The position numbers and the translations under genes were made by a program. From assembly GCF_000336675.1 (NCBI RefSeq), contig NZ_AOMB01000010.1:1-64000 (forward strand): a stretch of 64,000 bases of DNA, written 5' to 3'. Origin of the DNA: Halococcus hamelinensis 100A6 (lineage in GTDB: Archaea > Halobacteriota > Halobacteria > Halobacteriales > Halococcaceae). The notes under the pieces were generated by a model, which did no database searches, was not told the origin of the DNA, and was given only the letters and a program-made list of their open reading frames with translations. This document shows positions 1-64,000 of the stretch, one piece after another (the stretch's first letter is position 1; each line of letters begins with the position of its first letter).

Positions 1-642
1 CCCGCCGACCCCACCCCCAGCGACCGGATCAACAACAGCCGGATCGTCGGTGGGGTCATCGCGCTCACCGGGGTCGGGGTGGCGGTCTGGACCTTCGCGA
101 CCGACGGGCTGGCCGCGCTCAACCTCAACGTGATGAACTTCCTCTTCCTGTTCATCGGCCTCGCGCTGTTCACCAGCCCGGAGGCCTACGAGGACGAGTT
201 CGGCGAGGCGGTGCTGGCGACCAGCGGCATCATCCTCCAGTTCCCCTTCTACGCGGGCATCATCGGGATGATGAACGCCTCGGGTCTCTCGACGACGCTC
301 GCGGAGACCCTGGTCTCGGTCTCGACGCCGGCGACCTTCCCCGCGGTCGCGTGGATCACGGCGGGGATCATCAACTTCTTCGTGCCCTCCGGCGGCGGCG
401 AGTGGACCGTCATCGGCGAGACGATCCTGGGGGCCGCCGACCAGCTCGGGGTGCCGCCGGGCCAGGCGGTCGTCGCCTACGCGGTCGGCGACGCTCACAC
501 CAACCTCTTCCAGCCGTTCTGGGCGCTCCCGCTCCTCGGGATCACCGGGATGCGCGCCCGCGACGTCTTCGGCTACGCCGCGACGGTGATGCTGCTCCTG
601 ATACCGTTCCTCGCCGCGGCGCTCATCCTGATCCCGTACTGA
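1..642 (+). CDS. Short-chain fatty acid transporter (AtoE family), 3' part
   Basis: The reading frame is open from the first base to a TGA at 640-642, so only the C-terminal ~213 residues are present and the start lies left of the window. At least five hydrophobic segments are visible. The motif FFVPSGGGEWTVIGE followed by DAHTNLFQPFWALPLLGI is characteristic of the AtoE/TIGR00366 short-chain fatty acid uptake family. Proteins of this family sit in the cytoplasmic membrane and import acids such as acetoacetate or butyrate. The downstream methylmalonyl-CoA genes fit a short-chain acid catabolic setting, but that link is inferred from position only. Confidence 0.85.
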   Translation, partial: PADPTPSDRINNSRIVGGVIALTGVGVAVWTFATDGLAALNLNVMNFLFLFIGLALFTSPEAYEDEFGEAVLATSGIILQFPFYAGIIGMMNASGLSTTLAETLVSVSTPATFPAVAWITAGIINFFVPSGGGEWTVIGETILGAADQLGVPPGQAVVAYAVGDAHTNLFQPFWALPLLGITGMRARDVFGYAATVMLLLIPFLAAALILIPY

Positions 643-744
643 GCGCCCAACCGGAGCCCGTCCACATCGACGGCCCCCGCACCGGAAACGAACTCCGGAA
701 CGGTGCCGAAAACGCTTTTACTCGCCGGCGGTCCAACGGGTGGT

Positions 745-1317
745 ATGTACGTCCGGAACGCGAGAAACCACGAGGAAGTCTGGCTTCTGGACCACATCGA
801 GGCGATGGGGCTCGACGACGCGGCGTTCCGGTCGCGCGATTACGTCGTCGCGATCGACGAGGAGTCCGACGAGAAGGCGGGCTTCGGCCGCATCCGGGTC
901 CATCGCGCCGACGACCCCGCCTGCGAACTCACCGGTATCGGCGTCCTCGACGGATGGCGCGGCCAGGGTGTCGGAGCCCACGTCGTCGAGCGGTTGCTCG
1001 ACCGCGCGAGCGACGAGGGCTTCGAGACGGTCTACACCTTCACCGACCAGCCCGACTACCTCGACCAGTTCGGGTTCGAACGCGTCGACCCCGCGGACCT
1101 CCCGGCCGTGCTCGGGAGCCGCTTCGAGGCCAAACGCGAGACCATGCCGGACGCGGTGGCGCTCCGCCTGGCCGTCGAGTCGTTCTCGCTGCCCGAGCGC
1201 CTCCGCGAACGGTTCAAGCACGCCGCCCCCGCACACGAGGAGGGCGAGGTCGAGGAGTCACCGGAGGACTTCGGGATCGAGACCGAGAACACGACCTACA
1301 AGTACGACACCGGGTGA
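745..1317 (+). CDS. GNAT family N-acetyltransferase
   Basis: This 190-residue protein has one GNAT fold. The acetyl-CoA pyrophosphate-binding loop is the segment WRGQGVGAHVVERLL at about residues 71-85, preceded by the beta-4 segment LTGIGVLDG. The ATG at 745 is chosen because an AT-rich box (aaaacgctttta) lies about 33 bp upstream, as expected for a near-leaderless haloarchaeal transcript. An earlier in-frame ATG at 703 would place that box inside the gene. The last ~50 residues are acidic and less conserved in appearance. The substrate cannot be told from sequence. Confidence 0.85.
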   Translation: MYVRNARNHEEVWLLDHIEAMGLDDAAFRSRDYVVAIDEESDEKAGFGRIRVHRADDPACELTGIGVLDGWRGQGVGAHVVERLLDRASDEGFETVYTFTDQPDYLDQFGFERVDPADLPAVLGSRFEAKRETMPDAVALRLAVESFSLPERLRERFKHAAPAHEEGEVEESPEDFGIETENTTYKYDTG

Positions 1318-1365
1318 GCGGTTCGGCGAACAACCGTTAAGGTCGCGTCGGCCCGACCCCGGGGT

Positions 1366-3048
1366 ATGTTCGACCCCGACGACCTCGCCGCGATCCGGTC
1401 GGCGAAAGACGAGTGGGAGGACGACACCCTCGACCCCGTTCTCGACCGCTTCGGCGAGCGAAAGGAGGCGTTCACCACCGACACCGACGGCCACACCGTC
1501 GACCGGCTCTACACCCCCGACGACCTCGCTGACCACGAATACGACGAGGCGTTCGGCTTCCCCGGCGAGGAGCCGTTCACGCGCGGGGTCTACCCGACGA
1601 TGTACCGCGGGCGGCTCTGGACCATGCGCCAGTACGCCGGGATGGGGACGGCGAGGGAGACCAACGAGCGCTATCAGTACCTCATCGACGAGGGCCAGAC
1701 GGGACTGTCGATGGCCTTCGACCTGCCCACGCAGATGGGCTACGACTCGGACAACGAGATGGCGGCGGGCGAGGTCGGGAAGAGCGGGGTGGCGATCGAC
1801 TCGATCCACGACATGGAGACCGTCTTCGAGGGGATCTCGCTCGACGACGTCTCCACGAGCATGACCATCAACGCGCCCGCCTCGGTACTCTTGGCGATGT
1901 ACATCGCCGTCGGCGACCGGAAGGGCGTCCCGCGCGAGGAGCTCCGGGGGACCATCCAGAACGACGTGCTGAAGGAGTACGTCGCGCGCAACACCTACAT
2001 CTACCCGCCGGAGCCCTCGATGCGGATCATCACCGATATCTTCGAGTTCTGCGCCGAGGAGGTCCCGAACTTCAACACCATCTCGATCTCGGGCTACCAC
2101 ATCCGCGAGGCGGGCTCGTCGGCCGCCCAGGAGATCGCCTTCACCCTCGGCGACGGCATTCAGTACGTCGAGGCCGCGCTCGACGCAGGTCTCGCGGTCG
2201 AGGAGTTCGCGCCCCAGCTCTCCTTCTTCTTCGCGTCGTACAACAACGTCTTCGAGGAAGTGGCGAAGTTCCGGGCCGCCCGCCGGATGTGGGCCAAGAT
2301 CATGGACGAACGGTTCGGGACCGACGACCCCGACTCGAAGAAGCTCAAGTTCCACACGCAAACTGCCGGCTCGACCCTCACCGCCCAGCAGATCGACAAC
2401 AACGTGGTCAGAGTCGCCTACCAAGCGCTCGCGGCGGTGCTCGGCGGGACCCAGAGCCTCCACACCAACGGCAAGGACGAGGCGCTCGCGCTCCCGACCG
2501 AGAAATCCGTTCGCACGGCCCTCCGGACCCAGCAGATCCTCGCCCACGAGTCGGGTGCGGCCGACACCGTCGACCCGCTCGCGGGGAGCTACTACGTCGA
2601 GAGCCTGACCGACGAGTTGGAAGAGGAGGCCTTCGAGATCCTCGATACGGTCGACGAGAAGGGCGGGATGCTTCGGGCGATCGAGGACCAGTGGGTCCAG
2701 CGCCAGGTTCAAGACGTCGCCTTCGAGCGCCAGCGCGAGATCGACGAGGGCGAGCGAACCATCGTCGGCGTCAACGAGTACCAGGTCGACGAGGAGCCCG
2801 AGGTGGACATCGAGGAGGTCACCGAGGAGGACCAGGAGCGCCAGCGCGAACGCCTCCAAACGGTCCGCGACGAGCGCGACGACGAGGCCGCCGAGGACGC
2901 CCTCGCGGCGGTCCACGACGCCGCCGCAGGCGATGCGAACCTCATGCCGTACCTCGTCGACGCGGTGAAGGCCGAGGCCACCACCGGCGAGATCTGCGAC
3001 GCGATGCGCGAGGTCTTCGGCGAACACCAGGGCGGGGCGGCGCTGTGA
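1366..3048 (+). CDS. Methylmalonyl-CoA mutase, large (catalytic) subunit
   Basis: This 560-residue protein matches the TIM-barrel catalytic domain of methylmalonyl-CoA mutase, which interconverts (R)-methylmalonyl-CoA and succinyl-CoA. Recognisable segments are [20 protein letters not shown] near residue 70, the [18 protein letters not shown] loop and [15 protein letters not shown]. There is no C-terminal B12-binding domain (no DxHxxG). This is the normal archaeal arrangement, with the cobalamin subunit encoded separately and not in this window. The last ~100 residues are highly charged. The stop TGA overlaps the GTG start of the epimerase gene, so the two are probably translationally coupled. 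Confidence 0.95.
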
Positions 3049-3428
3049 ACTTCGACCACGCCGGCATCGCGACCGACGACGCCAGCGGCCTCGCCGACCG
3101 CTTTGCGACCCTCTTCGACATCCCAGTCGTCCACGAGGAGACCTTCGACGGCATGACCGTCGTCTTCCTCGACTGCGGGAACGGCTATTTCGAACTCCTC
3201 GAACCCGAGGACGGTGGCACCATCGCGCGTTATCTCGACTCCGATGGTCCGGGCATCCACCACCTCGCGCTCGCCACCGACGACATCCGGGCGGCGCTCG
3301 ACCGGGTCGTCGACCACGGCGTCGAACCGATCGACACCGACCCGCGACCCGGCGCGTGGGGCCACGAGGTGGCGTTTCTCCACCCGAAGTCGACGGGTGG
3401 GGTGCTGGTGGAACTGGTCCAGCATTAA
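3045..3428 (+). CDS. mce: Methylmalonyl-CoA epimerase (VOC family)
   Basis: A 127-residue vicinal-oxygen-chelate protein starts at GTG 3045, whose last bases form the mutase stop codon. It begins with the typical [11 protein letters not shown] segment carrying the first metal-ligand His. It continues through [10 protein letters not shown] and [14 protein letters not shown] (second His) to a terminal VLVELVQH with the glutamate ligand. It interconverts (S)- and (R)-methylmalonyl-CoA and supplies the mutase encoded just upstream. The length is normal for the family. The pair forms a two-gene operon for propionyl-CoA/odd-chain catabolism. Confidence 0.93.
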
Positions 3429-3897
3429 CCGCCCCCACCTCCACCTTTCACGCCCCACCTTTTGCTGCACTCGTTCGCTTCGCTCACGGGTCACTCCGTT
3501 CCCCGTTCGCATCCGAGGTTCTCCCTTCGGTCGAACCTCGCGCCGCTCACTCGCTGGCAAAACGTGGATCAAAAGCCACCGGCAGAGCGTAACTCTGCCG
3601 AGCCTGCGTTCGTTCCACTCACGCAGACCGCGTCACCCCACTCGCTTTCGCTCGGGGGTTCCTTGGCCCGCTCGCTCGGCTCCGCCTCGCTCGCGGTACG
3701 ATTACTCACCAACCGCCGACCGCCCCGCACAGCACCGCCTCCGCCGAAGCCCTCACTCGCTCCGCTCGTTCGCCCTTCACCCGCCAGGGACCGCCCCCGC
3801 GACCGCGCCACAACAGCCGCCGCACCGCGGCCGCGGGCCGCACCGCCCGCCGGCGGGCGACCTCCGGGCTTTTAGTCACCCGTTCCCAAGGGGAGCT
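3429..3897 (+). repeat. Gene-free stretch with modular intergenic repeat, copy R1
   Basis: No gene is supported here. Module A occupies 3455-3576: it begins CCACCTTTTGCTGC and ends with GCTGGCAAAA then TGGATCAAAAGC, and its ends form an inverted repeat. The interior holds short hairpins such as CGAGGTT...AACCTCG. Next come a hairpin GGCAGAG/CTCTGCC just after 3576, module E (3668-3702, ending TCGCTCGCGGTACG) and module B (about 3727-3760, CCGCACAGCACCGCC...GAAGCCCTC). The rest is C-rich low-complexity DNA. Open frames across it are by-products of the repeats. Confidence 0.75.
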
Positions 3898-4590
3898 ATG
3901 CGCGTCGCGCTCCTCTCCGTCGGCGACGAACTCCTCGCGGGCGACACCGTCAACACCAACGCGGCGTGGCTCGGCGAGCACCTCACCGCACGCGGCGTCG
4001 CGGTCGTCCGCTCGGTCGTAGTCCCCGACGACATCGACACCATCGCCGAGACCATCCGCGACCTCCACGAGCGCGCCGACGCCGTCCTCATCACCGGCGG
4101 TCTCGGCCCGACCCACGACGACCTCACGATGGACGCGGTGGCGGCGGCCTTCGACCGCGACCTCGAAACCAACGACGAGGCGGTCGACTGGCTCGAAGAA
4201 CACGGTGGCTACCACAGCGACGACCTCGCAGAAGGCACCGCGGCACTCCCGACCGGCGCGCGCGTCCTCCACAACGAGGCTGGCGTCGCGCCGGGCTGCG
4301 TCGTCGAGTCGACCTACGTCTTCCCGGGGGTCCCCGACGAGATGCACGCGATGTTCGAGGGCGTCGCCGAGGAGTTTTCGGGAACGATCCAATCCGTGGA
4401 GTTCGTCCACGTCGACGAGCCCGAGAGCGCGCTGCTCGACCGCTTCGAGGAGCTTCGCGACCGCTTCGACGTCACCCTCGGGAGCTATCCCGGCGATCAC
4501 GTCCGGGTCAAGATCCAGAGCCCGAACGAGGAGACGGCGAAGTCGGCGGCCGACTGGCTGGCCGACCGCGTCGACCTCGTCGAGGAGTGA
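3898..4590 (+). CDS. Molybdopterin-binding domain (CinA/MoaB-like) protein
   Basis: This 230-residue protein consists mainly of one MoCF/molybdopterin-binding domain. The N-terminal segment is VGDELLAGDTVNTN, the central motif TGGLGPTHDDLTMDAVA (about residues 64-80) binds the pterin/nucleotide phosphate, and PGVPDEM lies near residue 143. It corresponds to the N-terminal domain of CinA-type proteins without the C-terminal deamidase domain. The ATG at 3898 is the first Met before the conserved strand. A paralogue of nearly the same layout is encoded at 22155-22877. The exact role (cofactor handling or nucleotide pyrophosphatase) is not established by the sequence. Confidence 0.85.
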   Translation: MRVALLSVGDELLAGDTVNTNAAWLGEHLTARGVAVVRSVVVPDDIDTIAETIRDLHERADAVLITGGLGPTHDDLTMDAVAAAFDRDLETNDEAVDWLEEHGGYHSDDLAEGTAALPTGARVLHNEAGVAPGCVVESTYVFPGVPDEMHAMFEGVAEEFSGTIQSVEFVHVDEPESALLDRFEELRDRFDVTLGSYPGDHVRVKIQSPNEETAKSAADWLADRVDLVEE

Positions 4591-4596
4591 GCCCGG

Positions 4597-4716
4597 TCAG
4601 CGGTAGAGGTACGCCACCCACGCGATCACGAGCGCGATCCCCGCGATGGTGACGACGAAGCCCGCGCCGTTGATGACCCCGGTCTGGACACCCTCTTGGA
4701 GGACGAGTCCGTTCAT
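4597..4716 (-). CDS. Small single-pass membrane protein, 39 residues
   Basis: A short frame on the minus strand runs from ATG at 4716 to TGA at 4597-4599. The product begins MNGLVLQEGVQ and then has one long hydrophobic segment (about residues 16-37, GAGFVVTIAGIALVIAWVAY), ending LYR. It fills the gap between the CinA-like gene and the NAD kinase gene with 6 bp to spare on one side. The composition (one clean transmembrane helix, positive end) is unlike a chance frame in this GC-rich DNA. I do not recognise a family, and the function is unknown. Confidence 0.55.
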   Translation of the reverse strand: MNGLVLQEGVQTGVINGAGFVVTIAGIALVIAWVAYLYR

Positions 4717-4791
4717 GGGGGGAGTTACGCCCCCGGTGGCTTATGTGGTTCGAGTCGGACGGCTTTTGCCGATTCCTTCCCTACCCGACGC

Positions 4792-5874
4792 ATGCGACGC
4801 GTGGGCTTCGTGGTCAACCCGGTCGCCGGGATGGGCGGCCGAGTCGGCCTGAAGGGAACCGATGGCAAAGTCGAGGAAGCCCGCGAGCGCGGAGCCGAAC
4901 CACGCGCCCCCGACCGCGCCCGCGAGGCGCTCGATTCCCTGGCGAGCCACGCCGACGAGGTCGAGCTTCTCGCCGCGGGCGGCGGGATGGGCGCGAGGGT
5001 GGCGCGAGCGGCGGGTTTCGACCCCGAGGTCGTGACCGACCCGCCCGAGGAAACCGCCGCCGACGACACCCGCACAGCAACCGAGACGTTCGCCGAGCGC
5101 GACGTGGACCTCGTGCTGTTCGTCGGGGGCGACGGCACCGCGGTCGACGTGGCCGAAACCCTCACCGAATCCGACCCCTCGATCCCGGTCCTCGGGGTGC
5201 CCGCCGGGGTCAAGATCTACTCGTCCGTCTTCGCGGTCTCGCCGCGCGCGGCGGGCCGGATCGCGGCGACCTTCGAGCGAACGGAGTCCCGCGAAGTCAA
5301 CGACATCGACGAGGACGAGTACCGCGCGGGCGAGGTCCACACCGAGCTCAAGGCGCTCGTCGAGGTCCCGGTCGCCGAGGAGGTCCAATCCAGCAAACAG
5401 CTCGCGGGCGGCACGGTCGAAACCCTCGCGGCGGGCGTGGTGGCGAGCGTCGAAACGGGTACGACCTACGTCCTCGGACCGGGCAGCACCCTCGGCGCGA
5501 TAAAGCAGGAACTCGGGTTCGAGGGCACCTCGCTCGGCGTCGACGTCTGGCGGGCGGGCGAATCGGGCGAGAGCGGCGAACTGCTCGTGCTCGACGGCAG
5601 TGCCGACGAGATCGAAGCAGCCCTCGGCGAGCGCAACGTCGTGGTGGTCTCGCCGATCGGCGGCCAGGGCTTCGTCTTCGGCCGCGGCAACCAGCAGATC
5701 GCGCCCGCCGTGCTCCGGCGCTCCGAGGTCGAAGTCGTGGCCTCGCGCCGCAAGCTCGACGGCATCGGCGTGCTCAGAGTCGATACCGGCGACCCCGACC
5801 TCGACGACGACCTTCGGGGCTGGCGGAAGGTTCGAACTGGACGGTTCGAACGCCGGATGATGAAGGTCGTATAG
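4792..5874 (+). CDS. ATP-NAD kinase family protein
   Basis: This 360-residue cytoplasmic protein resembles archaeal ATP-NAD kinase/AcoX-type enzymes that phosphorylate NAD to NADP. The N-terminal VGFVVNPVAGMGGRVGLKGT is typical of this branch. The diagnostic GGDGT motif (residues 112-116) in VLFVGGDGTAVDV binds the nucleotide phosphate, and GVPAGVKIYSSVFAVSP follows. A C-terminal segment with SPIGGQGFVFGRGNQQIAP is also family-typical. The ATG at 4792 directly precedes the conserved first strand; the AT-rich GGCTTTTGCC lies about 30 bp upstream. Confidence 0.88.
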   Translation: MRRVGFVVNPVAGMGGRVGLKGTDGKVEEARERGAEPRAPDRAREALDSLASHADEVELLAAGGGMGARVARAAGFDPEVVTDPPEETAADDTRTATETFAERDVDLVLFVGGDGTAVDVAETLTESDPSIPVLGVPAGVKIYSSVFAVSPRAAGRIAATFERTESREVNDIDEDEYRAGEVHTELKALVEVPVAEEVQSSKQLAGGTVETLAAGVVASVETGTTYVLGPGSTLGAIKQELGFEGTSLGVDVWRAGESGESGELLVLDGSADEIEAALGERNVVVVSPIGGQGFVFGRGNQQIAPAVLRRSEVEVVASRRKLDGIGVLRVDTGDPDLDDDLRGWRKVRTGRFERRMMKVV

Positions 5875-5906
5875 CGCCGTCCGGGATGCGGAGCCGCTGA
5901 CCGCGA

Positions 5907-7001
5907 CTACTCGTCGGTCAGTACCTGAACGTCGTCCGTGTCGAACGCCAGACGAACGGTTCCCTCCGGCGGCCGTCGCCCGCCGGTCTTGACGAGTACC
6001 GATCGGTCGTTCCAGCGACAGTGGAGCCGATAGGCGTCGCCGAGGAACTCCCGGCTCTCGACCGTCGCGGTCATCGTCGTGGCGGCCGCCCCCGACGATC
6101 CCACGTCCCCATCGGTCACTCGGATAGCCTCGGGACGAACGCAGAGCGTCACCGGCCTTCCCGCCGAAACGTCCGACGCGTTCGGGAGCGTGACGTCGAG
6201 CCCGTCGACCGACGCTCGGGGTGGATCCGTACCCGTGATCTCCGCCTCGAAGCGGTTGTTGTCGCCGACGAACTCGGCGACGAAGCGCGAGGCGGGTTCG
6301 CGGTAGACCCGTTCGGGGGTGTCGACCTGTTCGATCCGGCCGTCGTTGACCACCGCGACTCGATCGCTGACCGCGAGCGCCTCGGCCTGGTCGTGAGTGA
6401 CGTATATCGTCGTAATCTCGAGGTCGCGCTGGATCGCCTTGAGCGTGACTCGGAGCCGCTCGCGGAGGCGCGCGTCGAGCGCCGAGAGGGGTTCGTCGAG
6501 CAGCAGTACGTCGGGTCCCGGCGCGAGCGCGCGGGCGAGCGCGACGCGCTGTTGCTGGCCGCCCGAGAGCGCGTCGGGGTCGCGCTCGGCCATGTCGGCC
6601 ATGTCCACCAGCGAGAGGAGGTCGTCGACGCGCTCGCGGGTCGTGACCTCACCCGGTGGGTCGTGGAATCGCAGGCCGTAGCCGACGTTTTCGCGAACCG
6701 AGAGGTGGGGAAAGAGCGCGTAGTTCTGGAACACGACGCCGACGTTCCGGTCCTCCGGCGGGACCCCACCCATCTCCCGGCCGCCGATCCGAACCGCCCC
6801 CGTCGCGGGCGTCTCGAAGCCCGCTATCGCCCGCAGGGTCGTGGTCTTGCCACAGCCCGACGGCCCGACGAGGGTGAAGAACTCCCCGTCTTCGACCGCG
6901 AGCGAGACATCGCGGAGCGCGGCGACGTCCCCGAACCGAACGGTCACGTCGTCGAGTTCGACGCCTGTCGGGTTCGTGTCGGCGGGCCCGCGCTCGCTCA
7001 C
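5907..7001 (-). CDS. ABC transporter ATP-binding protein (PotA/ThiQ type)
   Basis: This 364-residue ATPase has Walker A GPSGCGKTT (46-54), Q-loop QNYALFPHL, signature LSGGQQQRVALARAL, Walker B LLLDEPLSALD and switch histidine YVTHDQ. A C-terminal TOBE-like region of ~120 residues follows. It energises import through the permease encoded upstream. The GTG start at 7001 overlaps the permease stop (GTGA), showing translational coupling. It is the last gene of the three-gene substrate-binding protein, permease, ATPase operon. The substrate is assigned from the binding protein. Confidence 0.92.
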   Translation of the reverse strand: MSERGPADTNPTGVELDDVTVRFGDVAALRDVSLAVEDGEFFTLVGPSGCGKTTTLRAIAGFETPATGAVRIGGREMGGVPPEDRNVGVVFQNYALFPHLSVRENVGYGLRFHDPPGEVTTRERVDDLLSLVDMADMAERDPDALSGGQQQRVALARALAPGPDVLLLDEPLSALDARLRERLRVTLKAIQRDLEITTIYVTHDQAEALAVSDRVAVVNDGRIEQVDTPERVYREPASRFVAEFVGDNNRFEAEITGTDPPRASVDGLDVTLPNASDVSAGRPVTLCVRPEAIRVTDGDVGSSGAAATTMTATVESREFLGDAYRLHCRWNDRSVLVKTGGRRPPEGTVRLAFDTDDVQVLTDE

Positions 7002-8782
7002 GGCTGCCACCGCCCGCCGAGTCGGTCGATCACGAGGAAGCTCGCCGCGGTCACGAGCAGTAGTACCGTGCCCATCGCGGTCGCGGGACCGAGGCTCGGG
7101 CCCACGGACCGGTTGCCGATGTAGCGTTCGAGCGCCACGGGCATCGTGTAGGTGTTCACGCCCTGGGAGAGGAGGACCGTCGAGTCGAACTCCCCGATCG
7201 AGATCGCGAACGCGAAGGCGGCCCCCGCGAGGACGGCCGCCGCCACCAGCGGGAGTTCGACGTCGACCAGGACTCGAAGTCGGCTCGCGCCGAGCGAGCG
7301 CGCCGAATCGAGCAGCCGGGAATCGATTCCGGAGAGGGCGGGCGTGACGTTCCGGCTCACGAACGGGTAGGCCGCGACGGCGTGGGCGAGCACGATGGCG
7401 ACCGGCCCGCTCGCGACGAGGCGGTGGCCGGCAACCGTCGTCCCGAACACCAGCGTCTGGAGCATCCCGAGACCGACCACGACGCCGCTGACCGCGAGCG
7501 GCGCGCTCATCAGGGTCTCGGCGATCCTGGACCCGCGACCGCCCCGCGCCGCGAGCACCGAGACCACCACCCCCATCGGCACCGCGAGGAGGAGGGTGCC
7601 GAGGCCGAAGAGAAGGGAGTTCCGGACCGCGGGCAGCGGTCGTATCGTCCCGACGGCGGTCGCGGCCTGCTGGCGCGCGAGGAAGGCGTAGTTCGCCGTC
7701 GTGAGTCCCCCCGAACCGGTGAGGCTCTCGACCACCATGCTCGCGAGCGGGCCGACGAACAGGATCACCACGACGATCCCGTAGGCGAACAGCCCGACTC
7801 GAACCGGGTCGCGGAGGGTGCGCCACCCAATCGAGAGTCGGTGGCGCGAAAGCGTCGTGGTCCCACGCGAGCGGACCTGTCGTGCCTCGTATCTGAGGTA
7901 GAGGTAGGTCAACGAGAGCGAGAGCACCGTCTCGATGGTGCCGAGGGTGGCGGCCTCGCCCAGCGCGAGGTCCTGGACTCGGGCGTAGAGCCAGACCTCG
8001 ACGGTGGCGAGCTGGAGCCCGCCGAGCGCGAGCACGATCGGAAAGGAGAGGAAGGTGAAGACGAACGTCAGCAGCGCCGCGGTGAGGACCGCGGGAACGA
8101 GTTCGGGCAGCACCACGTCGCGAAACGCTCTGAGTCGGGACGCGCCGAGCGACCGCGCGCTCTCGACTCGGCGGGCGTCGACCGACTCCCAGGCCGTGGT
8201 CACGAGCCGCGTCACGAGCGGCGCGTTGTAGAAGGCGTGGGCGAGCACGACCGCCTTGAGAGTGAACAGCACGCCGCCGACCGGGCCGAGGCCCACGATC
8301 GAGAGGAGATCGTTGAGCAGGCCGTTCCGCCCGAACATCGCGAGGAACCCGACCGCGACCATGATCGAGGGGAGCACGAACGGCACGATCGTGAGCGAGC
8401 GGAGGGTTCGCCGGCCGACGAACTCGTACCGCGCGAGGAGGTACGCGCCCGGTAGCCCGACGAGCACGCTCGCCACCGTCGAGAGCGCGGCCTGCCAGGC
8501 CGTGAAGCCGAACAGTCCGAACTCCACCGATGGAAAACCGGCCCGAACCCAGCCACCGAGACCCGCGGGCACCCCGAACGGGTCGCGCACCGTGCCGGCC
8601 AACATCCCCGTGTAGAAGGGGTCGCCGAGGACGTCCGCGAGCGGGCCGAGGGTGAGCCGACCGCCCCGCACGACGGCCGCGACGAGGACGCTGCCCACCG
8701 GGTAGTAGAACACGACGAGGAGTATCGCGAACGTCGCGACGACCCCGACCGGGAGCGCGAGGCGCTCCGCCCGCCGCGCCAT
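6998..8782 (-). CDS. thiP: ABC transporter permease, fused two-domain (ThiP type)
   Basis: This 594-residue membrane protein contains two tandem permease domains of about six helices each. Each has an EAA coupling loop: ESARSLGASRLRAFRDVVLP in the first half and DSARSLGASRLRVLVDVELP in the second. This fused organisation is typical of thiamine (ThiP) and iron (FbpB/SfuB) importers. Its ATG overlaps the stop codon of the substrate-binding protein gene, and its stop overlaps the ATPase start. The thiamine assignment rests on the adjacent binding protein. Iron or another small solute is the main alternative. Confidence 0.88.
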   Translation of the reverse strand: MARRAERLALPVGVVATFAILLVVFYYPVGSVLVAAVVRGGRLTLGPLADVLGDPFYTGMLAGTVRDPFGVPAGLGGWVRAGFPSVEFGLFGFTAWQAALSTVASVLVGLPGAYLLARYEFVGRRTLRSLTIVPFVLPSIMVAVGFLAMFGRNGLLNDLLSIVGLGPVGGVLFTLKAVVLAHAFYNAPLVTRLVTTAWESVDARRVESARSLGASRLRAFRDVVLPELVPAVLTAALLTFVFTFLSFPIVLALGGLQLATVEVWLYARVQDLALGEAATLGTIETVLSLSLTYLYLRYEARQVRSRGTTTLSRHRLSIGWRTLRDPVRVGLFAYGIVVVILFVGPLASMVVESLTGSGGLTTANYAFLARQQAATAVGTIRPLPAVRNSLLFGLGTLLLAVPMGVVVSVLAARGGRGSRIAETLMSAPLAVSGVVVGLGMLQTLVFGTTVAGHRLVASGPVAIVLAHAVAAYPFVSRNVTPALSGIDSRLLDSARSLGASRLRVLVDVELPLVAAAVLAGAAFAFAISIGEFDSTVLLSQGVNTYTMPVALERYIGNRSVGPSLGPATAMGTVLLLVTAASFLVIDRLGGRWQP

Positions 8783-9930
8783 CAGCTGCTCGCCACGAGC
8801 CGCGACCAGTCCTCGACCCAGCCGCCGACCGACCCCGCGAGGTCGTCGTAGGACATCGTGACGGGGTTCGGGGGTTCCTTGGCGTACTTCTCGAACTCCC
8901 GACCCGGCGAGACGCCCTTCACGGCGGGGAACTGGACGTTTCTGACCGCGATCTCCGATTGGGCCCGGTCGGTGAGCACGAACGACATGAACTCACGGGC
9001 GAGGTCGGGGTTCTCCGCGTCGGCGAAGGCCGCCATCGCCTCGGGGTTGGCGTAACCCTGGCCGTCGAGGAAGCCGACCTGGTGCCGTCGGAGCTGGGCC
9101 TTCGAGTCGTGGTAGTAGACCTGGTCCGTCGAGTAGGAGACCACCATCGGGGCCTCGCCGTCGGTGAAGGCCTGGTAGGCGGGCTCCCAGTCGGCGAGCA
9201 CCCGGACCCCGTTGTCGAGGAGGTCCCGCCAGTAGTCGAGATAGCCGTCCTCGCCCTTCGCGAGGACCGTCCAGAGCAGGAAGGCGCGTCCGGGGTCCGA
9301 CTGCTGGGCGTTCTCGGTGATGAGCTCGTTCGCGTACCGGGGTTTCGTCAGCGCGTCGAAGCTCCTCGGCTCGTCGACCTTCGTCCCGTCGTAGACCAGC
9401 GTGATGTAGCCCGTATCGTAGGGGATCGCCCGTCCCCGCGGATCGACGTCCAGGGTTTGCTTGATCGCGTCCGTCCCGTCGACGGTCCCGCTCGACCGGA
9501 ACAGGGGGCTATCGAGCTGTCGGCGCACCCGGACGAGTTCGCTGGTGTTCAGCCCCACGTAGAGGTCCGCGTCGATGGGGGCCCCCTGCTGGGCGCGCTG
9601 GACGAACTGGTTGACCCCGTTTTCGGGCACCTGGAACTCCACGGTCGCGTTCGAGTGGCGCTTCTCGAAGGCGGATTTCAGCCACGCGCCCGCGGTGTCC
9701 TCGCCGGTGAACGAGGCGTAGGTGGCGACCGTGAGGGTTCCGCCCGTCTTCGCCGACCCCACCGTAGCGGTCGTGTTGCCAGTGGTGTTTCCCTCTCGTC
9801 CCGCTCCGCCGGTCGCGCTCCCGTTCGAGTCGGAGCCGTTCGTCGACCCGTCGCCGCTCGTACAGCCCGCGAGCAACGCCGCCCCGACCGCGCCGCCCCC
9901 GGCTCGCCGGATGAACGCTCGTCGCTTCAT
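8782..9930 (-). CDS. thiB: Thiamine ABC transporter substrate-binding lipoprotein
   Basis: The 382-residue product starts with a twin-arginine motif (RRAFIRRAGGG), a hydrophobic segment and the lipobox LLAGC (Cys23), so it is exported by Tat and lipid-anchored outside the cell. A Gly/Ser/Thr-rich linker follows. The mature part begins with GGTLTVATYASF and contains DWEPAYQAFTDGEAPMVVSY, which resembles thiamine-binding TbpA/ThiB proteins. It is the first gene of the importer operon. A palindrome with 9-bp arms sits 2 bp upstream of its ATG, suggesting operator control. Confidence 0.85.
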   Translation of the reverse strand: MKRRAFIRRAGGGAVGAALLAGCTSGDGSTNGSDSNGSATGGAGREGNTTGNTTATVGSAKTGGTLTVATYASFTGEDTAGAWLKSAFEKRHSNATVEFQVPENGVNQFVQRAQQGAPIDADLYVGLNTSELVRVRRQLDSPLFRSSGTVDGTDAIKQTLDVDPRGRAIPYDTGYITLVYDGTKVDEPRSFDALTKPRYANELITENAQQSDPGRAFLLWTVLAKGEDGYLDYWRDLLDNGVRVLADWEPAYQAFTDGEAPMVVSYSTDQVYYHDSKAQLRRHQVGFLDGQGYANPEAMAAFADAENPDLAREFMSFVLTDRAQSEIAVRNVQFPAVKGVSPGREFEKYAKEPPNPVTMSYDDLAGSVGGWVEDWSRLVASS

Positions 9931-9931
9931 T

Positions 9932-9951
9932 ACCGGGTGATTTCACCCGGT
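9932..9951 (-). promoter_or_regulatory. Candidate operator palindrome of the thiamine importer operon
   Basis: The sequence accgggtga-tt-tcacccggt is a perfect inverted repeat with 9-bp arms and a 2-bp spacer. It ends 1 bp before the ATG of the binding-protein gene. Read from the minus strand, an AT-rich box (ggtttacc) lies just upstream, so the palindrome would cover the transcription start of a short-leader mRNA. A dimeric repressor bound here could block transcription; a hairpin in the short 5' leader is the alternative. No regulator gene is adjacent. Confidence 0.5.
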
Positions 9952-10014
9952 GGAGGTAAACCTGTTGTCCTCGGTCGCCGGGCGCGATCCGGACCGCCAC
10001 GGTCGAAGGCTTAA

Positions 10015-10365
<351 letters not shown>

Positions 10366-10744
10366 CGAGCGGGCCGGAACCGAGCTTTTTCCTGCGGTTG
10401 GAGCGGTCGGCGCGCGCTCGCGGTCAGCGCGAACGATAGTGAGTGCTGAGCGCGGACACTGTGCGAGGGATGAGCGACGTGAGTGAACGAAGTGAACGAG
10501 CGGAGCGAATCGGCTGGGGAGGCGTGTGGGCGGTTGCGGTGGCGGAGAAGTTAGTGGTCGTACCGCGAGCGAACGGAGTGAGTGAGCGGGCCGACGACTG
10601 ACCAACGGGAAAGAGGAGGCTTTTGATCCACATTTTGCCAGCGTCATCAGAACTGCTAGCAGTTCTGATTGGCACACAAAATCGCGGAGCGATTTTGGGA
10701 CGAGTGAGCGAGCATCGCGAGCGACTGAGCGCAGCAAAAGGTGG
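10366..10744 (-). repeat. Gene-free stretch with modular intergenic repeat, copy R2 (reverse)
   Basis: No gene is supported. Read on the minus strand, module A occupies 10744-10619: it starts CCACCTTTTGCTGC immediately after the stop codon of the next gene and ends GGATCAAAAGC. Its interior includes the perfect palindrome TCAGAACTGCTAGCAGTTCTGA and the hairpin AAAATCGC-gga-GCGATTTT. Module E lies at 10590-10561 and module C (CCTCCCCAGCCGATTCG) at 10522-10506, followed by GAGTGAACG-type low-complexity DNA. A run of T at about 10384-10388 could terminate the ferredoxin transcript. Confidence 0.75.
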
Positions 10745-11140
10745 TTACGGGTACGTCGTACCGCTGGTGCTCACGTTCGCGGTGCCGACGGTGGTGCCGT
10801 TGACCGTGTTCACCGCGACCACCGTCGTGGTCGCTCCGAGCGGGAGCGGGAGCGTGACGCTGGTCTGACCCGCATCGACCGTCGTCGTGTAGAACGACTT
10901 CCCGTTCTCGGTCACGACCGAGAGTTTGGTCACCCCGAGGCTCGTCGTCGCCTGCGGGGTCAGTGAGACGGAGGCCTGGATGGAGGAGGCACCCCAGGCA
11001 TCGGACGTCGAGAAGCCCTGGAAGACCGCTGGGCTGTTGGATTCGACGGTGATCGTCGGTTGGGCCGTTACACAGCCGGAGCCGACGAGCGCGACGACGA
11101 CCACGAGGACGAGCATCCGGGTTCGGAGGCTGGAGGTCAC
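10745..11140 (-). CDS. Small secreted lipoprotein of unknown function
   Basis: This 131-residue protein starts at a GTG (11140). A short positively charged N-terminus is followed by a hydrophobic stretch (VLVVVVALVGSGC) with lipobox VGSGC, Cys23, so it is probably a Sec-exported lipoprotein. The mature part is Thr/Ser/Val-rich and low in charge, consistent with a single beta-sandwich (Ig-like) domain on the cell surface. No family is recognised. The next ATG (residue 9) would give a shorter signal with less positive charge, so the GTG is preferred. Confidence 0.7.
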   Translation of the reverse strand: MTSSLRTRMLVLVVVVALVGSGCVTAQPTITVESNSPAVFQGFSTSDAWGASSIQASVSLTPQATTSLGVTKLSVVTENGKSFYTTTVDAGQTSVTLPLPLGATTTVVAVNTVNGTTVGTANVSTSGTTYP

Positions 11141-11239
11141 TATCCGGTCTCGGCCCCGAACGGTCTTCTAGCTTACGTGATGGCCCACTCAGTCCGGTAA
11201 TGCGAAACTATCAACCGGCGGGCCGCGTTGGGTTCGGTC

Positions 11240-11449
11240 ATGACTACCGACGAACCGGCTGCGTGGGAGTATCACACCCTCCGGCCGCCACGCGAGGCGA
11301 CCAAGAAGGAGGCGAGCGACCCGGTCGCCGAACTCAACGAACTCGGCGCGGAGGGCTGGGAGCTGGTTACGACGGTCGAGTACACCGGCGGCGGCACCAA
11401 GTACCTCGTGCTCAAGCGTCCGCGCGACGCGGCCACTGATACCCAATGA
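11240..11449 (+). CDS. DUF4177-like small protein
   Basis: This 69-residue protein has the pattern W-E-Y...ELNELGAEGWELVTTVEY...KYLVLKR, which matches the DUF4177 family of small alpha-beta proteins of unknown function. The ATG at 11240 is the first Met before the conserved WEYH segment. Its TGA overlaps the ATG of the downstream membrane protein gene (ATGA), so the two are co-translated. A second DUF4177-like protein is encoded at 47678-47890. Confidence 0.75.
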   Translation: MTTDEPAAWEYHTLRPPREATKKEASDPVAELNELGAEGWELVTTVEYTGGGTKYLVLKRPRDAATDTQ

Positions 11450-12516
11450 GCGACGCGGCGGACACCATCGACACCCAGGAGGAGGACACCCAACTCGACC
11501 AGGAGAGCATCGAGAACATCGGGACCGCGAACACGATGCGCGAGCGCTCGGGCGAGACCCGCCTCAAGGTCTGGTTCTTCCTCGCGGGCCACCGGGTGGT
11601 CGTCACCGGGTTGCTCGCGCTGTTGATCTTCGGGGTGTTCATGCTCGGTGGGACCTACTTCTATCAGTTCCTCCTCACCGACGCCCAGACCGCCGACACG
11701 ATCGAGACGCTGTTCTCGACGATGATCTCGGCTATCATCACCGGCGTCACGCTCGTGCTCACGATCTCCCAGATCGTTATCAGTCAGGAGAACGGCCCGC
11801 TCGGCGACCAGCGCGAGCGCATGAGCAACACGATGGACTTTCGGGACTACACCGAGGAGCTGACCGGCTCGCCCACCCCTGCCGACCCGTCGGCGTTCCT
11901 CAGGGTGCTCATCCTCGAGAGCAAGGACCGCGCCGAGGGGCTGCGCGAGTCGATCGCCGACAACGACAACGACGACCTCCGTGGCGAGGTCGACGAGTTC
12001 ACCAACAGCCTGATCGAGAACGCCGACACCGTCTCCGGCCGGCTCGACGGCGAGACGTTCGGCTCGTTCGACGTGCTCTCGGGCGCGCTGGATTACAACT
12101 ACGGCTGGAAGGTCTTCCAGACCGAGCGGCTCGCCGACGACTACACCGAGGACCTCTCGGCGGAGAGCTTCGAGCGGCTCGACGAACTCAAGACGGTGCT
12201 CACGATGTTCGGCCCGGCTCGCGAGCACGTCAAGACCCTCTACTTCGAGTGGGAGCTGATCAGCCTCTCACAGAACATCCTCTACGTCTCGGTGCCGGCA
12301 CTGATCGTCGCGGGCTTCATGACGACCTTCCTCGGCGGGAGTTCGCTCTCGGGGGTCGTCCTCGGGGTCTCGGTGCTCGTCTGGGTGACCTCCATCGCGT
12401 TCGTCGTCACCTGCCTGCCCTTCCTCCTCTTGATCTCCTACATCGCCCGGATCGCGACCATCGCGAAGCGCACCCTCGCCATCGGCCCGTTCATCCTGCG
12501 CGACTCTCAGCGCTGA
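11446..12516 (+). CDS. Haloarchaeal membrane protein of unknown function
   Basis: This 356-residue protein has an acidic, Gln/Asp-rich N-terminus and about four transmembrane helices in two pairs: residues ~50-75 with ~90-110, and ~285-310 with ~315-345. A soluble, acidic, mostly helical domain of ~170 residues lies between the pairs. No enzymatic motif is visible. It overlaps the DUF4177 gene by 4 bp, so both probably act together. I do not recognise a named family. Confidence 0.75.
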   Translation: MSDAADTIDTQEEDTQLDQESIENIGTANTMRERSGETRLKVWFFLAGHRVVVTGLLALLIFGVFMLGGTYFYQFLLTDAQTADTIETLFSTMISAIITGVTLVLTISQIVISQENGPLGDQRERMSNTMDFRDYTEELTGSPTPADPSAFLRVLILESKDRAEGLRESIADNDNDDLRGEVDEFTNSLIENADTVSGRLDGETFGSFDVLSGALDYNYGWKVFQTERLADDYTEDLSAESFERLDELKTVLTMFGPAREHVKTLYFEWELISLSQNILYVSVPALIVAGFMTTFLGGSSLSGVVLGVSVLVWVTSIAFVVTCLPFLLLISYIARIATIAKRTLAIGPFILRDSQR

Positions 12517-12521
12517 ACCCT

Positions 12522-13733
12522 TCAGGTGGCGTCTTGGTCGTCGGTTCCGTCGGTCGTCCCGTCGACGTTCGGCGTCGCGCCGTCGGCGACGTCCTCGCGG
12601 TCGGCCTGTGGGTCCGTCCCGATGCCCCCGCCGAGCGAGACCGTCGGGGTGAGGGGTTCGCCCCGGACGAGTTCGGGGAGCACGATCCGGATGGCTTCGA
12701 GCACCGCGACGAACGCGATGGGGAGGAAGAAGAAGCCGTACCAGCCGAACAGGATCGGCCCCAGCAGGTAGGCGAACATGATCACCACGGCGTCGAGCTG
12801 GCGGCCGGTGAGCACGGGTTGGATGAACGTCTGGGGGAGGATGTCGAGCACGAGGAAGTAGACGACGAGTGCGCCGGCGACGAAGACGTACGCCCCGCTC
12901 TCCCCGCTCTCGAACGCCTGTACGGCCAGATACGCCACGACCGGGAGGTAGACCACCTTCCCGACCACGATCGGTATCAGGCTGGTGATCCCGGTCAGCA
13001 CCGCGAGCACGAACACCAGCGGGACCGTGAGTCCCGCGGGCGCGATCAGGTTGGTGGCGACGTAGACCACGCCGGCGAGCACCGCCATTACGCCCACGAA
13101 CAGCAGGTTGCCGAAGAAGACCGATTCGAGGTCCTCGTCGACCGCCGCGGCGTAGGCGTAGGCGGTGGTGTCGCGCCCGCCCACGAGCGTCCGGAACCCC
13201 TCGGCGAGCTGGTCGTCGTTGGTCAAGAGGAAGTGCGCGAGCGTCAGCGCCAGCCCGACGAGCACGAGCCCGCCGGCGACCCCGCCGAGCACCTGGCTCC
13301 CGAGGGTGAACGCGGTCTGTGCGAGCTGACGGGGCTGGCTGATGGCTTGCTGTGGGTTCTGAAGCAGGGTCTGTACCGTCTGTTCCTGTGCCGGCGGCAG
13401 CATGCTGAGGTCGAGCGCGCCGCTCGTTCCGTCGCCGAGGCTCACGACGCCCGAGAGCTGCTGGACGATGCTGAGGCCCGTATAGAGCACGAGGGCGATG
13501 ATCGGCACCACGATCAACAACACGGTGAGCCCCGCCGCGATACCGTCGGAGTCGATGTAGTTCCCGAGCCACCGGCAGATCGGGCGGGTGGCGTAGTAGC
13601 CGAAGACCGCGAGCACGACCATGCCGGCGAACGAGGACACGACGAACGCGACGAAGACCGCGAGCACGAACACGAACAGCCACCACCCGAGCCGCGCGCG
13701 GCTCGTGGGTGGACCGGTTCTGGTCTCGGACAT
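12522..13733 (-). CDS. AI-2E family transporter (PerM/TqsA type)
   Basis: This 403-residue membrane protein has the topology of the AI-2E exporter family: an N-terminal helix pair, an amphipathic linker rich in Gln around residue 110-150, and a C-terminal helical bundle. The C-terminal segment with SLIPIVVGKVVYLPVVAY and DILPQTFIQPVLTGRQLD is family-typical. Family members export small solutes, and the substrate here is unknown. The start at 13733 follows the first Met before the predicted helix. A low-complexity Asp/Thr-rich tail of ~50 residues ends the protein. It is convergent with the preceding membrane-protein gene (5 bp apart). Confidence 0.85.
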   Translation of the reverse strand: MSETRTGPPTSRARLGWWLFVFVLAVFVAFVVSSFAGMVVLAVFGYYATRPICRWLGNYIDSDGIAAGLTVLLIVVPIIALVLYTGLSIVQQLSGVVSLGDGTSGALDLSMLPPAQEQTVQTLLQNPQQAISQPRQLAQTAFTLGSQVLGGVAGGLVLVGLALTLAHFLLTNDDQLAEGFRTLVGGRDTTAYAYAAAVDEDLESVFFGNLLFVGVMAVLAGVVYVATNLIAPAGLTVPLVFVLAVLTGITSLIPIVVGKVVYLPVVAYLAVQAFESGESGAYVFVAGALVVYFLVLDILPQTFIQPVLTGRQLDAVVIMFAYLLGPILFGWYGFFFLPIAFVAVLEAIRIVLPELVRGEPLTPTVSLGGGIGTDPQADREDVADGATPNVDGTTDGTDDQDAT

Positions 13734-13862
13734 GGCCGTACATGGAACACCCGATTCAAACCGTTGTGGCTTGCCGGCCCGGTTCGGTGCCCCGGCAACG
13801 CCCATCCCGAACCCTCTTTGTCGGGCGCGTCCGAGACCTTCCCGGCATCACGCCACCAACCC

Positions 13863-14294
13863 ATGAGTTCGAACGACCCCGACTGCCCGTTCTGTGGCAT
13901 CGTCGCCGGCGAGATCCCCGGTCGTATCGTCGCCGAGACCGACCGGACGACCGCGTTCCTCGACGCCAACCCGCTCGCACCCGGCCACACCCTCGTGGTG
14001 CCGAACGACCACCACGAGCGCCTCGACGACCTCGGCGAGGACCTCGCGAGCGAGGTCTTCGCCACCCTCCACCGGCTGACGCCCGCCGTCGAAGCCGCGG
14101 TCGACGCCGACGCCACCACCGTCGCGTTCAACAACGGTCCCGCCGCCGGCCAGGAGGTCCCGCACGTCCACGGCCACGTCATCCCCCGGTTCTCGGACGA
14201 CGGCGGCGCGCCGATCCACGTCGTCGCCGGCGACCGACCCGACCTCTCGGACGACGAGCTCGACGCCATCGCCGACCGTATCGGTGAGCACTGA
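13863..14294 (+). CDS. HIT family nucleotide hydrolase
   Basis: This 143-residue protein has an N-terminal zinc-ligand-like CPFC (residues 8-11), the segment LDANPLAPGHTLVVP, and the histidine triad motif HVHGHVIPR near residue 100. HIT proteins hydrolyse nucleotide phosphoramidates or dinucleoside polyphosphates. The length matches single-domain HIT proteins. It stands alone, divergent from the AI-2E transporter gene and followed by an AT-rich stretch. A second, longer HIT protein is encoded at 37853. Confidence 0.93.
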   Translation: MSSNDPDCPFCGIVAGEIPGRIVAETDRTTAFLDANPLAPGHTLVVPNDHHERLDDLGEDLASEVFATLHRLTPAVEAAVDADATTVAFNNGPAAGQEVPHVHGHVIPRFSDDGGAPIHVVAGDRPDLSDDELDAIADRIGEH

Positions 14295-14340
14295 CATATT
14301 TTTAATACAATATAGGAAAAACAAGAAAATATTAAGTAGT
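14295..14340 (+). promoter_or_regulatory. AT-rich promoter region of the TFB gene
   Basis: This is one of the most AT-rich stretches of the window, nearly devoid of G and C from 14295 to 14337. The box AAATATTAAG (14327-14336) is centred about 33 bp before the ATG at 14364, fitting a TATA box with a very short leader. A second AT cluster (tatttttaatac) farther upstream could be the HIT gene terminator or a second TATA box. Confidence 0.6.
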
Positions 14341-14363
14341 GGGCCGGTGTGGGAGGGTCCGTG

Positions 14364-15218
14364 ATGGAGACGACGTACGCGTGTCCCGAATGCAACGGCT
14401 CCCTGCGCGGATCCGGCGACGAGACGTTCTGTACGAGCTGTGGGCTGGTCGTCGCCGCGGACAACATCGACCGGGGCCCGGAGTGGCGTTCGTTCGCCGA
14501 CGGTCCGGACCGAAAGCGGACGGGGGCACCCCTCACGCGCTCGCGCCACGACCGCGGTCTCTCGACCGAGATCGGCCGTTCGATCCGGCTCACCGGCCGG
14601 AAACGTCGGCTGTTCGCCCGCCTGCGCCGCCAGCACAACCGTGCACGGATCGCCTCGAAGGCCGAACGGAATCGGGTCTACGCCTTCACCGAGATCCGTC
14701 GGCTGGTCGGTGCGCTCGGGCTCCCGGAGACGGTTCGCGACCGGGCGTGCGTGCTCTTCGAGTCGGCCCAGAACGAGGACCTCCTCCGGGGACGGTCGCT
14801 CGAAGGCTTCGCCGCCGCCGCGGTCTATGCGGTCTGTCGAACCGAGGGGCTCTCGCGAACCATCGCGGAGGTCCGCGACGCCGCCAAAGCCAGTCGCGGC
14901 GAACTCGTCGCGGCCTACGACGCGCTCAATCGGGAGCTTGGCCTCCCGACGGGGCCGATAGACCCCGCCGAGTACCTCCCCCGATTCGCGAGCCTGCTCG
15001 ACGTCTCGACCGCCGTCGAGGCCAGAGCGCACGAACTCGTCGACGAAGCCGAGTCGCTCGGTGCGACCAGCGGCCGAAACCCGAGCGGGGTCGCCGCGGC
15101 CTGTCTCTACACCGCGGCGCGCGAGCTCGACGGCTCGCTCACCCAGCAGGCCGCCGCCGACGTCGCGGGCGTCACCCCCGTCACGCTCCGGGCGACCTAT
15201 CACGACCTCCGGGAGTGA
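14364..15218 (+). CDS. tfb: Transcription initiation factor IIB
   Basis: This 284-residue protein has an N-terminal zinc ribbon (Cys7, Cys10, Cys23, Cys26 in CPEC...CTSC), a B-finger/linker with RSRHDRGLSTEIG, and two cyclin-like repeats. The repeats are marked by GRSLEGFAAAAVYAVCR and GRNPSGVAAACLYTAAR. It bridges TBP-bound promoter DNA and RNA polymerase. Haloarchaea carry several TFB variants with different promoter preferences, and which one this is cannot be told here. The ATG at 14364 gives the canonical N-terminus. Confidence 0.95.
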   Translation: METTYACPECNGSLRGSGDETFCTSCGLVVAADNIDRGPEWRSFADGPDRKRTGAPLTRSRHDRGLSTEIGRSIRLTGRKRRLFARLRRQHNRARIASKAERNRVYAFTEIRRLVGALGLPETVRDRACVLFESAQNEDLLRGRSLEGFAAAAVYAVCRTEGLSRTIAEVRDAAKASRGELVAAYDALNRELGLPTGPIDPAEYLPRFASLLDVSTAVEARAHELVDEAESLGATSGRNPSGVAAACLYTAARELDGSLTQQAAADVAGVTPVTLRATYHDLRE

Positions 15219-15231
15219 GGCGGAACCCGGC

Positions 15232-17328
15232 CTACGTCGTCCGGAGGTGGTCGGTCTGTGGTTCGTAGACCTCGCCCTGCCGGCGGAGCTTCTCGATCTC
15301 GTGTTCGGCCTGCGAGCGCTCCATCCCGGTCTCCTCGGCCCGATCGAGCACCTCGTCGACCGGTGCCCCCGAGTCGTACTCGCTCTCGATCTCGCTGATG
15401 AGGGCTTTGACGTTCTTTACGCGGTCGCGCTGGGTCTTCGACTGGCCCGTCTCCACGATGTCGGCGTCGAACTCGCCGGTCTCGGGGTCGACGCCGATGT
15501 CCTTGAGACACGACCGGACGATCTCGATGACGCGTTCGGCGTCCTCCAGCTCGACGGTATCGGAGAGCCGGACGCGGGCCGAGGCCTCTCCGAGCCGCAC
15601 GAGGGCTTCGAGTTTTCTGGCCGTGACGGGCACGGGCGCGTCGTCGTCGGCCCCTTCGGAGCGAAGGCTGACGTAGAAGTCGCTGATCGCCTCCTTGGCC
15701 TCCTCGGTCATCGTCGGGAAACAGTTGCGCTGGGCGTAGGCGATGTACTTCCTGAGGAGTTCGGGTTCGATGGCCGGAGCGACGGTGTCGGTCACGGCGT
15801 CGACCTCGGCCTGAGAGACGTTCGCCGCGGTCTGTTCGGTGCGCTGGGTGTTGAGCTCGCCCGCGTAGTTGGTTCGCAAGATGTGCTCGGCGAGGTTCTT
15901 GTCCTCCTCCGGGTCGGGGGTGTCCGTGACGGTGAAGATCAGGTCGAACCGGGAGATCAGCGCGGGTTCGAGGTCGATCTGCTCGCCGATGGACTCGTAC
16001 TGGTCGAACCGCCCATACTTGGGGTTCGCCGCACCGAGCAGCGAACAGCGGGATTTGAGGGTGGCGTTGATCCCCGCCTTCGAGACCGAGATGGTCTGTT
16101 GTTCGAGCGCTTCGTGCATCGCCGAACGATCTTCCGAGCGCATCTTATCCAGTTCGTCGACGGCCGCGATACCCTGGTCGGCGAGCACCAGCGCGCCGGC
16201 TTCGAGGGTCCACTGCTGGCCCTCGCCGAAGTCGTCGCGAACGGCGGCCGCCGTCAGCCCCGCGCTCGACGAGCCCTTCCCCGAGGTGTAGACCGACCGT
16301 GGCGCGATGTTCCGGATGTACTGGAGCATCACGGACTTCCCCGTCCCCGGATCCCCGATCAGGAGCATGTGGAGGTCGCCCCGGATCCGCGAGCCGTCGG
16401 GGAGGTGTTTCGCCACCCCCGAGAAGAGCTGGAGGATCATCGCGAGTTTGGCCTGGTCGTAGCCGTAGATCGAGGGCGCGATCGAGCCGACCATCTGCTC
16501 GTAGATGTCGTCCTCGGTGGAGAGTTCGACGATCGCACGCTTGTCGGCCTCCGAGATGTCCATGTCCTCGAACTGCTCGTCCTCGATGTCGACCGAAATG
16601 CCGTCCATGAAGACCTCGAACATCGGCGAGGCCTCCCGGTTGGTCTCCTGCTGGTCGAGGTGGAGGATACCCGTCACGCGGACGTGGTCGCCCGCCGTGA
16701 CTTCGCCCGTGATGTCGTCCTCGATGTGGACGTCGATGTTCTGTGGGGTCTCGCCACCGCGGAGCCCTTCGGGGCTCTCCTGAACTCTGAGTTTCTGGGC
16801 GTCGACGAACTCCGATTGGTCGAAGTTGATCGTAAAGGGGCCCTGTCGTTCACAGCCCTGGCACTCGTGAGGTTCCTGAAAGTCGCTTCCCGTTTGCGGA
16901 ATTCTGGTGAGCGTGCCACACCGCTGGCACTCGAAGGCCGCTTCGGTGATCTTCGGGCGGACGTCGGTGGCCTTCCGGACGATGCCCTGGACGCTGAGGA
17001 GCTGACCGCGGTGGCGCGCCCGGATCTCCCGGATCTCGGTCGTCTCGCCGAGCCCGTGGATCCGGACGTGCGCGCGGCCGAGGCCGACGTCAACGGGCAA
17101 ATCGTAGAGCCGGAGGGCCTCCTCGGCGTACTCCTGGAGCTGGCCGGGCTGTGAACGGTAGTCGTCGGCGAGGTCCGAATCGAAGCGATAGAGGTCGCCC
17201 CAGTCGATGAAGAGCGAGCGCTTCTCGTTGGGGTACTTCTGGGCGAGCTCGCCGATCTCGTTCCGGTAGTAGTTGCGGTAGAACTCCTCGAAATCGTCGA
17301 TCAGTTCGGCGTTCTCCGCGCTGGCCAT
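15232..17328 (-). CDS. mcm: Replicative DNA helicase MCM
   Basis: This 698-residue protein is the archaeal MCM hexameric 3'-5' helicase of the replication fork. The N-terminal domain carries a zinc motif (Cys134, Cys137, Cys156, Cys159). The AAA+ core has Walker A GDPGTGKS (325-332), Walker B with Asp391-Glu392 and an arginine finger in SRFDLIF. A winged-helix domain lies at the C-terminus. There is no intein, although many haloarchaeal MCM genes carry one. The ATG at 17328 gives the usual ASAENAELIDDFEEFY start. Confidence 0.97.
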   Translation of the reverse strand: MASAENAELIDDFEEFYRNYYRNEIGELAQKYPNEKRSLFIDWGDLYRFDSDLADDYRSQPGQLQEYAEEALRLYDLPVDVGLGRAHVRIHGLGETTEIREIRARHRGQLLSVQGIVRKATDVRPKITEAAFECQRCGTLTRIPQTGSDFQEPHECQGCERQGPFTINFDQSEFVDAQKLRVQESPEGLRGGETPQNIDVHIEDDITGEVTAGDHVRVTGILHLDQQETNREASPMFEVFMDGISVDIEDEQFEDMDISEADKRAIVELSTEDDIYEQMVGSIAPSIYGYDQAKLAMILQLFSGVAKHLPDGSRIRGDLHMLLIGDPGTGKSVMLQYIRNIAPRSVYTSGKGSSSAGLTAAAVRDDFGEGQQWTLEAGALVLADQGIAAVDELDKMRSEDRSAMHEALEQQTISVSKAGINATLKSRCSLLGAANPKYGRFDQYESIGEQIDLEPALISRFDLIFTVTDTPDPEEDKNLAEHILRTNYAGELNTQRTEQTAANVSQAEVDAVTDTVAPAIEPELLRKYIAYAQRNCFPTMTEEAKEAISDFYVSLRSEGADDDAPVPVTARKLEALVRLGEASARVRLSDTVELEDAERVIEIVRSCLKDIGVDPETGEFDADIVETGQSKTQRDRVKNVKALISEIESEYDSGAPVDEVLDRAEETGMERSQAEHEIEKLRRQGEVYEPQTDHLRTT

Positions 17329-17431
17329 CTTGTGATCGGGTAGTGCGTTCCCCGCTAAGAAGTTTCGTACTGTGTGGAGCGAAAGTGAACCTGTGAGAGG
17401 GGCGCGTCGAACCGACAACGAGGCCCGGTCT

Positions 17432-17782
17432 TCAGGCGTCGGTGGGCCGTTCTCGGGCGCGTGCGGCGCAGTCCGCACAGCGTTCGAGGAGGTCCTCCCG
17501 GTTGCGTTCGACGTCGATCGCGCCGGCCCCGAACGTCGGGCCGTCGTAGTCGAGCGGGCTGTCGTGGTTCATCCCGCGGCGTTCCATCTCCGCCGCGAGG
17601 TCGTCGTGACGCTCCTCAAGCCGTGTCGTGTCGATGTTGCCCCTCTCCGCGTGGCCCTCGGCGATCGCTTCGCCGTGTGGGTGGCGCAGGATCGTCCCTT
17701 CGAGCTGGTGGTGCTCGGCGTGCTCGCCAGCGAGATGCTGCTTGCAGAGGATCCCGACCGGAACGCACCACATCCGGGTCAC
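17432..17782 (-). CDS. Pyrimidine dimer DNA glycosylase (T4 endonuclease V family)
   Basis: This 116-residue protein begins MTRMW, placing the catalytic N-terminal threonine at position 2 as in T4 endonuclease V. QHLAGEHAEHHQLEGTI follows, then a segment with RLEERHDDLAAEMERRGMNH. These are hallmarks of the Pyr_excise family, base-excision enzymes that cut at UV-induced pyrimidine dimers. The glutamate in GEHAEH corresponds to catalytic Glu23 of T4 EndoV. A tRNA-Pro gene lies 64 bp from its 5' end. Such genes are scattered in distribution, which is compatible with horizontal transfer. Confidence 0.8.
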   Translation of the reverse strand: MTRMWCVPVGILCKQHLAGEHAEHHQLEGTILRHPHGEAIAEGHAERGNIDTTRLEERHDDLAAEMERRGMNHDSPLDYDGPTFGAGAIDVERNREDLLERCADCAARARERPTDA

Positions 17783-17845
17783 CGCTCGTCACCCGATGGT
17801 TCGACCGTGCCGGTCGGCTGTGTCCGATGATTAGAGACCACGAAA

Positions 17846-17918
17846 TGGGACCGCGCGGATTTGAACCGCGGTCACGGGCACCCAAGGCCCGAAGTATACC
17901 AGGCTAACCCACGGTCCC
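17846..17918 (-). tRNA. tRNA-Pro(TGG)
   Basis: The minus strand folds into a complete cloverleaf. The acceptor GGGACCG pairs with CGGTCCC, followed by discriminator A. The anticodon stem CGGGC/GCCCG encloses the loop CTTGGGT with anticodon TGG. The T arm carries TTCAAAT between GCGG/CCGC pairs. The gene is 73 nt, encodes no CCA and has no intron. Confidence 0.95.
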
Positions 17919-18040
17919 GTGTCGCTCCTACCGGGCGCGTGCGAATAATCCTTCCGTTCCCTCGACAGCACTCGGCCGCCGTCCGATGGATGGGGCCCGC
18001 GTTCCGAAGTCGGCACGCGCGGCCCGGACGTGACGGAAGG

Positions 18041-18049
18041 TCTATATCC
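18041..18049 (+). promoter_or_regulatory. TATA box for BofA-family gene
   Basis: The sequence TCTATATCC lies 21-29 bp upstream of the ATG at 18070 in otherwise GC-rich DNA. This is the expected spacing for a leaderless haloarchaeal transcript. Confidence 0.55.
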
Positions 18050-18069
18050 ATCTCGTGTAAGCATCGGGC

Positions 18070-18354
18070 ATGGTCACGGGACTCGAACTCGCGGTCCTCG
18101 CCGTCGCGGTCCTGTTCTTGCTCGTCGGGATACGCGTACTCCAGGCGCTCCGGCCGTTCATCGTCAACGCGGTCGTCGGCCTGCTCGTCTTCCTGGTCGC
18201 GGGCTGGTTCGGCTTCCCCGTCGAGGTGAACTGGCTCACGGTGCTCGTCGTCGCCATCGGCGGGCTGCCGGCCGCCGTGCTGGTGGTGCTCCTCTCGACC
18301 TTCGGCCTCGCGTTCGTCCCCGCGCTCGTCGACCTCGCCGCGCCGTTCCTCTAG
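18070..18354 (+). CDS. BofA family integral membrane protein
   Basis: This 94-residue protein has about three hydrophobic helices: residues ~5-25, ~30-50 and ~55-80. The motif RPFIVNAVVGLLVFLVAGWFG is typical of the BofA (pro-sigmaK processing inhibitor-like) family, which is widespread in archaea without a sporulation role. Its function in archaea is unknown. The stop TAG shares the tetranucleotide CTAG with the stop of the convergent helicase gene. Confidence 0.8.
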   Translation: MVTGLELAVLAVAVLFLLVGIRVLQALRPFIVNAVVGLLVFLVAGWFGFPVEVNWLTVLVVAIGGLPAAVLVVLLSTFGLAFVPALVDLAAPFL

Positions 18355-20411
18355 TCCTCCTCGTCGCGCAGCTCGATGTCGGCCACCACGTCGTAGGGGT
18401 CGGCACCCTTTCGGATGCCGTCGAGCATCGTGAACGCCGCGCCGGGTTCGAGGAAGTGACGCGTCACCGCGCGGCCGAGCGGCGTGGGTTCGAGGCCGTC
18501 GATGAAGCCGTAGTCCAGCAGTTTGCCGACCGCGTGCTTGAGCGGGACCTCCCCGACCATCCGCTCGGTGAGCCCCTTCGCGCCGCCGCCCGCCACCGCG
18601 ACGTTCGCGAGCACCTCCTCTACCGCATCGGTCTCGTCGTAGCGCATCGCCACCGGCTCCATCTCGCCCTTCAGGAGTTTGAACGCCGTCTCGTCCTCGC
18701 TCCCGGGCATGCTCGCGTGGTAGCTCCCGTCGGGTTCGACGAGGACGTAGACCACCCCGCGGTCGTGGTAGTCCGGCCGCCCCGCCCGCCCGAGCATCTG
18801 ATGGAATTCTTGGACAGTCAACCACTCGATACCCATCGCGAGCGAGTCGAAGAGCACCTGCGAGGCCGGGAAGTCGACCCCGGCGGCGAGCGCCGCCGTC
18901 GTGACGACCGCCGCCAACTCCTGATCCGCGAACTTCCGCTCGACGGTCTTCCGACGCGAGTAATCGAGCCCCGCGTGGTACGGCGCGGCGTCGTACTCCA
19001 ACTTTCGAGAGAGCTCGTGACACCGCCGCCGCGAGTTGGTGAAGATGATTGTCTGGCCCCGGTAGCCCTTCGAGGACTTCCGGTCGAACTCGCGTTTCAC
19101 CAACTTGTTCGCCACCCGGGCTTTCTCCTGGCCGTCGGCGAACGTGACGTGGCGTTCTATCGGCACCGGACGCTCCTCGAACTCCACGAGCCGGGCGTCG
19201 AGCCGGTTCGCGAGCCAGTTCGGGTTGCCGACGGTGGCCGAGAGGTAGAGCCACTGGGTCCCGTCGTTCGACTCGTCCCGCGCGCGTTCCTGTCGCCGGT
19301 TCTCGCAGTACCACTTGAGCCGGGCGATCAGACCGTCGAGGCGGTGGCCGCGGTCGTCGTCTTCGAGCGTGTGGACCTCGTCGATCACCACCGTTCCGAT
19401 GTCCCCCAGGTCCTGGCCGACCCGGAGCGCGTGGTCGATGCCCTCGTAGGTCCCGACCACGATGTCGGCGTTCGGATCGAACCGTTCGCCATCTCCGCGA
19501 ACTCGACTCGCGCCGACCCGGATGGTGACGTTCGCGAGGTGGCCGTAGTCGTCCTGGAAGTCCTCGTACTTCTGGTTCGCGAGCGCGACGAGCGGCACCA
19601 AGAAGAGCATCTTCCCCTCGCCGCGGAGCAGCCGGTCGACGCCCGCGAGTTCGCCGATCAGGGTCTTTCCCGTGGCAGTGGCGCTCACGACGAGCTGGTC
19701 GTCGCCATCGAGCGCGCCGTTCTCGACCGCGAGGCTCTGCACCGGGAGGAGCTCGTCGAACCGGTCCGACATGAGCGACTGGAAGTTGGGGTGGAGGTCG
19801 AGCGAGTCCACAGAAACGGGATTGACGGCCTCCGTGGTGGCGCTCATCTCGTCGAACTTGGTGAGGTCGGGGTCGAGTTGGCCCGAGAGGAGGTTTTTCA
19901 CCCGGTCGAGGTCCTGTACGGACTGGAGGAGCTCGTGGAGGCGGTCGGCGGCCGTACCGGAGACGTCGTGGTGGGCTATCTCGCGGTCGAGTTCGCGTCG
20001 GGCGCAGTCGGGGCAGATCCGCTCGCCGTCGGCCGCGACCGCGGTCTCCGAGGTGATCGGCGAGTACCGCCCCGCCGCCGCACAGTACCGACAGGTCCTG
20101 ACTCGTTTGGCCTCTAGCTGGTAGCCCGAGAGCATCTCCTGGAACGCCTCGCGCTGGTCTCGGGTGGTCTGTTCTGAGATCCGAATGCGGTCGGCCCGGC
20201 GGGCGAGTTCGACGAACTGGTCCGGCGAGCGCGGCTCCTCCCCCGAGGAGTGTTTCACGCCGAACTTCGCGGGCCGCGGGCCGGCGTCGGTGGCGGCGAG
20301 GTCGAGGCGGGCCGAGAGCGTCCGCTCGTCGCCGTCGGTGACGGCGACCAGATAGTCGTCGCCGATCCCGTGAACGAACAGGGTTCCGACCCGCCCGACC
20401 TGCTGTGACAC
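18351..20411 (-). CDS. Ski2-like DEAD/DEAH-box helicase with N-terminal zinc motif
   Basis: This 686-residue protein has an N-terminal ~200-residue region with a CxxC pair at CRYC and another at CPDC, probably binding zinc. The superfamily 2 core contains VVSATATGKTLIGEL (motif I), VIDEVHTLED (DEVH, motif II), LSATVGNP (III), IIFTNSRRRC (IV) and HQMLGRAGRPDYHD (VI), followed by a C-terminal winged-helix-like part. It resembles the Hel308/Ski2 group but is distinct from the true Hel308 at 56948. Its DNA or RNA substrate is unknown. It shares a CTAG stop with the BofA gene. Confidence 0.87.
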   Translation of the reverse strand: MSQQVGRVGTLFVHGIGDDYLVAVTDGDERTLSARLDLAATDAGPRPAKFGVKHSSGEEPRSPDQFVELARRADRIRISEQTTRDQREAFQEMLSGYQLEAKRVRTCRYCAAAGRYSPITSETAVAADGERICPDCARRELDREIAHHDVSGTAADRLHELLQSVQDLDRVKNLLSGQLDPDLTKFDEMSATTEAVNPVSVDSLDLHPNFQSLMSDRFDELLPVQSLAVENGALDGDDQLVVSATATGKTLIGELAGVDRLLRGEGKMLFLVPLVALANQKYEDFQDDYGHLANVTIRVGASRVRGDGERFDPNADIVVGTYEGIDHALRVGQDLGDIGTVVIDEVHTLEDDDRGHRLDGLIARLKWYCENRRQERARDESNDGTQWLYLSATVGNPNWLANRLDARLVEFEERPVPIERHVTFADGQEKARVANKLVKREFDRKSSKGYRGQTIIFTNSRRRCHELSRKLEYDAAPYHAGLDYSRRKTVERKFADQELAAVVTTAALAAGVDFPASQVLFDSLAMGIEWLTVQEFHQMLGRAGRPDYHDRGVVYVLVEPDGSYHASMPGSEDETAFKLLKGEMEPVAMRYDETDAVEEVLANVAVAGGGAKGLTERMVGEVPLKHAVGKLLDYGFIDGLEPTPLGRAVTRHFLEPGAAFTMLDGIRKGADPYDVVADIELRDEED

Positions 20412-20465
20412 TGTTCGTCGATCCGTTCGCGGGCTATTTCAGTCGCTCGAAACCGCTTCTGTGGA

Positions 20466-20891
20466 TCACTCCACGAGGTCGATCGCGTCGTCGCCGTTCG
20501 GCACCGCGCAGATGAACGCGCCCGGCTCGTCGCCCTCGTTGCGATACCAGTGGACCGTCCCGGCGGGAATCAGGAGGGAGTCGCCGGCACTCACGGTGTG
20601 TTCGTCGTCCTCGTCGGCGGTTTCACCGCCCTCCCGAGGCGTCTCCGGGGCCTCGCCGATCCCGATCACGTACTCGCCGTCGAGGACGTACTGTTCGTGT
20701 TCGACCTCGTTGGTGTGTTTCGGGACCGCCGCACCCGGCGCGAGCGTGAACCGCCGAATGGCGAAGTTCGGCGCGCCGCGTGCTTCGTCGACGAGGACGC
20801 CCTTTTCGAGTCCGTCCGCCGCGTCGACCGGTTCGTAGTCGATCTCCGCCGCCCGTCGGATCAGGGGTGCCGGCCGTTCGGGTTCGCTCAT
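20466..20891 (-). CDS. Cupin domain protein
   Basis: This 141-residue single-domain cupin has motif 1 PKHTNEVEHEQYVLDGEYVI (metal ligands His, His, Glu) and motif 2 LIPAGTVHWYRNEGD (His ligand). An acidic insertion of ~20 residues separates them. This suggests a small metal-binding beta-barrel, either an enzyme such as an isomerase or dioxygenase, or a ligand sensor. The substrate cannot be deduced. The start at 20891 removes a short unconserved leader. Confidence 0.85.
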   Translation of the reverse strand: MSEPERPAPLIRRAAEIDYEPVDAADGLEKGVLVDEARGAPNFAIRRFTLAPGAAVPKHTNEVEHEQYVLDGEYVIGIGEAPETPREGGETADEDDEHTVSAGDSLLIPAGTVHWYRNEGDEPGAFICAVPNGDDAIDLVE

Positions 20892-20969
20892 CCTCCCCGG
20901 TAGGCCCACCGGTGGCTAAAACCCCGCGGCCACGACACGATTTAAGGGGACACCGACCGTAGTTTGGGC

Positions 20970-22154
20970 ATGCCAAGCTTCAGGGTCGGAAGCATCGCCG
21001 GAATTCCGATCAAACTCGGGCTCTCGTTTCTCTTGGTCCTCCCGCTGTTCGCGTGGTTCATCGGGAACGGGATCGGGCAACTGCTGCCGCTGCTGAACGG
21101 GATCTTCGACGCGAACCTGCCGGCGGCGGAGCTCTCGGCCGGCAACACGCCCTACGTCCTCGGCATCGTCGCCGCCGTCGGGCTCTACGTCGGCGTCGTG
21201 CTCCACGAACTCGGCCACTCGTTCGTCGCGATGCGCTACGGCTACGAGATCGATTCCATCACGCTCTGGTTTCTGGGGGGTATCGCCCAGATGGCCGAGA
21301 TGCCCGAGGACTGGCGACAGGAGCTCGCCGTCGCGGTCGCCGGCCCCGCCGTGAGCGTCGTCCTCGGCCTCCTCTCCTTCGTGGTCTTCCTCGTGGTCCC
21401 GGAGTCGCTCGGCGGCGTACGTTTCGTGCTCGCCTACCTCGCCCTGCTCAACGTGGGTCTCGCGGCGTTCAACCTCCTGCCCGGGTTCCCGATGGACGGC
21501 GGACGGGTCCTCCGGGCACTTCTCGCCCGAACCCGGACCCACGCCGAGGCCACCCAGCTCGCCGCCGAGGTCGGGAAGGGGTTCGCGTTCCTGCTCGCGC
21601 TCGTCGGCCTCTTCTCGGGGAGCATCGTCTTTATCGCCATCGCCTTCTTCATCTACATGAGCGCGAGCGGCGAGGCCCAGCAGGCTGTCACGAAGGCGGC
21701 GCTCGAAGGCGTCGCGATCAGCCGCGTCATGACGCCCGCCGACGAGATCGACGCCCTCTCGCCGAAGGCCAGCGTCGCCGACCTGATCGAGCGGATGCTC
21801 ACCGAGCGCCACACCGGCTATCCCGTGCTCGAAAGCGGCGAACTCGTCGGGATGGTGACACTCACCGACGCACAGAAGGTCCGCGAGGTCGAGCGCGACG
21901 CCTTCCGGGTCGAGGAGGTGATGACCCACGAACTGGAGACGATCCCCGAGGACGCCGACGCGATGACCGCGCTCTCGACGATGCAGTCGGCGGGCGTGGG
22001 TCGATTGCCGGTGGTCGGCCTCCAGGGCGAGTTCGTCGGCCTGGTCTCGCGGACCGACCTGATGACCGCGCTCACTATCCTCCGGTCGAGCGGGAGGGAT
22101 TCGGGAGCCGAGACCTCCCGCGACTCGCCGCGCTCGCCCGAGGAATCGCTGTAG
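20970..22154 (+). CDS. Site-2 protease family zinc metalloprotease with CBS pair
   Basis: This 394-residue integral membrane protein has about six helices. The zinc motif HELGH (His79, Glu80, His83) lies inside a helix, and the second motif FNLLPGFPMDGGR supplies the Asp ligand. Two C-terminal CBS domains follow, with VMTPADEIDALSPKAS at the first and VMTHELETIPEDADA at the second. It cleaves within membranes, and the CBS pair probably senses adenine nucleotides. An archaeal promoter box (gatttaagg) lies about 30 bp upstream of the ATG. It ends directly against the stop of the convergent CinA-like gene. Confidence 0.92.
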   Translation: MPSFRVGSIAGIPIKLGLSFLLVLPLFAWFIGNGIGQLLPLLNGIFDANLPAAELSAGNTPYVLGIVAAVGLYVGVVLHELGHSFVAMRYGYEIDSITLWFLGGIAQMAEMPEDWRQELAVAVAGPAVSVVLGLLSFVVFLVVPESLGGVRFVLAYLALLNVGLAAFNLLPGFPMDGGRVLRALLARTRTHAEATQLAAEVGKGFAFLLALVGLFSGSIVFIAIAFFIYMSASGEAQQAVTKAALEGVAISRVMTPADEIDALSPKASVADLIERMLTERHTGYPVLESGELVGMVTLTDAQKVREVERDAFRVEEVMTHELETIPEDADAMTALSTMQSAGVGRLPVVGLQGEFVGLVSRTDLMTALTILRSSGRDSGAETSRDSPRSPEESL

Positions 22155-22877
22155 TTACTCCGGTGCGGGGACGGTTTCGAGCCGGTCGGTGAGCCACTCG
22201 CGCGCCGCGTCGAGTTCGCCCTCGTCCTCGTCGACGAGCTTGATCCGGTTGTGGCGCACCGCCCGGTCGGGATAACAGCCCACCGCGACGTCGAAGCGCT
22301 CGCCCGCCTCGCTGAGGTCGTCGATCATGTCGGCCTCCGGCGTCGGGGTGTAGAAGACCTGCGAGCGGACGTCGCCCCCGAACCCGTCCTCGATCGTCTC
22401 GAACATCGCCTTCATCTCCGCGGGCACTCCGGGGAGGACGTAGACGTTCTCGATCACACAGCCCGGCGCGAGCCCGGGGTCGTTGATCAGCGGCTGGCTC
22501 CCCTCGGGGATCGAGGCCTCGGCCTCGACGTCGAGCGCGATGTCGGGGTACTCCTCGCGAACGGCTTCGAGGCGCTGTTCGACGTCGGCACGGGCGCGGT
22601 CGTTGACCGCGAGCGGCCGGTCGAACGCCGTCGCCACCGCGTCCATCGTGACGTCGTCGGGGGTTCCCCCCAGCCCGCCGGTGAGGATGACGGCGTCGAA
22701 CGCCGCCGAGTAGTCGGCGACCCGGTCGGCGATGAGTTCGCGGTCGTCGGGTACCACGAGGATCCGCGCGACGGTCGCGCCACGCTCGGTGAGTCGGGCG
22801 GCGATCCACGTCGCGTTGGAGTTCTCGGTGTCCCCCGAGAGGATCTCGTCGCCGATGGTGAGAAGCGCGATTTCCAT
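22155..22877 (-). CDS. Molybdopterin-binding domain (CinA/MoaB-like) protein, paralogue
   Basis: This 240-residue protein parallels the one at 3898-4590: VGD-type start TIGDEILSGDTENSN, central TGGLGGTPDDVTMDAVA and PGVPAEMKAMFE. In the central loop the usual GPT is GGT, so one loop proline position differs from its paralogue's GLGPTHDD. It also lacks a CinA deamidase domain. The function may be in molybdenum cofactor handling or nucleotide turnover. The stop TTA directly abuts the protease gene's TAG. Confidence 0.83.
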   Translation of the reverse strand: MEIALLTIGDEILSGDTENSNATWIAARLTERGATVARILVVPDDRELIADRVADYSAAFDAVILTGGLGGTPDDVTMDAVATAFDRPLAVNDRARADVEQRLEAVREEYPDIALDVEAEASIPEGSQPLINDPGLAPGCVIENVYVLPGVPAEMKAMFETIEDGFGGDVRSQVFYTPTPEADMIDDLSEAGERFDVAVGCYPDRAVRHNRIKLVDEDEGELDAAREWLTDRLETVPAPE

Positions 22878-23014
22878 CGGCGGATCTGGGTGATGGCGAC
22901 GGATAGCCCTTCGTTGTCGATCCGGTGGCCCCCCTCGCCGACCTCTCGTTCGCCCCCACACGACGAACGACGCCGGAACCCATGGTTTTTGGTAGCGGCC
23001 GGATAGTTCGACGT

Positions 23015-23299
23015 ATGCCCATCGACGAGCCGAACTGGGAGTCGGGAAAACAAGTGAGCACTTCGATAGATTCCGTTCGTAACTTTCTGGAGGAGGGCCA
23101 TCCCGAGGCCTACACCGCCGAGGAGATCGCGGGCGCGGTGCTGGCGTTCGCCAACACCCCGCCGGTCACGAGCGAGAAGCTCAGGGACATCGCCGAGCAG
23201 AACCTCGAGATCCTGATCGAGACCGGGAGCGTCGAAGCCAGACGGGTCGAGACCGGCGACCGGCGGCCGTCGGTCTACTACCGGACCGTGGACGACTGA
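23015..23299 (+). CDS. Small haloarchaeal protein of unknown function (wHTH-like)
   Basis: The 94-residue product begins MPIDEPNWESGKQ. The central part has helical segments RNFLEEGHPEAYTAEEIAGA and TSEKLRDIAEQNLEILIETG, followed by a short beta-hairpin ending SVYYRT. This pattern resembles a winged helix with a C-terminal wing, but no named family is recognised. It lies alone, followed by a tRNA-His gene on the other strand. Confidence 0.7.
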   Translation: MPIDEPNWESGKQVSTSIDSVRNFLEEGHPEAYTAEEIAGAVLAFANTPPVTSEKLRDIAEQNLEILIETGSVEARRVETGDRRPSVYYRTVDD

Positions 23300-23369
23300 G
23301 GGCGGTACGGTCGATCGTATTCACGTCAACAGCGAGAACGTCCGATTTTCATGTAAAAAATTTGCCATA

Positions 23370-23442
23370 GTCCGGGTGCGAGAATCGAACCCGCGTCTCA
23401 GCCTCCACAAGGCTGAAGGATGACCACTACCCTAACCCGGAC
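23370..23442 (-). tRNA. tRNA-His(GTG)
   Basis: The minus strand gives a full cloverleaf. The acceptor TCCGGGT pairs with ACCCGGA. The anticodon stem CAGCC/GGCTG encloses the loop TTGTGGA (anticodon GTG), and the T loop is TTCGATT. The histidine identity elements are visible in the gene: an encoded G at position -1 (23442) and discriminator C73 (23370). No CCA is encoded. Confidence 0.95.
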
Positions 23443-23539
23443 ACGCGTTCGCACCTATCTTCGCGTGGATAAAGTAGGTTACGACTCGGCCCGAGGGTTT
23501 CGCGGTGTTTTTGCCGCTCGCGCCCCTCGTATCGTCAAC

Positions 23540-23992
23540 GTGGCCGTCACCGACAAGATCTACGTCAAGAACCACCGCCGGATCGGCTCCCAGCTCGAGA
23601 CCCACATCCCGAGAAGTGCGTTCAGCGGCGCGACCCTCGACATCCTCTACTCCGGCGAGGGCCTCGCGAAGCTCGACGACGCCACCCAGGAGCGGGTGCT
23701 CGACTTCGCCGAGGACTTCCTCGACTGCGACTGCGAGTCGAACCCCTACTGTGGCCACCCCGAACGCAAGTTCATGGCCTACCTCCTCGACCTGCGCGCC
23801 CAGGGGTTCGGCCCCGAGGCCATCGTCGACGTGATGGGCGACGACTACCTCGTGACCGCCTACCCCGGTGACGTCCTCTCCTTCCTCGACAACTCGGTCC
23901 GCACGCTCGAAGCGATGGAGGACCTCGCGAACGTCGAGAACGACCGCGAGGCGGCCGGAACGATCGACGACAGAAAACGCGCGCTGCTCTAA
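23540..23992 (+). CDS. Conserved haloarchaeal protein of unknown function
   Basis: This 150-residue protein is taken from a GTG at 23540 (VAVTDKIYVKNHRR), because conservation-like sequence begins there and the upstream frame runs through the tRNA-His gene. It contains a cysteine cluster DCDCESNPYCGHPERKF around residues 66-82 that could bind a metal, then two helical segments. I recognise it only as a type widespread in haloarchaea (possibly the DUF5814 group, low certainty). Its stop overlaps the stop of the convergent ribbon-helix-helix gene (CTAA). Confidence 0.75.
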   Translation: MAVTDKIYVKNHRRIGSQLETHIPRSAFSGATLDILYSGEGLAKLDDATQERVLDFAEDFLDCDCESNPYCGHPERKFMAYLLDLRAQGFGPEAIVDVMGDDYLVTAYPGDVLSFLDNSVRTLEAMEDLANVENDREAAGTIDDRKRALL

Positions 23993-24402
23993 CCCAGCCG
24001 GAACGGCTCCTCTTCCTCGCTCTCGTCGTCGAGCTCTTCGAGCTGGATCACCTCGTCCTCGCCCTCCTGGTTCTCCAAACGCTGGCTCAGCTGGGTGACG
24101 TACCGGCGGTGCTCGTCGAGCTGTTCGCGGAGGTGGTCGGCTTCGAGTTCGAGGCGCTCGTGCTCGCGAACGTAGCTCTTTGGCACCTCGACCTTCGGCG
24201 GGAAGCTCGAGGAGTCCTCGCTGCTCTCGTCGACCTCGTGCTCGGGGACGACCTCGACCTGACCGTCGTGGGCAACCAGCATCTCGACGTAGTTGCGAAA
24301 CACCGCCGAGAGCGAGATGTCGCGCTCCTCGGCGATCTCCCGAAGCGTCTCGAAGGCGTCCTCGTTCACCCGGAACGAGATCGTTTTGTTCTTGTTGCCC
24401 AT
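23989..24402 (-). CDS. Ribbon-helix-helix DNA-binding protein with coiled coil
   Basis: This 137-residue protein has an N-terminal ribbon-helix-helix: the strand KTISFRVNED (about 6-15), then two helices AFETLREIAEERDISLSAVFRNYVE. A ~25-residue linker is followed by a coiled coil (about residues 85-112, REHERLELEADHLREQLDEH) and a very acidic tail. It probably dimerises through both parts and acts as a transcription or chromatin factor. Its targets are unknown. A TATA-like gtattaag lies about 30 bp upstream of the start. Confidence 0.8.
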   Translation of the reverse strand: MGNKNKTISFRVNEDAFETLREIAEERDISLSAVFRNYVEMLVAHDGQVEVVPEHEVDESSEDSSSFPPKVEVPKSYVREHERLELEADHLREQLDEHRRYVTQLSQRLENQEGEDEVIQLEELDDESEEEEPFRLG

Positions 24403-24518
24403 CTGGACGCCACCTACCGGCTCCGTGGTCTTAATACTTCGTCAGACGATGACACGGCGTTCGATGGAGCCACGCACACTGGCAGAAGACGTTTGTGTCG
24501 ACCCTTCGCACGGCAGCT

Positions 24519-25220
24519 ATGATCTCCCCAGTCGATCGACGTCGGTTCCTCGCGGGCGCGCTCGCCGGTCTCGCTGCGTTTGGTGCAGGATGTACCGACA
24601 CGACGGGAAACAGTGACACAACCCGTGGCTCCACCGAACCAACCACCAATGACGAATCGGTATCGGGAACCGATACCGCTCGTCGTCCGACAGTGTCGAC
24701 GGTCACACGGGGAACCGATTCGACTGCCTGTGAGGAGGCGCTCCAACGGCTTCCGAGCAAGGTGAACGGGGTCGAATACGGCTCGTTGAATGGCTTCAGT
24801 CTCACTGCGAACCGAACGACCCTCTCGATCGGTGATTCGATCGTGTTTCGGCTACGGAACGAAACCGATACCGAGACGATAACCGGAAACCGCCACAAAT
24901 TCGACGTTCAGCGGCGTCTCGACGACGAATGGCGGTCCATCTACTGGATGAGCGATAGCGCCAGCTACACCGACATGGGGTACGGACAGCAACCCGGTGA
25001 AGGATTCACTTGGCGGTTCGCGCTCACACGACAGGGGCTCGAACACACGAGCCAGACCAATCCACCATACCGTGTCTGCGAAGCGTTGGTTCCCGGCGAC
25101 TACCGATTCGTCTACTGGGGTGTGAGCGCGGAGGGTGAGAACGAAACCGATCGAGGGGTCGGTGTTCGATTCGAGCTCACGAAGCCGAATTCGACCGTCA
25201 GCCCGGACCTTAGTGGCTAA
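24519..25220 (+). CDS. Tat-exported lipoprotein of unknown function
   Basis: This 233-residue protein has a twin-arginine signal (DRRRFLAGALAG), a hydrophobic core and lipobox FGAGC (Cys near 25), then a long Thr/Ser/Asp linker of about 45 residues. The C-terminal ~140 residues contain two cysteines and a beta-rich domain with LSIGDSIVFRLRNETD, suggesting an immunoglobulin-like fold presented on the cell surface. The base composition is somewhat less GC-rich than that of its neighbours, as in many recently acquired haloarchaeal surface proteins. The function is unknown. Confidence 0.75.
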   Translation: MISPVDRRRFLAGALAGLAAFGAGCTDTTGNSDTTRGSTEPTTNDESVSGTDTARRPTVSTVTRGTDSTACEEALQRLPSKVNGVEYGSLNGFSLTANRTTLSIGDSIVFRLRNETDTETITGNRHKFDVQRRLDDEWRSIYWMSDSASYTDMGYGQQPGEGFTWRFALTRQGLEHTSQTNPPYRVCEALVPGDYRFVYWGVSAEGENETDRGVGVRFELTKPNSTVSPDLSG

Positions 25221-25245
25221 AATAGGGAACTGCGCGCTGAGCCCC

Positions 25246-25842
25246 TCAGTCGGCGTCGACCGCGACCTCGTCTTCCTCCTCTTCCAGACTTTCGAGCGAC
25301 GACACCGCTGCGCGTCGGTAGTCGTCCAGCGGGAGGTCGTAGCGCTCCTCGGCCATTCTGGCGTACTCGTTGGTGTCGGCCTCGAACGCCTGGATCCGCT
25401 CGGTCGTTCGGGCGGCGGTCTCGACCACCCACCGGTCGCGGGTCTCCGCGTCGACCACGGTGATCGACTCCGGCCGAACCGCGACGTTGGTCTGGCCGTC
25501 GTCGGTCTCGAAGGTGCGCGGTTTCCCCGCCACCGCGACGTAGGCCGGGGGTTCGATCTCCCGGAGCGTGCTCGCGGCCTCGGGCTGGTACTGACCCGCG
25601 TAGACGTAGAACGTCCCCGTGGGGTCGACCACGCGACCCTGCCAGTACTCCGAATCCGAGCCGACGTCCTCGGTCTCGGTGAGGGTGCCGACGAAGAACA
25701 CGCGGTTCGCGCGCTCGCCAGTGGGGAGGAGGACGTAGACCGGCGCGCGTTCCTCGTCGCTCTCCTTGAACGTCTCCGTGGCGTCGTTGAACTCGCGTGC
25801 GAAGACCCGGCGGGCGACCTTCCGCATGGGGGCACCGCTCAT
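25246..25842 (-). CDS. rpap: RPA-associated protein (rpap, COG3390 type)
   Basis: This 198-residue protein begins MSGAPMRKVARRVFAREFND. It contains an OB-like beta barrel (VFFVGTLTETEDVG...YWQGRVVDPTGTFYVYAG) and ends in a very acidic tail. Haloarchaeal RPA genes are typically followed by such an associated protein that works with RPA in single-strand DNA protection and repair. The ATG overlaps the RPA stop codon (ATGA), so the two are translationally coupled. No phosphoesterase gene follows, unlike some haloarchaeal rpa operons. Confidence 0.87.
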   Translation of the reverse strand: MSGAPMRKVARRVFAREFNDATETFKESDEERAPVYVLLPTGERANRVFFVGTLTETEDVGSDSEYWQGRVVDPTGTFYVYAGQYQPEAASTLREIEPPAYVAVAGKPRTFETDDGQTNVAVRPESITVVDAETRDRWVVETAARTTERIQAFEADTNEYARMAEERYDLPLDDYRRAAVSSLESLEEEEDEVAVDAD

Positions 25843-27077
25843 AGCGACCTCGCTTTGATGAGGGTCTCTTCGGCATCCGCTGGCCCGCCCAGTTGCTCGA
25901 AGTCGTTCGCGAGGACGTACCGCCCGAAGGTCGGTCCCTCGACCCGGTAGTACACCCCGAGGATCTTGCCTCTGATCTCGTCGGCCACGACGGTGGTATC
26001 GAGCGCGTCCATCGCCATCTCCTTCGCCTCGGAGAGGGTGATCCCGGTGAGGGCCTCGGTGGCCTCCTCGTCGAAGATCGTCTCGTGGACCTCGTTGCCG
26101 TCGTCGATGACGGCCTTGATCCGGAGGTCGAACTCGCCATCGACCTCGCCGTGTTCGGAGCACCGACCGTTCTGGAGCACCCTGGTACAGTCCTCCTCGG
26201 GACACCGCTTGATCAGACCGCTCCCGCGCTGGATGTCCACTAGCGCGCCCTCCACAGTCGTGGAATCGTCGCCGACCTCGATGTCCTCGTCGAGCTCCTC
26301 GATGTCCGTCGTCCGGTTGAGCTTGACCGAGAACCGACCCTCGTACTCGTCGGTGACGAGGTTCGAGAGGCGGTAAACCCCGCCCTCGTCGAGTTCGGGG
26401 AGGTCGGACTTCGCCCACTTCGTGAACTTGATCGTCCCCGTTGGGTCGCCGAGCAGGCCCACCTGCCCCACCGACTCGCTCCGGGGCTCCCAGAGCTGGG
26501 TGACCTTCGCCGTGAGGTCGATCCACTCCTCGGGCGCGTCGACCTCGGTTATCGTTCGCTCCTCGCTCGCGCCGCCCGACTCGGGGACGTCGAGCTCCTC
26601 GTCGAGTTCCTCGATGTCCGTCGTTCGGTTGAGCTTGACCGAGAACCGACCCTCGTACTCGTCGGTGACGACGTTTTCGAGCCGGTAGACTCCGCCCTCG
26701 TCGAGTTCGGGCAGGTCGGAGGTCGCCCACGCGGTGAACTTGATGGTGCCCGTCTCGTCGCCGAGCAGGCCCACCTGGGCGATCGACTCGCTCCGGGGCT
26801 CCCAGAGCTGGAGGACCTTCACGGTGAGGTCGACCCACTGCTCGGGCGCGTCGATGGTCTCGACCGTCCGCTCCTCGCTCTCGCCACCGAGTTCGTCCCG
26901 GTCCATCCCCGCCTCGTCGAGGTAGCTGCTCGTGACGCTCCGGCGCGCCTCCTCGAGGGGAACCCGGTAGTCGTTGACCAGCGTGTCGAGGCGCTCCTCG
27001 ACGTCCTCGACGCTGATATCCAGTGTATCGGAAAACTGCTCGTGTATCTCCGCTGCGTGCTGTTGTACGTCCGTCAT
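25839..27077 (-). CDS. rpa: Replication protein A (single-stranded DNA-binding), three OB folds
   Basis: This 412-residue protein starts with a helical N-terminal ~65 residues. Two nearly identical OB-fold repeats follow at residues 67-170 and 171-274 (104-residue offset, both with LLGD.TGTIKFT.WA.SDLPELDE). A third, divergent OB domain from about 275 carries a zinc motif (Cys292, Cys297, Cys306, His309). RPA coats single-stranded DNA in replication and repair. The promoter is a clear TATA box at 27137-27145. The internal repeat is also strong at DNA level. It is co-transcribed with the rpap gene. Confidence 0.93.
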   Translation of the reverse strand: MTDVQQHAAEIHEQFSDTLDISVEDVEERLDTLVNDYRVPLEEARRSVTSSYLDEAGMDRDELGGESEERTVETIDAPEQWVDLTVKVLQLWEPRSESIAQVGLLGDETGTIKFTAWATSDLPELDEGGVYRLENVVTDEYEGRFSVKLNRTTDIEELDEELDVPESGGASEERTITEVDAPEEWIDLTAKVTQLWEPRSESVGQVGLLGDPTGTIKFTKWAKSDLPELDEGGVYRLSNLVTDEYEGRFSVKLNRTTDIEELDEDIEVGDDSTTVEGALVDIQRGSGLIKRCPEEDCTRVLQNGRCSEHGEVDGEFDLRIKAVIDDGNEVHETIFDEEATEALTGITLSEAKEMAMDALDTTVVADEIRGKILGVYYRVEGPTFGRYVLANDFEQLGGPADAEETLIKARSL

Positions 27078-27136
27078 TGGTTGTCCTGTCTCCGCGTGTT
27101 TTCGGTGGGAGACAGTCGTGGGTAGGTGCGCGATGG

Positions 27137-27145
27137 TATAAAAAG
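27137..27145 (-). promoter_or_regulatory. TATA box of the rpa operon
   Basis: CTTTTTATA (minus strand), 60-68 bp upstream of the rpa start codon, implies a 5' leader of about 35 nt. The same AT block could also serve the divergent gene at 27219, whose ATG is 75 bp away on the other side. Confidence 0.6.
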
Positions 27146-27218
27146 TTCCGCGAGCACGGTGAAAGTGGTCGAGAACGTGAGCGACGGGCCTTTGTAGCGT
27201 CCTCCCCTCTCGTCTCCC

Positions 27219-27494
27219 ATGAGCGACGAGGGTCGCCTCGCGCGGCTTCTCAGCACGACGGCGCGCGCGGCGGGTCGGCGCTACGCCGAATCGAGACGGT
27301 CCTACGACAGCGGCCGCACCCGCGCCGAGGGCGACGGCCCCTACGACGAGCACGTCCGGATCGTCTGTCGCCGCCACGCCCAGAAACGCACCGTGAACCT
27401 CGACGGCTACGTCCCGGACTGCTTCGACCCCGAGCACCCCGACTGCGAGGGCTGTCTGGAGGACGTCCGCGAGGGGACCGTCGAAACCTGGTGA
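27219..27494 (+). CDS. Small haloarchaeal protein with Cys/His cluster
   Basis: This 91-residue protein has a basic N-terminal half (RLLSTTARAAGRRYAESRR). The C-terminal part holds several putative metal ligands (RIVCRRHAQ, PDCFDPEHPDCEGCLEDV). A single zinc-bound fold with nucleic-acid contact is plausible but unproven. It is divergent from rpa and lies 95 bp upstream of the sulfite-oxidase-like gene. No named family is recognised. Confidence 0.7.
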   Translation: MSDEGRLARLLSTTARAAGRRYAESRRSYDSGRTRAEGDGPYDEHVRIVCRRHAQKRTVNLDGYVPDCFDPEHPDCEGCLEDVREGTVETW

Positions 27495-27589
27495 GTGCGG
27501 GAAGAGCTTCGACGAGCGCCGACCCGAGCCACGCGGACCTTCTCCTCGCAAGCAGAACACGGGAATGGGCTGCCGGTGTCTCGTCGGAC

Positions 27590-28825
27590 ATGGCACCCGA
27601 TGGTCCGGACCCACGGCGGCGCGGCTCGCTCACCGAACGGTATCCCGGCCTCGACGTGCTCGTCGACGAGCCGCCGAATGCACAGACGGCCGCTCGTTCG
27701 AACCTCGCGACCCCAATCACGCCGCGCGACGAACACTTCGTCCGGGTCCACCACCGGACCCCGGAGATCGACGCCGACGAGTGGACCGTCTCGCTCGCGG
27801 GGCTGGTCGAGGACGAAGCCGAGCTCTCGATGGAGGAACTCAGGTGTGCGTTCCCCACCGAGTCGGTGGTCCACACCATGGAGTGTTCGGGCAACGGACG
27901 AACCTACTTCGAGCCGGACGCCGAGGGCGACCAGTGGAGCTTCGGGGCGGTCGGCAACGCGGTCTGGACCGGCACGCCGATGAGCGCCGTCCTCGACGAG
28001 TACGGCGGCGCGACCGACGACGGGCTCTGGCTCTCGGCGATGGGTGGCGAGGCACCGCCCGACAAGGACGTCTTCTGTCGGTCGATCCCGCTGGCGAAGG
28101 TCCGGGAGGACTGTCTGCTGGCCTACGAGATGAACGGCGCACCGATGGCCCCCGAACACGGCTACCCCGTTCGACTGGTCGTTCCCGGCTGGTTCGGCAA
28201 CAACAGCGTGAAATGGGTCGAGGAGATCCGCGTGATGGACGGCATGGTCGAGGGCGAGGCGTGGACCGACCGCGACGGGCAGGACTACACCCAGTACCAG
28301 CAGTCCTCCTATCGGATCGTCCCCGACCAGGACGAGCAACCCGACCGCCACCGCTCGGTCGACACCGTGAGCACCTACGACCAGATGACCGAGGACGAAG
28401 GGGTTCGGAACGCCTACCTCTTCGACCAGCTCGTGAAGTCGCTCCTCACGACGCCCGAAGACGGGGCCACGCTCTCGGGTCCACGAATCGAACTCTCGGG
28501 GGTCGCGTGGTCGGGCGAGGATGCGGTCGAGCGCGTCGAGGTCTCGACCGACGGCGGCGAGTCGTGGGACGAAGCGACGTTCGTGGGTCCGGACCTCGGA
28601 CGATACGCGCTCGATCGATTCCGGTACGTCTGGGAGCCCGAACCGGGCGAGCACACGCTCTGCTCGCGGGCGACCGACGAACGCGGCCGAACGCAACCGG
28701 CCACGGTCTCGGATCCCGAGGACGAGCTTCGCGGCATCGAGAACGACGAGTTCCCCTGGAACGTGAAGGGCTACGGCAACAACGCCTATCGCCCGCTCGG
28801 AGTCACCGTCGAGGTGGAGGCGTAA
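27590..28825 (+). CDS. Sulfite oxidase-like molybdopterin oxidoreductase
   Basis: This 411-residue protein has the sulfite oxidase-type molybdopterin domain. The molybdenum-ligand cysteine is Cys99 in HTMECSGNGR, and MNGAPMAPEHGYPVRLVVPGWFG is the family signature. A C-terminal Mo-co dimerisation domain (about 295-405) follows. There is no Tat or Sec signal, so the enzyme appears cytoplasmic unless it is held by a partner. It is the first of three tightly overlapping genes (DUF2243 membrane protein and a 59-residue membrane protein), which may connect it to the membrane electron chain. The substrate could be sulfite or another small compound. Confidence 0.88.
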   Translation: MAPDGPDPRRRGSLTERYPGLDVLVDEPPNAQTAARSNLATPITPRDEHFVRVHHRTPEIDADEWTVSLAGLVEDEAELSMEELRCAFPTESVVHTMECSGNGRTYFEPDAEGDQWSFGAVGNAVWTGTPMSAVLDEYGGATDDGLWLSAMGGEAPPDKDVFCRSIPLAKVREDCLLAYEMNGAPMAPEHGYPVRLVVPGWFGNNSVKWVEEIRVMDGMVEGEAWTDRDGQDYTQYQQSSYRIVPDQDEQPDRHRSVDTVSTYDQMTEDEGVRNAYLFDQLVKSLLTTPEDGATLSGPRIELSGVAWSGEDAVERVEVSTDGGESWDEATFVGPDLGRYALDRFRYVWEPEPGEHTLCSRATDERGRTQPATVSDPEDELRGIENDEFPWNVKGYGNNAYRPLGVTVEVEA

Positions 28826-29337
28826 TGGCGTCCCAATCGGACGAGCCCGCCGAGCGGGCCGTTCCCCGTCGAGCACTGTTCGCCGCCGGGGTCTTCGGGT
28901 TCGGGTTCAGCGGGCTGATCGACGTGCTCCTCCTCCACCACGTCCTCCAGTGGCACCACCTCGTCTCGGGGATCTACCCGATGGACACCCTCGACGGCCT
29001 CAGGATCAACGTCCTCGCGGACGGGCTGTTCTCCATCGGCATGGTCGTCATCGCGGGGGTCGGCGCGGGCCTCGTCTGGCGCGCCGAACGGCGGACCGCG
29101 ACCCCGCTCGCGTTCCGGCCGGTCGCGGGCGCGGCGGTGGTCGGTCTCGGGCTGTTCGACCTCTACGACGCGGTCGTCGACCACATGATCCTCGGCCTCC
29201 ACCAGCCGCTCTCGATGGGCGGGATGTACAACCCCCACTGGATCGTCGTCAGCGTCCTCATCATCGGCGCGGGCGCGTACGTCTACCGGACGGGGATCGG
29301 CGAAACCGAGGACGCCACCGAGGCCCCTCGACCGTGA
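28825..29337 (+). CDS. DUF2243 histidine-rich membrane protein
   Basis: This 170-residue protein has four predicted helices. Histidines lie in or near the helices: LLLHHVLQWHHLVSG, DHMILGLHQ and NPHWIVV. This matches the DUF2243 family. The histidines could hold haem or copper, so a role as membrane electron-transfer partner of the upstream sulfite-oxidase-like protein is an attractive inference but is not shown. The ATG shares one base with the upstream TAA, and the next gene's GTG overlaps its TGA. Confidence 0.85.
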   Translation: MASQSDEPAERAVPRRALFAAGVFGFGFSGLIDVLLLHHVLQWHHLVSGIYPMDTLDGLRINVLADGLFSIGMVVIAGVGAGLVWRAERRTATPLAFRPVAGAAVVGLGLFDLYDAVVDHMILGLHQPLSMGGMYNPHWIVVSVLIIGAGAYVYRTGIGETEDATEAPRP

Positions 29338-29513
29338 TCCCGCCGACCACGGACCTGCTGACCCTCTCCGTCGTGGTCGCCCACGCTGCGGGCCGTCCAA
29401 CGCCGGTCCCGCACTGGGCAGTGTTGATCGTCGGCGTGCTCGGGCTCTGGGTCGTCGTCGCCGGCGGCGTCGCCGCCGTCGATGGGTTCTTCGACGCGCT
29501 CTCGGACCGATGA
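29334..29513 (+). CDS. Small membrane protein, third gene of the sulfite-oxidase-like operon
   Basis: This 59-residue product starts at GTG 29334, which overlaps the DUF2243 stop (GTGA), so it is almost certainly co-translated. It has an N-terminal amphipathic stretch and one clear transmembrane helix (about residues 27-48, HWAVLIVGVLGLWVVVAGGV). No family is recognised. Its position suggests a small accessory subunit of the membrane partner. Confidence 0.6.
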   Translation: MIPPTTDLLTLSVVVAHAAGRPTPVPHWAVLIVGVLGLWVVVAGGVAAVDGFFDALSDR

Positions 29514-29625
29514 CGTGCTCGTACTCCGAAGCACCGGCTCTCGTCGGCAGTCGAATCGCCGGGTCGGCTGTAAACAGCAAGCTCGCTCCTTATCGAGCTC
29601 CCGCGAGTTGGTGAGGACGATCGTT

Positions 29626-30114
29626 ATGTGTGCCAACAATCTCGACGAGCTGTTCGAGGACGGACTGAAACACGTCTACTACGCCGAACAGCAGCTCGTT
29701 GACGCGACCGAGGAGCTCGCCGAGTCCACCACCGACGACGAGCTCGCCGAGGCGTTCGCCGAACACCACGAGGAGACCAAGGAGCAGGTCGAACGCCTCG
29801 AATCGGTGTTCGAGGAGATCGACGCCACCCCGGAGGCCGAACCGGACCACGCGGTCGACGGCCTGATCGAGAACCACGAGGACTTCGTGAACCAGGACCC
29901 CGACGACCACGTCCTCGACCGGTTCAACATCGCCGCCGGCCAGAAGTCCGAACACTACGAGATCGCCGCCTACGGCAACCTGATCCCGCTGGCCGACCAG
30001 CTCGGGATCGACGTCGCCGACACCCTCGAAGCCACCCTCCGCGAGGAGCAGGACGCGCTCGACGAACTCTCGGCGTTCGGCGAGGAGTTCGACTACGGCC
30101 AGATCGACGAGTAA
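29626..30114 (+). CDS. DUF892/YciF-type ferritin-like protein
   Basis: This 162-residue, strongly acidic four-helix protein shows the DUF892 pattern: LDELFEDGLKHVYYAEQQLVDA in helix 1, EAFAEHHEETKEQVERLE in helix 2, a long linker, then AGQKSEHYEIAAYGNL and a final helix with EEQDALDEL. The Glu/His residues at these positions form the ferritin-like di-metal site. The family is linked to stress, although its reaction is unclear. The ATG at 29626 is the only start compatible with the first helix. Confidence 0.88.
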   Translation: MCANNLDELFEDGLKHVYYAEQQLVDATEELAESTTDDELAEAFAEHHEETKEQVERLESVFEEIDATPEAEPDHAVDGLIENHEDFVNQDPDDHVLDRFNIAAGQKSEHYEIAAYGNLIPLADQLGIDVADTLEATLREEQDALDELSAFGEEFDYGQIDE

Positions 30115-30169
30115 CGGTCCCACCGAAGACCTGAAGCGACCGACTCCCGAACCCACACCCGTTTTCGAC

Positions 30170-30940
30170 ATGAATCCCTTCATTCACCTGATCGCCGACT
30201 ACGGCGCGGGCGACCCATCGTTCTCGGAGGTCGTCCAGCGACTGAAACACGAGGACCCGTCCATCACCGTGAACAAAACCCCTGTGGCTCCGTTCTCGAC
30301 GGTCGCCACGGGTTTCTGGATCGAACAGTTGGGGGTGCACAACCCCGGCTTCGAGGGCCTCGCGATCTACTCGAACACCGCTCCCAGGTCGGACGAGACC
30401 GGCCCGCGGCAGTCGAACGAGGGCGAGCAGCTCTGTTATCTCGAACTCGAGAACGACGTCCCCGTGCTGGCGGTCGACGGCGGCTACAACCTCTCGTTCG
30501 TGAAGGACCGGATCACGACGTTCCGCGAGGTAGACGCCCCCGAGAGCGGGTCGCAGTTCCGTTCCCGGGATTACTTCCCGAGGCGGGTCGCCGAGGTCGC
30601 GAACGGGAACGTCGAGTCGGTCGGCGAGGAGCTCCCGGTCGAGGACATCCCGGCGAAACCGGAGTCCGCCGTCTGCCACGTCGACGGGTACGGCAACGTC
30701 AAGACCTCGATCCGGGCCTCCGCGCTCGACGCGAGCGGCGAAGTCACCGTCGAGATCGGCTCACACACTGAGGAGGTCGTCGCGCGGGAGGCGATATTCG
30801 AGGCCGACGAGGGCTCGCTGGTGCTGGCACCGGGCTCGTCGGGTGGCGAGGACCCGTACCTCGAAGTCGTCCACCGCGGCGGTTCGGCGGCGGAGACCTT
30901 CGGTCATCCGAGTCCCGGCGATTCCATCGAGCTCCGATAG
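30170..30940 (+). CDS. SAM hydrolase / SAM-hydroxide adenosyltransferase family protein
   Basis: This 256-residue protein begins with HLIADYGAGDPSFSEVVQRL, the substrate-binding start of the DUF62/fluorinase-like superfamily. It contains the C-terminal domain motif CHVDGYGNVKTSI. Non-halogenating members use hydroxide from water to split S-adenosylmethionine into adenosine and methionine. The Asp, Arg and His expected for water activation cannot be checked in detail without alignment. It lies alone, 55 bp downstream of the ferritin-like gene. Confidence 0.85.
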   Translation: MNPFIHLIADYGAGDPSFSEVVQRLKHEDPSITVNKTPVAPFSTVATGFWIEQLGVHNPGFEGLAIYSNTAPRSDETGPRQSNEGEQLCYLELENDVPVLAVDGGYNLSFVKDRITTFREVDAPESGSQFRSRDYFPRRVAEVANGNVESVGEELPVEDIPAKPESAVCHVDGYGNVKTSIRASALDASGEVTVEIGSHTEEVVAREAIFEADEGSLVLAPGSSGGEDPYLEVVHRGGSAAETFGHPSPGDSIELR

Positions 30941-31011
30941 AGAGTCGTTCTCCTACCACGACCGTGTTCCCCGAATCGAGGGTGTGGAACTTCGGGTTCG
31001 AACCGTCGAGG

Positions 31012-31797
31012 TCAGCTCTTGAGCGAGCCACCGTCGACCGGCACGGCGGCCCCGGTGAGGTAGCTCGCGCGTGCGCTCGACAGGAACGCGACCGCTTCGC
31101 CGAGCTCGCGCGGGTCGCCCACGCGGTCGAGCGGCACGTCGTCGGACCAGTCCGCCAGCCCGGCCTCGTAGTCCTCGTAGTCGCCGCGCTCGACGCCCGC
31201 TTCGATGAGTTCCTCGATCCGTGGCGTCTCGTAGCTCCCCGGCAACACCGAGTTCGCCCGGATCGATGGGCCGAACTCCCGTGCGACGGTCTCGACCAAT
31301 CCCGGCACCCCGCGCCGGACCGCGTTCGAGAGCACCAGCCCCTCGATCGGTTCGGCCACGCTCGTCGAGGTGATCGCGACCCAGGTCCCGGCGTCGCTGT
31401 CGTCGAGGTGCGGGTGGGCGGCCGTGAGCACCCGGACGACGCTCATCACCAGTAGGTCGTAGGCCGTGTACCACTCCTCCTCGGGGAGGTCGAGGAATTG
31501 CCCGCTCGGCGGCCCGCCCGCCGACGTCACGAGGTGATCGAGGCCGCCGAACGCCTCGACGGTCCCCTCGACCAGCGCCTCACAATCCGCCGGGTCGGTG
31601 ATGTCCGCCTGCACGCCGAGCACGTCACCCGGCCCCGCCGCGTCGACCGTCTCGCGCGCCGAGTCCAGCCGGTCGGCGTCGCGGCCACAGATAGTCACGT
31701 TCGCACCTTCGGCGGCGAGCGCTTCGGCGCTCGCCAGCCCGAGCCCGCTCGTGCTCGCCGTCACCAGCGCCGCGTTGCCGTCGAGTTCGAGGTCCAT
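31012..31797 (-). CDS. SDR family oxidoreductase lacking the YxxxK motif
   Basis: This 261-residue Rossmann protein has the cofactor motif TASTSGLGLASA (in place of TGxxxGxG) at residues 13-24, DITDPAD for the adenine pocket and a NAG-like SAGG. The catalytic serine region is present (ITSTSV). At the place of Tyr-x-x-x-Lys the sequence is LSNAVRRGVPG, giving Ser and Arg by alignment from the following helix. A subgroup of SDRs shares this atypical site. The substrate is unknown, and dehydrogenase activity should not be assumed. Confidence 0.8.
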   Translation of the reverse strand: MDLELDGNAALVTASTSGLGLASAEALAAEGANVTICGRDADRLDSARETVDAAGPGDVLGVQADITDPADCEALVEGTVEAFGGLDHLVTSAGGPPSGQFLDLPEEEWYTAYDLLVMSVVRVLTAAHPHLDDSDAGTWVAITSTSVAEPIEGLVLSNAVRRGVPGLVETVAREFGPSIRANSVLPGSYETPRIEELIEAGVERGDYEDYEAGLADWSDDVPLDRVGDPRELGEAVAFLSSARASYLTGAAVPVDGGSLKS

Positions 31798-31860
31798 ACG
31801 CGCCGTTCGAGCGCCGAACTCATAGCTCCCCGTGGTTCGTCGCCGGACTGTCCAGCCGGC

Positions 31861-32331
31861 CTACCCGCCCCAGAAGTTCTCGCGGCTGCCGAGGCGCTGA
31901 CGACGCCCCGGCCGTTTCGGCCCGTCGTCATCGTCGTCTTCGCCCTCACTCTCGTCGGTCTCGGTTTCGTCTTCATCGCCCGCCTCGCCCTCCTCTTCCA
32001 TTGGGAGGCGTTCGAGTTCGTCCGCCCGCGCGTGGTTCGATCGGACCTTCGTGATCTTCACCCGCGAGCGCGCCTCGGGCAACACGCCGTCGACGAAGAC
32101 GATGAAGCCGTCCTCGGTCCGGCCCACGCCCGCGCCGCTCTCGTGCATATCCTCGACCGTGACGACCAGCTCCTCGCCGATCGTCACCGGCTGGGATTTC
32201 AGCTCCCTGATGGGCTGGCTGTAGTGATTACACCACTCCGCACCGCCGCGATTCCCGTAGTGTTGACACCCCATGCCGTTGATCCGCTCGGAGAAACTCG
32301 GGCATTCGTCGGCGAGTGGACAGTCCGCCAT
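31861..32331 (-). CDS. TRAM domain protein with N-terminal Cys cluster and acidic tail
   Basis: This 156-residue protein has an N-terminal cysteine/histidine-rich segment (CPLADECPSF, GMGCQHYGN, WCNHY) that could bind zinc or an Fe-S cluster. A TRAM beta barrel (about residues 48-105, GEELVVTVEDMHESGAGVGR...GVLPEARSRVKITKV) follows, then a very acidic ~30-residue tail and a basic end. TRAM proteins bind RNA and act as RNA chaperones in archaea. The frame continues upstream into the adjacent repeat, so the ATG at 32331 was chosen. Confidence 0.82.
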   Translation of the reverse strand: MADCPLADECPSFSERINGMGCQHYGNRGGAEWCNHYSQPIRELKSQPVTIGEELVVTVEDMHESGAGVGRTEDGFIVFVDGVLPEARSRVKITKVRSNHARADELERLPMEEEGEAGDEDETETDESEGEDDDDDGPKRPGRRQRLGSRENFWGG

Positions 32332-32736
32332 ACGGATAGTTACTACCCAGGTAGCTAAATGCTTACGACCCACCTTTTGCTGCGCTCGTTCGGCGCGAAG
32401 CGCCTCACTCGCTGGCAAAAGGTGGATCAAAAGCGCGTCGGGTTCCTTTCAGTCACCCTCGCGCCCGCTCGCTCGGCTTCGCCTCGCTCGCGGTACAATC
32501 ACAATCCACTCCGCACAGTACCGCCGAAGCCCTCGCCGCACGCTCCTTTCAGTCGCTACTCGCTCCCTGCGGTCGCTCGCGCGGCTCGCCCTTCATCCAC
32601 CAGGAACCGCAACCGTCCCGCACTGTCACCGCACTGCGGCCGCCCCGCACCGCAACCGCACTGCGGCCGCCCCGCACCGCAACCGCACTGCGGCCGCCCC
32701 GCACCGCAACCGCACCGCGGCCGCACCGCCGACGTC
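32332..32736 (+). repeat. Gene-free stretch with modular intergenic repeat, copy R3
   Basis: No gene is supported. Module A is at 32370-32434: CCACCTTTTGC and GCAAAAGGTGG form a perfect 11-bp inverted repeat around only ~40 bp. Module E follows at 32461-32497 and module B, shortened, at about 32510-32540. The right part (32623-32730) is a 27-bp tandem repeat described separately. Here the A module faces away from both flanking genes, unlike the other copies. Confidence 0.75.
32623..32730 (+). repeat. 27-bp tandem repeat, about four units
   Basis: The string CTGCGG recurs at 32634, 32661 and 32688, with a variant CCGCGG at 32715, an exact 27-bp spacing. The unit contains CCGCACTGCGGCCGCCCCG and ACCGCA. 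Copies 1-3 are almost identical and the fourth diverges. The repeat lies between the TRAM and Nramp genes and is not part of either frame. Confidence 0.85.
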
Positions 32737-33993
32737 TCAGACGAACACTTCGGTGTAGATCAGCCAGACGTTGAGCACCACGATCAACGCGATCATCGCC
32801 CCGAGCACCGTCGTCGTGGTCTTCCGGTTCGTGAACGACTGCATCAACCCCTCCTCGCGCGTGAACCAGAGCAACGGGATCAACACGAACGGGAGTTCGA
32901 AACTCAGCGCGACCTGGGAGGCTACCAGCACGCTCGTCGGGTCGAAGCCCGCGATCACGACCGCGAGGCTCGGGACGAGGGTCACCGACCGCCGGAGCCA
33001 GACGTTGATCTGGAGGTCGAGGAAGCCGTCCATGACGGTCTGTCCGGCCATCGTCGCCACCAGCGAGGACGACAGGCCAGCGGCTATCAGCGCGAGCCCG
33101 AACACGAGGCTCGAGTTCGAGCCGAAGACGTTCTGGAGGGTGACGTACGCCTCGTTGAGCGTGCTTATTCCTGTGCCCTGGAGCGCCGCCGCGGCGACCA
33201 CGAGCATCGCGGCGTTGACGAACATCGCGCCGAACAGCGCGAGTATCGTGTCCACCGACTCGAACCGGAAGTGCCGGCGGTGGACGGCCTCGGTGTCCCC
33301 GTCGGTCTCCATCAACCGATTCCGGCGGTCCTGGACGATGTAGGGGTGGAGGTAGACCGAGTGGGGCATCACGGTCGCGCCGAGGATCCCGATCGCGACG
33401 TAGAGCGCGTCCGGACCGGGGATCGTCGGCAGGAGCCCGCGCGCGATCTCCCCACCCGTGGGTCGGGCGAGGGCCACTTCGAAGAGGAAGCCGAGCGCGA
33501 TCACGCCGACGAGCGCCATGATCACGAACTCGACCCAGCGGTAGCCCTGCTTACGGGCGGTTCTGACCCCAAGAAGGGCGAACGACGCCGCGCCCGCGAG
33601 CACCGCTCCCGCTGGCAGGGGGACGTTGAACACGAGGCTGAACCCGATCGCCGCGCCGATGATCTCCGCCATGTCGGTCGCGATCATCGCGAGCTCCGCG
33701 GCGGCCCACAGGAAGTACACGAGGGGCCGCGGCAACCGCTCGCGACAGAGCTGGGCGATCCCCTTCCCGGTCGCGATCCCGAGCTTCGCCGCGACGATCT
33801 GGATCCCCATCGCCATGAAGCTCGCGAGCACGATCACCCACAGCAACGCGGTGCCGTACTGCGCGCCACCCGAGATGTTGGTGGCCCAGTTCCCCGGGTC
33901 CATGTACGCGACGCTGATCAGGAATCCCGGCCCGAGATACGTCAGTAGCTCCCGAAACGGGAGCCGTCGCAGGGACGTGCCCCCGCGGCTCAC
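32737..33993 (-). CDS. mntH: Nramp family divalent metal (Mn/Fe) transporter
   Basis: This 418-residue membrane protein has about eleven helices. The Nramp metal-binding helix 1 motif is DPGNW (residues 32-36) and the helix 6 motif is MPHSVYLHPYIVQDRR, which together coordinate Mn2+ or Fe2+ for proton-driven uptake. It starts at GTG 33993, directly before the conserved N-terminus. An imperfect palindrome of DtxR/MntR type lies 37 bp upstream next to an AT-rich promoter, suggesting metal-dependent repression. Confidence 0.92.
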   Translation of the reverse strand: MSRGGTSLRRLPFRELLTYLGPGFLISVAYMDPGNWATNISGGAQYGTALLWVIVLASFMAMGIQIVAAKLGIATGKGIAQLCRERLPRPLVYFLWAAAELAMIATDMAEIIGAAIGFSLVFNVPLPAGAVLAGAASFALLGVRTARKQGYRWVEFVIMALVGVIALGFLFEVALARPTGGEIARGLLPTIPGPDALYVAIGILGATVMPHSVYLHPYIVQDRRNRLMETDGDTEAVHRRHFRFESVDTILALFGAMFVNAAMLVVAAAALQGTGISTLNEAYVTLQNVFGSNSSLVFGLALIAAGLSSSLVATMAGQTVMDGFLDLQINVWLRRSVTLVPSLAVVIAGFDPTSVLVASQVALSFELPFVLIPLLWFTREEGLMQSFTNRKTTTTVLGAMIALIVVLNVWLIYTEVFV

Positions 33994-34029
33994 CGACGAA
34001 CCCGCCTCCGGAGGGGACCAGAACGTGAA

Positions 34030-34058
34030 TTAGCCATGTCTAACAGATATTTTAGTAC
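34030..34058 (-). promoter_or_regulatory. Promoter and DtxR-like operator of the Nramp gene
   Basis: TTAGCCATGTCTAA at 34030-34043 is a near-palindrome (12 of 14 positions symmetrical) resembling the TTAG...CTAA sites of DtxR/MntR/IdeR repressors. On the minus strand an AT-rich box (ctaaaatatc, about 34046-34056) lies just upstream, so the operator would overlap the transcription start. No regulator gene is nearby. Confidence 0.45.
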
Positions 34059-34159
34059 GGGACAACTTATCTGTTCCGACCGCCGAAGCCCGTCGTATCG
34101 ATTCGAGACTCGGGCGCGAGGTGGATAAATCTATCAGGCTCGGCCCGCTATACCGACCG

Positions 34160-34672
34160 ATGGCAGAACGCGACGTTCCCGAGTGGGTCACCCTCACCGA
34201 GGGGGAGTCGGTGCTCTGGGACGGGCATCCAAGCCTCCGACTGATCGCACCCGCGGTCCTCGCGGGGCTGGTGCTCGTGCTCGGCGGGGTCGCGCTCGCG
34301 ATCGTCGTGACCGACCCGACCCTCCGATGGCTGTTCCTCGTCGGCGTTCCGGCCGGCATCGCGGTCGCCGCGTGGTCGTACATCTCGGTCGTGAGCACCC
34401 GGTACGTGCTGACCTCGGAGGAGGTCTACCGGAAGACCGGGCTCCTGAACCGAAACGTCGCCCAGATCCGGCTCGACCGGGTCCAGAACACGACCTGTAG
34501 CCAGTCGCTGACCGAACGGCTGTTCTCCTACGGCGACATCACGATCTACACCGCCGGCTCCGACACCATGGACATCACACTCAGCGACGTGCCGAACCCC
34601 CAGCAGGTGAACCGCCGTCTGACGGAGGCGCTCGACGCCGCCTCCACCTCGGGGGCGCGCGCCGGTCCGTGA
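34160..34672 (+). CDS. PH domain (YdbS-like, bPH2) membrane protein
   Basis: This 170-residue protein has an N-terminal stretch with LTEGESVLWDGHPSLRLI, two helices (about 28-50 and 55-75), then a bPH2 domain. The domain is marked by STRYVLTSEEVYRKTGLLNRN, LDRVQNTTCSQSLTERLFSYGDITIYTAG and NPQQVNRRLTEAL. Such proteins are common in haloarchaea, but their ligand is unknown. The ATG at 34160 is preceded by gctata about 12 bp upstream and gataaatc about 35 bp upstream; the latter is the likely TATA box. Confidence 0.87.
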   Translation: MAERDVPEWVTLTEGESVLWDGHPSLRLIAPAVLAGLVLVLGGVALAIVVTDPTLRWLFLVGVPAGIAVAAWSYISVVSTRYVLTSEEVYRKTGLLNRNVAQIRLDRVQNTTCSQSLTERLFSYGDITIYTAGSDTMDITLSDVPNPQQVNRRLTEALDAASTSGARAGP

Positions 34673-34690
34673 GGTCTCGATAGAGCGAAC

Positions 34691-35566
34691 TCAGTACACC
34701 GTCGCGCCCTCACCGACGCGAGTTCGGAAGGCGCGGGCGGTGATGTCGGCCTCGGCGAACGCATCGAGCATCGCGCTCCCGATCGCCCGCCGGTCGCCCG
34801 CCCGACACGCCGCTATCACCGTGGGTCCCGCGCCGCTCACCGTGACGCCCGTCGCGCCCGCCTCGCGCGCCGCCAGACAGACCGCATCGTAGCCGTCGAT
34901 CAGCTCGGCCCGCGCGGGTGTCACCATCGGGTCCGCCATCCCCCGCCCGACGAGTTCGGGGTCGCCCCGGCACATCCCCACGGTGAGGCTCGCGGCGTTC
35001 CCCACCGTCTCGACCACGTCGTTCATGTCCACCCGGTCGGGCACCACCCGCCGGGCGTCGCGGGTCGAGACTACGGTCTCGGGGAGGCAGGCGACCAGCG
35101 GGATCGAGGTGTCGACCTGGGTGATACCGTCGGGGGTGGCGACCGTGAACCCGCCCAGGATGGAGGGTGCGACGTTGTCGGCGTGGGCCTCGCCCGACAC
35201 CACGGCTTCGCCCTCGGCGGCGATCGGCACGAGTTCTTCCCTGGTGTAGTCACGGTCGTAGAGGTCGCGGAGGCCGACCGCGGCGGCGGCGGCGCTCGCG
35301 GCCGACGAGCCGAGCCCCGAGGCCGGCCGGATCCCCTTGTCGATCTCGATGTGGGCGGGTGCGTCGAGCGCCTCGGCGACCGCGCCGACGGTGTTCTTCT
35401 CCGGGTCCTCCGGGATGTACTCGCTCCCGGTACCCGTGACCTCGATGGTGGTCTCGTCGGCCTTCGAGACTCGAACGATGTCCGCCGGGCGCGACAGCGC
35501 GACGCCGAAGACGTCGAACCCGCTGCCGAGGTTGGCGCTGGTCGCGGGAGCCCGGACGGTGAGCAT
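34691..35566 (-). CDS. thrB: Homoserine kinase
   Basis: This 291-residue GHMP kinase begins MLTVRAPATSANLGSGFDVFG and has the ATP loop RPASGLGSSAASAAAA (motif 2) and the C-terminal GVTVSGAGPTVIAACR (motif 3). It phosphorylates homoserine in threonine synthesis. The length fits the family. The ATG at 35566 removes an upstream unconserved leader that overlaps the divergent Elp3 promoter region. It stands alone, with the other threonine genes elsewhere. Confidence 0.93.
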   Translation of the reverse strand: MLTVRAPATSANLGSGFDVFGVALSRPADIVRVSKADETTIEVTGTGSEYIPEDPEKNTVGAVAEALDAPAHIEIDKGIRPASGLGSSAASAAAAAVGLRDLYDRDYTREELVPIAAEGEAVVSGEAHADNVAPSILGGFTVATPDGITQVDTSIPLVACLPETVVSTRDARRVVPDRVDMNDVVETVGNAASLTVGMCRGDPELVGRGMADPMVTPARAELIDGYDAVCLAAREAGATGVTVSGAGPTVIAACRAGDRRAIGSAMLDAFAEADITARAFRTRVGEGATVY

Positions 35567-35685
35567 GGCCTGCGTTGCGCGCCTCCCCCCAAAAGGGTAG
35601 CGACCACTCGGGGCCACCGTACACGGCTCGCTACGACGAGCAACAGGCTTATTCGAACGCCACGGCGATTCTCCCACCACTACCG

Positions 35686-37335
35686 ATGAGCACCGAGACC
35701 CCGGCGACCGAGACGGAGGCGTTCGAGCGGGTCTGTGAGACGCTGGTCGAACGAATTCTGGACGGAGAGATCGAGCGCGACGATGTCGAGTCGGCCAAAC
35801 TCGACGCGTGTTCGGAGTTCTCGGCCCCGAAGGTCCCGAAGAACTCGGAGATCCTCGACCGTGCGCCCGAGGGCCGCCGCGAGGAGCTCGAGAAAGTCCT
35901 CCAGCGAAAGCCCGTCAGAACCGCCTCGGGCGTCTCGCCGGTGGCGATCATGACCTCGCCGCAGATGTGTCCCCACGGGAAGTGTCTCTACTGTCCCGGC
36001 GGGCCGGCCTCCGAGTTCTCGAGTTCCCAGTCCTACACGGGCCACGAACCCGCCGCCGCACGCGGGGTGCAGAACGACTACGACCCCTACGGACAGGTCA
36101 CTCTCCGGCTGAACCAGCTCCGCGAGATCGGCCACCCAGTGGATAAAGTCGAACTCATCCTGATGGGCGGGACGATGACCGCCCGGAGCCACGACTACCA
36201 GGAGTGGTTCGTCAAGCGCGCGCTCGAAGCCATGAACGACTTCGACCCCGCGGCCGAACCGACCCCCTCCGAGACGGAGAGCTTCGCACAGGATCCGGAC
36301 GAGTACGAGTTCGAGTATCTGGAGGACGTGATCGCCGAGAACGAACACGGCCGGATCCGGAACATCGGGACGACCTTCGAGACCAAACCCGACTGGTGTG
36401 ACCCCGAACAGATCGACCGGATGCTCTCGCTGGGCGGCACGAAGGTCGAAGTCGGGGTCCAGACGACGTACGACGAGATCAACCGGGCGATGCACCGGGG
36501 CCACGGCACCCAGGCCTCCGTCGACGCGAACCGACGGCTCCGGGATGCGGGCTTCAAGGTCGGCTTCCACATGATGCCCGGCCAGCCCGGCATGAGCCGG
36601 GAGATGTGCATCGAGGACTTCAGACGGCTGTTCGAGGAGTCGGAGTGGCGGCCCGACTACCTCAAGATCTACCCGATGCTCGTGGTGCGCGGCACGCGGA
36701 CCTACGACATGTGGCGACAGGGCGAGTACGAACCGCTCGACAACGAGTCGGCCGCCGAGCTCGTCGCCGAGGTCAAGTCGATGATCCCGAAGTACGTCCG
36801 CCTGCAACGCGTCCAGCGCGACATACCGGCGGACTTCATCGACGCGGGCGTCTGGAAGTCGAACCTCCGCCAGCTCGCCCGCCAGCGGATGGAAAATCAC
36901 GGCTGGAGCTGTGACTGCATCCGGTGTCGGGAGGTCGGGATGAACGACGACCCACCCGAGAACGTCGAGCGCGACGTGCTGACCTACGAGTCGGGCGGCG
37001 GCACCGAGCAGTTCATCAGCTACGAGGATCCCGATCGAGACCTCCTCGTGGGGTTCTGTCGGCTCCGCTTCCCGAACGACCCGGTCAGAACGGAGCTTCG
37101 GAACGCGGCCATCGTGCGTGAACTCCACGTCTACGGGCCGATGGTGGAGGTCGGTCAGCAAAGTGCGGATTGGCAGCACAAGGGCTACGGCGGGAAACTC
37201 CTCCGGCACGCCGAGGCGATGGCCGCCGACGCCGGCTACGACGAGCTCGCCGTGATCAGCGGCATCGGCGCGCGCGAGTACTACCACGACCGGGGCTACC
37301 GACAGGACGGCCCGTACGTCTCGAAACGGCTCTGA
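35686..37335 (+). CDS. elp3: tRNA uridine-34 modification enzyme Elp3 (radical SAM/acetyltransferase)
   Basis: This 549-residue protein has the radical SAM cluster motif CPHGKCLYC (Cys95, Cys100, Cys103), followed by GTMTARSHDYQEWFVKRALE and VEVGVQTTYDEINRAMHRGH. A zinc-binding segment WSCDCIRCREVG leads to a C-terminal GNAT domain with QHKGYGGKLLRHAEAMA and EYYHDRGY. It carboxymethylates the wobble uridine of certain tRNAs. Archaea have Elp3 without the other Elongator subunits. A promoter-like gcttattcg lies about 36 bp upstream of the ATG. Confidence 0.96.
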   Translation: MSTETPATETEAFERVCETLVERILDGEIERDDVESAKLDACSEFSAPKVPKNSEILDRAPEGRREELEKVLQRKPVRTASGVSPVAIMTSPQMCPHGKCLYCPGGPASEFSSSQSYTGHEPAAARGVQNDYDPYGQVTLRLNQLREIGHPVDKVELILMGGTMTARSHDYQEWFVKRALEAMNDFDPAAEPTPSETESFAQDPDEYEFEYLEDVIAENEHGRIRNIGTTFETKPDWCDPEQIDRMLSLGGTKVEVGVQTTYDEINRAMHRGHGTQASVDANRRLRDAGFKVGFHMMPGQPGMSREMCIEDFRRLFEESEWRPDYLKIYPMLVVRGTRTYDMWRQGEYEPLDNESAAELVAEVKSMIPKYVRLQRVQRDIPADFIDAGVWKSNLRQLARQRMENHGWSCDCIRCREVGMNDDPPENVERDVLTYESGGGTEQFISYEDPDRDLLVGFCRLRFPNDPVRTELRNAAIVRELHVYGPMVEVGQQSADWQHKGYGGKLLRHAEAMAADAGYDELAVISGIGAREYYHDRGYRQDGPYVSKRL

Positions 37336-37416
37336 GGGTCGGGTTATCGGATAGCGTCGTAGTTGGAACGGGGATGACGAGCTGCCGACGCGGGCGGGGT
37401 TTCGCAGAAAGCGAAC

Positions 37417-37617
37417 TCAGGCGTTGTTCATCCGGAGGGCGGTCTCCGCGCCGCAGACCATACACTCGGTTATCCGATAGGGCTCGCGGGAGAACTCCCG
37501 GTTCTCGCGCTTCTTGCTCTCGGTCCGGAGCTCTATCGAGACTGAATGTGGGGTGTCGCGTTCGCAGTCGTCGCAGGATTCGGTGAGGGCGTCTGCAGAC
37601 TGATTCGTGATCGACAT
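37417..37617 (-). CDS. Small zinc-ribbon protein
   Basis: This 66-residue protein has two CxxC knuckles, CDDC near residue 15 and CMVC near residue 53, separated by a charged stretch with HSVSIELRTESKKREN. This is typical of the many small zinc beta-ribbon proteins in haloarchaea. The ATG at 37617 directly follows an alternative TTG. Its partner and function are unknown. Confidence 0.75.
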   Translation of the reverse strand: MSITNQSADALTESCDDCERDTPHSVSIELRTESKKRENREFSREPYRITECMVCGAETALRMNNA

Positions 37618-37785
37618 CAATGCCCTCTGGGTGAGTCAAGGCTATAAAAACCCGATACCGTTATGCGCCGTTCGGACCGTTCATCCGACTCCACCGCCGA
37701 AGACGGTCGATATCGGTCGTCTGAAACGGTCTTCGTCGTGTATCGTTTCACGGAAGAACGATGAAACGGTTGTGAACGGCCAAAA

Positions 37786-37795
37786 AGTATTTATG
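37786..37795 (+). promoter_or_regulatory. Putative TATA box of the HIT gene
   Basis: AGTATTTATG lies about 60 bp before the ATG at 37853, implying a leader of about 35 nt. Just upstream the octamer TGAAACGG occurs twice, 40 bp apart (37722 and 37762), with an inverted CGTTTCA between them at 37744. It may be a regulatory site. Confidence 0.4.
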
Positions 37796-37852
37796 CACGA
37801 AACGATCCGGCGGGACACGAGCGACTAAACGGGGCGGGGGAGTACGGCACGC

Positions 37853-38395
37853 ATGGACCAGGTGTTCGCGCCGTGGCGTATCGAGTGGGTCGAACGCGAC
37901 GAGGAGTCCGAGGGCTGTGCGTTCTGTGAGCTCCCGGAGCGCGACGCCGACCGCGAGGCGCGGGTCGTCGCCCGGAGCGAGCACGCGTTCTGCCTCCTCA
38001 ACAACGCGCCCTACAACCCGGGTCACGCGATGGTGATCCCTTACCGGCACACCGGCGACTACGCGGCGCTCGACGAGGCCGAACTCCACGACCACTCGCG
38101 ACTCGTCCAGCGCACGATCCGCGCGGTCGAGGCGGGGCTCGACCCCGACGGGCTGAACACCGGGATGAACCTCGGGGACGCCGCCGGGGGTTCGATCGGC
38201 GACCACTGTCACACCCACGTCGTCCCGCGGTGGGCGGGCGACACCAACTTCATGCCGGTGGTGAGCGACACGAAGGTCATCGTCGAGGCGATCGACGACA
38301 CCTACGACCACCTCCGGACGGCGTTCGCGGACCAGGACGGCACGACGGGTCGGGGAACCGACGAGGCGGTCGTCGTGGACACCGACGCGCCCTGA
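37853..38395 (+). CDS. HIT domain nucleotide hydrolase/transferase
   Basis: This 180-residue protein has FAPWRIEWV near the start, a zinc-type CAFC, LLNNAPYNPGHAMVIPYRHT, and the triad HCHTHVVPRWAGD around residue 120. The layout matches the Fhit/AP4A-phosphorylase-like branch, different from the short HIT protein at 13863. It probably acts on dinucleoside polyphosphates or adenylylated compounds. The last 30 residues are low complexity. Confidence 0.92.
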   Translation: MDQVFAPWRIEWVERDEESEGCAFCELPERDADREARVVARSEHAFCLLNNAPYNPGHAMVIPYRHTGDYAALDEAELHDHSRLVQRTIRAVEAGLDPDGLNTGMNLGDAAGGSIGDHCHTHVVPRWAGDTNFMPVVSDTKVIVEAIDDTYDHLRTAFADQDGTTGRGTDEAVVVDTDAP

Positions 38396-38449
38396 CGCGT
38401 TCGTAGGACAGTCGAAGCGGCTTTGGTTCGCGCTCGCCGAGTTTCGGGC

Positions 38450-39415
38450 ATGGAGCGCGCGGCGGCGGTCAGACGTATCGGGCTGGTGGTGCTGGGGGCG
38501 AACGTCGTCCTCGCCGCCGCGAAGGGCTGGGTCTGGCTCGACACCGGCAGCCTCGCGGTCGGCTCCGAGGCCGTCAACAGCCTGATCGACGCCGCCTACG
38601 CGACCGTCGTGCTCGCCGGGCTCTACCTCACCACCCAGCCCCCCGACAGCCAGCATCCCCACGGCCACGAGCGGATCGAGCCGTTCGTCGCGCTCGCGAT
38701 CGCGCTCGCGATCTTTCTGACCGGGGGGACGATCCTCTGGGATTCGGTGACCGCCATCGTCTCGGGTGCGGCCACGGCCACCGAGAGCCCCGCCGCGCTC
38801 GTGGTGCTCGCCGCCGCCGCCGCCGTCAAGTTCGGGCTCTACCGGTACTGTCTCGCGGCGGGCCGAACCCACGACTCGCCCGCGCTGACCGCGACCGCGC
38901 TCGACAACCGCAACGACATCCTCACCGCGAGCGCGGCGTTCGTCGGCGTGCTCGGGGCTCGCTTCGGCTTCCCGATCCTCGACCCGCTCGCCGCCGCCGT
39001 GGTCTCGGTCGGGATCCTCTTTACCGGAGTCGAAGTCGTCCGGGACAACGTCCCGTACCTCATCGGCGGCGCGCCTTCGGACGAACTCCAGAGTACGATC
39101 ATCCGACGCGCGCTCGCCCACCCCGACGTCGAGGGGGCCCACGACGTCATCGCCCACTACGTCGGCCCGGAGATCGACGTCAGCCTCCACATCGAGGTCG
39201 AGGGCGACCGCACCCTCTCGGAGGCCCACGACATCGAGAGCGCGGTCGTGGCGTCGATCCGGACGCTCGACGCGGTCGACGACGTCTTCGTCCACGTCGA
39301 CCCGAAGGAGCTCGGCGAGTGGAAGGCCGACCCCGAGACCGACCGACTGGTCCACGGGCGCGACACGCGACCCACGAACGGCGACGACCCGGCCGCCGAC
39401 GGCGTGCGCGAGTGA
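38450..39415 (+). CDS. Cation diffusion facilitator (CDF) family transporter
   Basis: This 321-residue protein has six helices followed by a cytoplasmic domain (from about residue 205) with HPDVEGAHDVIAHYVGPEIDVSLHIEV, typical of CDF efflux pumps for Zn2+, Fe2+ or Mn2+. In helix 5 the metal motif is DNRND (Asp-x3-Asp). In helix 2 the usual AD...HSxxD is replaced by SEAVNSLID, so one or two common ligands differ and metal specificity is uncertain. A disordered 30-residue tail ends the protein. Confidence 0.87.
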   Translation: MERAAAVRRIGLVVLGANVVLAAAKGWVWLDTGSLAVGSEAVNSLIDAAYATVVLAGLYLTTQPPDSQHPHGHERIEPFVALAIALAIFLTGGTILWDSVTAIVSGAATATESPAALVVLAAAAAVKFGLYRYCLAAGRTHDSPALTATALDNRNDILTASAAFVGVLGARFGFPILDPLAAAVVSVGILFTGVEVVRDNVPYLIGGAPSDELQSTIIRRALAHPDVEGAHDVIAHYVGPEIDVSLHIEVEGDRTLSEAHDIESAVVASIRTLDAVDDVFVHVDPKELGEWKADPETDRLVHGRDTRPTNGDDPAADGVRE

Positions 39416-39488
39416 GCCGCGTCGGGACCGCAGGCGCTCGCGAGCGGGTAACGACGCGTTTAAACCGCCGGACGAGCGTTTCGTATGT

Positions 39489-39944
39489 ATGGCAACTCTC
39501 TACGACGTTCCGGCGGACGCGCTGATCGAGGCGCTCGCCGACCGGCTCGCGGACGAGGTCGAACAGCCCGACTGGGCGCGCTTTACGAAGACCGGCACGG
39601 GCCGCGAACTCCCGCCCGAACAGGACGACTTCTGGGTGACCCGCGCGGGGAGCCTCCTCCGGCGGGTCGCGGTCGACGGGGAGGTCGGCGTCGACCGACT
39701 CACCACCGCCTACGGCGGCTCGAAGGGCGGTTCGAATCGGTATCAGGTCGCGCCCGCCCGGGCGACCGAGGGGAGCGGCAAGATCGTCCGAACCATCCTC
39801 CAGCAGCTCGAAGAGGTCGGCTACGTCGAGACCGCCGAGGGCGAGGGTCGACGCGTCACCGCCGAGGGCCGAAGCCTCCTCGACGAGACCGCGGGCGACG
39901 TGCTCGAAGACCTCGACCGCCCGGAACTCGAACGCTACGCCTGA
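39489..39944 (+). CDS. rps19e: 30S ribosomal protein S19e
   Basis: This 151-residue protein begins MATLYDVPADALIEALADRL and has DWARFTKTG, LLRRVAVDGEVGVDRLTTAYGG and ILQQLEEVGYVE, the signature of eukaryote/archaeal S19e of the small subunit head. The length is normal. A promoter-like gcgtttaaac lies about 30 bp before the ATG. Confidence 0.96.
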   Translation: MATLYDVPADALIEALADRLADEVEQPDWARFTKTGTGRELPPEQDDFWVTRAGSLLRRVAVDGEVGVDRLTTAYGGSKGGSNRYQVAPARATEGSGKIVRTILQQLEEVGYVETAEGEGRRVTAEGRSLLDETAGDVLEDLDRPELERYA

Positions 39945-40013
39945 ATCGACGAAGTACTTCTTCGGTTGCCGTTCGTTACGACCCGTCGACGAGCGCGTGC
40001 TGTTCGGTTCGGC

Positions 40014-40421
40014 TCAAGACGACCGCGTTCGGCCGCGCCGAAGGTAGGTGATGGCGACGGCGAGCGCGGCGAGCGCCTGGAACACGTACCCCACCACGAC
40101 GAGCAGCCCGGCGGGACTCCCCGGGCCGGTCGTCGTGACCAGATAGGTTCCGAACGGCACCGCCCACTGGCCGCCGACCGCACAGATCGTCAGGAGGTCG
40201 ACCCAGCCCTCGAACACGTCGTCGAGTATCGTCCCGTAGAACAGCACCGCGAGCGACCCGACCAACAGCGCGGTCGGGATCGAGCCGAGCCAGCCGGGGA
40301 CCGACTGCGCGCCACCGTAGAGGATCGGGTCGCGCAGGAGTGCGATGTAGGACTCGACGACGAACCCGACGGCTACCCCCGTGAATCCGGACAGACGGAG
40401 AACGAACGAAAATCGACTCAT
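40014..40421 (-). CDS. Four-helix membrane protein of unknown function
   Basis: This 135-residue protein has four evenly spaced hydrophobic helices, short loops and a positively charged C-terminus (RRGRTRSS). No motif or named family is recognised. It is downstream of, and in the same direction as, the Tat-exported protein gene at 40446 (24 bp gap), so it may be co-transcribed. Confidence 0.65.
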   Translation of the reverse strand: MSRFSFVLRLSGFTGVAVGFVVESYIALLRDPILYGGAQSVPGWLGSIPTALLVGSLAVLFYGTILDDVFEGWVDLLTICAVGGQWAVPFGTYLVTTTGPGSPAGLLVVVGYVFQALAALAVAITYLRRGRTRSS

Positions 40422-40445
40422 AGAGACGGGACGAAGTCGAGGAAG

Positions 40446-41162
40446 TTAGGCTGCGGTGGTTCCCTCGTCGCCGGCGGCGCTCGCCTCGGCGTTCGAGGAG
40501 GTGATCTCGGCGGTGACGGTGCCGTCGGGGTTCGTGACCTCGACGGTGAACGAGATGGTGGCCTCGGCCGCGTCGACGGACGTCCCGCCGATGCTCGTCG
40601 TCCCGGACGAGGTGAGCCGCAGCGTGACGTCCTGGCTCTGAGAAGCGCCCTGCGCGACGTTCGTCGGGAAACTGCTGGTCGTGATGTTCGTGCCGTCGAT
40701 GATCGAGAGCGGCGCACACGTGACGGTCGCCAGCCCGTCGTAGCTGCTCATGTCGTCGGCGTCGAACGCGCCGATGGCGCTTGCGCTCGCGTCCGCGACG
40801 CCCGTCTCGGAGTAGACGGTGTGGGTCGCGCCGTCGACGTCGGCCGCGAGGTCGAAGTCGAAGCCGGAGACACCGCCACCGAAGTTCGCCCAGTCGAGGG
40901 TGAACACCGGGGCGACGGTGACGTCCGTCACCTCGCCGGCGTTGGTCGTCACGGGAACCGTCCCGTCGCCGTTCTCCTGAAAGGTGCTCGCCGCGAGCGA
41001 GGGCTGGGTCCCGTACCAGAGCCCGAGCCCGCCGAGTGCGGCCACACCGACTGCACCGGCCGTCCCCCTCATCAGGCGTCGGCGGGTGAAGAACGTCGTC
41101 GGTTCGGTCGATTCGTCGTCGGATCCGGTGCCATCGAACTGAAATGCTGCTTCTTCGCTCAT
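40446..41162 (-). CDS. Tat-exported beta-rich surface protein of unknown function
   Basis: The 238-residue product has an acidic N-terminus of ~25 residues. A twin-arginine motif (TRRRLMRGTAGAVG) and a hydrophobic core (about 35-50) follow without a lipobox, so it is probably secreted or N-terminally anchored. The mature part is Thr/Ser/Ala/Asp-rich and predicted beta-sheet with repeated short strands, as in surface or pilus-like proteins. No family is recognised. The upstream DNA (41163-41330) is AT-rich and carries a palindrome. Confidence 0.7.
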   Translation of the reverse strand: MSEEAAFQFDGTGSDDESTEPTTFFTRRRLMRGTAGAVGVAALGGLGLWYGTQPSLAASTFQENGDGTVPVTTNAGEVTDVTVAPVFTLDWANFGGGVSGFDFDLAADVDGATHTVYSETGVADASASAIGAFDADDMSSYDGLATVTCAPLSIIDGTNITTSSFPTNVAQGASQSQDVTLRLTSSGTTSIGGTSVDAAEATISFTVEVTNPDGTVTAEITSSNAEASAAGDEGTTAA

Positions 41163-41302
41163 TTTTTCCTTCTATAGTGGCTGCTTCATTCGTACAGCCA
41201 TGTTGATCCAGTAGAAACCTCACGTGGTTTAACTGGCTAGTAGTACGAACGGATACACTAAACATATATTTTTCTAAACTCGTCTCAACGATAGTATAGT
41301 TC

Positions 41303-41317
41303 TTTCACAGTGTGAAA
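41303..41317. promoter_or_regulatory. Perfect palindrome TTTCACA-g-TGTGAAA
   Basis: A 7-bp-arm perfect palindrome lies in an AT-rich gap between two minus-strand genes, 50 bp after the CarS stop and 141 bp before the next start. It could be a dimer-binding operator for the surface protein gene or part of a terminator for carS (T/A runs flank it). Sequence alone cannot decide. Confidence 0.4.
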
Positions 41318-41366
41318 AACGTACATAGCACCGGTAGGGCGTTCCGTGACCCCGCGAGGCGCGCCG

Positions 41367-41912
41367 TCACCAGGGTTCGCTCTTCAGCCCGGAACGGTAG
41401 GCGATGAAGTTGGTGCCGAGGTGGAGCAGCGGGGTGAGAACGAGCACGACCACGAGCACCGGCGGGGTGAACGTCGCCGCGAACCAGTCGAGCGCGGCGA
41501 GCGCGGCGAACACGAGGCTGCCGACGACGAAGTCGTACTGGTCGAGGCCGGGAAACGCCGCCCCGCGCTCGCGGCCCGTTCGACGTTTGAGCCCCGAGGC
41601 CGCGATGTCGCCGACCATCGCGCCGAACGGGAGCGCGACCACCACGACCGGTGGAAACGTCGGTACGGGGAGACCGGTCGCGGCCGTGAACGTCGGTACG
41701 AGGGCGTTGAGGACGAGTGCGACCGCCGCGCCGGCGAGGGTGCCGACGGCGGTGCCCCGCCACGTCTTGCCGTCGCCGAGGAGTCGCGCCCCACCGCGGG
41801 TTCGGCCGCCGTCGATCGGTCGGCCCCCGCCGGCGAGGACCGCGGCGTTGTTCGGGACGTAGGCCGGCCCCATGGCCCAGATGGCGACGACGACGGTCTC
41901 GACGAGGCTCAC
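41367..41912 (-). CDS. carS: CDP-archaeol synthase
   Basis: This 181-residue membrane protein (about five helices) has GPAYVPNNAAVL at the N-terminus, the motif LLGDGKTWRGTAVGTLAG and the active-site segment GLDQYDFVVGSLVFA. These mark the CarS (DUF46) enzyme that activates digeranylgeranylglyceryl phosphate with CTP for archaeal polar lipid synthesis. It starts at GTG 41912. The assignment also supports the archaeal origin of the window. Confidence 0.93.
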   Translation of the reverse strand: MSLVETVVVAIWAMGPAYVPNNAAVLAGGGRPIDGGRTRGGARLLGDGKTWRGTAVGTLAGAAVALVLNALVPTFTAATGLPVPTFPPVVVVALPFGAMVGDIAASGLKRRTGRERGAAFPGLDQYDFVVGSLVFAALAALDWFAATFTPPVLVVVLVLTPLLHLGTNFIAYRSGLKSEPW

Positions 41913-41994
41913 GGCTTCGAGTCGCCGCGCGGGACTTTAATTCCCGCGGTCCGGGGAACGATACGCCTTTGGCGCTTTGGCAAAATTTGCAGGC

Positions 41995-42828
41995 ATGATA
42001 CCACCGATCGCGAACCGGTTCGTCGCCGGCGAGACCCACGGAGCGGTCGTCGACCACGCCCGCGAACTCGAAACCCGTGGGGTGCGGAGCATCTGCAACC
42101 GCCTCGGCGAACACTACACCGCGCCCGAACCCGCGGCCGCCGACCGCGACGCCTACCGCTCGCTCCTCGATGCGATCGCCGCCGCCGACGTCGGCGCGTG
42201 TATCTCGGTCAAGCCCTCACAGATCGGCCTCGACGTCTCCGAGGACTGCTTTCGCGACAACTTCGAGCAGATCGTCGACCACGCCGAGGAAAGCGGGACG
42301 TTCGTCTGGCTCGATATGGAGGACCACTCGACGACCGACCCCACGCTCGACGCCTACACCCACCACGCGAACGAGTACGAGCGGGTCGGGGTCTGCGTCC
42401 AGGCCAACCTCAAGCGCACCCCCGAGGACCTCCGCCGGCTCGCCGACTATCCCGGCAAGGTCCGGCTGGTGAAGGGGGCCTACGACGAACCCGGGCACCT
42501 CGCTCACCGGGGACGGGCGCAGGTCAACGACGCCTACCGCGGGTGTCTCGACGTCATGTTCGAGCGCTTCGACGGCGGCATCGCGGTCGCGAGCCACGAC
42601 GCCGCGATGGTGAAACACGCCGTCGACCTGCGGGAGGAGTGGGGAACCGACTTCGAGATCCAGATGCTGATGGGGGTCAGAAACGAGGTTCAGTACGACC
42701 TCGCCGACCGCTACGACGTCTGGCAGTACGTTCCCTACGGCGGCAAGTGGTTCTCGTACTTCTCGCGCCGGGTGATGGAGCGCCGCGAGAACCTCACGTT
42801 CGCCCTCCGCGCGCTGGTCGGTCGATAG
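41995..42828 (+). CDS. Proline dehydrogenase
   Basis: This 277-residue TIM barrel has VKPSQIGLDVSEDCFRDNF, FVWLDMEDHSTTDPTL, VQANLKRTPEDL, VRLVKGAYDEP, IAVASHD and a C-terminal SRRVMERRENL that parallels the substrate-binding YxxRRxxE helix. It oxidises proline to pyrroline-5-carboxylate with FAD. It is the single-domain form, and no P5C dehydrogenase is adjacent. The ATG at 41995 is used because the box ggcgctttggcaaaattt lies just upstream; a TTG at 41977 is possible. Confidence 0.92.
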   Translation: MIPPIANRFVAGETHGAVVDHARELETRGVRSICNRLGEHYTAPEPAAADRDAYRSLLDAIAAADVGACISVKPSQIGLDVSEDCFRDNFEQIVDHAEESGTFVWLDMEDHSTTDPTLDAYTHHANEYERVGVCVQANLKRTPEDLRRLADYPGKVRLVKGAYDEPGHLAHRGRAQVNDAYRGCLDVMFERFDGGIAVASHDAAMVKHAVDLREEWGTDFEIQMLMGVRNEVQYDLADRYDVWQYVPYGGKWFSYFSRRVMERRENLTFALRALVGR

Positions 42829-42867
42829 GGGAAGCGCTGATAACGCCTCCCGCGTATCTTCGACCGA

Positions 42868-43473
42868 ATGACTTCCCTGCGACGTGACGCCACGAGCGGC
42901 CTGGTCGTGCTCGTCCCGATCATCGTCTCCCTCTACGTTCTCGCGTTCATCTACCGCACCATCGCGCAGCTCCCGCTGATCGAGACCATCGAACCCGCCG
43001 TGGTCCGGGTCCCCCTCACGCTCGTGGTGTTCGCGGCGCTCGTGCTCGCCATCGGCTATCTGATGCGCACCGCGAGCGGCCCCCTCGTCGAGGAGGCCAT
43101 CGACGGCGTGATAAACCGGGTGCCGGGCCTCCGGGTGGTCTACAACGCCTCGAAGATGGGGGTCGAAACCGCCGTCACCGGGACCGGCGACCTCCAAGCG
43201 CCGGTTAAACTCGAAACCTGGGAGGGCCTCCGGATGACGGCGTTCAAAACCGGCACCCGGACCGACGACGGTCGCGATATCCTCTTTTTACCCACCGCCC
43301 CCAACATCACCACCGGTTTCGTCATCGAGGTCACCCCCGACCGGTACGAGGAGACCGACGAACGCGTCGAGGACGCCCTCACGCGCGTACTGAGCGCGGG
43401 ATTCGGCGAGGCCGACGACGTCGGGGTGCCCACCGCCGGCCGCACGCCGTCGCCGAACGCCGACGACGACTAA
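42868..43473 (+). CDS. DUF502 family membrane protein
   Basis: This 201-residue protein begins with a Leu-Arg-Arg segment, has two helices (about 12-35 and 45-65) and then the DUF502 soluble part with RVPGLRVVYNASKMGVETAV, LETWEGLRMTAFKTG and FLPTAPNITTGFVIEV. The function is unknown; in bacteria and archaea the family is membrane-anchored with the C-terminal domain inside. The stop is followed 3 bp later by a copy of the intergenic repeat. Confidence 0.87.
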   Translation: MTSLRRDATSGLVVLVPIIVSLYVLAFIYRTIAQLPLIETIEPAVVRVPLTLVVFAALVLAIGYLMRTASGPLVEEAIDGVINRVPGLRVVYNASKMGVETAVTGTGDLQAPVKLETWEGLRMTAFKTGTRTDDGRDILFLPTAPNITTGFVIEVTPDRYEETDERVEDALTRVLSAGFGEADDVGVPTAGRTPSPNADDD

Positions 43474-44131
43474 CAACCACCTTTTGCTGCGCTCGCTCAC
43501 TGCGTTCGCTCGCTGGCAAAATGTGGATCAAAAGCGCTGCGCGCTCCCGCTGGTCGCGCTTGCGCCCGCTCACTCACCTCGTTCGTTCGCGGTGCAAACA
43601 CTACCAGTCCCGCAACCGCACAGCACCGCCTCCGCCGAAGCCCTCGGCCGCTCCGCTCACGGCTTCCTACGGTCGCCGGTCGCCTCGTGGTCGTTCGAGA
43701 GAGCAAAGCTCTCTCGTGATCGTCAAAAGAGTCTCCGACTCTTTTGGACCTCGCGGAGCTTCGCTCCGCTCAGTGACGAAAATCGGAGATTTTCGAACCA
43801 CCTCCCGGTGGTCGGCCACGCCCCGTTCGCCGTTCGCATCGAGGCGCTCGCATTGCTCGCGCCTCGCTCCGCGGCCTCGCCCTTCATCCACCAGGAGCGC
43901 ACAGCGCTCCTGGGCCTCGACTCACATTCGTTCGCCGAGACGCCAGGTCAGCAACCGCGACCGCATCCGCACCGCAACCGCCCCCGCCCGCCGCCCCCGT
44001 CACCGTCCGCTCGTTCGTGGTGGCCCCTCGCCGCCCGAGATCGCTCGAGAGAGGGCATGACACGCACACGAACCAGTTCCATTCGCCGGTTTCACAACCG
44101 CTTTTCAACTGTCGCCCGTCGTCCTGCGTGT
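43474..44131 (+). repeat. Gene-free stretch with modular intergenic repeat, copy R4 (longest)
   Basis: No gene is supported over 658 bp. Module A is at 43477-43535, module E at 43562-43597 and module B at about 43617-43650. The hairpin-array module D at 43700-43822 is identical to 55585-55707. Further hairpins follow, including CAGGAGCGC-aca-GCGCTCCTG near 43890, then C-rich low-complexity DNA and finally the aldo/keto reductase promoter (ccgcttttcaac, about 30 bp before the ATG). The many overlapping frames here reflect the repeats. Confidence 0.78.
43700..43822 (+). repeat. 123-bp hairpin-array repeat, copy 1
   Basis: Identical in every base to 55585-55707. It is built of consecutive short inverted repeats: AGAGC-aaa-GCTCT, AAAAGAGT-ctccg-ACTCTTTT, CGGAGC-ttc-GCTCCG, GAAAATC-gga-GATTTTC and CCACC-tccc-GGTGG. 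Confidence 0.9.
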
Positions 44132-44962
44132 ATGTCTCAAGAGGAACTCACATCGGAGAGCGTCGAACGAGCCAACGGAATGCCGACCTTCGGCCTCGGT
44201 ACCTGGGAGAACGAGGACCCCGAGGCGTGCGCCGAGAGCGTCCGGACCGCCCTCGACATGGGCTATCGCCACATCGACACCGCCCAGGCCTACGAGAACG
44301 AGGACAGCGTCGGCGACGGCATCGCACAGGCCGAGATCGACCGCGAGGAGATGTTCCTCGCCACGAAGGTCTGGACGAAGAACCTCGCACACGACGACGT
44401 GATCGACTCGACCCACGAGAGCCTCGAAAAGCTCGGCGTCGACTCGGTCGACCTGCTCTACATCCACTGGCCGCAGAACACCTACGAGCCCGAGGAGACC
44501 CTCTCCGCCTTCGAGGAACTCGTCGACGAGGGCGCGATCGACCACATCGGCGTCTCGAACTTCGAACCCGAACACCTCGACGAGGCCCGCGAGGTCCTCG
44601 GTGAAGCGCCGTTCGCGAACCAGGTCGAGATGAGCCCCCTCCTCCCCCAGGAGGAACTCCGGGAGTACTGCGACGAGCACGGCATCGAACTCGTGGCCTA
44701 CTCCCCGCTCGCCCGTGGGAAGGTCTTCGAGGTCGACGAACTCTCCGAGGTCGCCGAGAAGCACGACGCGAGCGAGGCCCAGGTCAGCCTCGCGTGGCTC
44801 CGCGAGAAGGGCGTCACCGTGATCCCGAAGGCTACGAGCGAAGAACACATCCGCGACAACTGGGAGTCGCTCACGCTCGACCTCGACGACGAGGACGTCG
44901 AGACCATCGACGGCATCGACACCGTCGAGCGCCAGGTCGACCCCGACGACTCCCCCTGGTAG
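44132..44962 (+). CDS. Aldo/keto reductase
   Basis: This 276-residue NADPH-dependent (beta/alpha)8 barrel has the full catalytic tetrad: Asp49, Tyr54, Lys79 and His112, seen in HIDTAQAYENE, ATKVWTKN and YIHWPQN. GVSNFEPEHLDEA and VIPKATSEEHIRDNW (cofactor site) are also typical. It reduces aldehydes or ketones, and the natural substrate is unknown. The gene is alone, preceded by the long repeat region. Confidence 0.93.
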   Translation: MSQEELTSESVERANGMPTFGLGTWENEDPEACAESVRTALDMGYRHIDTAQAYENEDSVGDGIAQAEIDREEMFLATKVWTKNLAHDDVIDSTHESLEKLGVDSVDLLYIHWPQNTYEPEETLSAFEELVDEGAIDHIGVSNFEPEHLDEAREVLGEAPFANQVEMSPLLPQEELREYCDEHGIELVAYSPLARGKVFEVDELSEVAEKHDASEAQVSLAWLREKGVTVIPKATSEEHIRDNWESLTLDLDDEDVETIDGIDTVERQVDPDDSPW

Positions 44963-45019
44963 GGCTCCACCGGTTGCCGAGTAACGAAAACGTATTCTCG
45001 CTGGGCCCGTAGACCCGAC

Positions 45020-45208
45020 ATGGAGTTCGACCTCCCGAAGACGGCCGGGATATTCGTGGTGTTGTTCGCGATCATCGCCATCGGCACGTTCATGAGCCCG
45101 ATGGCGGCCTCGACGGTCGGAATGGTGCTCGGCGGCCTGCTGGTCTTCGGTATCGTCACCCTGTTCGTCGGCGTCCAGCACGGCGAGTACCGCGCCACAC
45201 GGCGCTGA
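45020..45208 (+). CDS. Small two-helix membrane protein
   Basis: This 62-residue protein has two hydrophobic helices (about residues 9-24 and 29-51) separated by a short Met/Ser loop, and a basic end (YRATRR). It lies 57 bp downstream of the aldo/keto reductase gene in the same direction. Such small membrane proteins are common in haloarchaea; I recognise no characterised family. Confidence 0.65.
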   Translation: MEFDLPKTAGIFVVLFAIIAIGTFMSPMAASTVGMVLGGLLVFGIVTLFVGVQHGEYRATRR

Positions 45209-45253
45209 GAGGCCAACTCGGCGACCGAACGGCCGAGTGCGGGCGACGTGCCG

Positions 45254-45520
45254 TCACGTACACACGTTCCTCACACAGTTACGACAGTACGTGAAGACGG
45301 AGTCGTTCTCGACACCACAGTGCGGACACGCACTGCGGTCGGAGCCACGGCTCTCCCCGGATGGGGTTGATTCACGCGTCGTCCCGGTCGGCGGAACGCC
45401 CCGTCCACCCGGCAGCAGGTGTGGATAGCGGTAGGAGACGTACACGACGATGCACAGCAGGACGAACAGGCTCATCGATTCCGGTTCGGACAGCCCCAGT
45501 GTGGTCACGGACGCAGTCAT
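45254..45520 (-). CDS. Membrane-anchored zinc-ribbon protein
   Basis: This 88-residue protein has one N-terminal transmembrane helix (about residues 15-31, MSLFVLLCIVVYVSY). A Gly/Pro/Ser-rich linker follows, then a C-terminal zinc ribbon CPHCGVEND...YCRNCVRN (Cys at about 66, 69, 80, 83). The ATG at 45520 gives this compact layout, and longer frames upstream lack support. The function is unknown. Confidence 0.7.
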   Translation of the reverse strand: MTASVTTLGLSEPESMSLFVLLCIVVYVSYRYPHLLPGGRGVPPTGTTRESTPSGESRGSDRSACPHCGVENDSVFTYCRNCVRNVCT

Positions 45521-45669
45521 TCCTCGGGGCCACCCACCTCTGAGCTCGGTCGCAGTACCATAGGAGAACACGGGGGAGCGGCATCGATAGCATCGAGTTC
45601 GTATTATTGCCAACTCCGGCGACCGTGAGGGGGCTCCGAAGCGAAAGCGAGGGTCGAAATCGAACCGGC

Positions 45670-46467
45670 CTATCGGTCGTCGTCCACGGTCGAAACGGGT
45701 TCCGAAACCATCCCGCTCCGTTCGGGCGTGTCGGGCTCGCTGGTCGGTACCGTTCCGAGAGCGGTCGCGGTCGCCCACGCCTCGGCACGGCGCAGGCGAT
45801 AGCGAAGCGTCGTCAGCGGGAGGTCGAGTTCGGCAGCGATATCCTCCATGGTCGCCACGCGTGGATGGTCGTAGTACCCCAGTTGCCGCGCCGTTTCGAG
45901 CGCTTCGCGTTGTGCGAAGGAGAGGTCGGTCCCGGGCGGTGAGCGCTCCGCGTGGGGCCAGCGTTCGGGCGTCCCGATCCGCTGGACGGCGAGCGAGACA
46001 CCCGCCGGAAGGTCCTCACGAAGCGCCCGATGGAACCCGTCGACGGTTCGCTCCGCGGGGACGAGCACGCGCCATTCGTAGGACGACCCGCGCTGGGTTG
46101 CGTCGAAGACGAGTCCATTGCCGAGGGTTTCGAGCGCGAGATAGCCGAGCGAACTACAGTAGCTCATGTCGGTTACGTGCCGATACACCGTTCGTGCCGT
46201 CGGCTCCCGTTCGATGACCTGATAGTCGAGTTCGGTGTCGCACGCCGACGTGGGGTACGTACAGTCGTTGCAGTGCTCGTCGACGTAGACGGTCTCGACG
46301 GCGTCGAGTGCGTCCTCGGGTCCGGTGAGGCGCTCGACTCGCCACCCGCTTTCGAGCGTGATCGAGACGTCGAGCGCCGTCGCCACCACCGCCGGATGAT
46401 CGATGAACACGTCCCGAACCGGGTGGACGCCGTGATCGTATTCGAGGTCGAAGACGTACTCGCGCAT
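45670..46467 (-). CDS. HTH-10 (bacterio-opsin activator type) transcription regulator
   Basis: This 265-residue protein has an N-terminal sensor-like domain with a Cys cluster (EHCNDCTYPTSACDTE). A C-terminal Bat-type helix-turn-helix of the HTH_10 family follows: FAQREALETARQLGYYDHPR, then MEDIAAELDLPLTTLRYRLRRAE. Such regulators are abundant in haloarchaea and respond to redox, metabolic or other cues. It is divergent from the PP-loop gene at 46630, a possible target. Confidence 0.87.
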   Translation of the reverse strand: MREYVFDLEYDHGVHPVRDVFIDHPAVVATALDVSITLESGWRVERLTGPEDALDAVETVYVDEHCNDCTYPTSACDTELDYQVIEREPTARTVYRHVTDMSYCSSLGYLALETLGNGLVFDATQRGSSYEWRVLVPAERTVDGFHRALREDLPAGVSLAVQRIGTPERWPHAERSPPGTDLSFAQREALETARQLGYYDHPRVATMEDIAAELDLPLTTLRYRLRRAEAWATATALGTVPTSEPDTPERSGMVSEPVSTVDDDR

Positions 46468-46606
46468 ACCGTCCTTCGGACGCAACCGCTCTTAACGGTT
46501 GAGTACCACCCGAAAACAGCGTCGACCCGGTCGCGATCGCCCGCGAGGGGCTATCGTGTACGGTATCACGCCACACTCGGAAGCGAAGCCGCAACGCCTT
46601 TCATGG

Positions 46607-46626
46607 CCGTAATTATATCTCATTAC
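46607..46626 (+). promoter_or_regulatory. Promoter of first PP-loop gene with small inverted repeat
   Basis: The AT-rich box gtaattatatctcattac lies directly before the ATG at 46630. GTAAT (46609-46613) and ATTAC (46622-46626) form an inverted repeat around the TATA-like core. It may be a promoter with an overlapping operator; an alternative upstream start codon would then be inside the leader. Confidence 0.35.
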
Positions 46627-46629
46627 GCT

Positions 46630-47601
46630 ATGGCAACCGAGTTCCCCGACTACCTCGACGTGGACTACACCGACGGTGAAGGTGAAGACCCCGAGGACTA
46701 CCCGACGATAGAGGACAAGCTCGAGAAGGCGATCGAGGTCACCCGGCGCGGCCTCGAACAGTACGAGAACCCCTCCGTGATGTGGACCGGCGGGAAGGAC
46801 TCGACGCTCACCCTCTACTTCGTGAAGGAGGTCGCCGACCGGTTCGACCTCGAAGTCCCCCCCGTGATCTTCATCGACCACTACCAGCACTTCGACGAGC
46901 TGTTCGACTTCGTCGAGCACTGGGCCGACGAGTGGGACCTCGAAGTCGTCTACGCCCGCAACGACGACGCGGGTCGCTACGTCGAGGAGAACGACCTCGA
47001 ACCCGGTGACGACATCCCGGTCTCGGAGCTCTCCGAGCACAACCAGCACCACATCCGGGACATCCTCGAATACGAGGAGGACACCTTCCCGTTCCTGCTC
47101 GACACCTACGTGGGCAACCACCTCCTCAAGACCGTGGCGCTCAACGACGCTCTGGAGGAGTACGACATCGACGGGATCCTCTCGGGCATCCGCTGGGACG
47201 AACAGGAGGCCCGCGCGGACGAGACCTTCTTCAGCCCGCGTCACGACCCCGAGATCTACCCGCCCCACGACCGCGTCCAGCCGATCCTCCAGTTCGACGA
47301 GGCCGACGTCTGGGAGACCTTCTGGCACTTCGTCGTGCCCGAGACCGTCGAGGAGTACCCCGACGAGGGCTACGTCCCCCAGGACTACGACGACCTGCCG
47401 AACGGCCTGACCCACGAGGACATCCCTGTGAGTCCGAAGTACTTCGAGGGCTTTCGCTCGCTCGGCAGCGAGGTCTCGACCGACAAGACCGAGTCCACGC
47501 CCGCGTGGCTCCAGGACCTCGACAACACCACCGAACGCGCCGGCCGCGCCCAGGACAAGGAGGACCTGATGGAGCGCCTGCGCGACCTCGGTTACATGTG
47601 A
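46630..47601 (+). CDS. PAPS reductase/CysD-like PP-loop protein, cysteine-free
   Basis: This 323-residue protein has the PP-loop WTGGKDSTL (residues 52-60) and the segments IFIDHYQHFDELFDF, SGIRWDEQEAR and YPPHDRVQPILQFDEADVW of the PAPS reductase/ATP sulfurylase small-subunit superfamily. It contains no cysteine at all, so it cannot perform thiol-based PAPS reduction; adenylation-type chemistry is more likely. The start at 46630 parallels its paralogue at 48035 (TEFPDYLDVDYTDG versus TDQFPEYLDVDYTDG). No sulfate-assimilation partner genes are adjacent. Confidence 0.85.
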   Translation: MATEFPDYLDVDYTDGEGEDPEDYPTIEDKLEKAIEVTRRGLEQYENPSVMWTGGKDSTLTLYFVKEVADRFDLEVPPVIFIDHYQHFDELFDFVEHWADEWDLEVVYARNDDAGRYVEENDLEPGDDIPVSELSEHNQHHIRDILEYEEDTFPFLLDTYVGNHLLKTVALNDALEEYDIDGILSGIRWDEQEARADETFFSPRHDPEIYPPHDRVQPILQFDEADVWETFWHFVVPETVEEYPDEGYVPQDYDDLPNGLTHEDIPVSPKYFEGFRSLGSEVSTDKTESTPAWLQDLDNTTERAGRAQDKEDLMERLRDLGYM

Positions 47602-47677
47602 AGTCCGGGAACTGTCCCGCTTCGCTCGCGCCGAATCGCTGAGGGACGGAGTCGAACCGGGAAACGACGGCCGTCGT

Positions 47678-47890
47678 TCAGTGTGACCGTCGCAGGAACA
47701 GTTCGGCACCGCCCCACCAGTTGACGACGGCCTCGTCGAGTTCCCACCCGTCCGCCGCGAGGTCGTTCAACAGCCGTTCGGTCTCGTCGCGCTTGATGCG
47801 GAACCACCAGAAACTGGTCGGCGCTTTGACGACTTTGTACTCGTAGCCCGCTTCGCCGCTCACACGCCGTCCGCCTGTCGTGGTACTCAC
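47678..47890 (-). CDS. DUF4177-like small protein
   Basis: This 70-residue product from a GTG at 47890 contains YEYKVVKAPTSFWWFRIK, then ERLLNDLAADGWELDEAVVNWWGGAELFLRR, the DUF4177 pattern. It lies between the two PP-loop paralogues on the opposite strand. The function is unknown; it may have been inserted when the neighbouring gene duplicated or may be part of the same unit. Confidence 0.68.
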   Translation of the reverse strand: MSTTTGGRRVSGEAGYEYKVVKAPTSFWWFRIKRDETERLLNDLAADGWELDEAVVNWWGGAELFLRRSH

Positions 47891-48034
47891 GATGCACCCG
47901 AGAGGGCACCTGCCGAAAAAGCTGTTCCGCTCGCCCGAAGACCGTAATCTCGGTTTCCCCGTCGATCCAGCCCACACCCATCGGCCACACGTCGGCGAAA
48001 ACCTACATTACCCCGGTGCCCGTTTGAGCCCTCG

Positions 48035-48988
48035 ATGACCGACCAGTTCCCCGAGTACCTCGACGTGGACTACACCGACGGCGACGACCACGACGCGGGC
48101 GCGTACCCGACCCTCTCGGACAAACTCGAAAAGGCAGCGACGGTGACCGCGACCGCGCTCGAACAGTACGAGAACCCCGCGGTGATGTGGACCGGCGGGA
48201 AGGACTCGACGCTCGTGCTCTACGTGGTCCGGGAGGTCGCCCGCGAGCGCGGGATCGACGTCCCGCCGGTCGTCTTCATCGACCACTTCGAGCACTTCCC
48301 CGAGGTGATGGCGTTCGCCGAGCGCTGGGCCGAGCAGTGGGACCTCGACCTCCGATTCGCGCGCAACGAGGCCATCGCCGGGCTCGGTGCCGAGCCGGGC
48401 GACGAGATCCCCCTCTCGGACCTCGGCGAGACGAACCGACGCGAACTCGACCGCATCGACTACGAGGGCGATAGCCTCACCTTGGACGCGGATTCGTTCG
48501 AGGGCAACCACCTCCTCAAGACCGTGGCGCTGAACGAGGTCCTCGAAACGACCGGCTTCGACGGGATCTTCTCGGGCGTCCGCTGGGACGAACAGGAGGC
48601 CCGCGCCGGCGAGACGTTCTTCAGCCCGCGCCACGAGTCGGCGAAGTACCCGCCCCACGACCGCGTCCACCCGATCCTCCAGTTCGAGGAGGTGGACGTC
48701 TGGGACGCCTTCTGGAACGCCGTCGTCCCGGACACCGTCGAGGGCTACCCGGCGGGACACGTTCCCGAGAGCACCGACGACCTCCCCGACGGCCTCACCG
48801 CCGAGGACATCCCTGTCAGCCCGAAGTACTTCGAGGGCTTTCGCTCGCTCGGGACCGAATCCGGGTCGGGGAGGTCCAGTGAACGCCCCGCGTGGCTCCA
48901 GGACCTGGAGGGCTCCACCGAGCGCGAGGGCCGCGCCCAGGACAAGGAGGGGTTGATGGAGCGCCTGCGCGACCTCGGCTACATGTAG
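48035..48988 (+). CDS. PAPS reductase/CysD-like PP-loop protein, cysteine-free paralogue
   Basis: This 317-residue protein is strongly similar along its whole length to the one at 46630: PP-loop WTGGKDSTL at the same position, FIDHFEHF, GVRWDEQEAR, YPPHDRVHPILQFEEVDVW, and the same C-terminus MERLRDLGYM. It also lacks any cysteine. The central ~60 residues (after RNEAIAGL) are the least conserved part and may set specificity. A tandem duplication is clear. The start ATG directly follows the promoter-like acctacattaccccgg. Confidence 0.85.
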   Translation: MTDQFPEYLDVDYTDGDDHDAGAYPTLSDKLEKAATVTATALEQYENPAVMWTGGKDSTLVLYVVREVARERGIDVPPVVFIDHFEHFPEVMAFAERWAEQWDLDLRFARNEAIAGLGAEPGDEIPLSDLGETNRRELDRIDYEGDSLTLDADSFEGNHLLKTVALNEVLETTGFDGIFSGVRWDEQEARAGETFFSPRHESAKYPPHDRVHPILQFEEVDVWDAFWNAVVPDTVEGYPAGHVPESTDDLPDGLTAEDIPVSPKYFEGFRSLGTESGSGRSSERPAWLQDLEGSTEREGRAQDKEGLMERLRDLGYM

Positions 48989-49019
48989 TCCCGCCGAGGG
49001 CGGAGGCGAACACGAACGG

Positions 49020-50897
49020 TCAGTCGGCGGGGTGGAACCGCGAGAGCGCGTCCTTGACGGCTTGGTTCTGGCCGACGAGCGTGATGCGATCGCCGTGTTG
49101 GAGCTCGAAGTCGCCGTCGGGGACCTTGTTCTCGCCGTCCCGACCGACGAGGGCGATCAGACAGCCGTCGGGGATGGCCGAGCCGAGTTCGGAGATGGTC
49201 TTGCCCGCGACGTCCTCGGCGGTGACCTCGAACTCCTGGACGTCGCCCGACCGGCCAAGCTCGGTCATCCAGTTCCAGAGCGCGGGGCGTTCGATCCGGT
49301 TGTCGATCGCCCACGAGGTGGCGTTGGTCGAGGAGATGGTCTCGACGTCGAGCTCCGCGAACGCGTCCTCGTTCCCGGGCTGGTTCACCCGCGATATCAC
49401 CTGTTCGGTGTCGAACGTGGTGGCGGCGAGCTGGGCCACGAGGAGGTTGACGTCGTCGTCGCCGGTGGTGGCGACCACCGTCGAGGCGTTCTCGGCCCCG
49501 GCGGTCCGGAGCACGTCGCTGTCGGTGGCGTCGCCGATCCGGACGGCGTAGCCGTCGTTGCGGGCGGTCTCGGCGATCGACTCGTCGCTTTCGATGATCA
49601 CGACGTTCTCGCCGCGGGCTTCGAGGCGTGCCGCGAGGTCGCGACCGACCTTGCCGCTGCCGACGATGAGTGCGCGCATGGGGATCACGTCGAGATACTC
49701 CGCGAAGTATCTGGCTAACCCGCCCTCGATCACGACGGTGGCGAAGATCACGAGGAAGACGGTGCCGACGAGGGTCTGGGCCGCCGCGTCGAGCCCCATC
49801 GACTGGAGTTCGACCGCGAACAGCGTCGCGACCGAGGCCGGGATGATCCCCCGCGGCCCGACCGCGCTCATGAACACCTTCTCCTCGCGGGTGAATCGAC
49901 CCCCGACCGCGGAGAGGAAGACGAGCAGCGGGCGGAGCACGACTATCACGACGAGCACCACCGCGAGGCCGCCGAGGCCGAGCGGGAGCGCCTCGAAGTC
50001 GAGGAGCGCGGCGAGCGCGATGAACACGAACGAAAGCACGATCAGCGTGATGTCGCCCTTGAAGTCGGTGATCTCGGATTCGTAGGGGATATCGAGGTTG
50101 CCGACGATGATCCCGGCGGCTGCGGCGGCAGCGATCCCGGCCTCCGAGGTCACGACGTTCGCCACGCCGTAGGCCACGAGCGCACCGGCGAGCACGAGCA
50201 GACGGGCGTTCCGAGGGGCGTTGCCCGGCGTGAGGTGGACGTAGCGGAGGAACGCCCACAGCAGCCCGGCGACGACGGCCCCGACGAGGAGTCCGACGCC
50301 GAGTTTGAGCGCGAAGACGACGAGGATCGCGCCGACGCCCTCCGAAGCTTGGAAGACCACCTCGAACACCACCACCGCGAGGATCGCGGCGGTGACGTCG
50401 TTGACGATACCCTCGGTTTCGAGCGTGGTCGCGACGCTGTCGCGAACCGGCACCACGTCGAGGATCGGCGAGATAACGGTGGGGCCGGTCGCCACGAGGA
50501 GCGCGCCGATGAGGAAGGAGACGTCCCACGGCGCGGGGATCGCGTAGTGGACGACGACCGCCGTCCCGACCAGCGATATCACCGCGCCGAGCGTGGTAAG
50601 CCGCACCATCGTTGTCGAGGTCCGTCTGAGGTCCTCGACCCGGAGGTGGAAGGCCCCCTCGAAGACGATGATCGCCACCGCGAGCCCCACGATGATCGGG
50701 AGCGCACCGCCGAAGGTGCTCGCGGTGATGATGCGATGTGAGAGCACGAGCCCCGACAACGGCCCGAGGACCAGGCCCACGCTCAACAGGAAAATGATAC
50801 TCGGGAGCTGAAATCGGTCGCCGAGGACCTGGGAGATGACCCCCAGTGCGATGATCCCCGCGATGAGTGCGATCAGCCCTGCGCTGCCAGTAGCCAC
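49020..50897 (-). CDS. Cation:proton antiporter with C-terminal TrkA/RCK domains
   Basis: This 625-residue protein has about twelve transmembrane helices of the CPA (NhaP/KefB-like) type in the first ~400 residues. A TrkA-N (RCK) NAD-binding domain begins MRALIVGSGKVGRDLAARLEARG, and a TrkA-C domain at the end contains GSAIPDGCLIALVGRDGE. It should exchange K+ or Na+ for H+ under nucleotide control. It starts at GTG 50897, supported by a Shine-Dalgarno GGAGGT six bases upstream and the TATA box at 50935-50943. Confidence 0.92.
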   Translation of the reverse strand: MATGSAGLIALIAGIIALGVISQVLGDRFQLPSIIFLLSVGLVLGPLSGLVLSHRIITASTFGGALPIIVGLAVAIIVFEGAFHLRVEDLRRTSTTMVRLTTLGAVISLVGTAVVVHYAIPAPWDVSFLIGALLVATGPTVISPILDVVPVRDSVATTLETEGIVNDVTAAILAVVVFEVVFQASEGVGAILVVFALKLGVGLLVGAVVAGLLWAFLRYVHLTPGNAPRNARLLVLAGALVAYGVANVVTSEAGIAAAAAAGIIVGNLDIPYESEITDFKGDITLIVLSFVFIALAALLDFEALPLGLGGLAVVLVVIVVLRPLLVFLSAVGGRFTREEKVFMSAVGPRGIIPASVATLFAVELQSMGLDAAAQTLVGTVFLVIFATVVIEGGLARYFAEYLDVIPMRALIVGSGKVGRDLAARLEARGENVVIIESDESIAETARNDGYAVRIGDATDSDVLRTAGAENASTVVATTGDDDVNLLVAQLAATTFDTEQVISRVNQPGNEDAFAELDVETISSTNATSWAIDNRIERPALWNWMTELGRSGDVQEFEVTAEDVAGKTISELGSAIPDGCLIALVGRDGENKVPDGDFELQHGDRITLVGQNQAVKDALSRFHPAD

Positions 50898-50902
50898 TCA
50901 CG

Positions 50903-50943
50903 AACCTCCATTGGTCATCCGTAAACCATCACAGTATATAAGA
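50903..50943 (-). promoter_or_regulatory. Promoter and ribosome binding site of the antiporter gene
   Basis: On the minus strand, TCTTATATA (50935-50943) is a strong TATA box and GGAGGT (50903-50908) a consensus Shine-Dalgarno sequence six bases before the GTG. Shine-Dalgarno-led genes are the minority in haloarchaea, and this one decides the start codon. Confidence 0.65.
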
Positions 50944-51056
50944 CCTTCATCGGCAACCCGCAACTGCTCCCCCTACTTTTCACCGCGACCGTGATAAGCG
51001 CTCGCCGTCGCCGACCGGCGGGACTGCCCTGCGGGCCCGACGCACGACCACCCTGA

Positions 51057-52988
51057 TCACCGGCCGTAGAGCCGGTCGATGTCGTCCTCGTACCGGTCGA
51101 GGATGTTGCGGCGTTTCTTCTTCATCGTCGGCGTCACGAGGTCGTTCTCCTCGGTGAACTCCTCGGGCGCGAGCACGAACCGTTTGATCCGCTCGTCGGG
51201 TTCGAACCGTTCGTTCACCACCTCGATCTCCTCGGTGATGCGGTCCTGTACCCGGTCGTCGTGACAGAGGTCCTCGGGGTCCCCGGGGAGGTCGATCCCC
51301 TCCTTCGTGGCCCACTCGCGGACGCGCCCGAGGTTCGGCACGACGATCGCGCTCACGAACTTCTCGCCGTCGCCGACCACCATACACTGCTCGACGAGCG
51401 GGTTGCTCGCGAAGGCGTCCTCGATCGGCCGTGGCGCGACGTTCTTCCCTGTGGAGAGCACGAGGAGCTGTTTCGAGCGCTCGCGGAAGGCGAGGTAGCC
51501 GTCGGGGCGCTGCTCGACGACGTCGCCCGTCCGGAACCACTTCCCGTCGAACGCGTCGTCGGTCTCCTCGGGGCGGTTCCAGTAGCCTTCGGTGACGTTC
51601 GGTCCCTTCACGAGGAGTTCGCCGACCTCGCCCTCGGCGTCGAAGTCGTTCGGGACCACCGTCGAGTCCACGCGGACTTCCTCGTCGTGGACGGGATAGC
51701 CGATGGTGCCGATCTCCGGGGCTTCGGGCGGGTTGACCGCGACCACGGGTGCGGTCTCGGTGAGGCCGTAGCCCTCCAGGATCGGGAGGCCCATGGCGTG
51801 GAACAGCCGGGCGAGGTCGGGCGAGAGGCTCCCGCCGCCGCTGATGAAGAAGTCGATGTTGCCGCCGACGCCCTCACGGACCTGGGAGAACACCAGCCGG
51901 TCGGCGAGCGCGTGTTTCGCTCGCAGCCCCGCGCCCGGCGACTCGCTCCCGTGGTAGGCTCGCCCCACCTCGGTAGCCCACCCGAAGATCCGGGAGCTCA
52001 CTGCGGACCCCGAGGCCTGCTCGCGGATGGTGTCGTAGAGCTTCTCGTAGACCCGCGGCACGCTGGTGGCCGAACTGGGGGTGACGAGCGAGAAGTCCTC
52101 GCGGAGGGTGTCGGGGCTCTCGGCGTAGGCGACCGTGGAGCCGGCGGCGAACTGCATGAAGTGGCCCGCGAGGCGCTCGAAGACGTGCGCGAGCGGGAGG
52201 AAGGAGAGGCTGGTCGAACCGGGACCGATCGTCGGCGTGTCGCCCTTGTCGGGCCGGGGGCCGAACCGGCGGTAGACCTGGTCGACGTTCGCCCGGAAGT
52301 TGCGGTGGCTGAGCTTGACCCCCTTCGGCCGGCCGGTGGTGCCGGAGGTGTAGACGAGGCTCGCGAGCGCCTCCGGGTCGCGTCCGACGAACCACGACTC
52401 GTACGCCTCGGCGTCGAAGGCCGCCGCGCCACGGTCGTGGACCTCGGCGAGCGTGAGGACGTCGTCGCGGTCGTCGTAGCCCTCGAAATCGTCGATGGAG
52501 ACGATGAACTCGAGATCGAGCGCCGCTTCGACTTCCAGCACTCGGTCGAGGAGCTCCCCGTTCTCGACCACGACGCCCGTCGCGCCCGGGTCGGAGAGGA
52601 GGTACTCGACCTGGCGGGGCGACGAACTCGTGTACACTGTGGTCACGACCCCGCCGGCCGCGAGCAGCCCGAAGTCCGCCTGCGCCCACTCCATCCGGGT
52701 GTTCGAGAAGAGCCCGACCCGGTCGCCCGCTTCGACCCCGAGTTCGCGAAAGCCCGTCGCGAGGTTCCGGACGATCCCCCGCATCTCGTCATACGTCAGG
52801 TCGGCGAACTCGCCGTCGGGGGCGGCCGGGACCACCCCTCCGGCGAGCGAACGGTCGTAGATCCCGCCCTTGTACCGCTGGGCGACCCGCTCGGCGTTTC
52901 GAGCGGCACTCTCCTCGAACATGACCGGGAGCGTGCCCTCGCCGAGCACCTCGCTCTCGAAATCGGCTTCGGCCTCCTGCCAATCCAT
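51057..52988 (-). CDS. Long-chain acyl-CoA synthetase (AMP-forming)
   Basis: This 643-residue ANL superfamily enzyme has the phosphate loop YTSGTTGRPKGVKLSH (about 214-229), the segment FLPLAHVFERLAGH, the motif ISGGGSLSPDLARLFHAMGLPILEGYGLTET and the hinge FRTGDVVEQRPDGYLAF...STGKNVAP with the terminal catalytic lysine PTMKKKRR. It activates fatty acids to acyl-CoA through acyl-AMP. The length matches the FadD15-like long-chain group. It may supply acyl-CoA to the PHA route, but this is not shown by linkage. Confidence 0.93.
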   Translation of the reverse strand: MDWQEAEADFESEVLGEGTLPVMFEESAARNAERVAQRYKGGIYDRSLAGGVVPAAPDGEFADLTYDEMRGIVRNLATGFRELGVEAGDRVGLFSNTRMEWAQADFGLLAAGGVVTTVYTSSSPRQVEYLLSDPGATGVVVENGELLDRVLEVEAALDLEFIVSIDDFEGYDDRDDVLTLAEVHDRGAAAFDAEAYESWFVGRDPEALASLVYTSGTTGRPKGVKLSHRNFRANVDQVYRRFGPRPDKGDTPTIGPGSTSLSFLPLAHVFERLAGHFMQFAAGSTVAYAESPDTLREDFSLVTPSSATSVPRVYEKLYDTIREQASGSAVSSRIFGWATEVGRAYHGSESPGAGLRAKHALADRLVFSQVREGVGGNIDFFISGGGSLSPDLARLFHAMGLPILEGYGLTETAPVVAVNPPEAPEIGTIGYPVHDEEVRVDSTVVPNDFDAEGEVGELLVKGPNVTEGYWNRPEETDDAFDGKWFRTGDVVEQRPDGYLAFRERSKQLLVLSTGKNVAPRPIEDAFASNPLVEQCMVVGDGEKFVSAIVVPNLGRVREWATKEGIDLPGDPEDLCHDDRVQDRITEEIEVVNERFEPDERIKRFVLAPEEFTEENDLVTPTMKKKRRNILDRYEDDIDRLYGR

Positions 52989-53020
52989 ACCGAATCCTCA
53001 CGTCCGGCGCACTAAAGCCC

Positions 53021-53923
53021 TCACTGTTCGTCGAGAAAGGCGAGGACGCCGCGGACGTTGAGCCGTTCCTCGGCGCGGGCCTTCCGCTCGGACCACACCG
53101 TCGCCATCCCCGTCTCCGCCACGAAGTAGTCGATGACCGCCTCGTCGTCGTCGAGTTCGGCGCGTTTCTCGCGGACGGCCGCGACCCACTCCTCCAGAAC
53201 CCGCGCGTACCCGTCCATCAGCGGCTCCTCGTATCTGCGAGGACCGAAGTGGCCGAAACAGAGCGTCTCGGGCTCGATATCCTGGACGGTCTCGACGTCG
53301 TCGAGGCAGGTCTCGAGGTCGAAGTTCGCCGGCGGCGAGGTCTGGCGGATCCGTTCGACCGAGGGGATCCAGATCCCCGCCGCGTCGGCGGTGAAGAGGA
53401 CGTCGTCCGTCCGGTCGTGGAACATCACCTGGTGGGGTGCGTGACCCGGCGCGTGGTGGACGTCGAGGGTGTGGTCGCCGAGGTCGACCTCGTCGCCGTC
53501 TTCGAGCCCCTCGATGCGGTCCTCGGGGACGGGCTTCGGCTCGGCGTAGAACTGCCACTGACTCTCGACGGCGGCCTTCGTCCCCGCGACCAGTCGGCTC
53601 GGGTCGACGAGGTGCGGGACGCCGATCTCGTGGGTCAACACCGTCGCGTTGGGACAGGCTTCGGCGAGATAGCCCGCGCCGCCGGCGTGGTCGAGGTGGA
53701 CGTGGGTCGGCAGGACGTACGCCAGGTCGTCGCGCGCGACCCCGACCTCGTCGAGGGCGTCGAGGATGTTCTCGTATCGGGTGCCGATGCCGGTGTCGAC
53801 GAGCGCTGGCTCCTCGGCGTCGACGATGTAGACGGCACCGTACTCCTCGGTGTCGTACATACCGGTGTCGACGTAGTGGAGGTCGGGACAGCCATCGACC
53901 GCGAAGACGTCACCGATTGCCAT
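53021..53923 (-). CDS. MBL-fold metallohydrolase
   Basis: This 300-residue protein has the di-zinc motif THVHLDH (His74, His76, Asp78, His79), the later ligand His in HHAPGHAPHQ and Asp in FTADAAG. This is the metallo-beta-lactamase fold, and the sequence resembles glyoxalase II/thioesterase-like enzymes. The substrate is unknown. It starts at ATG 53923, divergent from serS, and ends 32 bp before the start codon side of the acyl-CoA synthetase gene, with which it may be co-transcribed. Confidence 0.9.
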   Translation of the reverse strand: MAIGDVFAVDGCPDLHYVDTGMYDTEEYGAVYIVDAEEPALVDTGIGTRYENILDALDEVGVARDDLAYVLPTHVHLDHAGGAGYLAEACPNATVLTHEIGVPHLVDPSRLVAGTKAAVESQWQFYAEPKPVPEDRIEGLEDGDEVDLGDHTLDVHHAPGHAPHQVMFHDRTDDVLFTADAAGIWIPSVERIRQTSPPANFDLETCLDDVETVQDIEPETLCFGHFGPRRYEEPLMDGYARVLEEWVAAVREKRAELDDDEAVIDYFVAETGMATVWSERKARAEERLNVRGVLAFLDEQ

Positions 53924-54003
53924 GGACGACCCACGCGCGAGCGGGACGAAAAGCCTCCGGTCAAACAGTAGGACTTTGGCGGGCGGCCCGAAAGGGTCGG
54001 CAA

Positions 54004-55362
54004 ATGCTGAGCAGACAGTTCCTCCGCGACCACACCGAGGCGGTCCGCGAGGCGCTCGCCGCCCGCGGGACCGACGACGTCGACCTCGACGCGGTGCTCG
54101 ACCTCGACGAGGAGTGGCGCGAAGCCAAGAACCGCGGCGACGAACTCCGCCACGAACGCAACGAGATATCGAGCCGCATCGGCGAGCTCAAAGCCGCCGG
54201 CGAGGACGAGGAGGCCGAGGAAGCCATCGAGCGCTCCTCGGAACTCAAAAGCGAGATCGACGAGGTCGAAGACCGGGCCAACGACCTCGAAGCCGACCTC
54301 GACGAGGCGCTGCTTCGAATTCCAAATATCCTCCACGACAGCGTTCCTGCCGGTGAAGACGAATCGGACAACGTCGAACTCCGGCGCGAGGGGTTCGAGG
54401 CGTTGCGCGAATTGCCCGAGACCGTCACGCCGCACTACGACCTCGGCGAGGAGCTGGACGTCCTCGACTTCGAGCGCGGCGCGAAGGTCTCGGGCGGTGG
54501 TTTTTACTTCCTGAAGGGCGACGGCGCGCGGCTCGAACACGCCCTGATCCAGTTCATGCTCGACGTCCACCGCGAGCAGGACTACGTCGATATCTTCCCA
54601 CCGATCCCGATCAACAGCCGGTCGATGACCGGCACGGGTCAGCTCCCGAAGTTCGCCGACGACGCCTACAAGCTCGACGACGAGGACCTCTGGCTCTGTC
54701 CGACTGCGGAGGTGCCGGTGACGAACATGTACGCCGACGACATCCTCCTGCGGGACGACCTGCCGCTCAAACACCAGGCGTACACCCCGAACTTCCGCCA
54801 GGAGGCGGGCGAACACGGCACCGAGACCCGTGGGATCGTCCGAGTCCACCAGTTCAACAAGGTCGAGATGGTGAACTTCGTCGAGCCGGCGTCGAGCTAC
54901 GAGCGCTTCGAGGGCCTGCTCGACGAAGCCGAGGAGGTCCTCCGACGGCTCGACCTCCCCTACCGCGTGCTCGAGATCTGTGCGGGCGACATCGGCTTCA
55001 AGGCCGCAAAGCAGGTCGACCTCGAACTCTGGGCCCCCGGCGACGACATGGACGACGGGCCCGAGGAAGGCGGGCGGTGGCTCGAGGTCTCGTCGGTCTC
55101 GAACTTCGAAGCGTTCCAGGCCCGGCGGGCGGGCCTGCGCTACCGGCCCGAGCGCCACGAGTCGGCGGCGTACCTCCACACCCTCAACGCCTCGGGGCTC
55201 GCGCTGCCGCGCGTGATGGTCGCGATTTTGGAGTACTATCAGAATCCCGATGGTACCGTCGAGGTGCCCGAGGCGCTCCGGCCGTATCTCGGCGGGCAAG
55301 AAGTCATCGAGGGGCACGAACCCGTCGGCGAGAGCGCGGTCGGCGCTGGGCGAAAGGAGTAG
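54004..55362 (+). CDS. serS: Seryl-tRNA synthetase
   Basis: This 452-residue class II synthetase has an N-terminal coiled-coil arm (about residues 30-105, with repeated Glu/Arg heptads). Motif 2 is in NFRQEAGEHGTETRGIVRVHQFNKVEM, GRWLEVSSVSNFEAFQARRAG follows, and motif 3 is NASGLALPRVMVAILEYYQ. It charges tRNA-Ser. It is the standard form, not the methanogen-specific one. The ATG at 54004 gives the canonical MLSRQFLRDH start. Confidence 0.97.
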   Translation: MLSRQFLRDHTEAVREALAARGTDDVDLDAVLDLDEEWREAKNRGDELRHERNEISSRIGELKAAGEDEEAEEAIERSSELKSEIDEVEDRANDLEADLDEALLRIPNILHDSVPAGEDESDNVELRREGFEALRELPETVTPHYDLGEELDVLDFERGAKVSGGGFYFLKGDGARLEHALIQFMLDVHREQDYVDIFPPIPINSRSMTGTGQLPKFADDAYKLDDEDLWLCPTAEVPVTNMYADDILLRDDLPLKHQAYTPNFRQEAGEHGTETRGIVRVHQFNKVEMVNFVEPASSYERFEGLLDEAEEVLRRLDLPYRVLEICAGDIGFKAAKQVDLELWAPGDDMDDGPEEGGRWLEVSSVSNFEAFQARRAGLRYRPERHESAAYLHTLNASGLALPRVMVAILEYYQNPDGTVEVPEALRPYLGGQEVIEGHEPVGESAVGAGRKE

Positions 55363-55820
55363 ACGACGATTTCGGTCGGTCCCTGATTTCGGAACTGTCT
55401 TTCCCGCTGTTTCCTCCTCCGAGTCTGTATCCTGATCTGTCTATCCAGCTGGTTCGTCTACGGCAAATCCCGGTGCAAACGAGAACCGCACAGCACCGCC
55501 ACCGCTCCCGCCCCGCACGGGCCACGTGCCTCCCCAGCCGATTCGCTTCGCTCGGACTCCGTCCTCACTCGCTCATCCACTGGCAGAGCAAAGCTCTCTC
55601 GTGATCGTCAAAAGAGTCTCCGACTCTTTTGGACCTCGCGGAGCTTCGCTCCGCTCAGTGACGAAAATCGGAGATTTTCGAACCACCTCCCGGTGGTCGG
55701 CCACGCCTCGCTCCCCGTTCGCATCGAGGTTCTCGCTTCGCTCGAACCTCGCCGTTCGGACCGGTCGCGAGCGCGCGCCACCGCGGCTGGTCTGTGTCGG
55801 AGTCGACGCGCCATCGCGAC
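55363..55820 (+). repeat. Gene-free stretch with modular intergenic repeat, copy R5
   Basis: No gene is supported. After ~100 bp of ordinary sequence downstream of serS, the end of module E appears (cggtgcaaac, 55471-55480). Module B follows (ACCGCACAGCACCGCC, about 55485-55500), then module C (CCTCCCCAGCCGATTCG, 55530-55546), a fragment tcatccactggcag, and module D (55585-55707). Module A is absent. The right end has the hairpin CGAGGTTC...GAACCTCG. Confidence 0.75.
55585..55707 (+). repeat. 123-bp hairpin-array repeat, copy 2
   Basis: Identical over 123 bp to 43700-43822, with the same five consecutive hairpins. Sequences on both sides differ, so the identity is confined to this block. Confidence 0.9.
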
Positions 55821-56150
55821 TCAGTTGGTGAAGGTCTCGATGTGGGAAATGGCCCCGTTCTCGACGGTGTGGACGTCGACGAACCCGAAGAGCGGGTCGC
55901 CGTCGGCATCGAGCAGCGTCCCGCGGACCGCGAACTCGCTGTCGTCCTCGTTGGCACAGACTGCGTCGAGCGCGTGGCTGGTGTCGGTCAGCGGGCGGTC
56001 GTCGCGCATGAACCCGACGAACGTGTCGGGGCCGTCGATGGTGCGGTCGGGGCGGTCGTGGACGAAGCCGGACGCGAGGAGCGCACGGAGGTCGTCGTAT
56101 CGGCCCTCGTCGATGGCGCTGTAGTAGGCTTCGACGGGTTGCTCGGCCAT
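55821..56150 (-). CDS. NTF2-like (SnoaL-type) protein
   Basis: This 109-residue protein has VEAYYSAIDEGRYDDLRALLASGFVHDRPDR at the N-terminus, FVGFMRDDRPLTDTSHALD in the middle and FGFVDVHTVENGAISHIETF at the end. This is the single cone-shaped SnoaL/NTF2-like fold used by diverse enzymes and ligand-binding proteins. A specific reaction cannot be named. It lies 130 bp upstream (on the same strand) of the ferredoxin gene. Confidence 0.82.
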   Translation of the reverse strand: MAEQPVEAYYSAIDEGRYDDLRALLASGFVHDRPDRTIDGPDTFVGFMRDDRPLTDTSHALDAVCANEDDSEFAVRGTLLDADGDPLFGFVDVHTVENGAISHIETFTN

Positions 56151-56280
56151 GCCCAGCGCTATCGGGTCTTTCCGACAAGAACCTGCCGGCGGGTTCCGGC
56201 TACTCGGCGAGGTGCATGTGTGGCTCGGTCATCGCTCACACGCTCGATCCCCGGCGAGCGGCATACCGATCGTGTCCGTC

Positions 56281-56523
56281 TCAGGGGATCACTTGCTCGC
56301 CGTCGTCGTAGACCGCGATCGCGTCGACGGGGCAGACCCGTGCCGCGAACTTCGCGTCGAGCTCCGCCTCGGGCGGTATCTCGCGCACCACGGTGTCGTC
56401 CTCGCGTTCCTCGCCGTCGACGAGCACGGCCTTGCCGGCGTCCTCGTCGCGCTCGAACCCCTCCCACTCCGCGACGCACTGGAACATCCCGATACAGGTG
56501 TCGCGGTCGTACTCGATTCGCAT
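56281..56523 (-). CDS. Single-cluster [3Fe-4S]-type ferredoxin
   Basis: This 80-residue protein has only three cysteines: Cys10 and Cys16 in CIGMFQC and Cys64 in RVCPVDAI. This is the ligand set of a [3Fe-4S] cluster in ferredoxins that serve P450s or other reductases. An acidic insertion separates the motifs. The ATG at 56523 gives the compact form; upstream in-frame sequence is unconserved and runs toward the repeat. No redox partner is adjacent. Confidence 0.83.
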   Translation of the reverse strand: MRIEYDRDTCIGMFQCVAEWEGFERDEDAGKAVLVDGEEREDDTVVREIPPEAELDAKFAARVCPVDAIAVYDDGEQVIP

Positions 56524-56947
56524 ACCCAGGCTTTCGCCGGTGGCGACATAGGCGTGACGGGCCGAACCGGAAAACGGGAGCTGAGTCACACTCCCACCCA
56601 CCGCGTGGCGGTTGACGCGCGGTGTGCGGGCCGCCCACGGGCGGCCCGCGACGCCCGTGCGAGGGATGACTGAGCGAACGGAGTGAGCGAAGGAATCGGC
56701 TGGGGAGGTTCGTGGCCGTTGCGGGGCGGGAGCGGTGCTGTGCGGCTCTCATTTGTGTCGGGATTCGTGTTGGTGCGTTACGGCTCGGTTATCGCTCTCT
56801 CCGTTCCACGTCGTTACGTTACGGCTCTACCATCGTTCTCTCCTCTTTCGCCCTCCTCAGTTCAGTACCGTCCCCGTGTACCGGGTTCTTTCACCTCCAC
56901 CGTGCGAGGACGACAGTTTAAACCCTGGAACCGGCAGAGAGGAGACA
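56524..56947 (-). repeat. Gene-free stretch with partial intergenic repeat, copy R6 (reverse)
   Basis: No gene is supported. On the minus strand, module B (CCGCACAGCACCGC) lies at about 56742-56729 and module C (CCTCCCCAGCCGATTCC) at 56707-56691, followed by the CTCACTCCGTTCGCTCAG low-complexity tail. Modules A and D are absent. To the right, an imperfect 26-bp direct repeat (56777-56802 and 56818-56843) precedes the Hel308 promoter (cagtttaaac, about 32 bp before the ATG). Confidence 0.65.
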
Positions 56948-59173
56948 ATGAACGTCACCGAACTGTCGGGGGTTCCTGACTGGTTACCCGACCACCTGCG
57001 TGACGAGGGCGTCGAGGAGCTCTACCCGCCCCAGGCCGAGGCGGTCGAGGCGGGGGCCACGGAGGGCGAGAGCCTCGTGGCGAGCGTGCCGACGGCCTCC
57101 GGGAAGACACTGATCGCCGAACTCGCGATGACGGCCAGCGTCGCGCGCGGCGGGACCGCCCTCTACATCGTGCCGCTCCGCGCGCTCGCGGGCGAGAAAC
57201 GCACCGAGTTCGAGGCCTTCGAACAGTACGGCCTCACGGTCGGCGTTTCCACGGGGAACTACGACTCCGACGGCGAGTGGCTCGCGACCTGTGACATCAT
57301 CGTCGCCACCAGCGAGAAGGTGGATTCGCTCGTGCGCAACGGCGCGCCGTGGATCGACGACCTGTCCTGTGTGGTGGCCGACGAGGTCCACCTCGTGGAC
57401 GACGGGAATCGCGGGCCGACGCTCGAAGTCACCCTCGCGAAGCTCCGCCAGCGCAACCCCGGCCTCCAGGTCGTGGCGCTCTCGGCCACCATCGGCAACC
57501 CCGAGATCCTCGCCGAGTGGCTCGACGCCGAACTCGTCGACTCGACGTGGCGACCCATCGACCTGAAGAAGGGCGTCCACTACGGGCAGGCAGTCCATTT
57601 AGAGGACGGCAACCAACGCGAACTCCAAGTCAGGGACGGCGAGAAGGCCACCGAGGCCATCGTCCGTGACACCCTGAACGACGGCGGCTCGACGCTGGTG
57701 TTCGTGAACTCCCGGCGCAACGCCGAGGCCGCGGCCCGGCGGCTCGCCGGCACGGTCGAGAACGAACTCACGAACGAGGAACGGACCCAGTTGGCGAGCG
57801 TCGCGGCCGAGATCCGGGACGTGAGCGACACCGAGACCAGTGAAGACCTCGCGAGCGCGGTCGAGCGCGGCGGCGCGTTCCACCACGCCGGCCTCGCGAG
57901 CGAGCACCGCGAACTCGTCGAGGGCGCGTTCCGGGATCGACTCCTGAAGGTGGTCTCGGCTACCCCGACGCTCGCGGCGGGGGTCAACACCCCGAGCCGC
58001 CGGGTCGTGGTGCGCGACTGGCGACGGTATTCGGGTGAAGCCGGCGGGATGGCCCCGCTCTCCGTGCTCGAAGTCCACCAGATGTGTGGCCGGGCGGGGC
58101 GGCCGGGACTCGACCCCTACGGCGAGGCGCTCCTGCTCGCGAAGAGCCACGACGAACTCGACGAACTCTTCGATCGGTACATCTGGACCGACCCCGAGGC
58201 CGTGCGCTCGAAACTCGCCGCCGAACCCGCCCTGCGGACGCATCTCCTCGCAACCGTGGCCTCGGGCTTTGCGAGTTCGCGCGAGGGCCTGCTCGAATTC
58301 CTCGACCAGACGCTCTACGCAACGCAGACGACGGAAGGCGGTCGGTTGGAGCGCGTCACGGACGACATGCTCGACTACCTCGAAGTCAACGACTTCCTCG
58401 AACGCGACGGCGACGACCTCACCGCGACCTCCCTGGGGCACACCGTCTCGCGGCTCTACCTCGACCCGATGAGCGCCGCCGAGATCGTCGACGGGCTGCA
58501 AACGGCCGAGGACCGCCCGAGCGCGCTCGGCCTCTTCCACCTCGTGAGCCGTACGCCCGACATGTACGAACTCTACCTCCGATCGGGCGACCGCGAGGAG
58601 TACACCATGCTCGCCAACGAGCGCGAGACCGAACTCCTGGGCATGAAACCCAGCGAGTTCGAGGCCCGCTGGGAAGACTGGCTCTCGGCGCTCAAGACCG
58701 CCCGCCTCCTCGAAGACTGGGCGAGCGAACTCGACGAGAGCGAGATCACGGACCGGTACTCCGTGGGACCGGGGGATCTCAGAGGCAAAGTCGATACCGC
58801 GGAGTGGCTGCTCTCGGCCGCCGAACGCCTCGCGGGCGAACTCGGGCTGGAGTGGGCCCCCGCCGTGCGGGAGGCCCGGACCAGGGTCGCCAACGGGATC
58901 CGCACCGAACTCATCGACCTCGCGGGTGTACGCGGCGTGGGTCGCAAGCGCGCCCGCCGGCTCTACGAGGCCGGGATCGAGACCCGGACCGACCTCCGGA
59001 ACGCCGACAAGGCGGTCGTGCTGGGCGCGCTCCGTGGCCGCCGCAAGACCGCCGAGAACGTCCTCGACAACGTGGGGCGGACCGACCCCTCGATGGCGGA
59101 CGTCGAGGCCGACGGGTCGGTGGCGGTCGTGGGCGAGGGGGAGAACGACCAGTCGAACCTCGGGGAGTTCTGA
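56948..59173 (+). CDS. hel308: Hel308 DNA helicase
   Basis: This 741-residue Ski2-family helicase has motif I VPTASGKT (47-54), ADEVHLVDD (DEVH), [17 protein letters not shown] and [11 protein letters not shown], then winged-helix and ratchet domains. A C-terminal helix-hairpin-helix [20 protein letters not shown] ends the core. It acts on stalled replication forks. The ATG at 56948 gives the short archaeal N-terminus. Its stop overlaps a six-codon frame leading to cgi121, and the pairing of these two genes is common in archaea. Confidence 0.95.
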
Positions 59174-59193
59174 TGGCGGTCGAGGGCATCTGA
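59173..59193 (+). other. Six-codon mini-frame linking hel308 and cgi121
   Basis: The frame ATG...TGA (MAVEGI) begins inside the hel308 stop (TGATG) and ends inside the cgi121 start (TGATG). It may act as a reinitiation bridge for translational coupling, or be a chance remnant of a start-site duplication. Confidence 0.35.
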
Positions 59194-59702
59194 TGGAACT
59201 CGTCGAAGGCGAGACTACGATCGAAGACGTCGGCGAGTTCGTGGCGTGGCTCGACGGGATCGGCGACGACCACGACTGTACGATTCAGGCGTTCGACGCG
59301 CGGTACGTCGTCTCGCGCGCCCACCTCGCACGAGCGCTCGAACTCGCCGACCGGGCGCGCGAGCGCGGCGAGGCCGTCGCCCGCGACCGCGGCGTCGAGG
59401 TCATGCTCTACGCCGCGGGCCGTCGCCAGATCGACCGGGCGCTCGAATGCGGGGTACGCGAGGGCCGCGGGCCGGTCGTCGTGCTCGTCGCCGCCGACGG
59501 GGCCGACGACCCGGTCCAAGCCGAGCGGGCAGCTGCGAGCGCCGTCGGGGCCGAACTCGACCAGTGCGGAACGCTCGGGGACTACGATCCCGAACGGGTT
59601 CGGGCCTACTTCGACATCGCGGACCCCGAACTCGATGCCACCGACGCGGGCCTCGAAGCCCTGGTGCTCGAACGCGTCGCGCTCCTCGACGTCGAGAAGT
59701 AG
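59193..59702 (+). CDS. cgi121: KEOPS complex subunit Cgi121
   Basis: This 169-residue protein contains ARYVVSRAHLARALELADRA and VEVMLYAAGRRQIDRALECGV, typical of Cgi121. This subunit binds Bud32 and the tRNA CCA end in the KEOPS complex that makes N6-threonylcarbamoyladenosine. The ATG overlaps the stop of the preceding six-codon frame. Co-location with hel308 is conserved in many archaea. Confidence 0.92.
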   Translation: MELVEGETTIEDVGEFVAWLDGIGDDHDCTIQAFDARYVVSRAHLARALELADRARERGEAVARDRGVEVMLYAAGRRQIDRALECGVREGRGPVVVLVAADGADDPVQAERAAASAVGAELDQCGTLGDYDPERVRAYFDIADPELDATDAGLEALVLERVALLDVEK

Positions 59703-59741
59703 GGTCCGAACCCTCATACCCCTCCTCGACCTGTGTGACGT

Positions 59742-60608
59742 ATGACAACCGAAGCGCTGGACGCGAATTCCGACGTCACGTCGGGGACGGTGACGGTCGA
59801 GGTCGGCGACGAACGGGTCGGCCTTCGGTACTTCGCCGCGGGCGAGGAGCACGAGGGGCCACCGGTGGTCCTGCTCCACGGCATCGGCCTCGACGCGGCG
59901 ACCGTCTCGTGGCGGCACGCGCTCCCCGCGCTCGCCGACGACCGACGGGTGTTCGCGTTCGACTTCCCCGGTCACGGCGAGAGCGACCACCTCCGGTCGT
60001 ACACCCACCAGCGCTACCTCGAGACCCTCGATGGCTTCCTCGGGGCGCTCGATATCGACCGGGCGGCGCTCGCCGGGATCTCGATGGGTGGTGGGGTCGC
60101 GCTCGGTTACGCGCTCGACGCCCCCGAGCGGGTCGAACGCCTCGTGCTGGTCGACAGCTACGGGCTCGGTCGCGACGCACCCTGGCGACCCGGCGGCTCG
60201 ATGTTGCTCAACGTGCCGGGCTTCGACGGGCTGCTCGGGGCCGGCCTCTCGAACCCGATGGCCGTGGCGGCGAGCCTCGGCGGTATCGCCGTCGACCCCT
60301 CGCCCGGCTTCGTCGCCGACGTCCAGCGCGCCGTCGGCCCGGCGGCGGCGCGCGCGCTCGGCGAGTGGCAGCGCGACGAGTTCCGGGCGACCGGGCTCAA
60401 GACGTGCTATCTCGACCGACTGGCGGAGGTCGAGCTGCCGACGCTGCTGGTCCACGGTCGCGAGGACCCGATCTTCCCCGTTCACTGGTCGGAACGCGCC
60501 ACCCAGGAGATACCCGACGCGCGGTTCGTCGCGTTCGAGGCGTGTGGCCACTGGCCGCCGCGTGAGTACCCTGAAAAGTTCAACCGCGTCGTCGGTCGAT
60601 TTCTCTAG
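59742..60608 (+). CDS. Alpha/beta-fold hydrolase
   Basis: This 288-residue protein has the nucleophile elbow GISMGGGVALG, the acid in VHGREDPIFP and the catalytic histidine in FEACGHWPPREYP. VVLLHGIGLDAATVSW holds the oxyanion loop. This is a typical esterase/lipase-like hydrolase, and the substrate is unknown. Given the adjacent PHA cluster, a role in polyester or acyl-ester turnover is possible but unproven. The stop TAG shares CTAG with the convergent MaoC gene. Confidence 0.9.
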   Translation: MTTEALDANSDVTSGTVTVEVGDERVGLRYFAAGEEHEGPPVVLLHGIGLDAATVSWRHALPALADDRRVFAFDFPGHGESDHLRSYTHQRYLETLDGFLGALDIDRAALAGISMGGGVALGYALDAPERVERLVLVDSYGLGRDAPWRPGGSMLLNVPGFDGLLGAGLSNPMAVAASLGGIAVDPSPGFVADVQRAVGPAAARALGEWQRDEFRATGLKTCYLDRLAEVELPTLLVHGREDPIFPVHWSERATQEIPDARFVAFEACGHWPPREYPEKFNRVVGRFL

Positions 60609-61189
60609 GCCTCGTCGAGGAGGACGACCGCCTCGCCGTCGATGGCGACCTCGCCCTCCTCGGTGGTCACCGTGGTGCGGAGGCGATAGCGCTCGTCGCC
60701 GATCGCCTCGACGATCTCACAGTCGGCGGTCACGCGGTCGTCGACCCCGACCGGCCGCTGGAACTCGAGGTCCTGGGAGAGGTAGATGACGAGGCCGGGC
60801 AGGCGCGCGAGCGCGGCGCTGATGAGCCCCGAGACGAGCGTGCCGTGGGCGATCCGACCGCCGAACCGCGTGCTCTCGGCGTACTCGTCGTCGAGGTGGA
60901 GCGGGTTGGTGTCGCCGCTGGCCGCGGCGAAGGCGTGCACGTCGTCGTCGGTGAGCCGTTTCGAGAACCGGACCCGGTCGCCGACCGTGAGCGCGTCGCG
61001 GCGGTTCTCGGTGAGTTCGACGTCCCACTCGGGGCGCTCCTCGCCACCGACGACGCCGTCCTCGGTGTCGGTCGGGACGCCGAACGCCGAGAGGGTGGCG
61101 CGGTTGGCCGCGAGGACGCTGTCGAGGAAGTACGTGGAGTTGCGGACCCACGCTTCGGCCAGCGCGGAGGGCTGTGATTCGGAGCTCAT
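60605..61189 (-). CDS. phaJ: MaoC-like (R)-specific enoyl-CoA hydratase
   Basis: This 194-residue protein has a ~60-residue helical N-terminal extension and then a hot-dog MaoC domain with the active-site segment ASGDTNPLHLDDEYA (Asp-x4-His) and GRIAHGTLVSGLISA. Such hydratases form (R)-3-hydroxyacyl-CoA, the direct substrate of PHA synthase. It is divergent from the phaR-phaP-phaE-phaC genes, supporting the PhaJ assignment. A promoter box (ggtttatgg, minus strand) lies about 30 bp before the start. Confidence 0.85.
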   Translation of the reverse strand: MSSESQPSALAEAWVRNSTYFLDSVLAANRATLSAFGVPTDTEDGVVGGEERPEWDVELTENRRDALTVGDRVRFSKRLTDDDVHAFAAASGDTNPLHLDDEYAESTRFGGRIAHGTLVSGLISAALARLPGLVIYLSQDLEFQRPVGVDDRVTADCEIVEAIGDERYRLRTTVTTEEGEVAIDGEAVVLLDEA

Positions 61190-61318
61190 GGACTACCCCT
61201 CACGTACTGGCTCCAGCACCATAAACCGTTTCGACCTCCATGCCCGATCGTTTTCCGGCGTGAGACCGTCCGTACTTGGGAGATATCGGCGTTTCTCGCT
61301 GCCGAGCGGCGACTCGTT

Positions 61319-61365
61319 GGTTCCGCTGAATCCACTTGGAACCATCCTATGGTAACGAATGGTTC
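61319..61365 (+). promoter_or_regulatory. Three inverted half-sites in the phaJ-phaR promoter gap
   Basis: GGTTCC (61319-61324) and GGAACC (61338-61343) form one inverted repeat, and GAACCA (61339-61344) and TGGTTC (61360-61365) a second. The two centres are 21 bp apart, two helical turns. A box tccttatcc at 61375-61383 is the likely TATA of the operon. This looks like a multi-site operator, with PhaR a natural candidate binder. Confidence 0.45.
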
Positions 61366-61411
61366 TGAGAGCAATCCTTATCCGTCCGTGGGCACTACGT
61401 GGATGTGAGCG

Positions 61412-61717
61412 ATGACCGACGAAGACGAGACGATGTGGCCGCCAACGGTCTGGGCGCGACAGTTCCAGGAGGCGAGCGAGCAGGCCGTCGAGCGACAGAC
61501 GGAGTTCGCCCAACAGCTGTTCAACAACGGTGCGGGGCCGAACAGCCTGCCCGAGATGGCGGCGTCGACGATGGGGACCGCGACGTTCAAGACGCGCGTC
61601 CAGAGCGGCGGCCGTATCTCGATTCCGGATGCCGAACGCGAGGCGCTGGACATCGAGGAAGGGGACATCGTTCAGACCGTCGTGATACCGGTCAAACGCA
61701 ACAGGGACGAATCATGA
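61412..61717 (+). CDS. phaR: AbrB-domain regulator of PHA genes
   Basis: This 101-residue protein has a C-terminal SpoVT/AbrB swapped-hairpin domain (about 55-95, KTRVQSGGRISIPDAEREAL...EEGDIVQTVVIPV). The N-terminal ~45 residues are helical and Gln/Glu-rich (WARQFQEASEQAVERQTEF), reminiscent of phasins. In Haloferax, PhaR of this kind represses the PHA granule genes and binds granules. Its TGA overlaps the phaP ATG. It is the first gene of phaR-phaP-phaE-phaC. Confidence 0.85.
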   Translation: MTDEDETMWPPTVWARQFQEASEQAVERQTEFAQQLFNNGAGPNSLPEMAASTMGTATFKTRVQSGGRISIPDAEREALDIEEGDIVQTVVIPVKRNRDES

Positions 61718-62379
61718 GTCAGTACACCACACCAGTCAGCACGATGTTCGAGATGCAGCGCACAGCCCTCGAAGGCAGCCACCAGGCGATGAAACAGGGC
61801 GTGACCCTCCAGAAGAGCGCCGGCCGGATGGCGCTCTCGGGGCTGAAGACGAGCGAGAGCCTCCAGCGACAGGGCGTCGAGGCCACCCGGACCGCGACCG
61901 AACAGTACCTCGACGCGGTCGAACCGGCGATGCCCGACGAGACCGTCGCGACGCTTCGCGAGACGACCGACGAGGGCTTTTCCCAGCTCACGGAGGTCCA
62001 CGCCGAGACGTTCGACCAGTTCCTGCACGGCTTCGAACAGGGGCTCGACGACTACGACGAGTTCTCCGCCGAGTACCTCGACGCCCTCGACGAGGGCTTC
62101 GACCAGCTCGCCGCCTCACACGAGGAGCTCCAGGAGCGGACCGTCGAGGTCATCGAGGAGACCGAGAGCCGGAACGAGGAGTACGTCGAGGAGTTCCAGG
62201 ACCAGCTCGAAGGCCAGATGGACCGCATCGAGGCGTTCCAAGACCGCCTCGAAGACCAGTCCGAGCGCCAGCTCGAACAGGCCGAGGAGTTCCAGGACCA
62301 GCTCGAATCGCAGGTCGAGGAGTTCCAAGACCAGCTCGAAAGCCAGGCCGAGGCGTTCGAGGACCAGGTTTCCGCCTGA
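61714..62379 (+). CDS. phaP: PHA granule-associated phasin
   Basis: This 221-residue protein starts with FEMQRTALEGSHQAMKQGV. It continues as an uninterrupted Glu/Gln-rich helical protein whose last 70 residues contain the unit EEFQDQLESQ repeated with 11-residue spacing. Such amphipathic helices coat polyhydroxyalkanoate granules. The ATG overlaps the phaR stop. The protein lacks cysteine and globular motifs. Placement directly before phaE and phaC is as in other haloarchaea. Confidence 0.88.
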   Translation: MSQYTTPVSTMFEMQRTALEGSHQAMKQGVTLQKSAGRMALSGLKTSESLQRQGVEATRTATEQYLDAVEPAMPDETVATLRETTDEGFSQLTEVHAETFDQFLHGFEQGLDDYDEFSAEYLDALDEGFDQLAASHEELQERTVEVIEETESRNEEYVEEFQDQLEGQMDRIEAFQDRLEDQSERQLEQAEEFQDQLESQVEEFQDQLESQAEAFEDQVSA

Positions 62380-62412
62380 ACGACCACCACAGTTTTTCAC
62401 CCTTACACACCA

Positions 62413-62964
62413 ATGAGCCGTATGAGCGGAACCGACCCCGAGGAGATCCAGCGGAACTGGGCGACGATGATGAACGAGATGAACGAGGCGGTCGCCGACT
62501 CGTTCGAGCAGAACATGGAGGCCCAGGCCGCCTTCATGGAGTCCTGGATGGGCGCGTTCGAGGGCTCCGTCCCGGACGAGGCGGCGATCGAGGACGGCGT
62601 GGAGGGCTACGGCCGGGCCTACGAGGTCTGGATGGAGGCCGCCGAACAGATGCAATCGCGGATCACCGACGCCGCGCGTGGTGAGGACGTCGACCCCAGC
62701 GAGTTCCGCGACATCTGGCTCCAGAGCGCGAACGAGGCCTACTCCGAAGTCATGGGCACCACCGCCTTCGCCGCGGGCACGGGCGAGATGGTCGGCGACC
62801 TGATGGACCTCCAGCAGGAAGTCGATGACCTGAGCCAGGACACCCTCGAGAGTCTCGGCTTCGCCACGCGCGACGACGTCGACGAGGTGGCCGAACGCCT
62901 CCTCGAACTCGAACGCAGCCAGCACGAGATCTCGAAGAAACTCGACAAGCTCCTGGAGGACTGA
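62413..62964 (+). CDS. phaE: Class III PHA synthase subunit PhaE
   Basis: This 183-residue, Met-rich helical protein has [22 protein letters not shown] at the start, [19 protein letters not shown] in the middle and a C-terminal coiled coil with [20 protein letters not shown], matching haloarchaeal PhaE. It is shorter than bacterial PhaE and activates PhaC. It is separated from phaC by only 5 bp. The ATG at 62413 follows a short leader after phaP. Confidence 0.93.
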
Positions 62965-62969
62965 TTCCC

Positions 62970-64000
62970 GTGGCCGAACGATCCGGTCGCGCGTTCAACC
63001 CGTTCACCGCGACGCTCGACGCCCAACGGCGGAGCTTCGAGGCCGCCGCCGACACGGTCGAGAAGGTCGAGATGGGGCCCGAACAGCTCGCCGAGATGGC
63101 GTCGGTCGACGTGGGCCAGACCCCGAGCGACGTGGTCTACACGGAGAACAAGCTCGAACTCCTCCACTACGAGCCGCTGACCGACGAACAGCACGACGTC
63201 CCCATCCTCGTCATCTACGCGCTGATCAACAAGCCGTTCATCCTCGACCTCCAGCCCGACCGGTCGGTGATACGTCGGCTGCTGGAGGCGGGCTTCGACG
63301 TCTACATGATCGACTGGAACGAGCCCTCGCGGCTCGACCAGCACCTCACCCTCGAGGACTACGTGGATCGGTACATCGAGAACTGCGTCGACGAGGTGTG
63401 CGAGCGATCGGGCCAGGACTCGATCAACATCCTCGGGTACTGCATGGGCGGCACGATGTCGGTGATGTACGCCGCACTCCACCCCGAGAAAGTTCGAAAT
63501 CTCGGACTGATGGCCGCCGGCCTCTGCTTCGACGATACTGGGGGCGTGCTCGAACTCTGGGGCGACGACGAGTACTTCTCGCCCGACGGGCTCACCGAGA
63601 CCTACGGCAACGCGCCCGCGGAGATGCTCGACGTGGGCTTCGCGCTGATGGACCCGGTGGCGAACTACGTCTCGAAGTACGTCCGACTCTACGACAATCT
63701 GGACGACGACGACTTCGTCGAGAACTTCGGGCGGATGGAGCGATGGCTCTCCGAGGGTATCGACGTCGCGGGCGAGACGTTCGCCCAGTTCGTCACCGAC
63801 ATCTACCAGGACAACAAGCTCTACAACAACGAGCTCTACGTCGGCGACAAACACGTCGATATCGAACAGATCGATATGCCGGTCCTCCAGATAACGGGTG
63901 AGTACGACCACCTCATTCCGTCGGAGACCAGCAAACCGTTCAACGAGGTCATCGGGAGCGACGACACCTCGGTGATCGAGGCTCCCACGGGTCACATCGG
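62970..64000 (+). CDS. phaC: Class III PHA synthase catalytic subunit PhaC, 5' part
   Basis: An open frame starts at GTG 62970 and continues to the window edge, giving 343 complete codons. The lipase-like box GYCMGGT holds the catalytic Cys158, and Asp313 lies in GEYDHLIP. His342 in GHIG completes the triad just before the edge. [14 protein letters not shown] is also diagnostic. It polymerises (R)-3-hydroxyacyl-CoA. The remaining C-terminus lies beyond the window. Confidence 0.95.

Follow-up and report, generated by a model that had tools for sequence, protein, structure and literature searches.

A composite repeat element recurs in a 3.42 Mb draft Halococcus genome, the source of the 64,000-nt stretch of DNA analysed here (the window). 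The element has a fixed plan and module order and a set position behind genes, its core stem covaries, its sites are conserved in a sister species, its hairpins are shuffled between sites, and junctions of chromosome rearrangements lie at it. We read it as an ancient, mostly vertically inherited scaffold for two-way termination of transcription at T-runs that is also a recombination hot spot, and give this reading a probability of about one half. The intergenic regions of haloarchaea are commonly regarded as lacking features. The family described here is haloarchaea-wide, marks gene ends and offers a candidate, open to test, for terminating transcription in both directions in archaea.

Plan of the element and copies in the window

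A first-pass annotation of the window had proposed a composite family of five modules, A to E, in fixed order at six loci (R1 to R6). The modules were confirmed at their positions, with matches above chance for A (4 exact matches against 0.06 expected at up to two mismatches) and B (8 against 0.42); the 3 matches of C against 0.60 expected (up to three mismatches) are not significant in the window alone. The composite family and its order hold genome-wide and in the sister species. Module A has 50 copies in the genome, 44 exact and 6 with one mismatch, and the reversed control gave 3 in all and none exact. The tail motif T, GCCCTTCATCCRCCAGG, has 60 matches in the genome and none in the control. 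In about one third of these the A module is of another type, for example CCCACTTTTTT–hairpin–CAAAAACCTGGACTAAAAA, and most of those lie between convergent genes. The family was traced by pattern searches with built-in reversed controls; hairpin loops are swapped and not conserved.

Every fully read copy in the two species follows the order A1-A2-E-B1-B2-T or A1-A2-E-C. The first half consists of the A 5' arm CCACCTTTTGCTGC, slot 1, the A 3' arm GGCAAAATGTGGATCAAAAGC, slot 2 with its hairpin module, and module E, which encloses slot 3 and ends in CGCTCGCGGTACAATCACTAAC. The second half consists of a CCGCAACCGC-rich linker, module B (CCGCACAGCACCGC..GCCGAAGCCCTC), slot 4 and the tail T, which may be followed by a hairpin ending in GCCGAGACGCCAGG (T2). 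Each slot holds a palindromic hairpin. In a minority of copies module C replaces B and the tail as the end of the element. Module D, a hairpin array, had been given a fixed fifth place. This was rejected because the same array lies in several contexts, namely slot 1 (L010, L045), slot 4 (R4, L137), after C (R5, L007) and after T (L043), and is thus a cassette. A CCGCAACCGC-rich stretch also recurs behind most elements.

R4 (43477-43947, plus strand) is a complete composite that begins 3 nt past the stop codon of a DUF502 gene. It had been ended at 43822 and runs to about 43947. The A 5' arm CCACCTTTTGCTGC with its T-run (43477-43490) is followed by the slot 1 hairpin cassette (43491-43514) and the A 3' arm GGCAAAATGTGGATCAAAAGC (43515-43535), whose two A-runs are T-runs on the other strand; the pairing of the two arms is supported by covariation in relatives. 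Slot 2 comes next, then module E, which ends in CGCGGTGCAAACACT (43588-43602), and module B, CCGCACAGCACCGCC..GCCGAAGCCCTC (43616-43645). Slot 4 (43646-43878) holds the long hairpin array that had been called D. The tail motif GCCCTTCATCCACCAGG (43879-43895) and the hairpin T2 (43896-43947), ending in GCCGAGACGCCAGG, complete the copy.

The modules listed earlier for the other loci are present; the slot 2 module had been omitted, and R1 and R3 also carry tail T. R1 (3455-3788, plus strand) thus has A, slot 2, E, B and a tail T with one mismatch (3772-3788). R2 (10506-10744, minus strand) has A, slot 2, E and C, and its module A abuts the stop codon of the minus-strand gene at 10745-11116. R3 (32370-32604, plus strand) has A, slot 2, E, B and tail T, lies 39 nt upstream of an opposite-strand gene (31861-32331) and is found at the same position in most of ten Halococcus genomes. 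R5 (55471-55752, plus strand), with B, C and the hairpin array, and R6 (56691-56745, minus strand), with B and C only, are inverted partial copies without A on either side of two small minus-strand genes. A crude gene caller gave ten gaps longer than 300 bp in the window, six of which are R1 to R6; the remainder may hold missed genes. The elements make up about 2.5% of the window.

Location of module A behind genes

In 53 copies from the two species, the distance from a same-strand stop codon to the start of module A behind it is 0-34 nt (median 4), as taken from a crude ORF caller. Five further A copies of the genome lie 0-8 nt behind tRNA genes. Module A thus shares a trait of archaeal terminators, a T-run close behind stop codons and tRNA 3' ends. 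In Haloferax volcanii such T-runs are tested intergenic terminators, likewise found just a few nt downstream of stop codons and tRNA genes, and T5C terminates 95% (PMC7237163). In contrast to these simple terminators, the T-run of module A is the arm of a covarying stem, stands opposite A-runs and heads a composite of several hundred bp.

From the T-run rule of haloarchaeal termination, module A would terminate transcription in both directions. A T-run in its 5' arm follows the stop codon or tRNA end within a few nt, and two A-runs lie in its 3' arm, so each DNA strand would offer a T-run to polymerase arriving from its own side. The rest of the composite may be an evolutionary by-product of readily recombining palindromes, with the anchors kept as homology or functional sites. 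Three observations count against the terminator reading. The T4 of type I copies is a short T-run, and the strong terminator tested was T5C. For six of the 50 A copies in the genome, the adjacent gene is on the opposite strand and faces the copy with its promoter side. The complementary strand is predicted to give the more stable RNA, which would not follow from a simple hairpin in a forward-strand 3'-UTR.

Orthologous sites in a sister species

We compared the copies with those of a sister species whose flanks are about 93% identical. About 37 of the 50 A copies have a type-I orthologue there. Twelve others were listed for checking; the syntenic gap was located for eight and not for four, and an element is present in all eight gaps; in some it belongs to another T-run type, and the one at R2 is degenerate. 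Copies that seemed to be missing from the sister species were therefore rejected as a sign of mobility. The comparison of orthologous gaps that had been proposed thus found an element at every site inspected.

At orthologous sites the framework anchors are 0.95-1.00 identical. The hairpins in slots 1, 3 and 4 resemble one another no more than under random pairing (p = 0.08, 0.20 and 0.19), and the slot 2 class is retained at 11 of 25 sites against 5.9 expected. The slots change independently of one another. Slots no better than random within a framework that is 95–100% identical argue for cassette exchange. One 60-nt cassette occurs at three sites of the first genome and at three different sites of the second. 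In slot 1 of R3 the orthologues carry the same hairpin, which differs mainly by an inverted loop (GAA in one, TTC in the other).

The pattern is compatible with conversion or template switching that swaps one hairpin at a time; gene conversion has been documented for haloarchaea (PMC4056108). Scattered copies in a polyploid, gene-converting genome, together with template switching at palindromes by the replication fork, could produce both cassette exchange and loop inversion. The framework would be kept if the anchors and the stem matter and the hairpin sequence does not. The same recombination could yield inversions and the duplications of gene end plus element seen in other genera; we infer both the conversion and this origin of the duplications from the sequences compared. 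With palindromes reshuffled at random between conserved anchors, the element keeps a natural record of exchange hairpin by hairpin, and it opens to testing how palindromes are converted in polyploid archaea.

Tentatively, the exchange may be the work of a dedicated or hairpin-specific process that moves single palindromic cassettes between loci and slots of scaffolds fixed throughout the genus. In other haloarchaea the core would build tandem arrays from itself and copied 3' ends of adjacent genes, and the whole would form an undescribed class of element. We consider this slot-and-cassette system a fair way short of probable.

Mobility and the copies outside Halococcus

The element had also been proposed to be a non-autonomous mobile element. 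Recent transposition in Halococcus is not supported. No empty site was found among those inspected in the sister species, none of 54 Halococcus copies has flanking direct repeats scoring at least 36 (repeats of a few bp are invisible to this test), and by-eye reading of the sequences upstream of Halococcus copies noticed no conserved target tetramer or flank. In Halococcus the family is best read, from these comparisons, as ancient and mostly vertically inherited.

Outside Halococcus, flanking direct repeats, mostly 30-110 bp, occur at 39 of 75 copies and duplicate the 3' terminus of the convergently oriented neighbour gene. A second large group among the 75 lacks repeats and directly adjoins a stop codon. 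Random positions in the same loci gave repeats in 17 of 243 cases, part of them probably inside the same arrays. The arrays run gene end–element–gene end–element. Two sites are polymorphic. A locus that we take to be argF-like, from its C-terminal sequence read by eye, is occupied in G060, G039 and G067 and empty in their congeners G023 and G088, and the gene end at L253 is occupied in one and empty in the other of G093 and G100. However, beyond the repeat of several copies (L296, L299, L272) lie remnants of a second element, and the length of the repeat differs between species at one site. These two observations weaken a plain target-site duplication and favour tandem duplication of a unit of element plus gene end.

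An element of the REP/BIME or PATE kind, moved in trans by an IS200/IS605-type single-strand or other transposase and surviving through host fitness only behind stop codons, would account for these polymorphic sites and flanking repeats, as well as for the high copy number, the palindromes, the wide and patchy distribution and the identical hairpin cores across families. Against the occupied Halococcus sites, the absence of flanking repeats there and the signs of tandem duplication elsewhere, we regard it as rather unlikely.

The gene-end duplications in other genera are snapshots of repeats capturing coding sequence. Tandem arrays of element and copied gene 3' end were seen at L251 (G060), L244 (G081), L249 and L254 (G093 and G100), L252, L253 and L272. 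They lie behind thiolase-like, aminopeptidase-like and other genes, named from their C-terminal sequence, and the same gene families recur in different genera.

Core stem and covariation

The core of module A reads CCACC–T-run–hairpin–A-run–TGG–A-run, and its 5' arm, CCACC–T-run, forms the stem with A-run–x–GTGG. The lengths of the T-run and the A-run are correlated (r = 0.76, n = 151), a value unreached in 5000 permutations. CGACC is always paired with xTCG, and CCACC with TGG. We also searched for the variant ACCTTTT..AAAACGTNNATGAAA with the two bases before ACC and two N left free. Its two outer pairs were Watson-Crick in 60 of 60 cases (30 distinct copies; permutation mean 31.9, maximum 48). 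The stem feet seen are CCAC/GTGG, CGAC/GTCG, GAAC/GTTC and CAAC/GTTG, and in several copies the foot runs up to or into the stop codon (TAGAACC, TGAACC; for example L351 and L356). The stem structure is supported by covariation and not by folding energy.

The RNA of the complementary strand is predicted to be more stable for 60 of 67 Halococcus hairpins and 96 of 98 others (156 of the 166 collected). A simple forward-strand RNA structure, a 3'-UTR hairpin, is disfavoured because the reverse strand folds better. The element had been suggested to be a structured RNA; the structure stood, and, given this strand preference, it may form in RNA or in DNA.

A structured regulatory RNA in the 3'-UTR of many mRNAs would act in stability, in processing or as a reservoir of sRNAs, with hairpins that shield from 3' exonucleases. 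The location behind stop codons and the covarying stem, which in L351 and L356 includes the stop codon, would suit it. Yet the outer pairs contain no G-U, the hairpins are interchangeable, the more stable RNA comes from the reverse strand, and tRNA genes carry the element too. An Rfam scan of the window at the gathering score gave two tRNAs only and no match for the element. On this evidence such an RNA is improbable.

Rearrangements at the elements

The window maps to contig 5 of the sister species as three blocks, and the two breaks of synteny lie inside R4 and, as the second break in the window, inside R1. At several elements the flanks are reciprocally swapped between the two genomes. Across ten Halococcus genomes R3 retains its left neighbour, and at least four of the genomes have a different one on the right. 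The element thus coincides with chromosome rearrangements. It had been proposed as a possible chromosome-organising repeat; breakpoints do fall within elements, which shows recombination between repeats and not organisation. Seven other Halococcus species lack R4, but gene order differs there, so these are not clean empty sites and a simple insertion polymorphism of R4 was rejected. Some of the inversions may be assembly errors, as both genomes are drafts, misjoins are drawn to repeats, and several copies of the first genome contain N and duplicated flanks. In L001, L007, L018, L027, L041 and L044 a single N followed by a duplicated stretch looks like a scaffolding artefact of that genome.

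Very improbable, judged from the sequence features, is a DNA-level element, a cruciform or protein site for nucleoid proteins, gyrase or fork control (an insulator) like the BIME-gyrase sites: the strict Watson-Crick pairing, the loop inversion in slot 1 of R3 and the junctions at elements would suit it, but the way it sits directly against stop codons and tRNA ends, together with the coupling of T-run and A-run, points to transcription.

Distribution and related elements

The strict A pattern was found in 14 of 33 haloarchaeal genomes and in 1 of 164 other Halobacteriota. Among 117 genomes of the order, the CGTNNATGAAA variant occurs in 27 (11 genera) and the hairpin core GCTCACTKCGTTCGCTCGC in 43. 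The B-tail module is present in all nine Halococcus genomes searched, with 28-46 copies each, and outside Halococcus in a few genomes of one other family, with 1-6 copies each. Controls gave 0 in all of these searches. The order A–slot 2–E recurs in another family. We found no published description of the element in the open-access literature, where it is apparently undescribed; one may exist elsewhere.

REP/BIME elements and the PATEs of haloarchaea are nearest in kind. REP/BIME are described as high-copy intergenic palindromic units in mosaics, often 3' of genes, which have been suggested to act in termination, in mRNA stability and as binding sites of gyrase (PMC3733652, PMC2817692). The present element is also made of high-copy palindromic intergenic units in mosaics. 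It differs in being archaeal, in having a T-run/A-run stem at the stop codon and in exchanging cassettes between slots. REP/BIME have a GTAG or CGTC tag at the stem foot, whereas the feet here are CCAC/GTGG and its variants, and their units alternate, whereas here the slot order is fixed and the conserved anchors are long. The PATEs and SMRs of Haloquadratum walsbyi are likewise haloarchaeal, non-coding and palindromic, with mosaic insertions of one element in another; PATEs have IS605-like near-terminal palindromes and strain-specific insertions (PMC3119063). In contrast, the Halococcus sites are common to species, and no strain-specific insertion was seen among those inspected. MITEs are likewise short, non-coding and present in many copies, but no short target-site duplication was noticed at Halococcus copies and no terminal inverted repeat was seen to span the composite.

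Other repeats were observed in the window. The linker behind R3 holds a tandem repeat of about 27 nt, ACTGCGGCCGCCCCGCACCGCAACCGC, at 32606-32740. The adjacent 274-nt direct repeats at 26269-26542 and 26581-26854 are 87% identical and probably lie within a gene. Direct repeats at 46640-47471 and 48045-48858, with 77-85% identity, are likely a tandem gene duplication.
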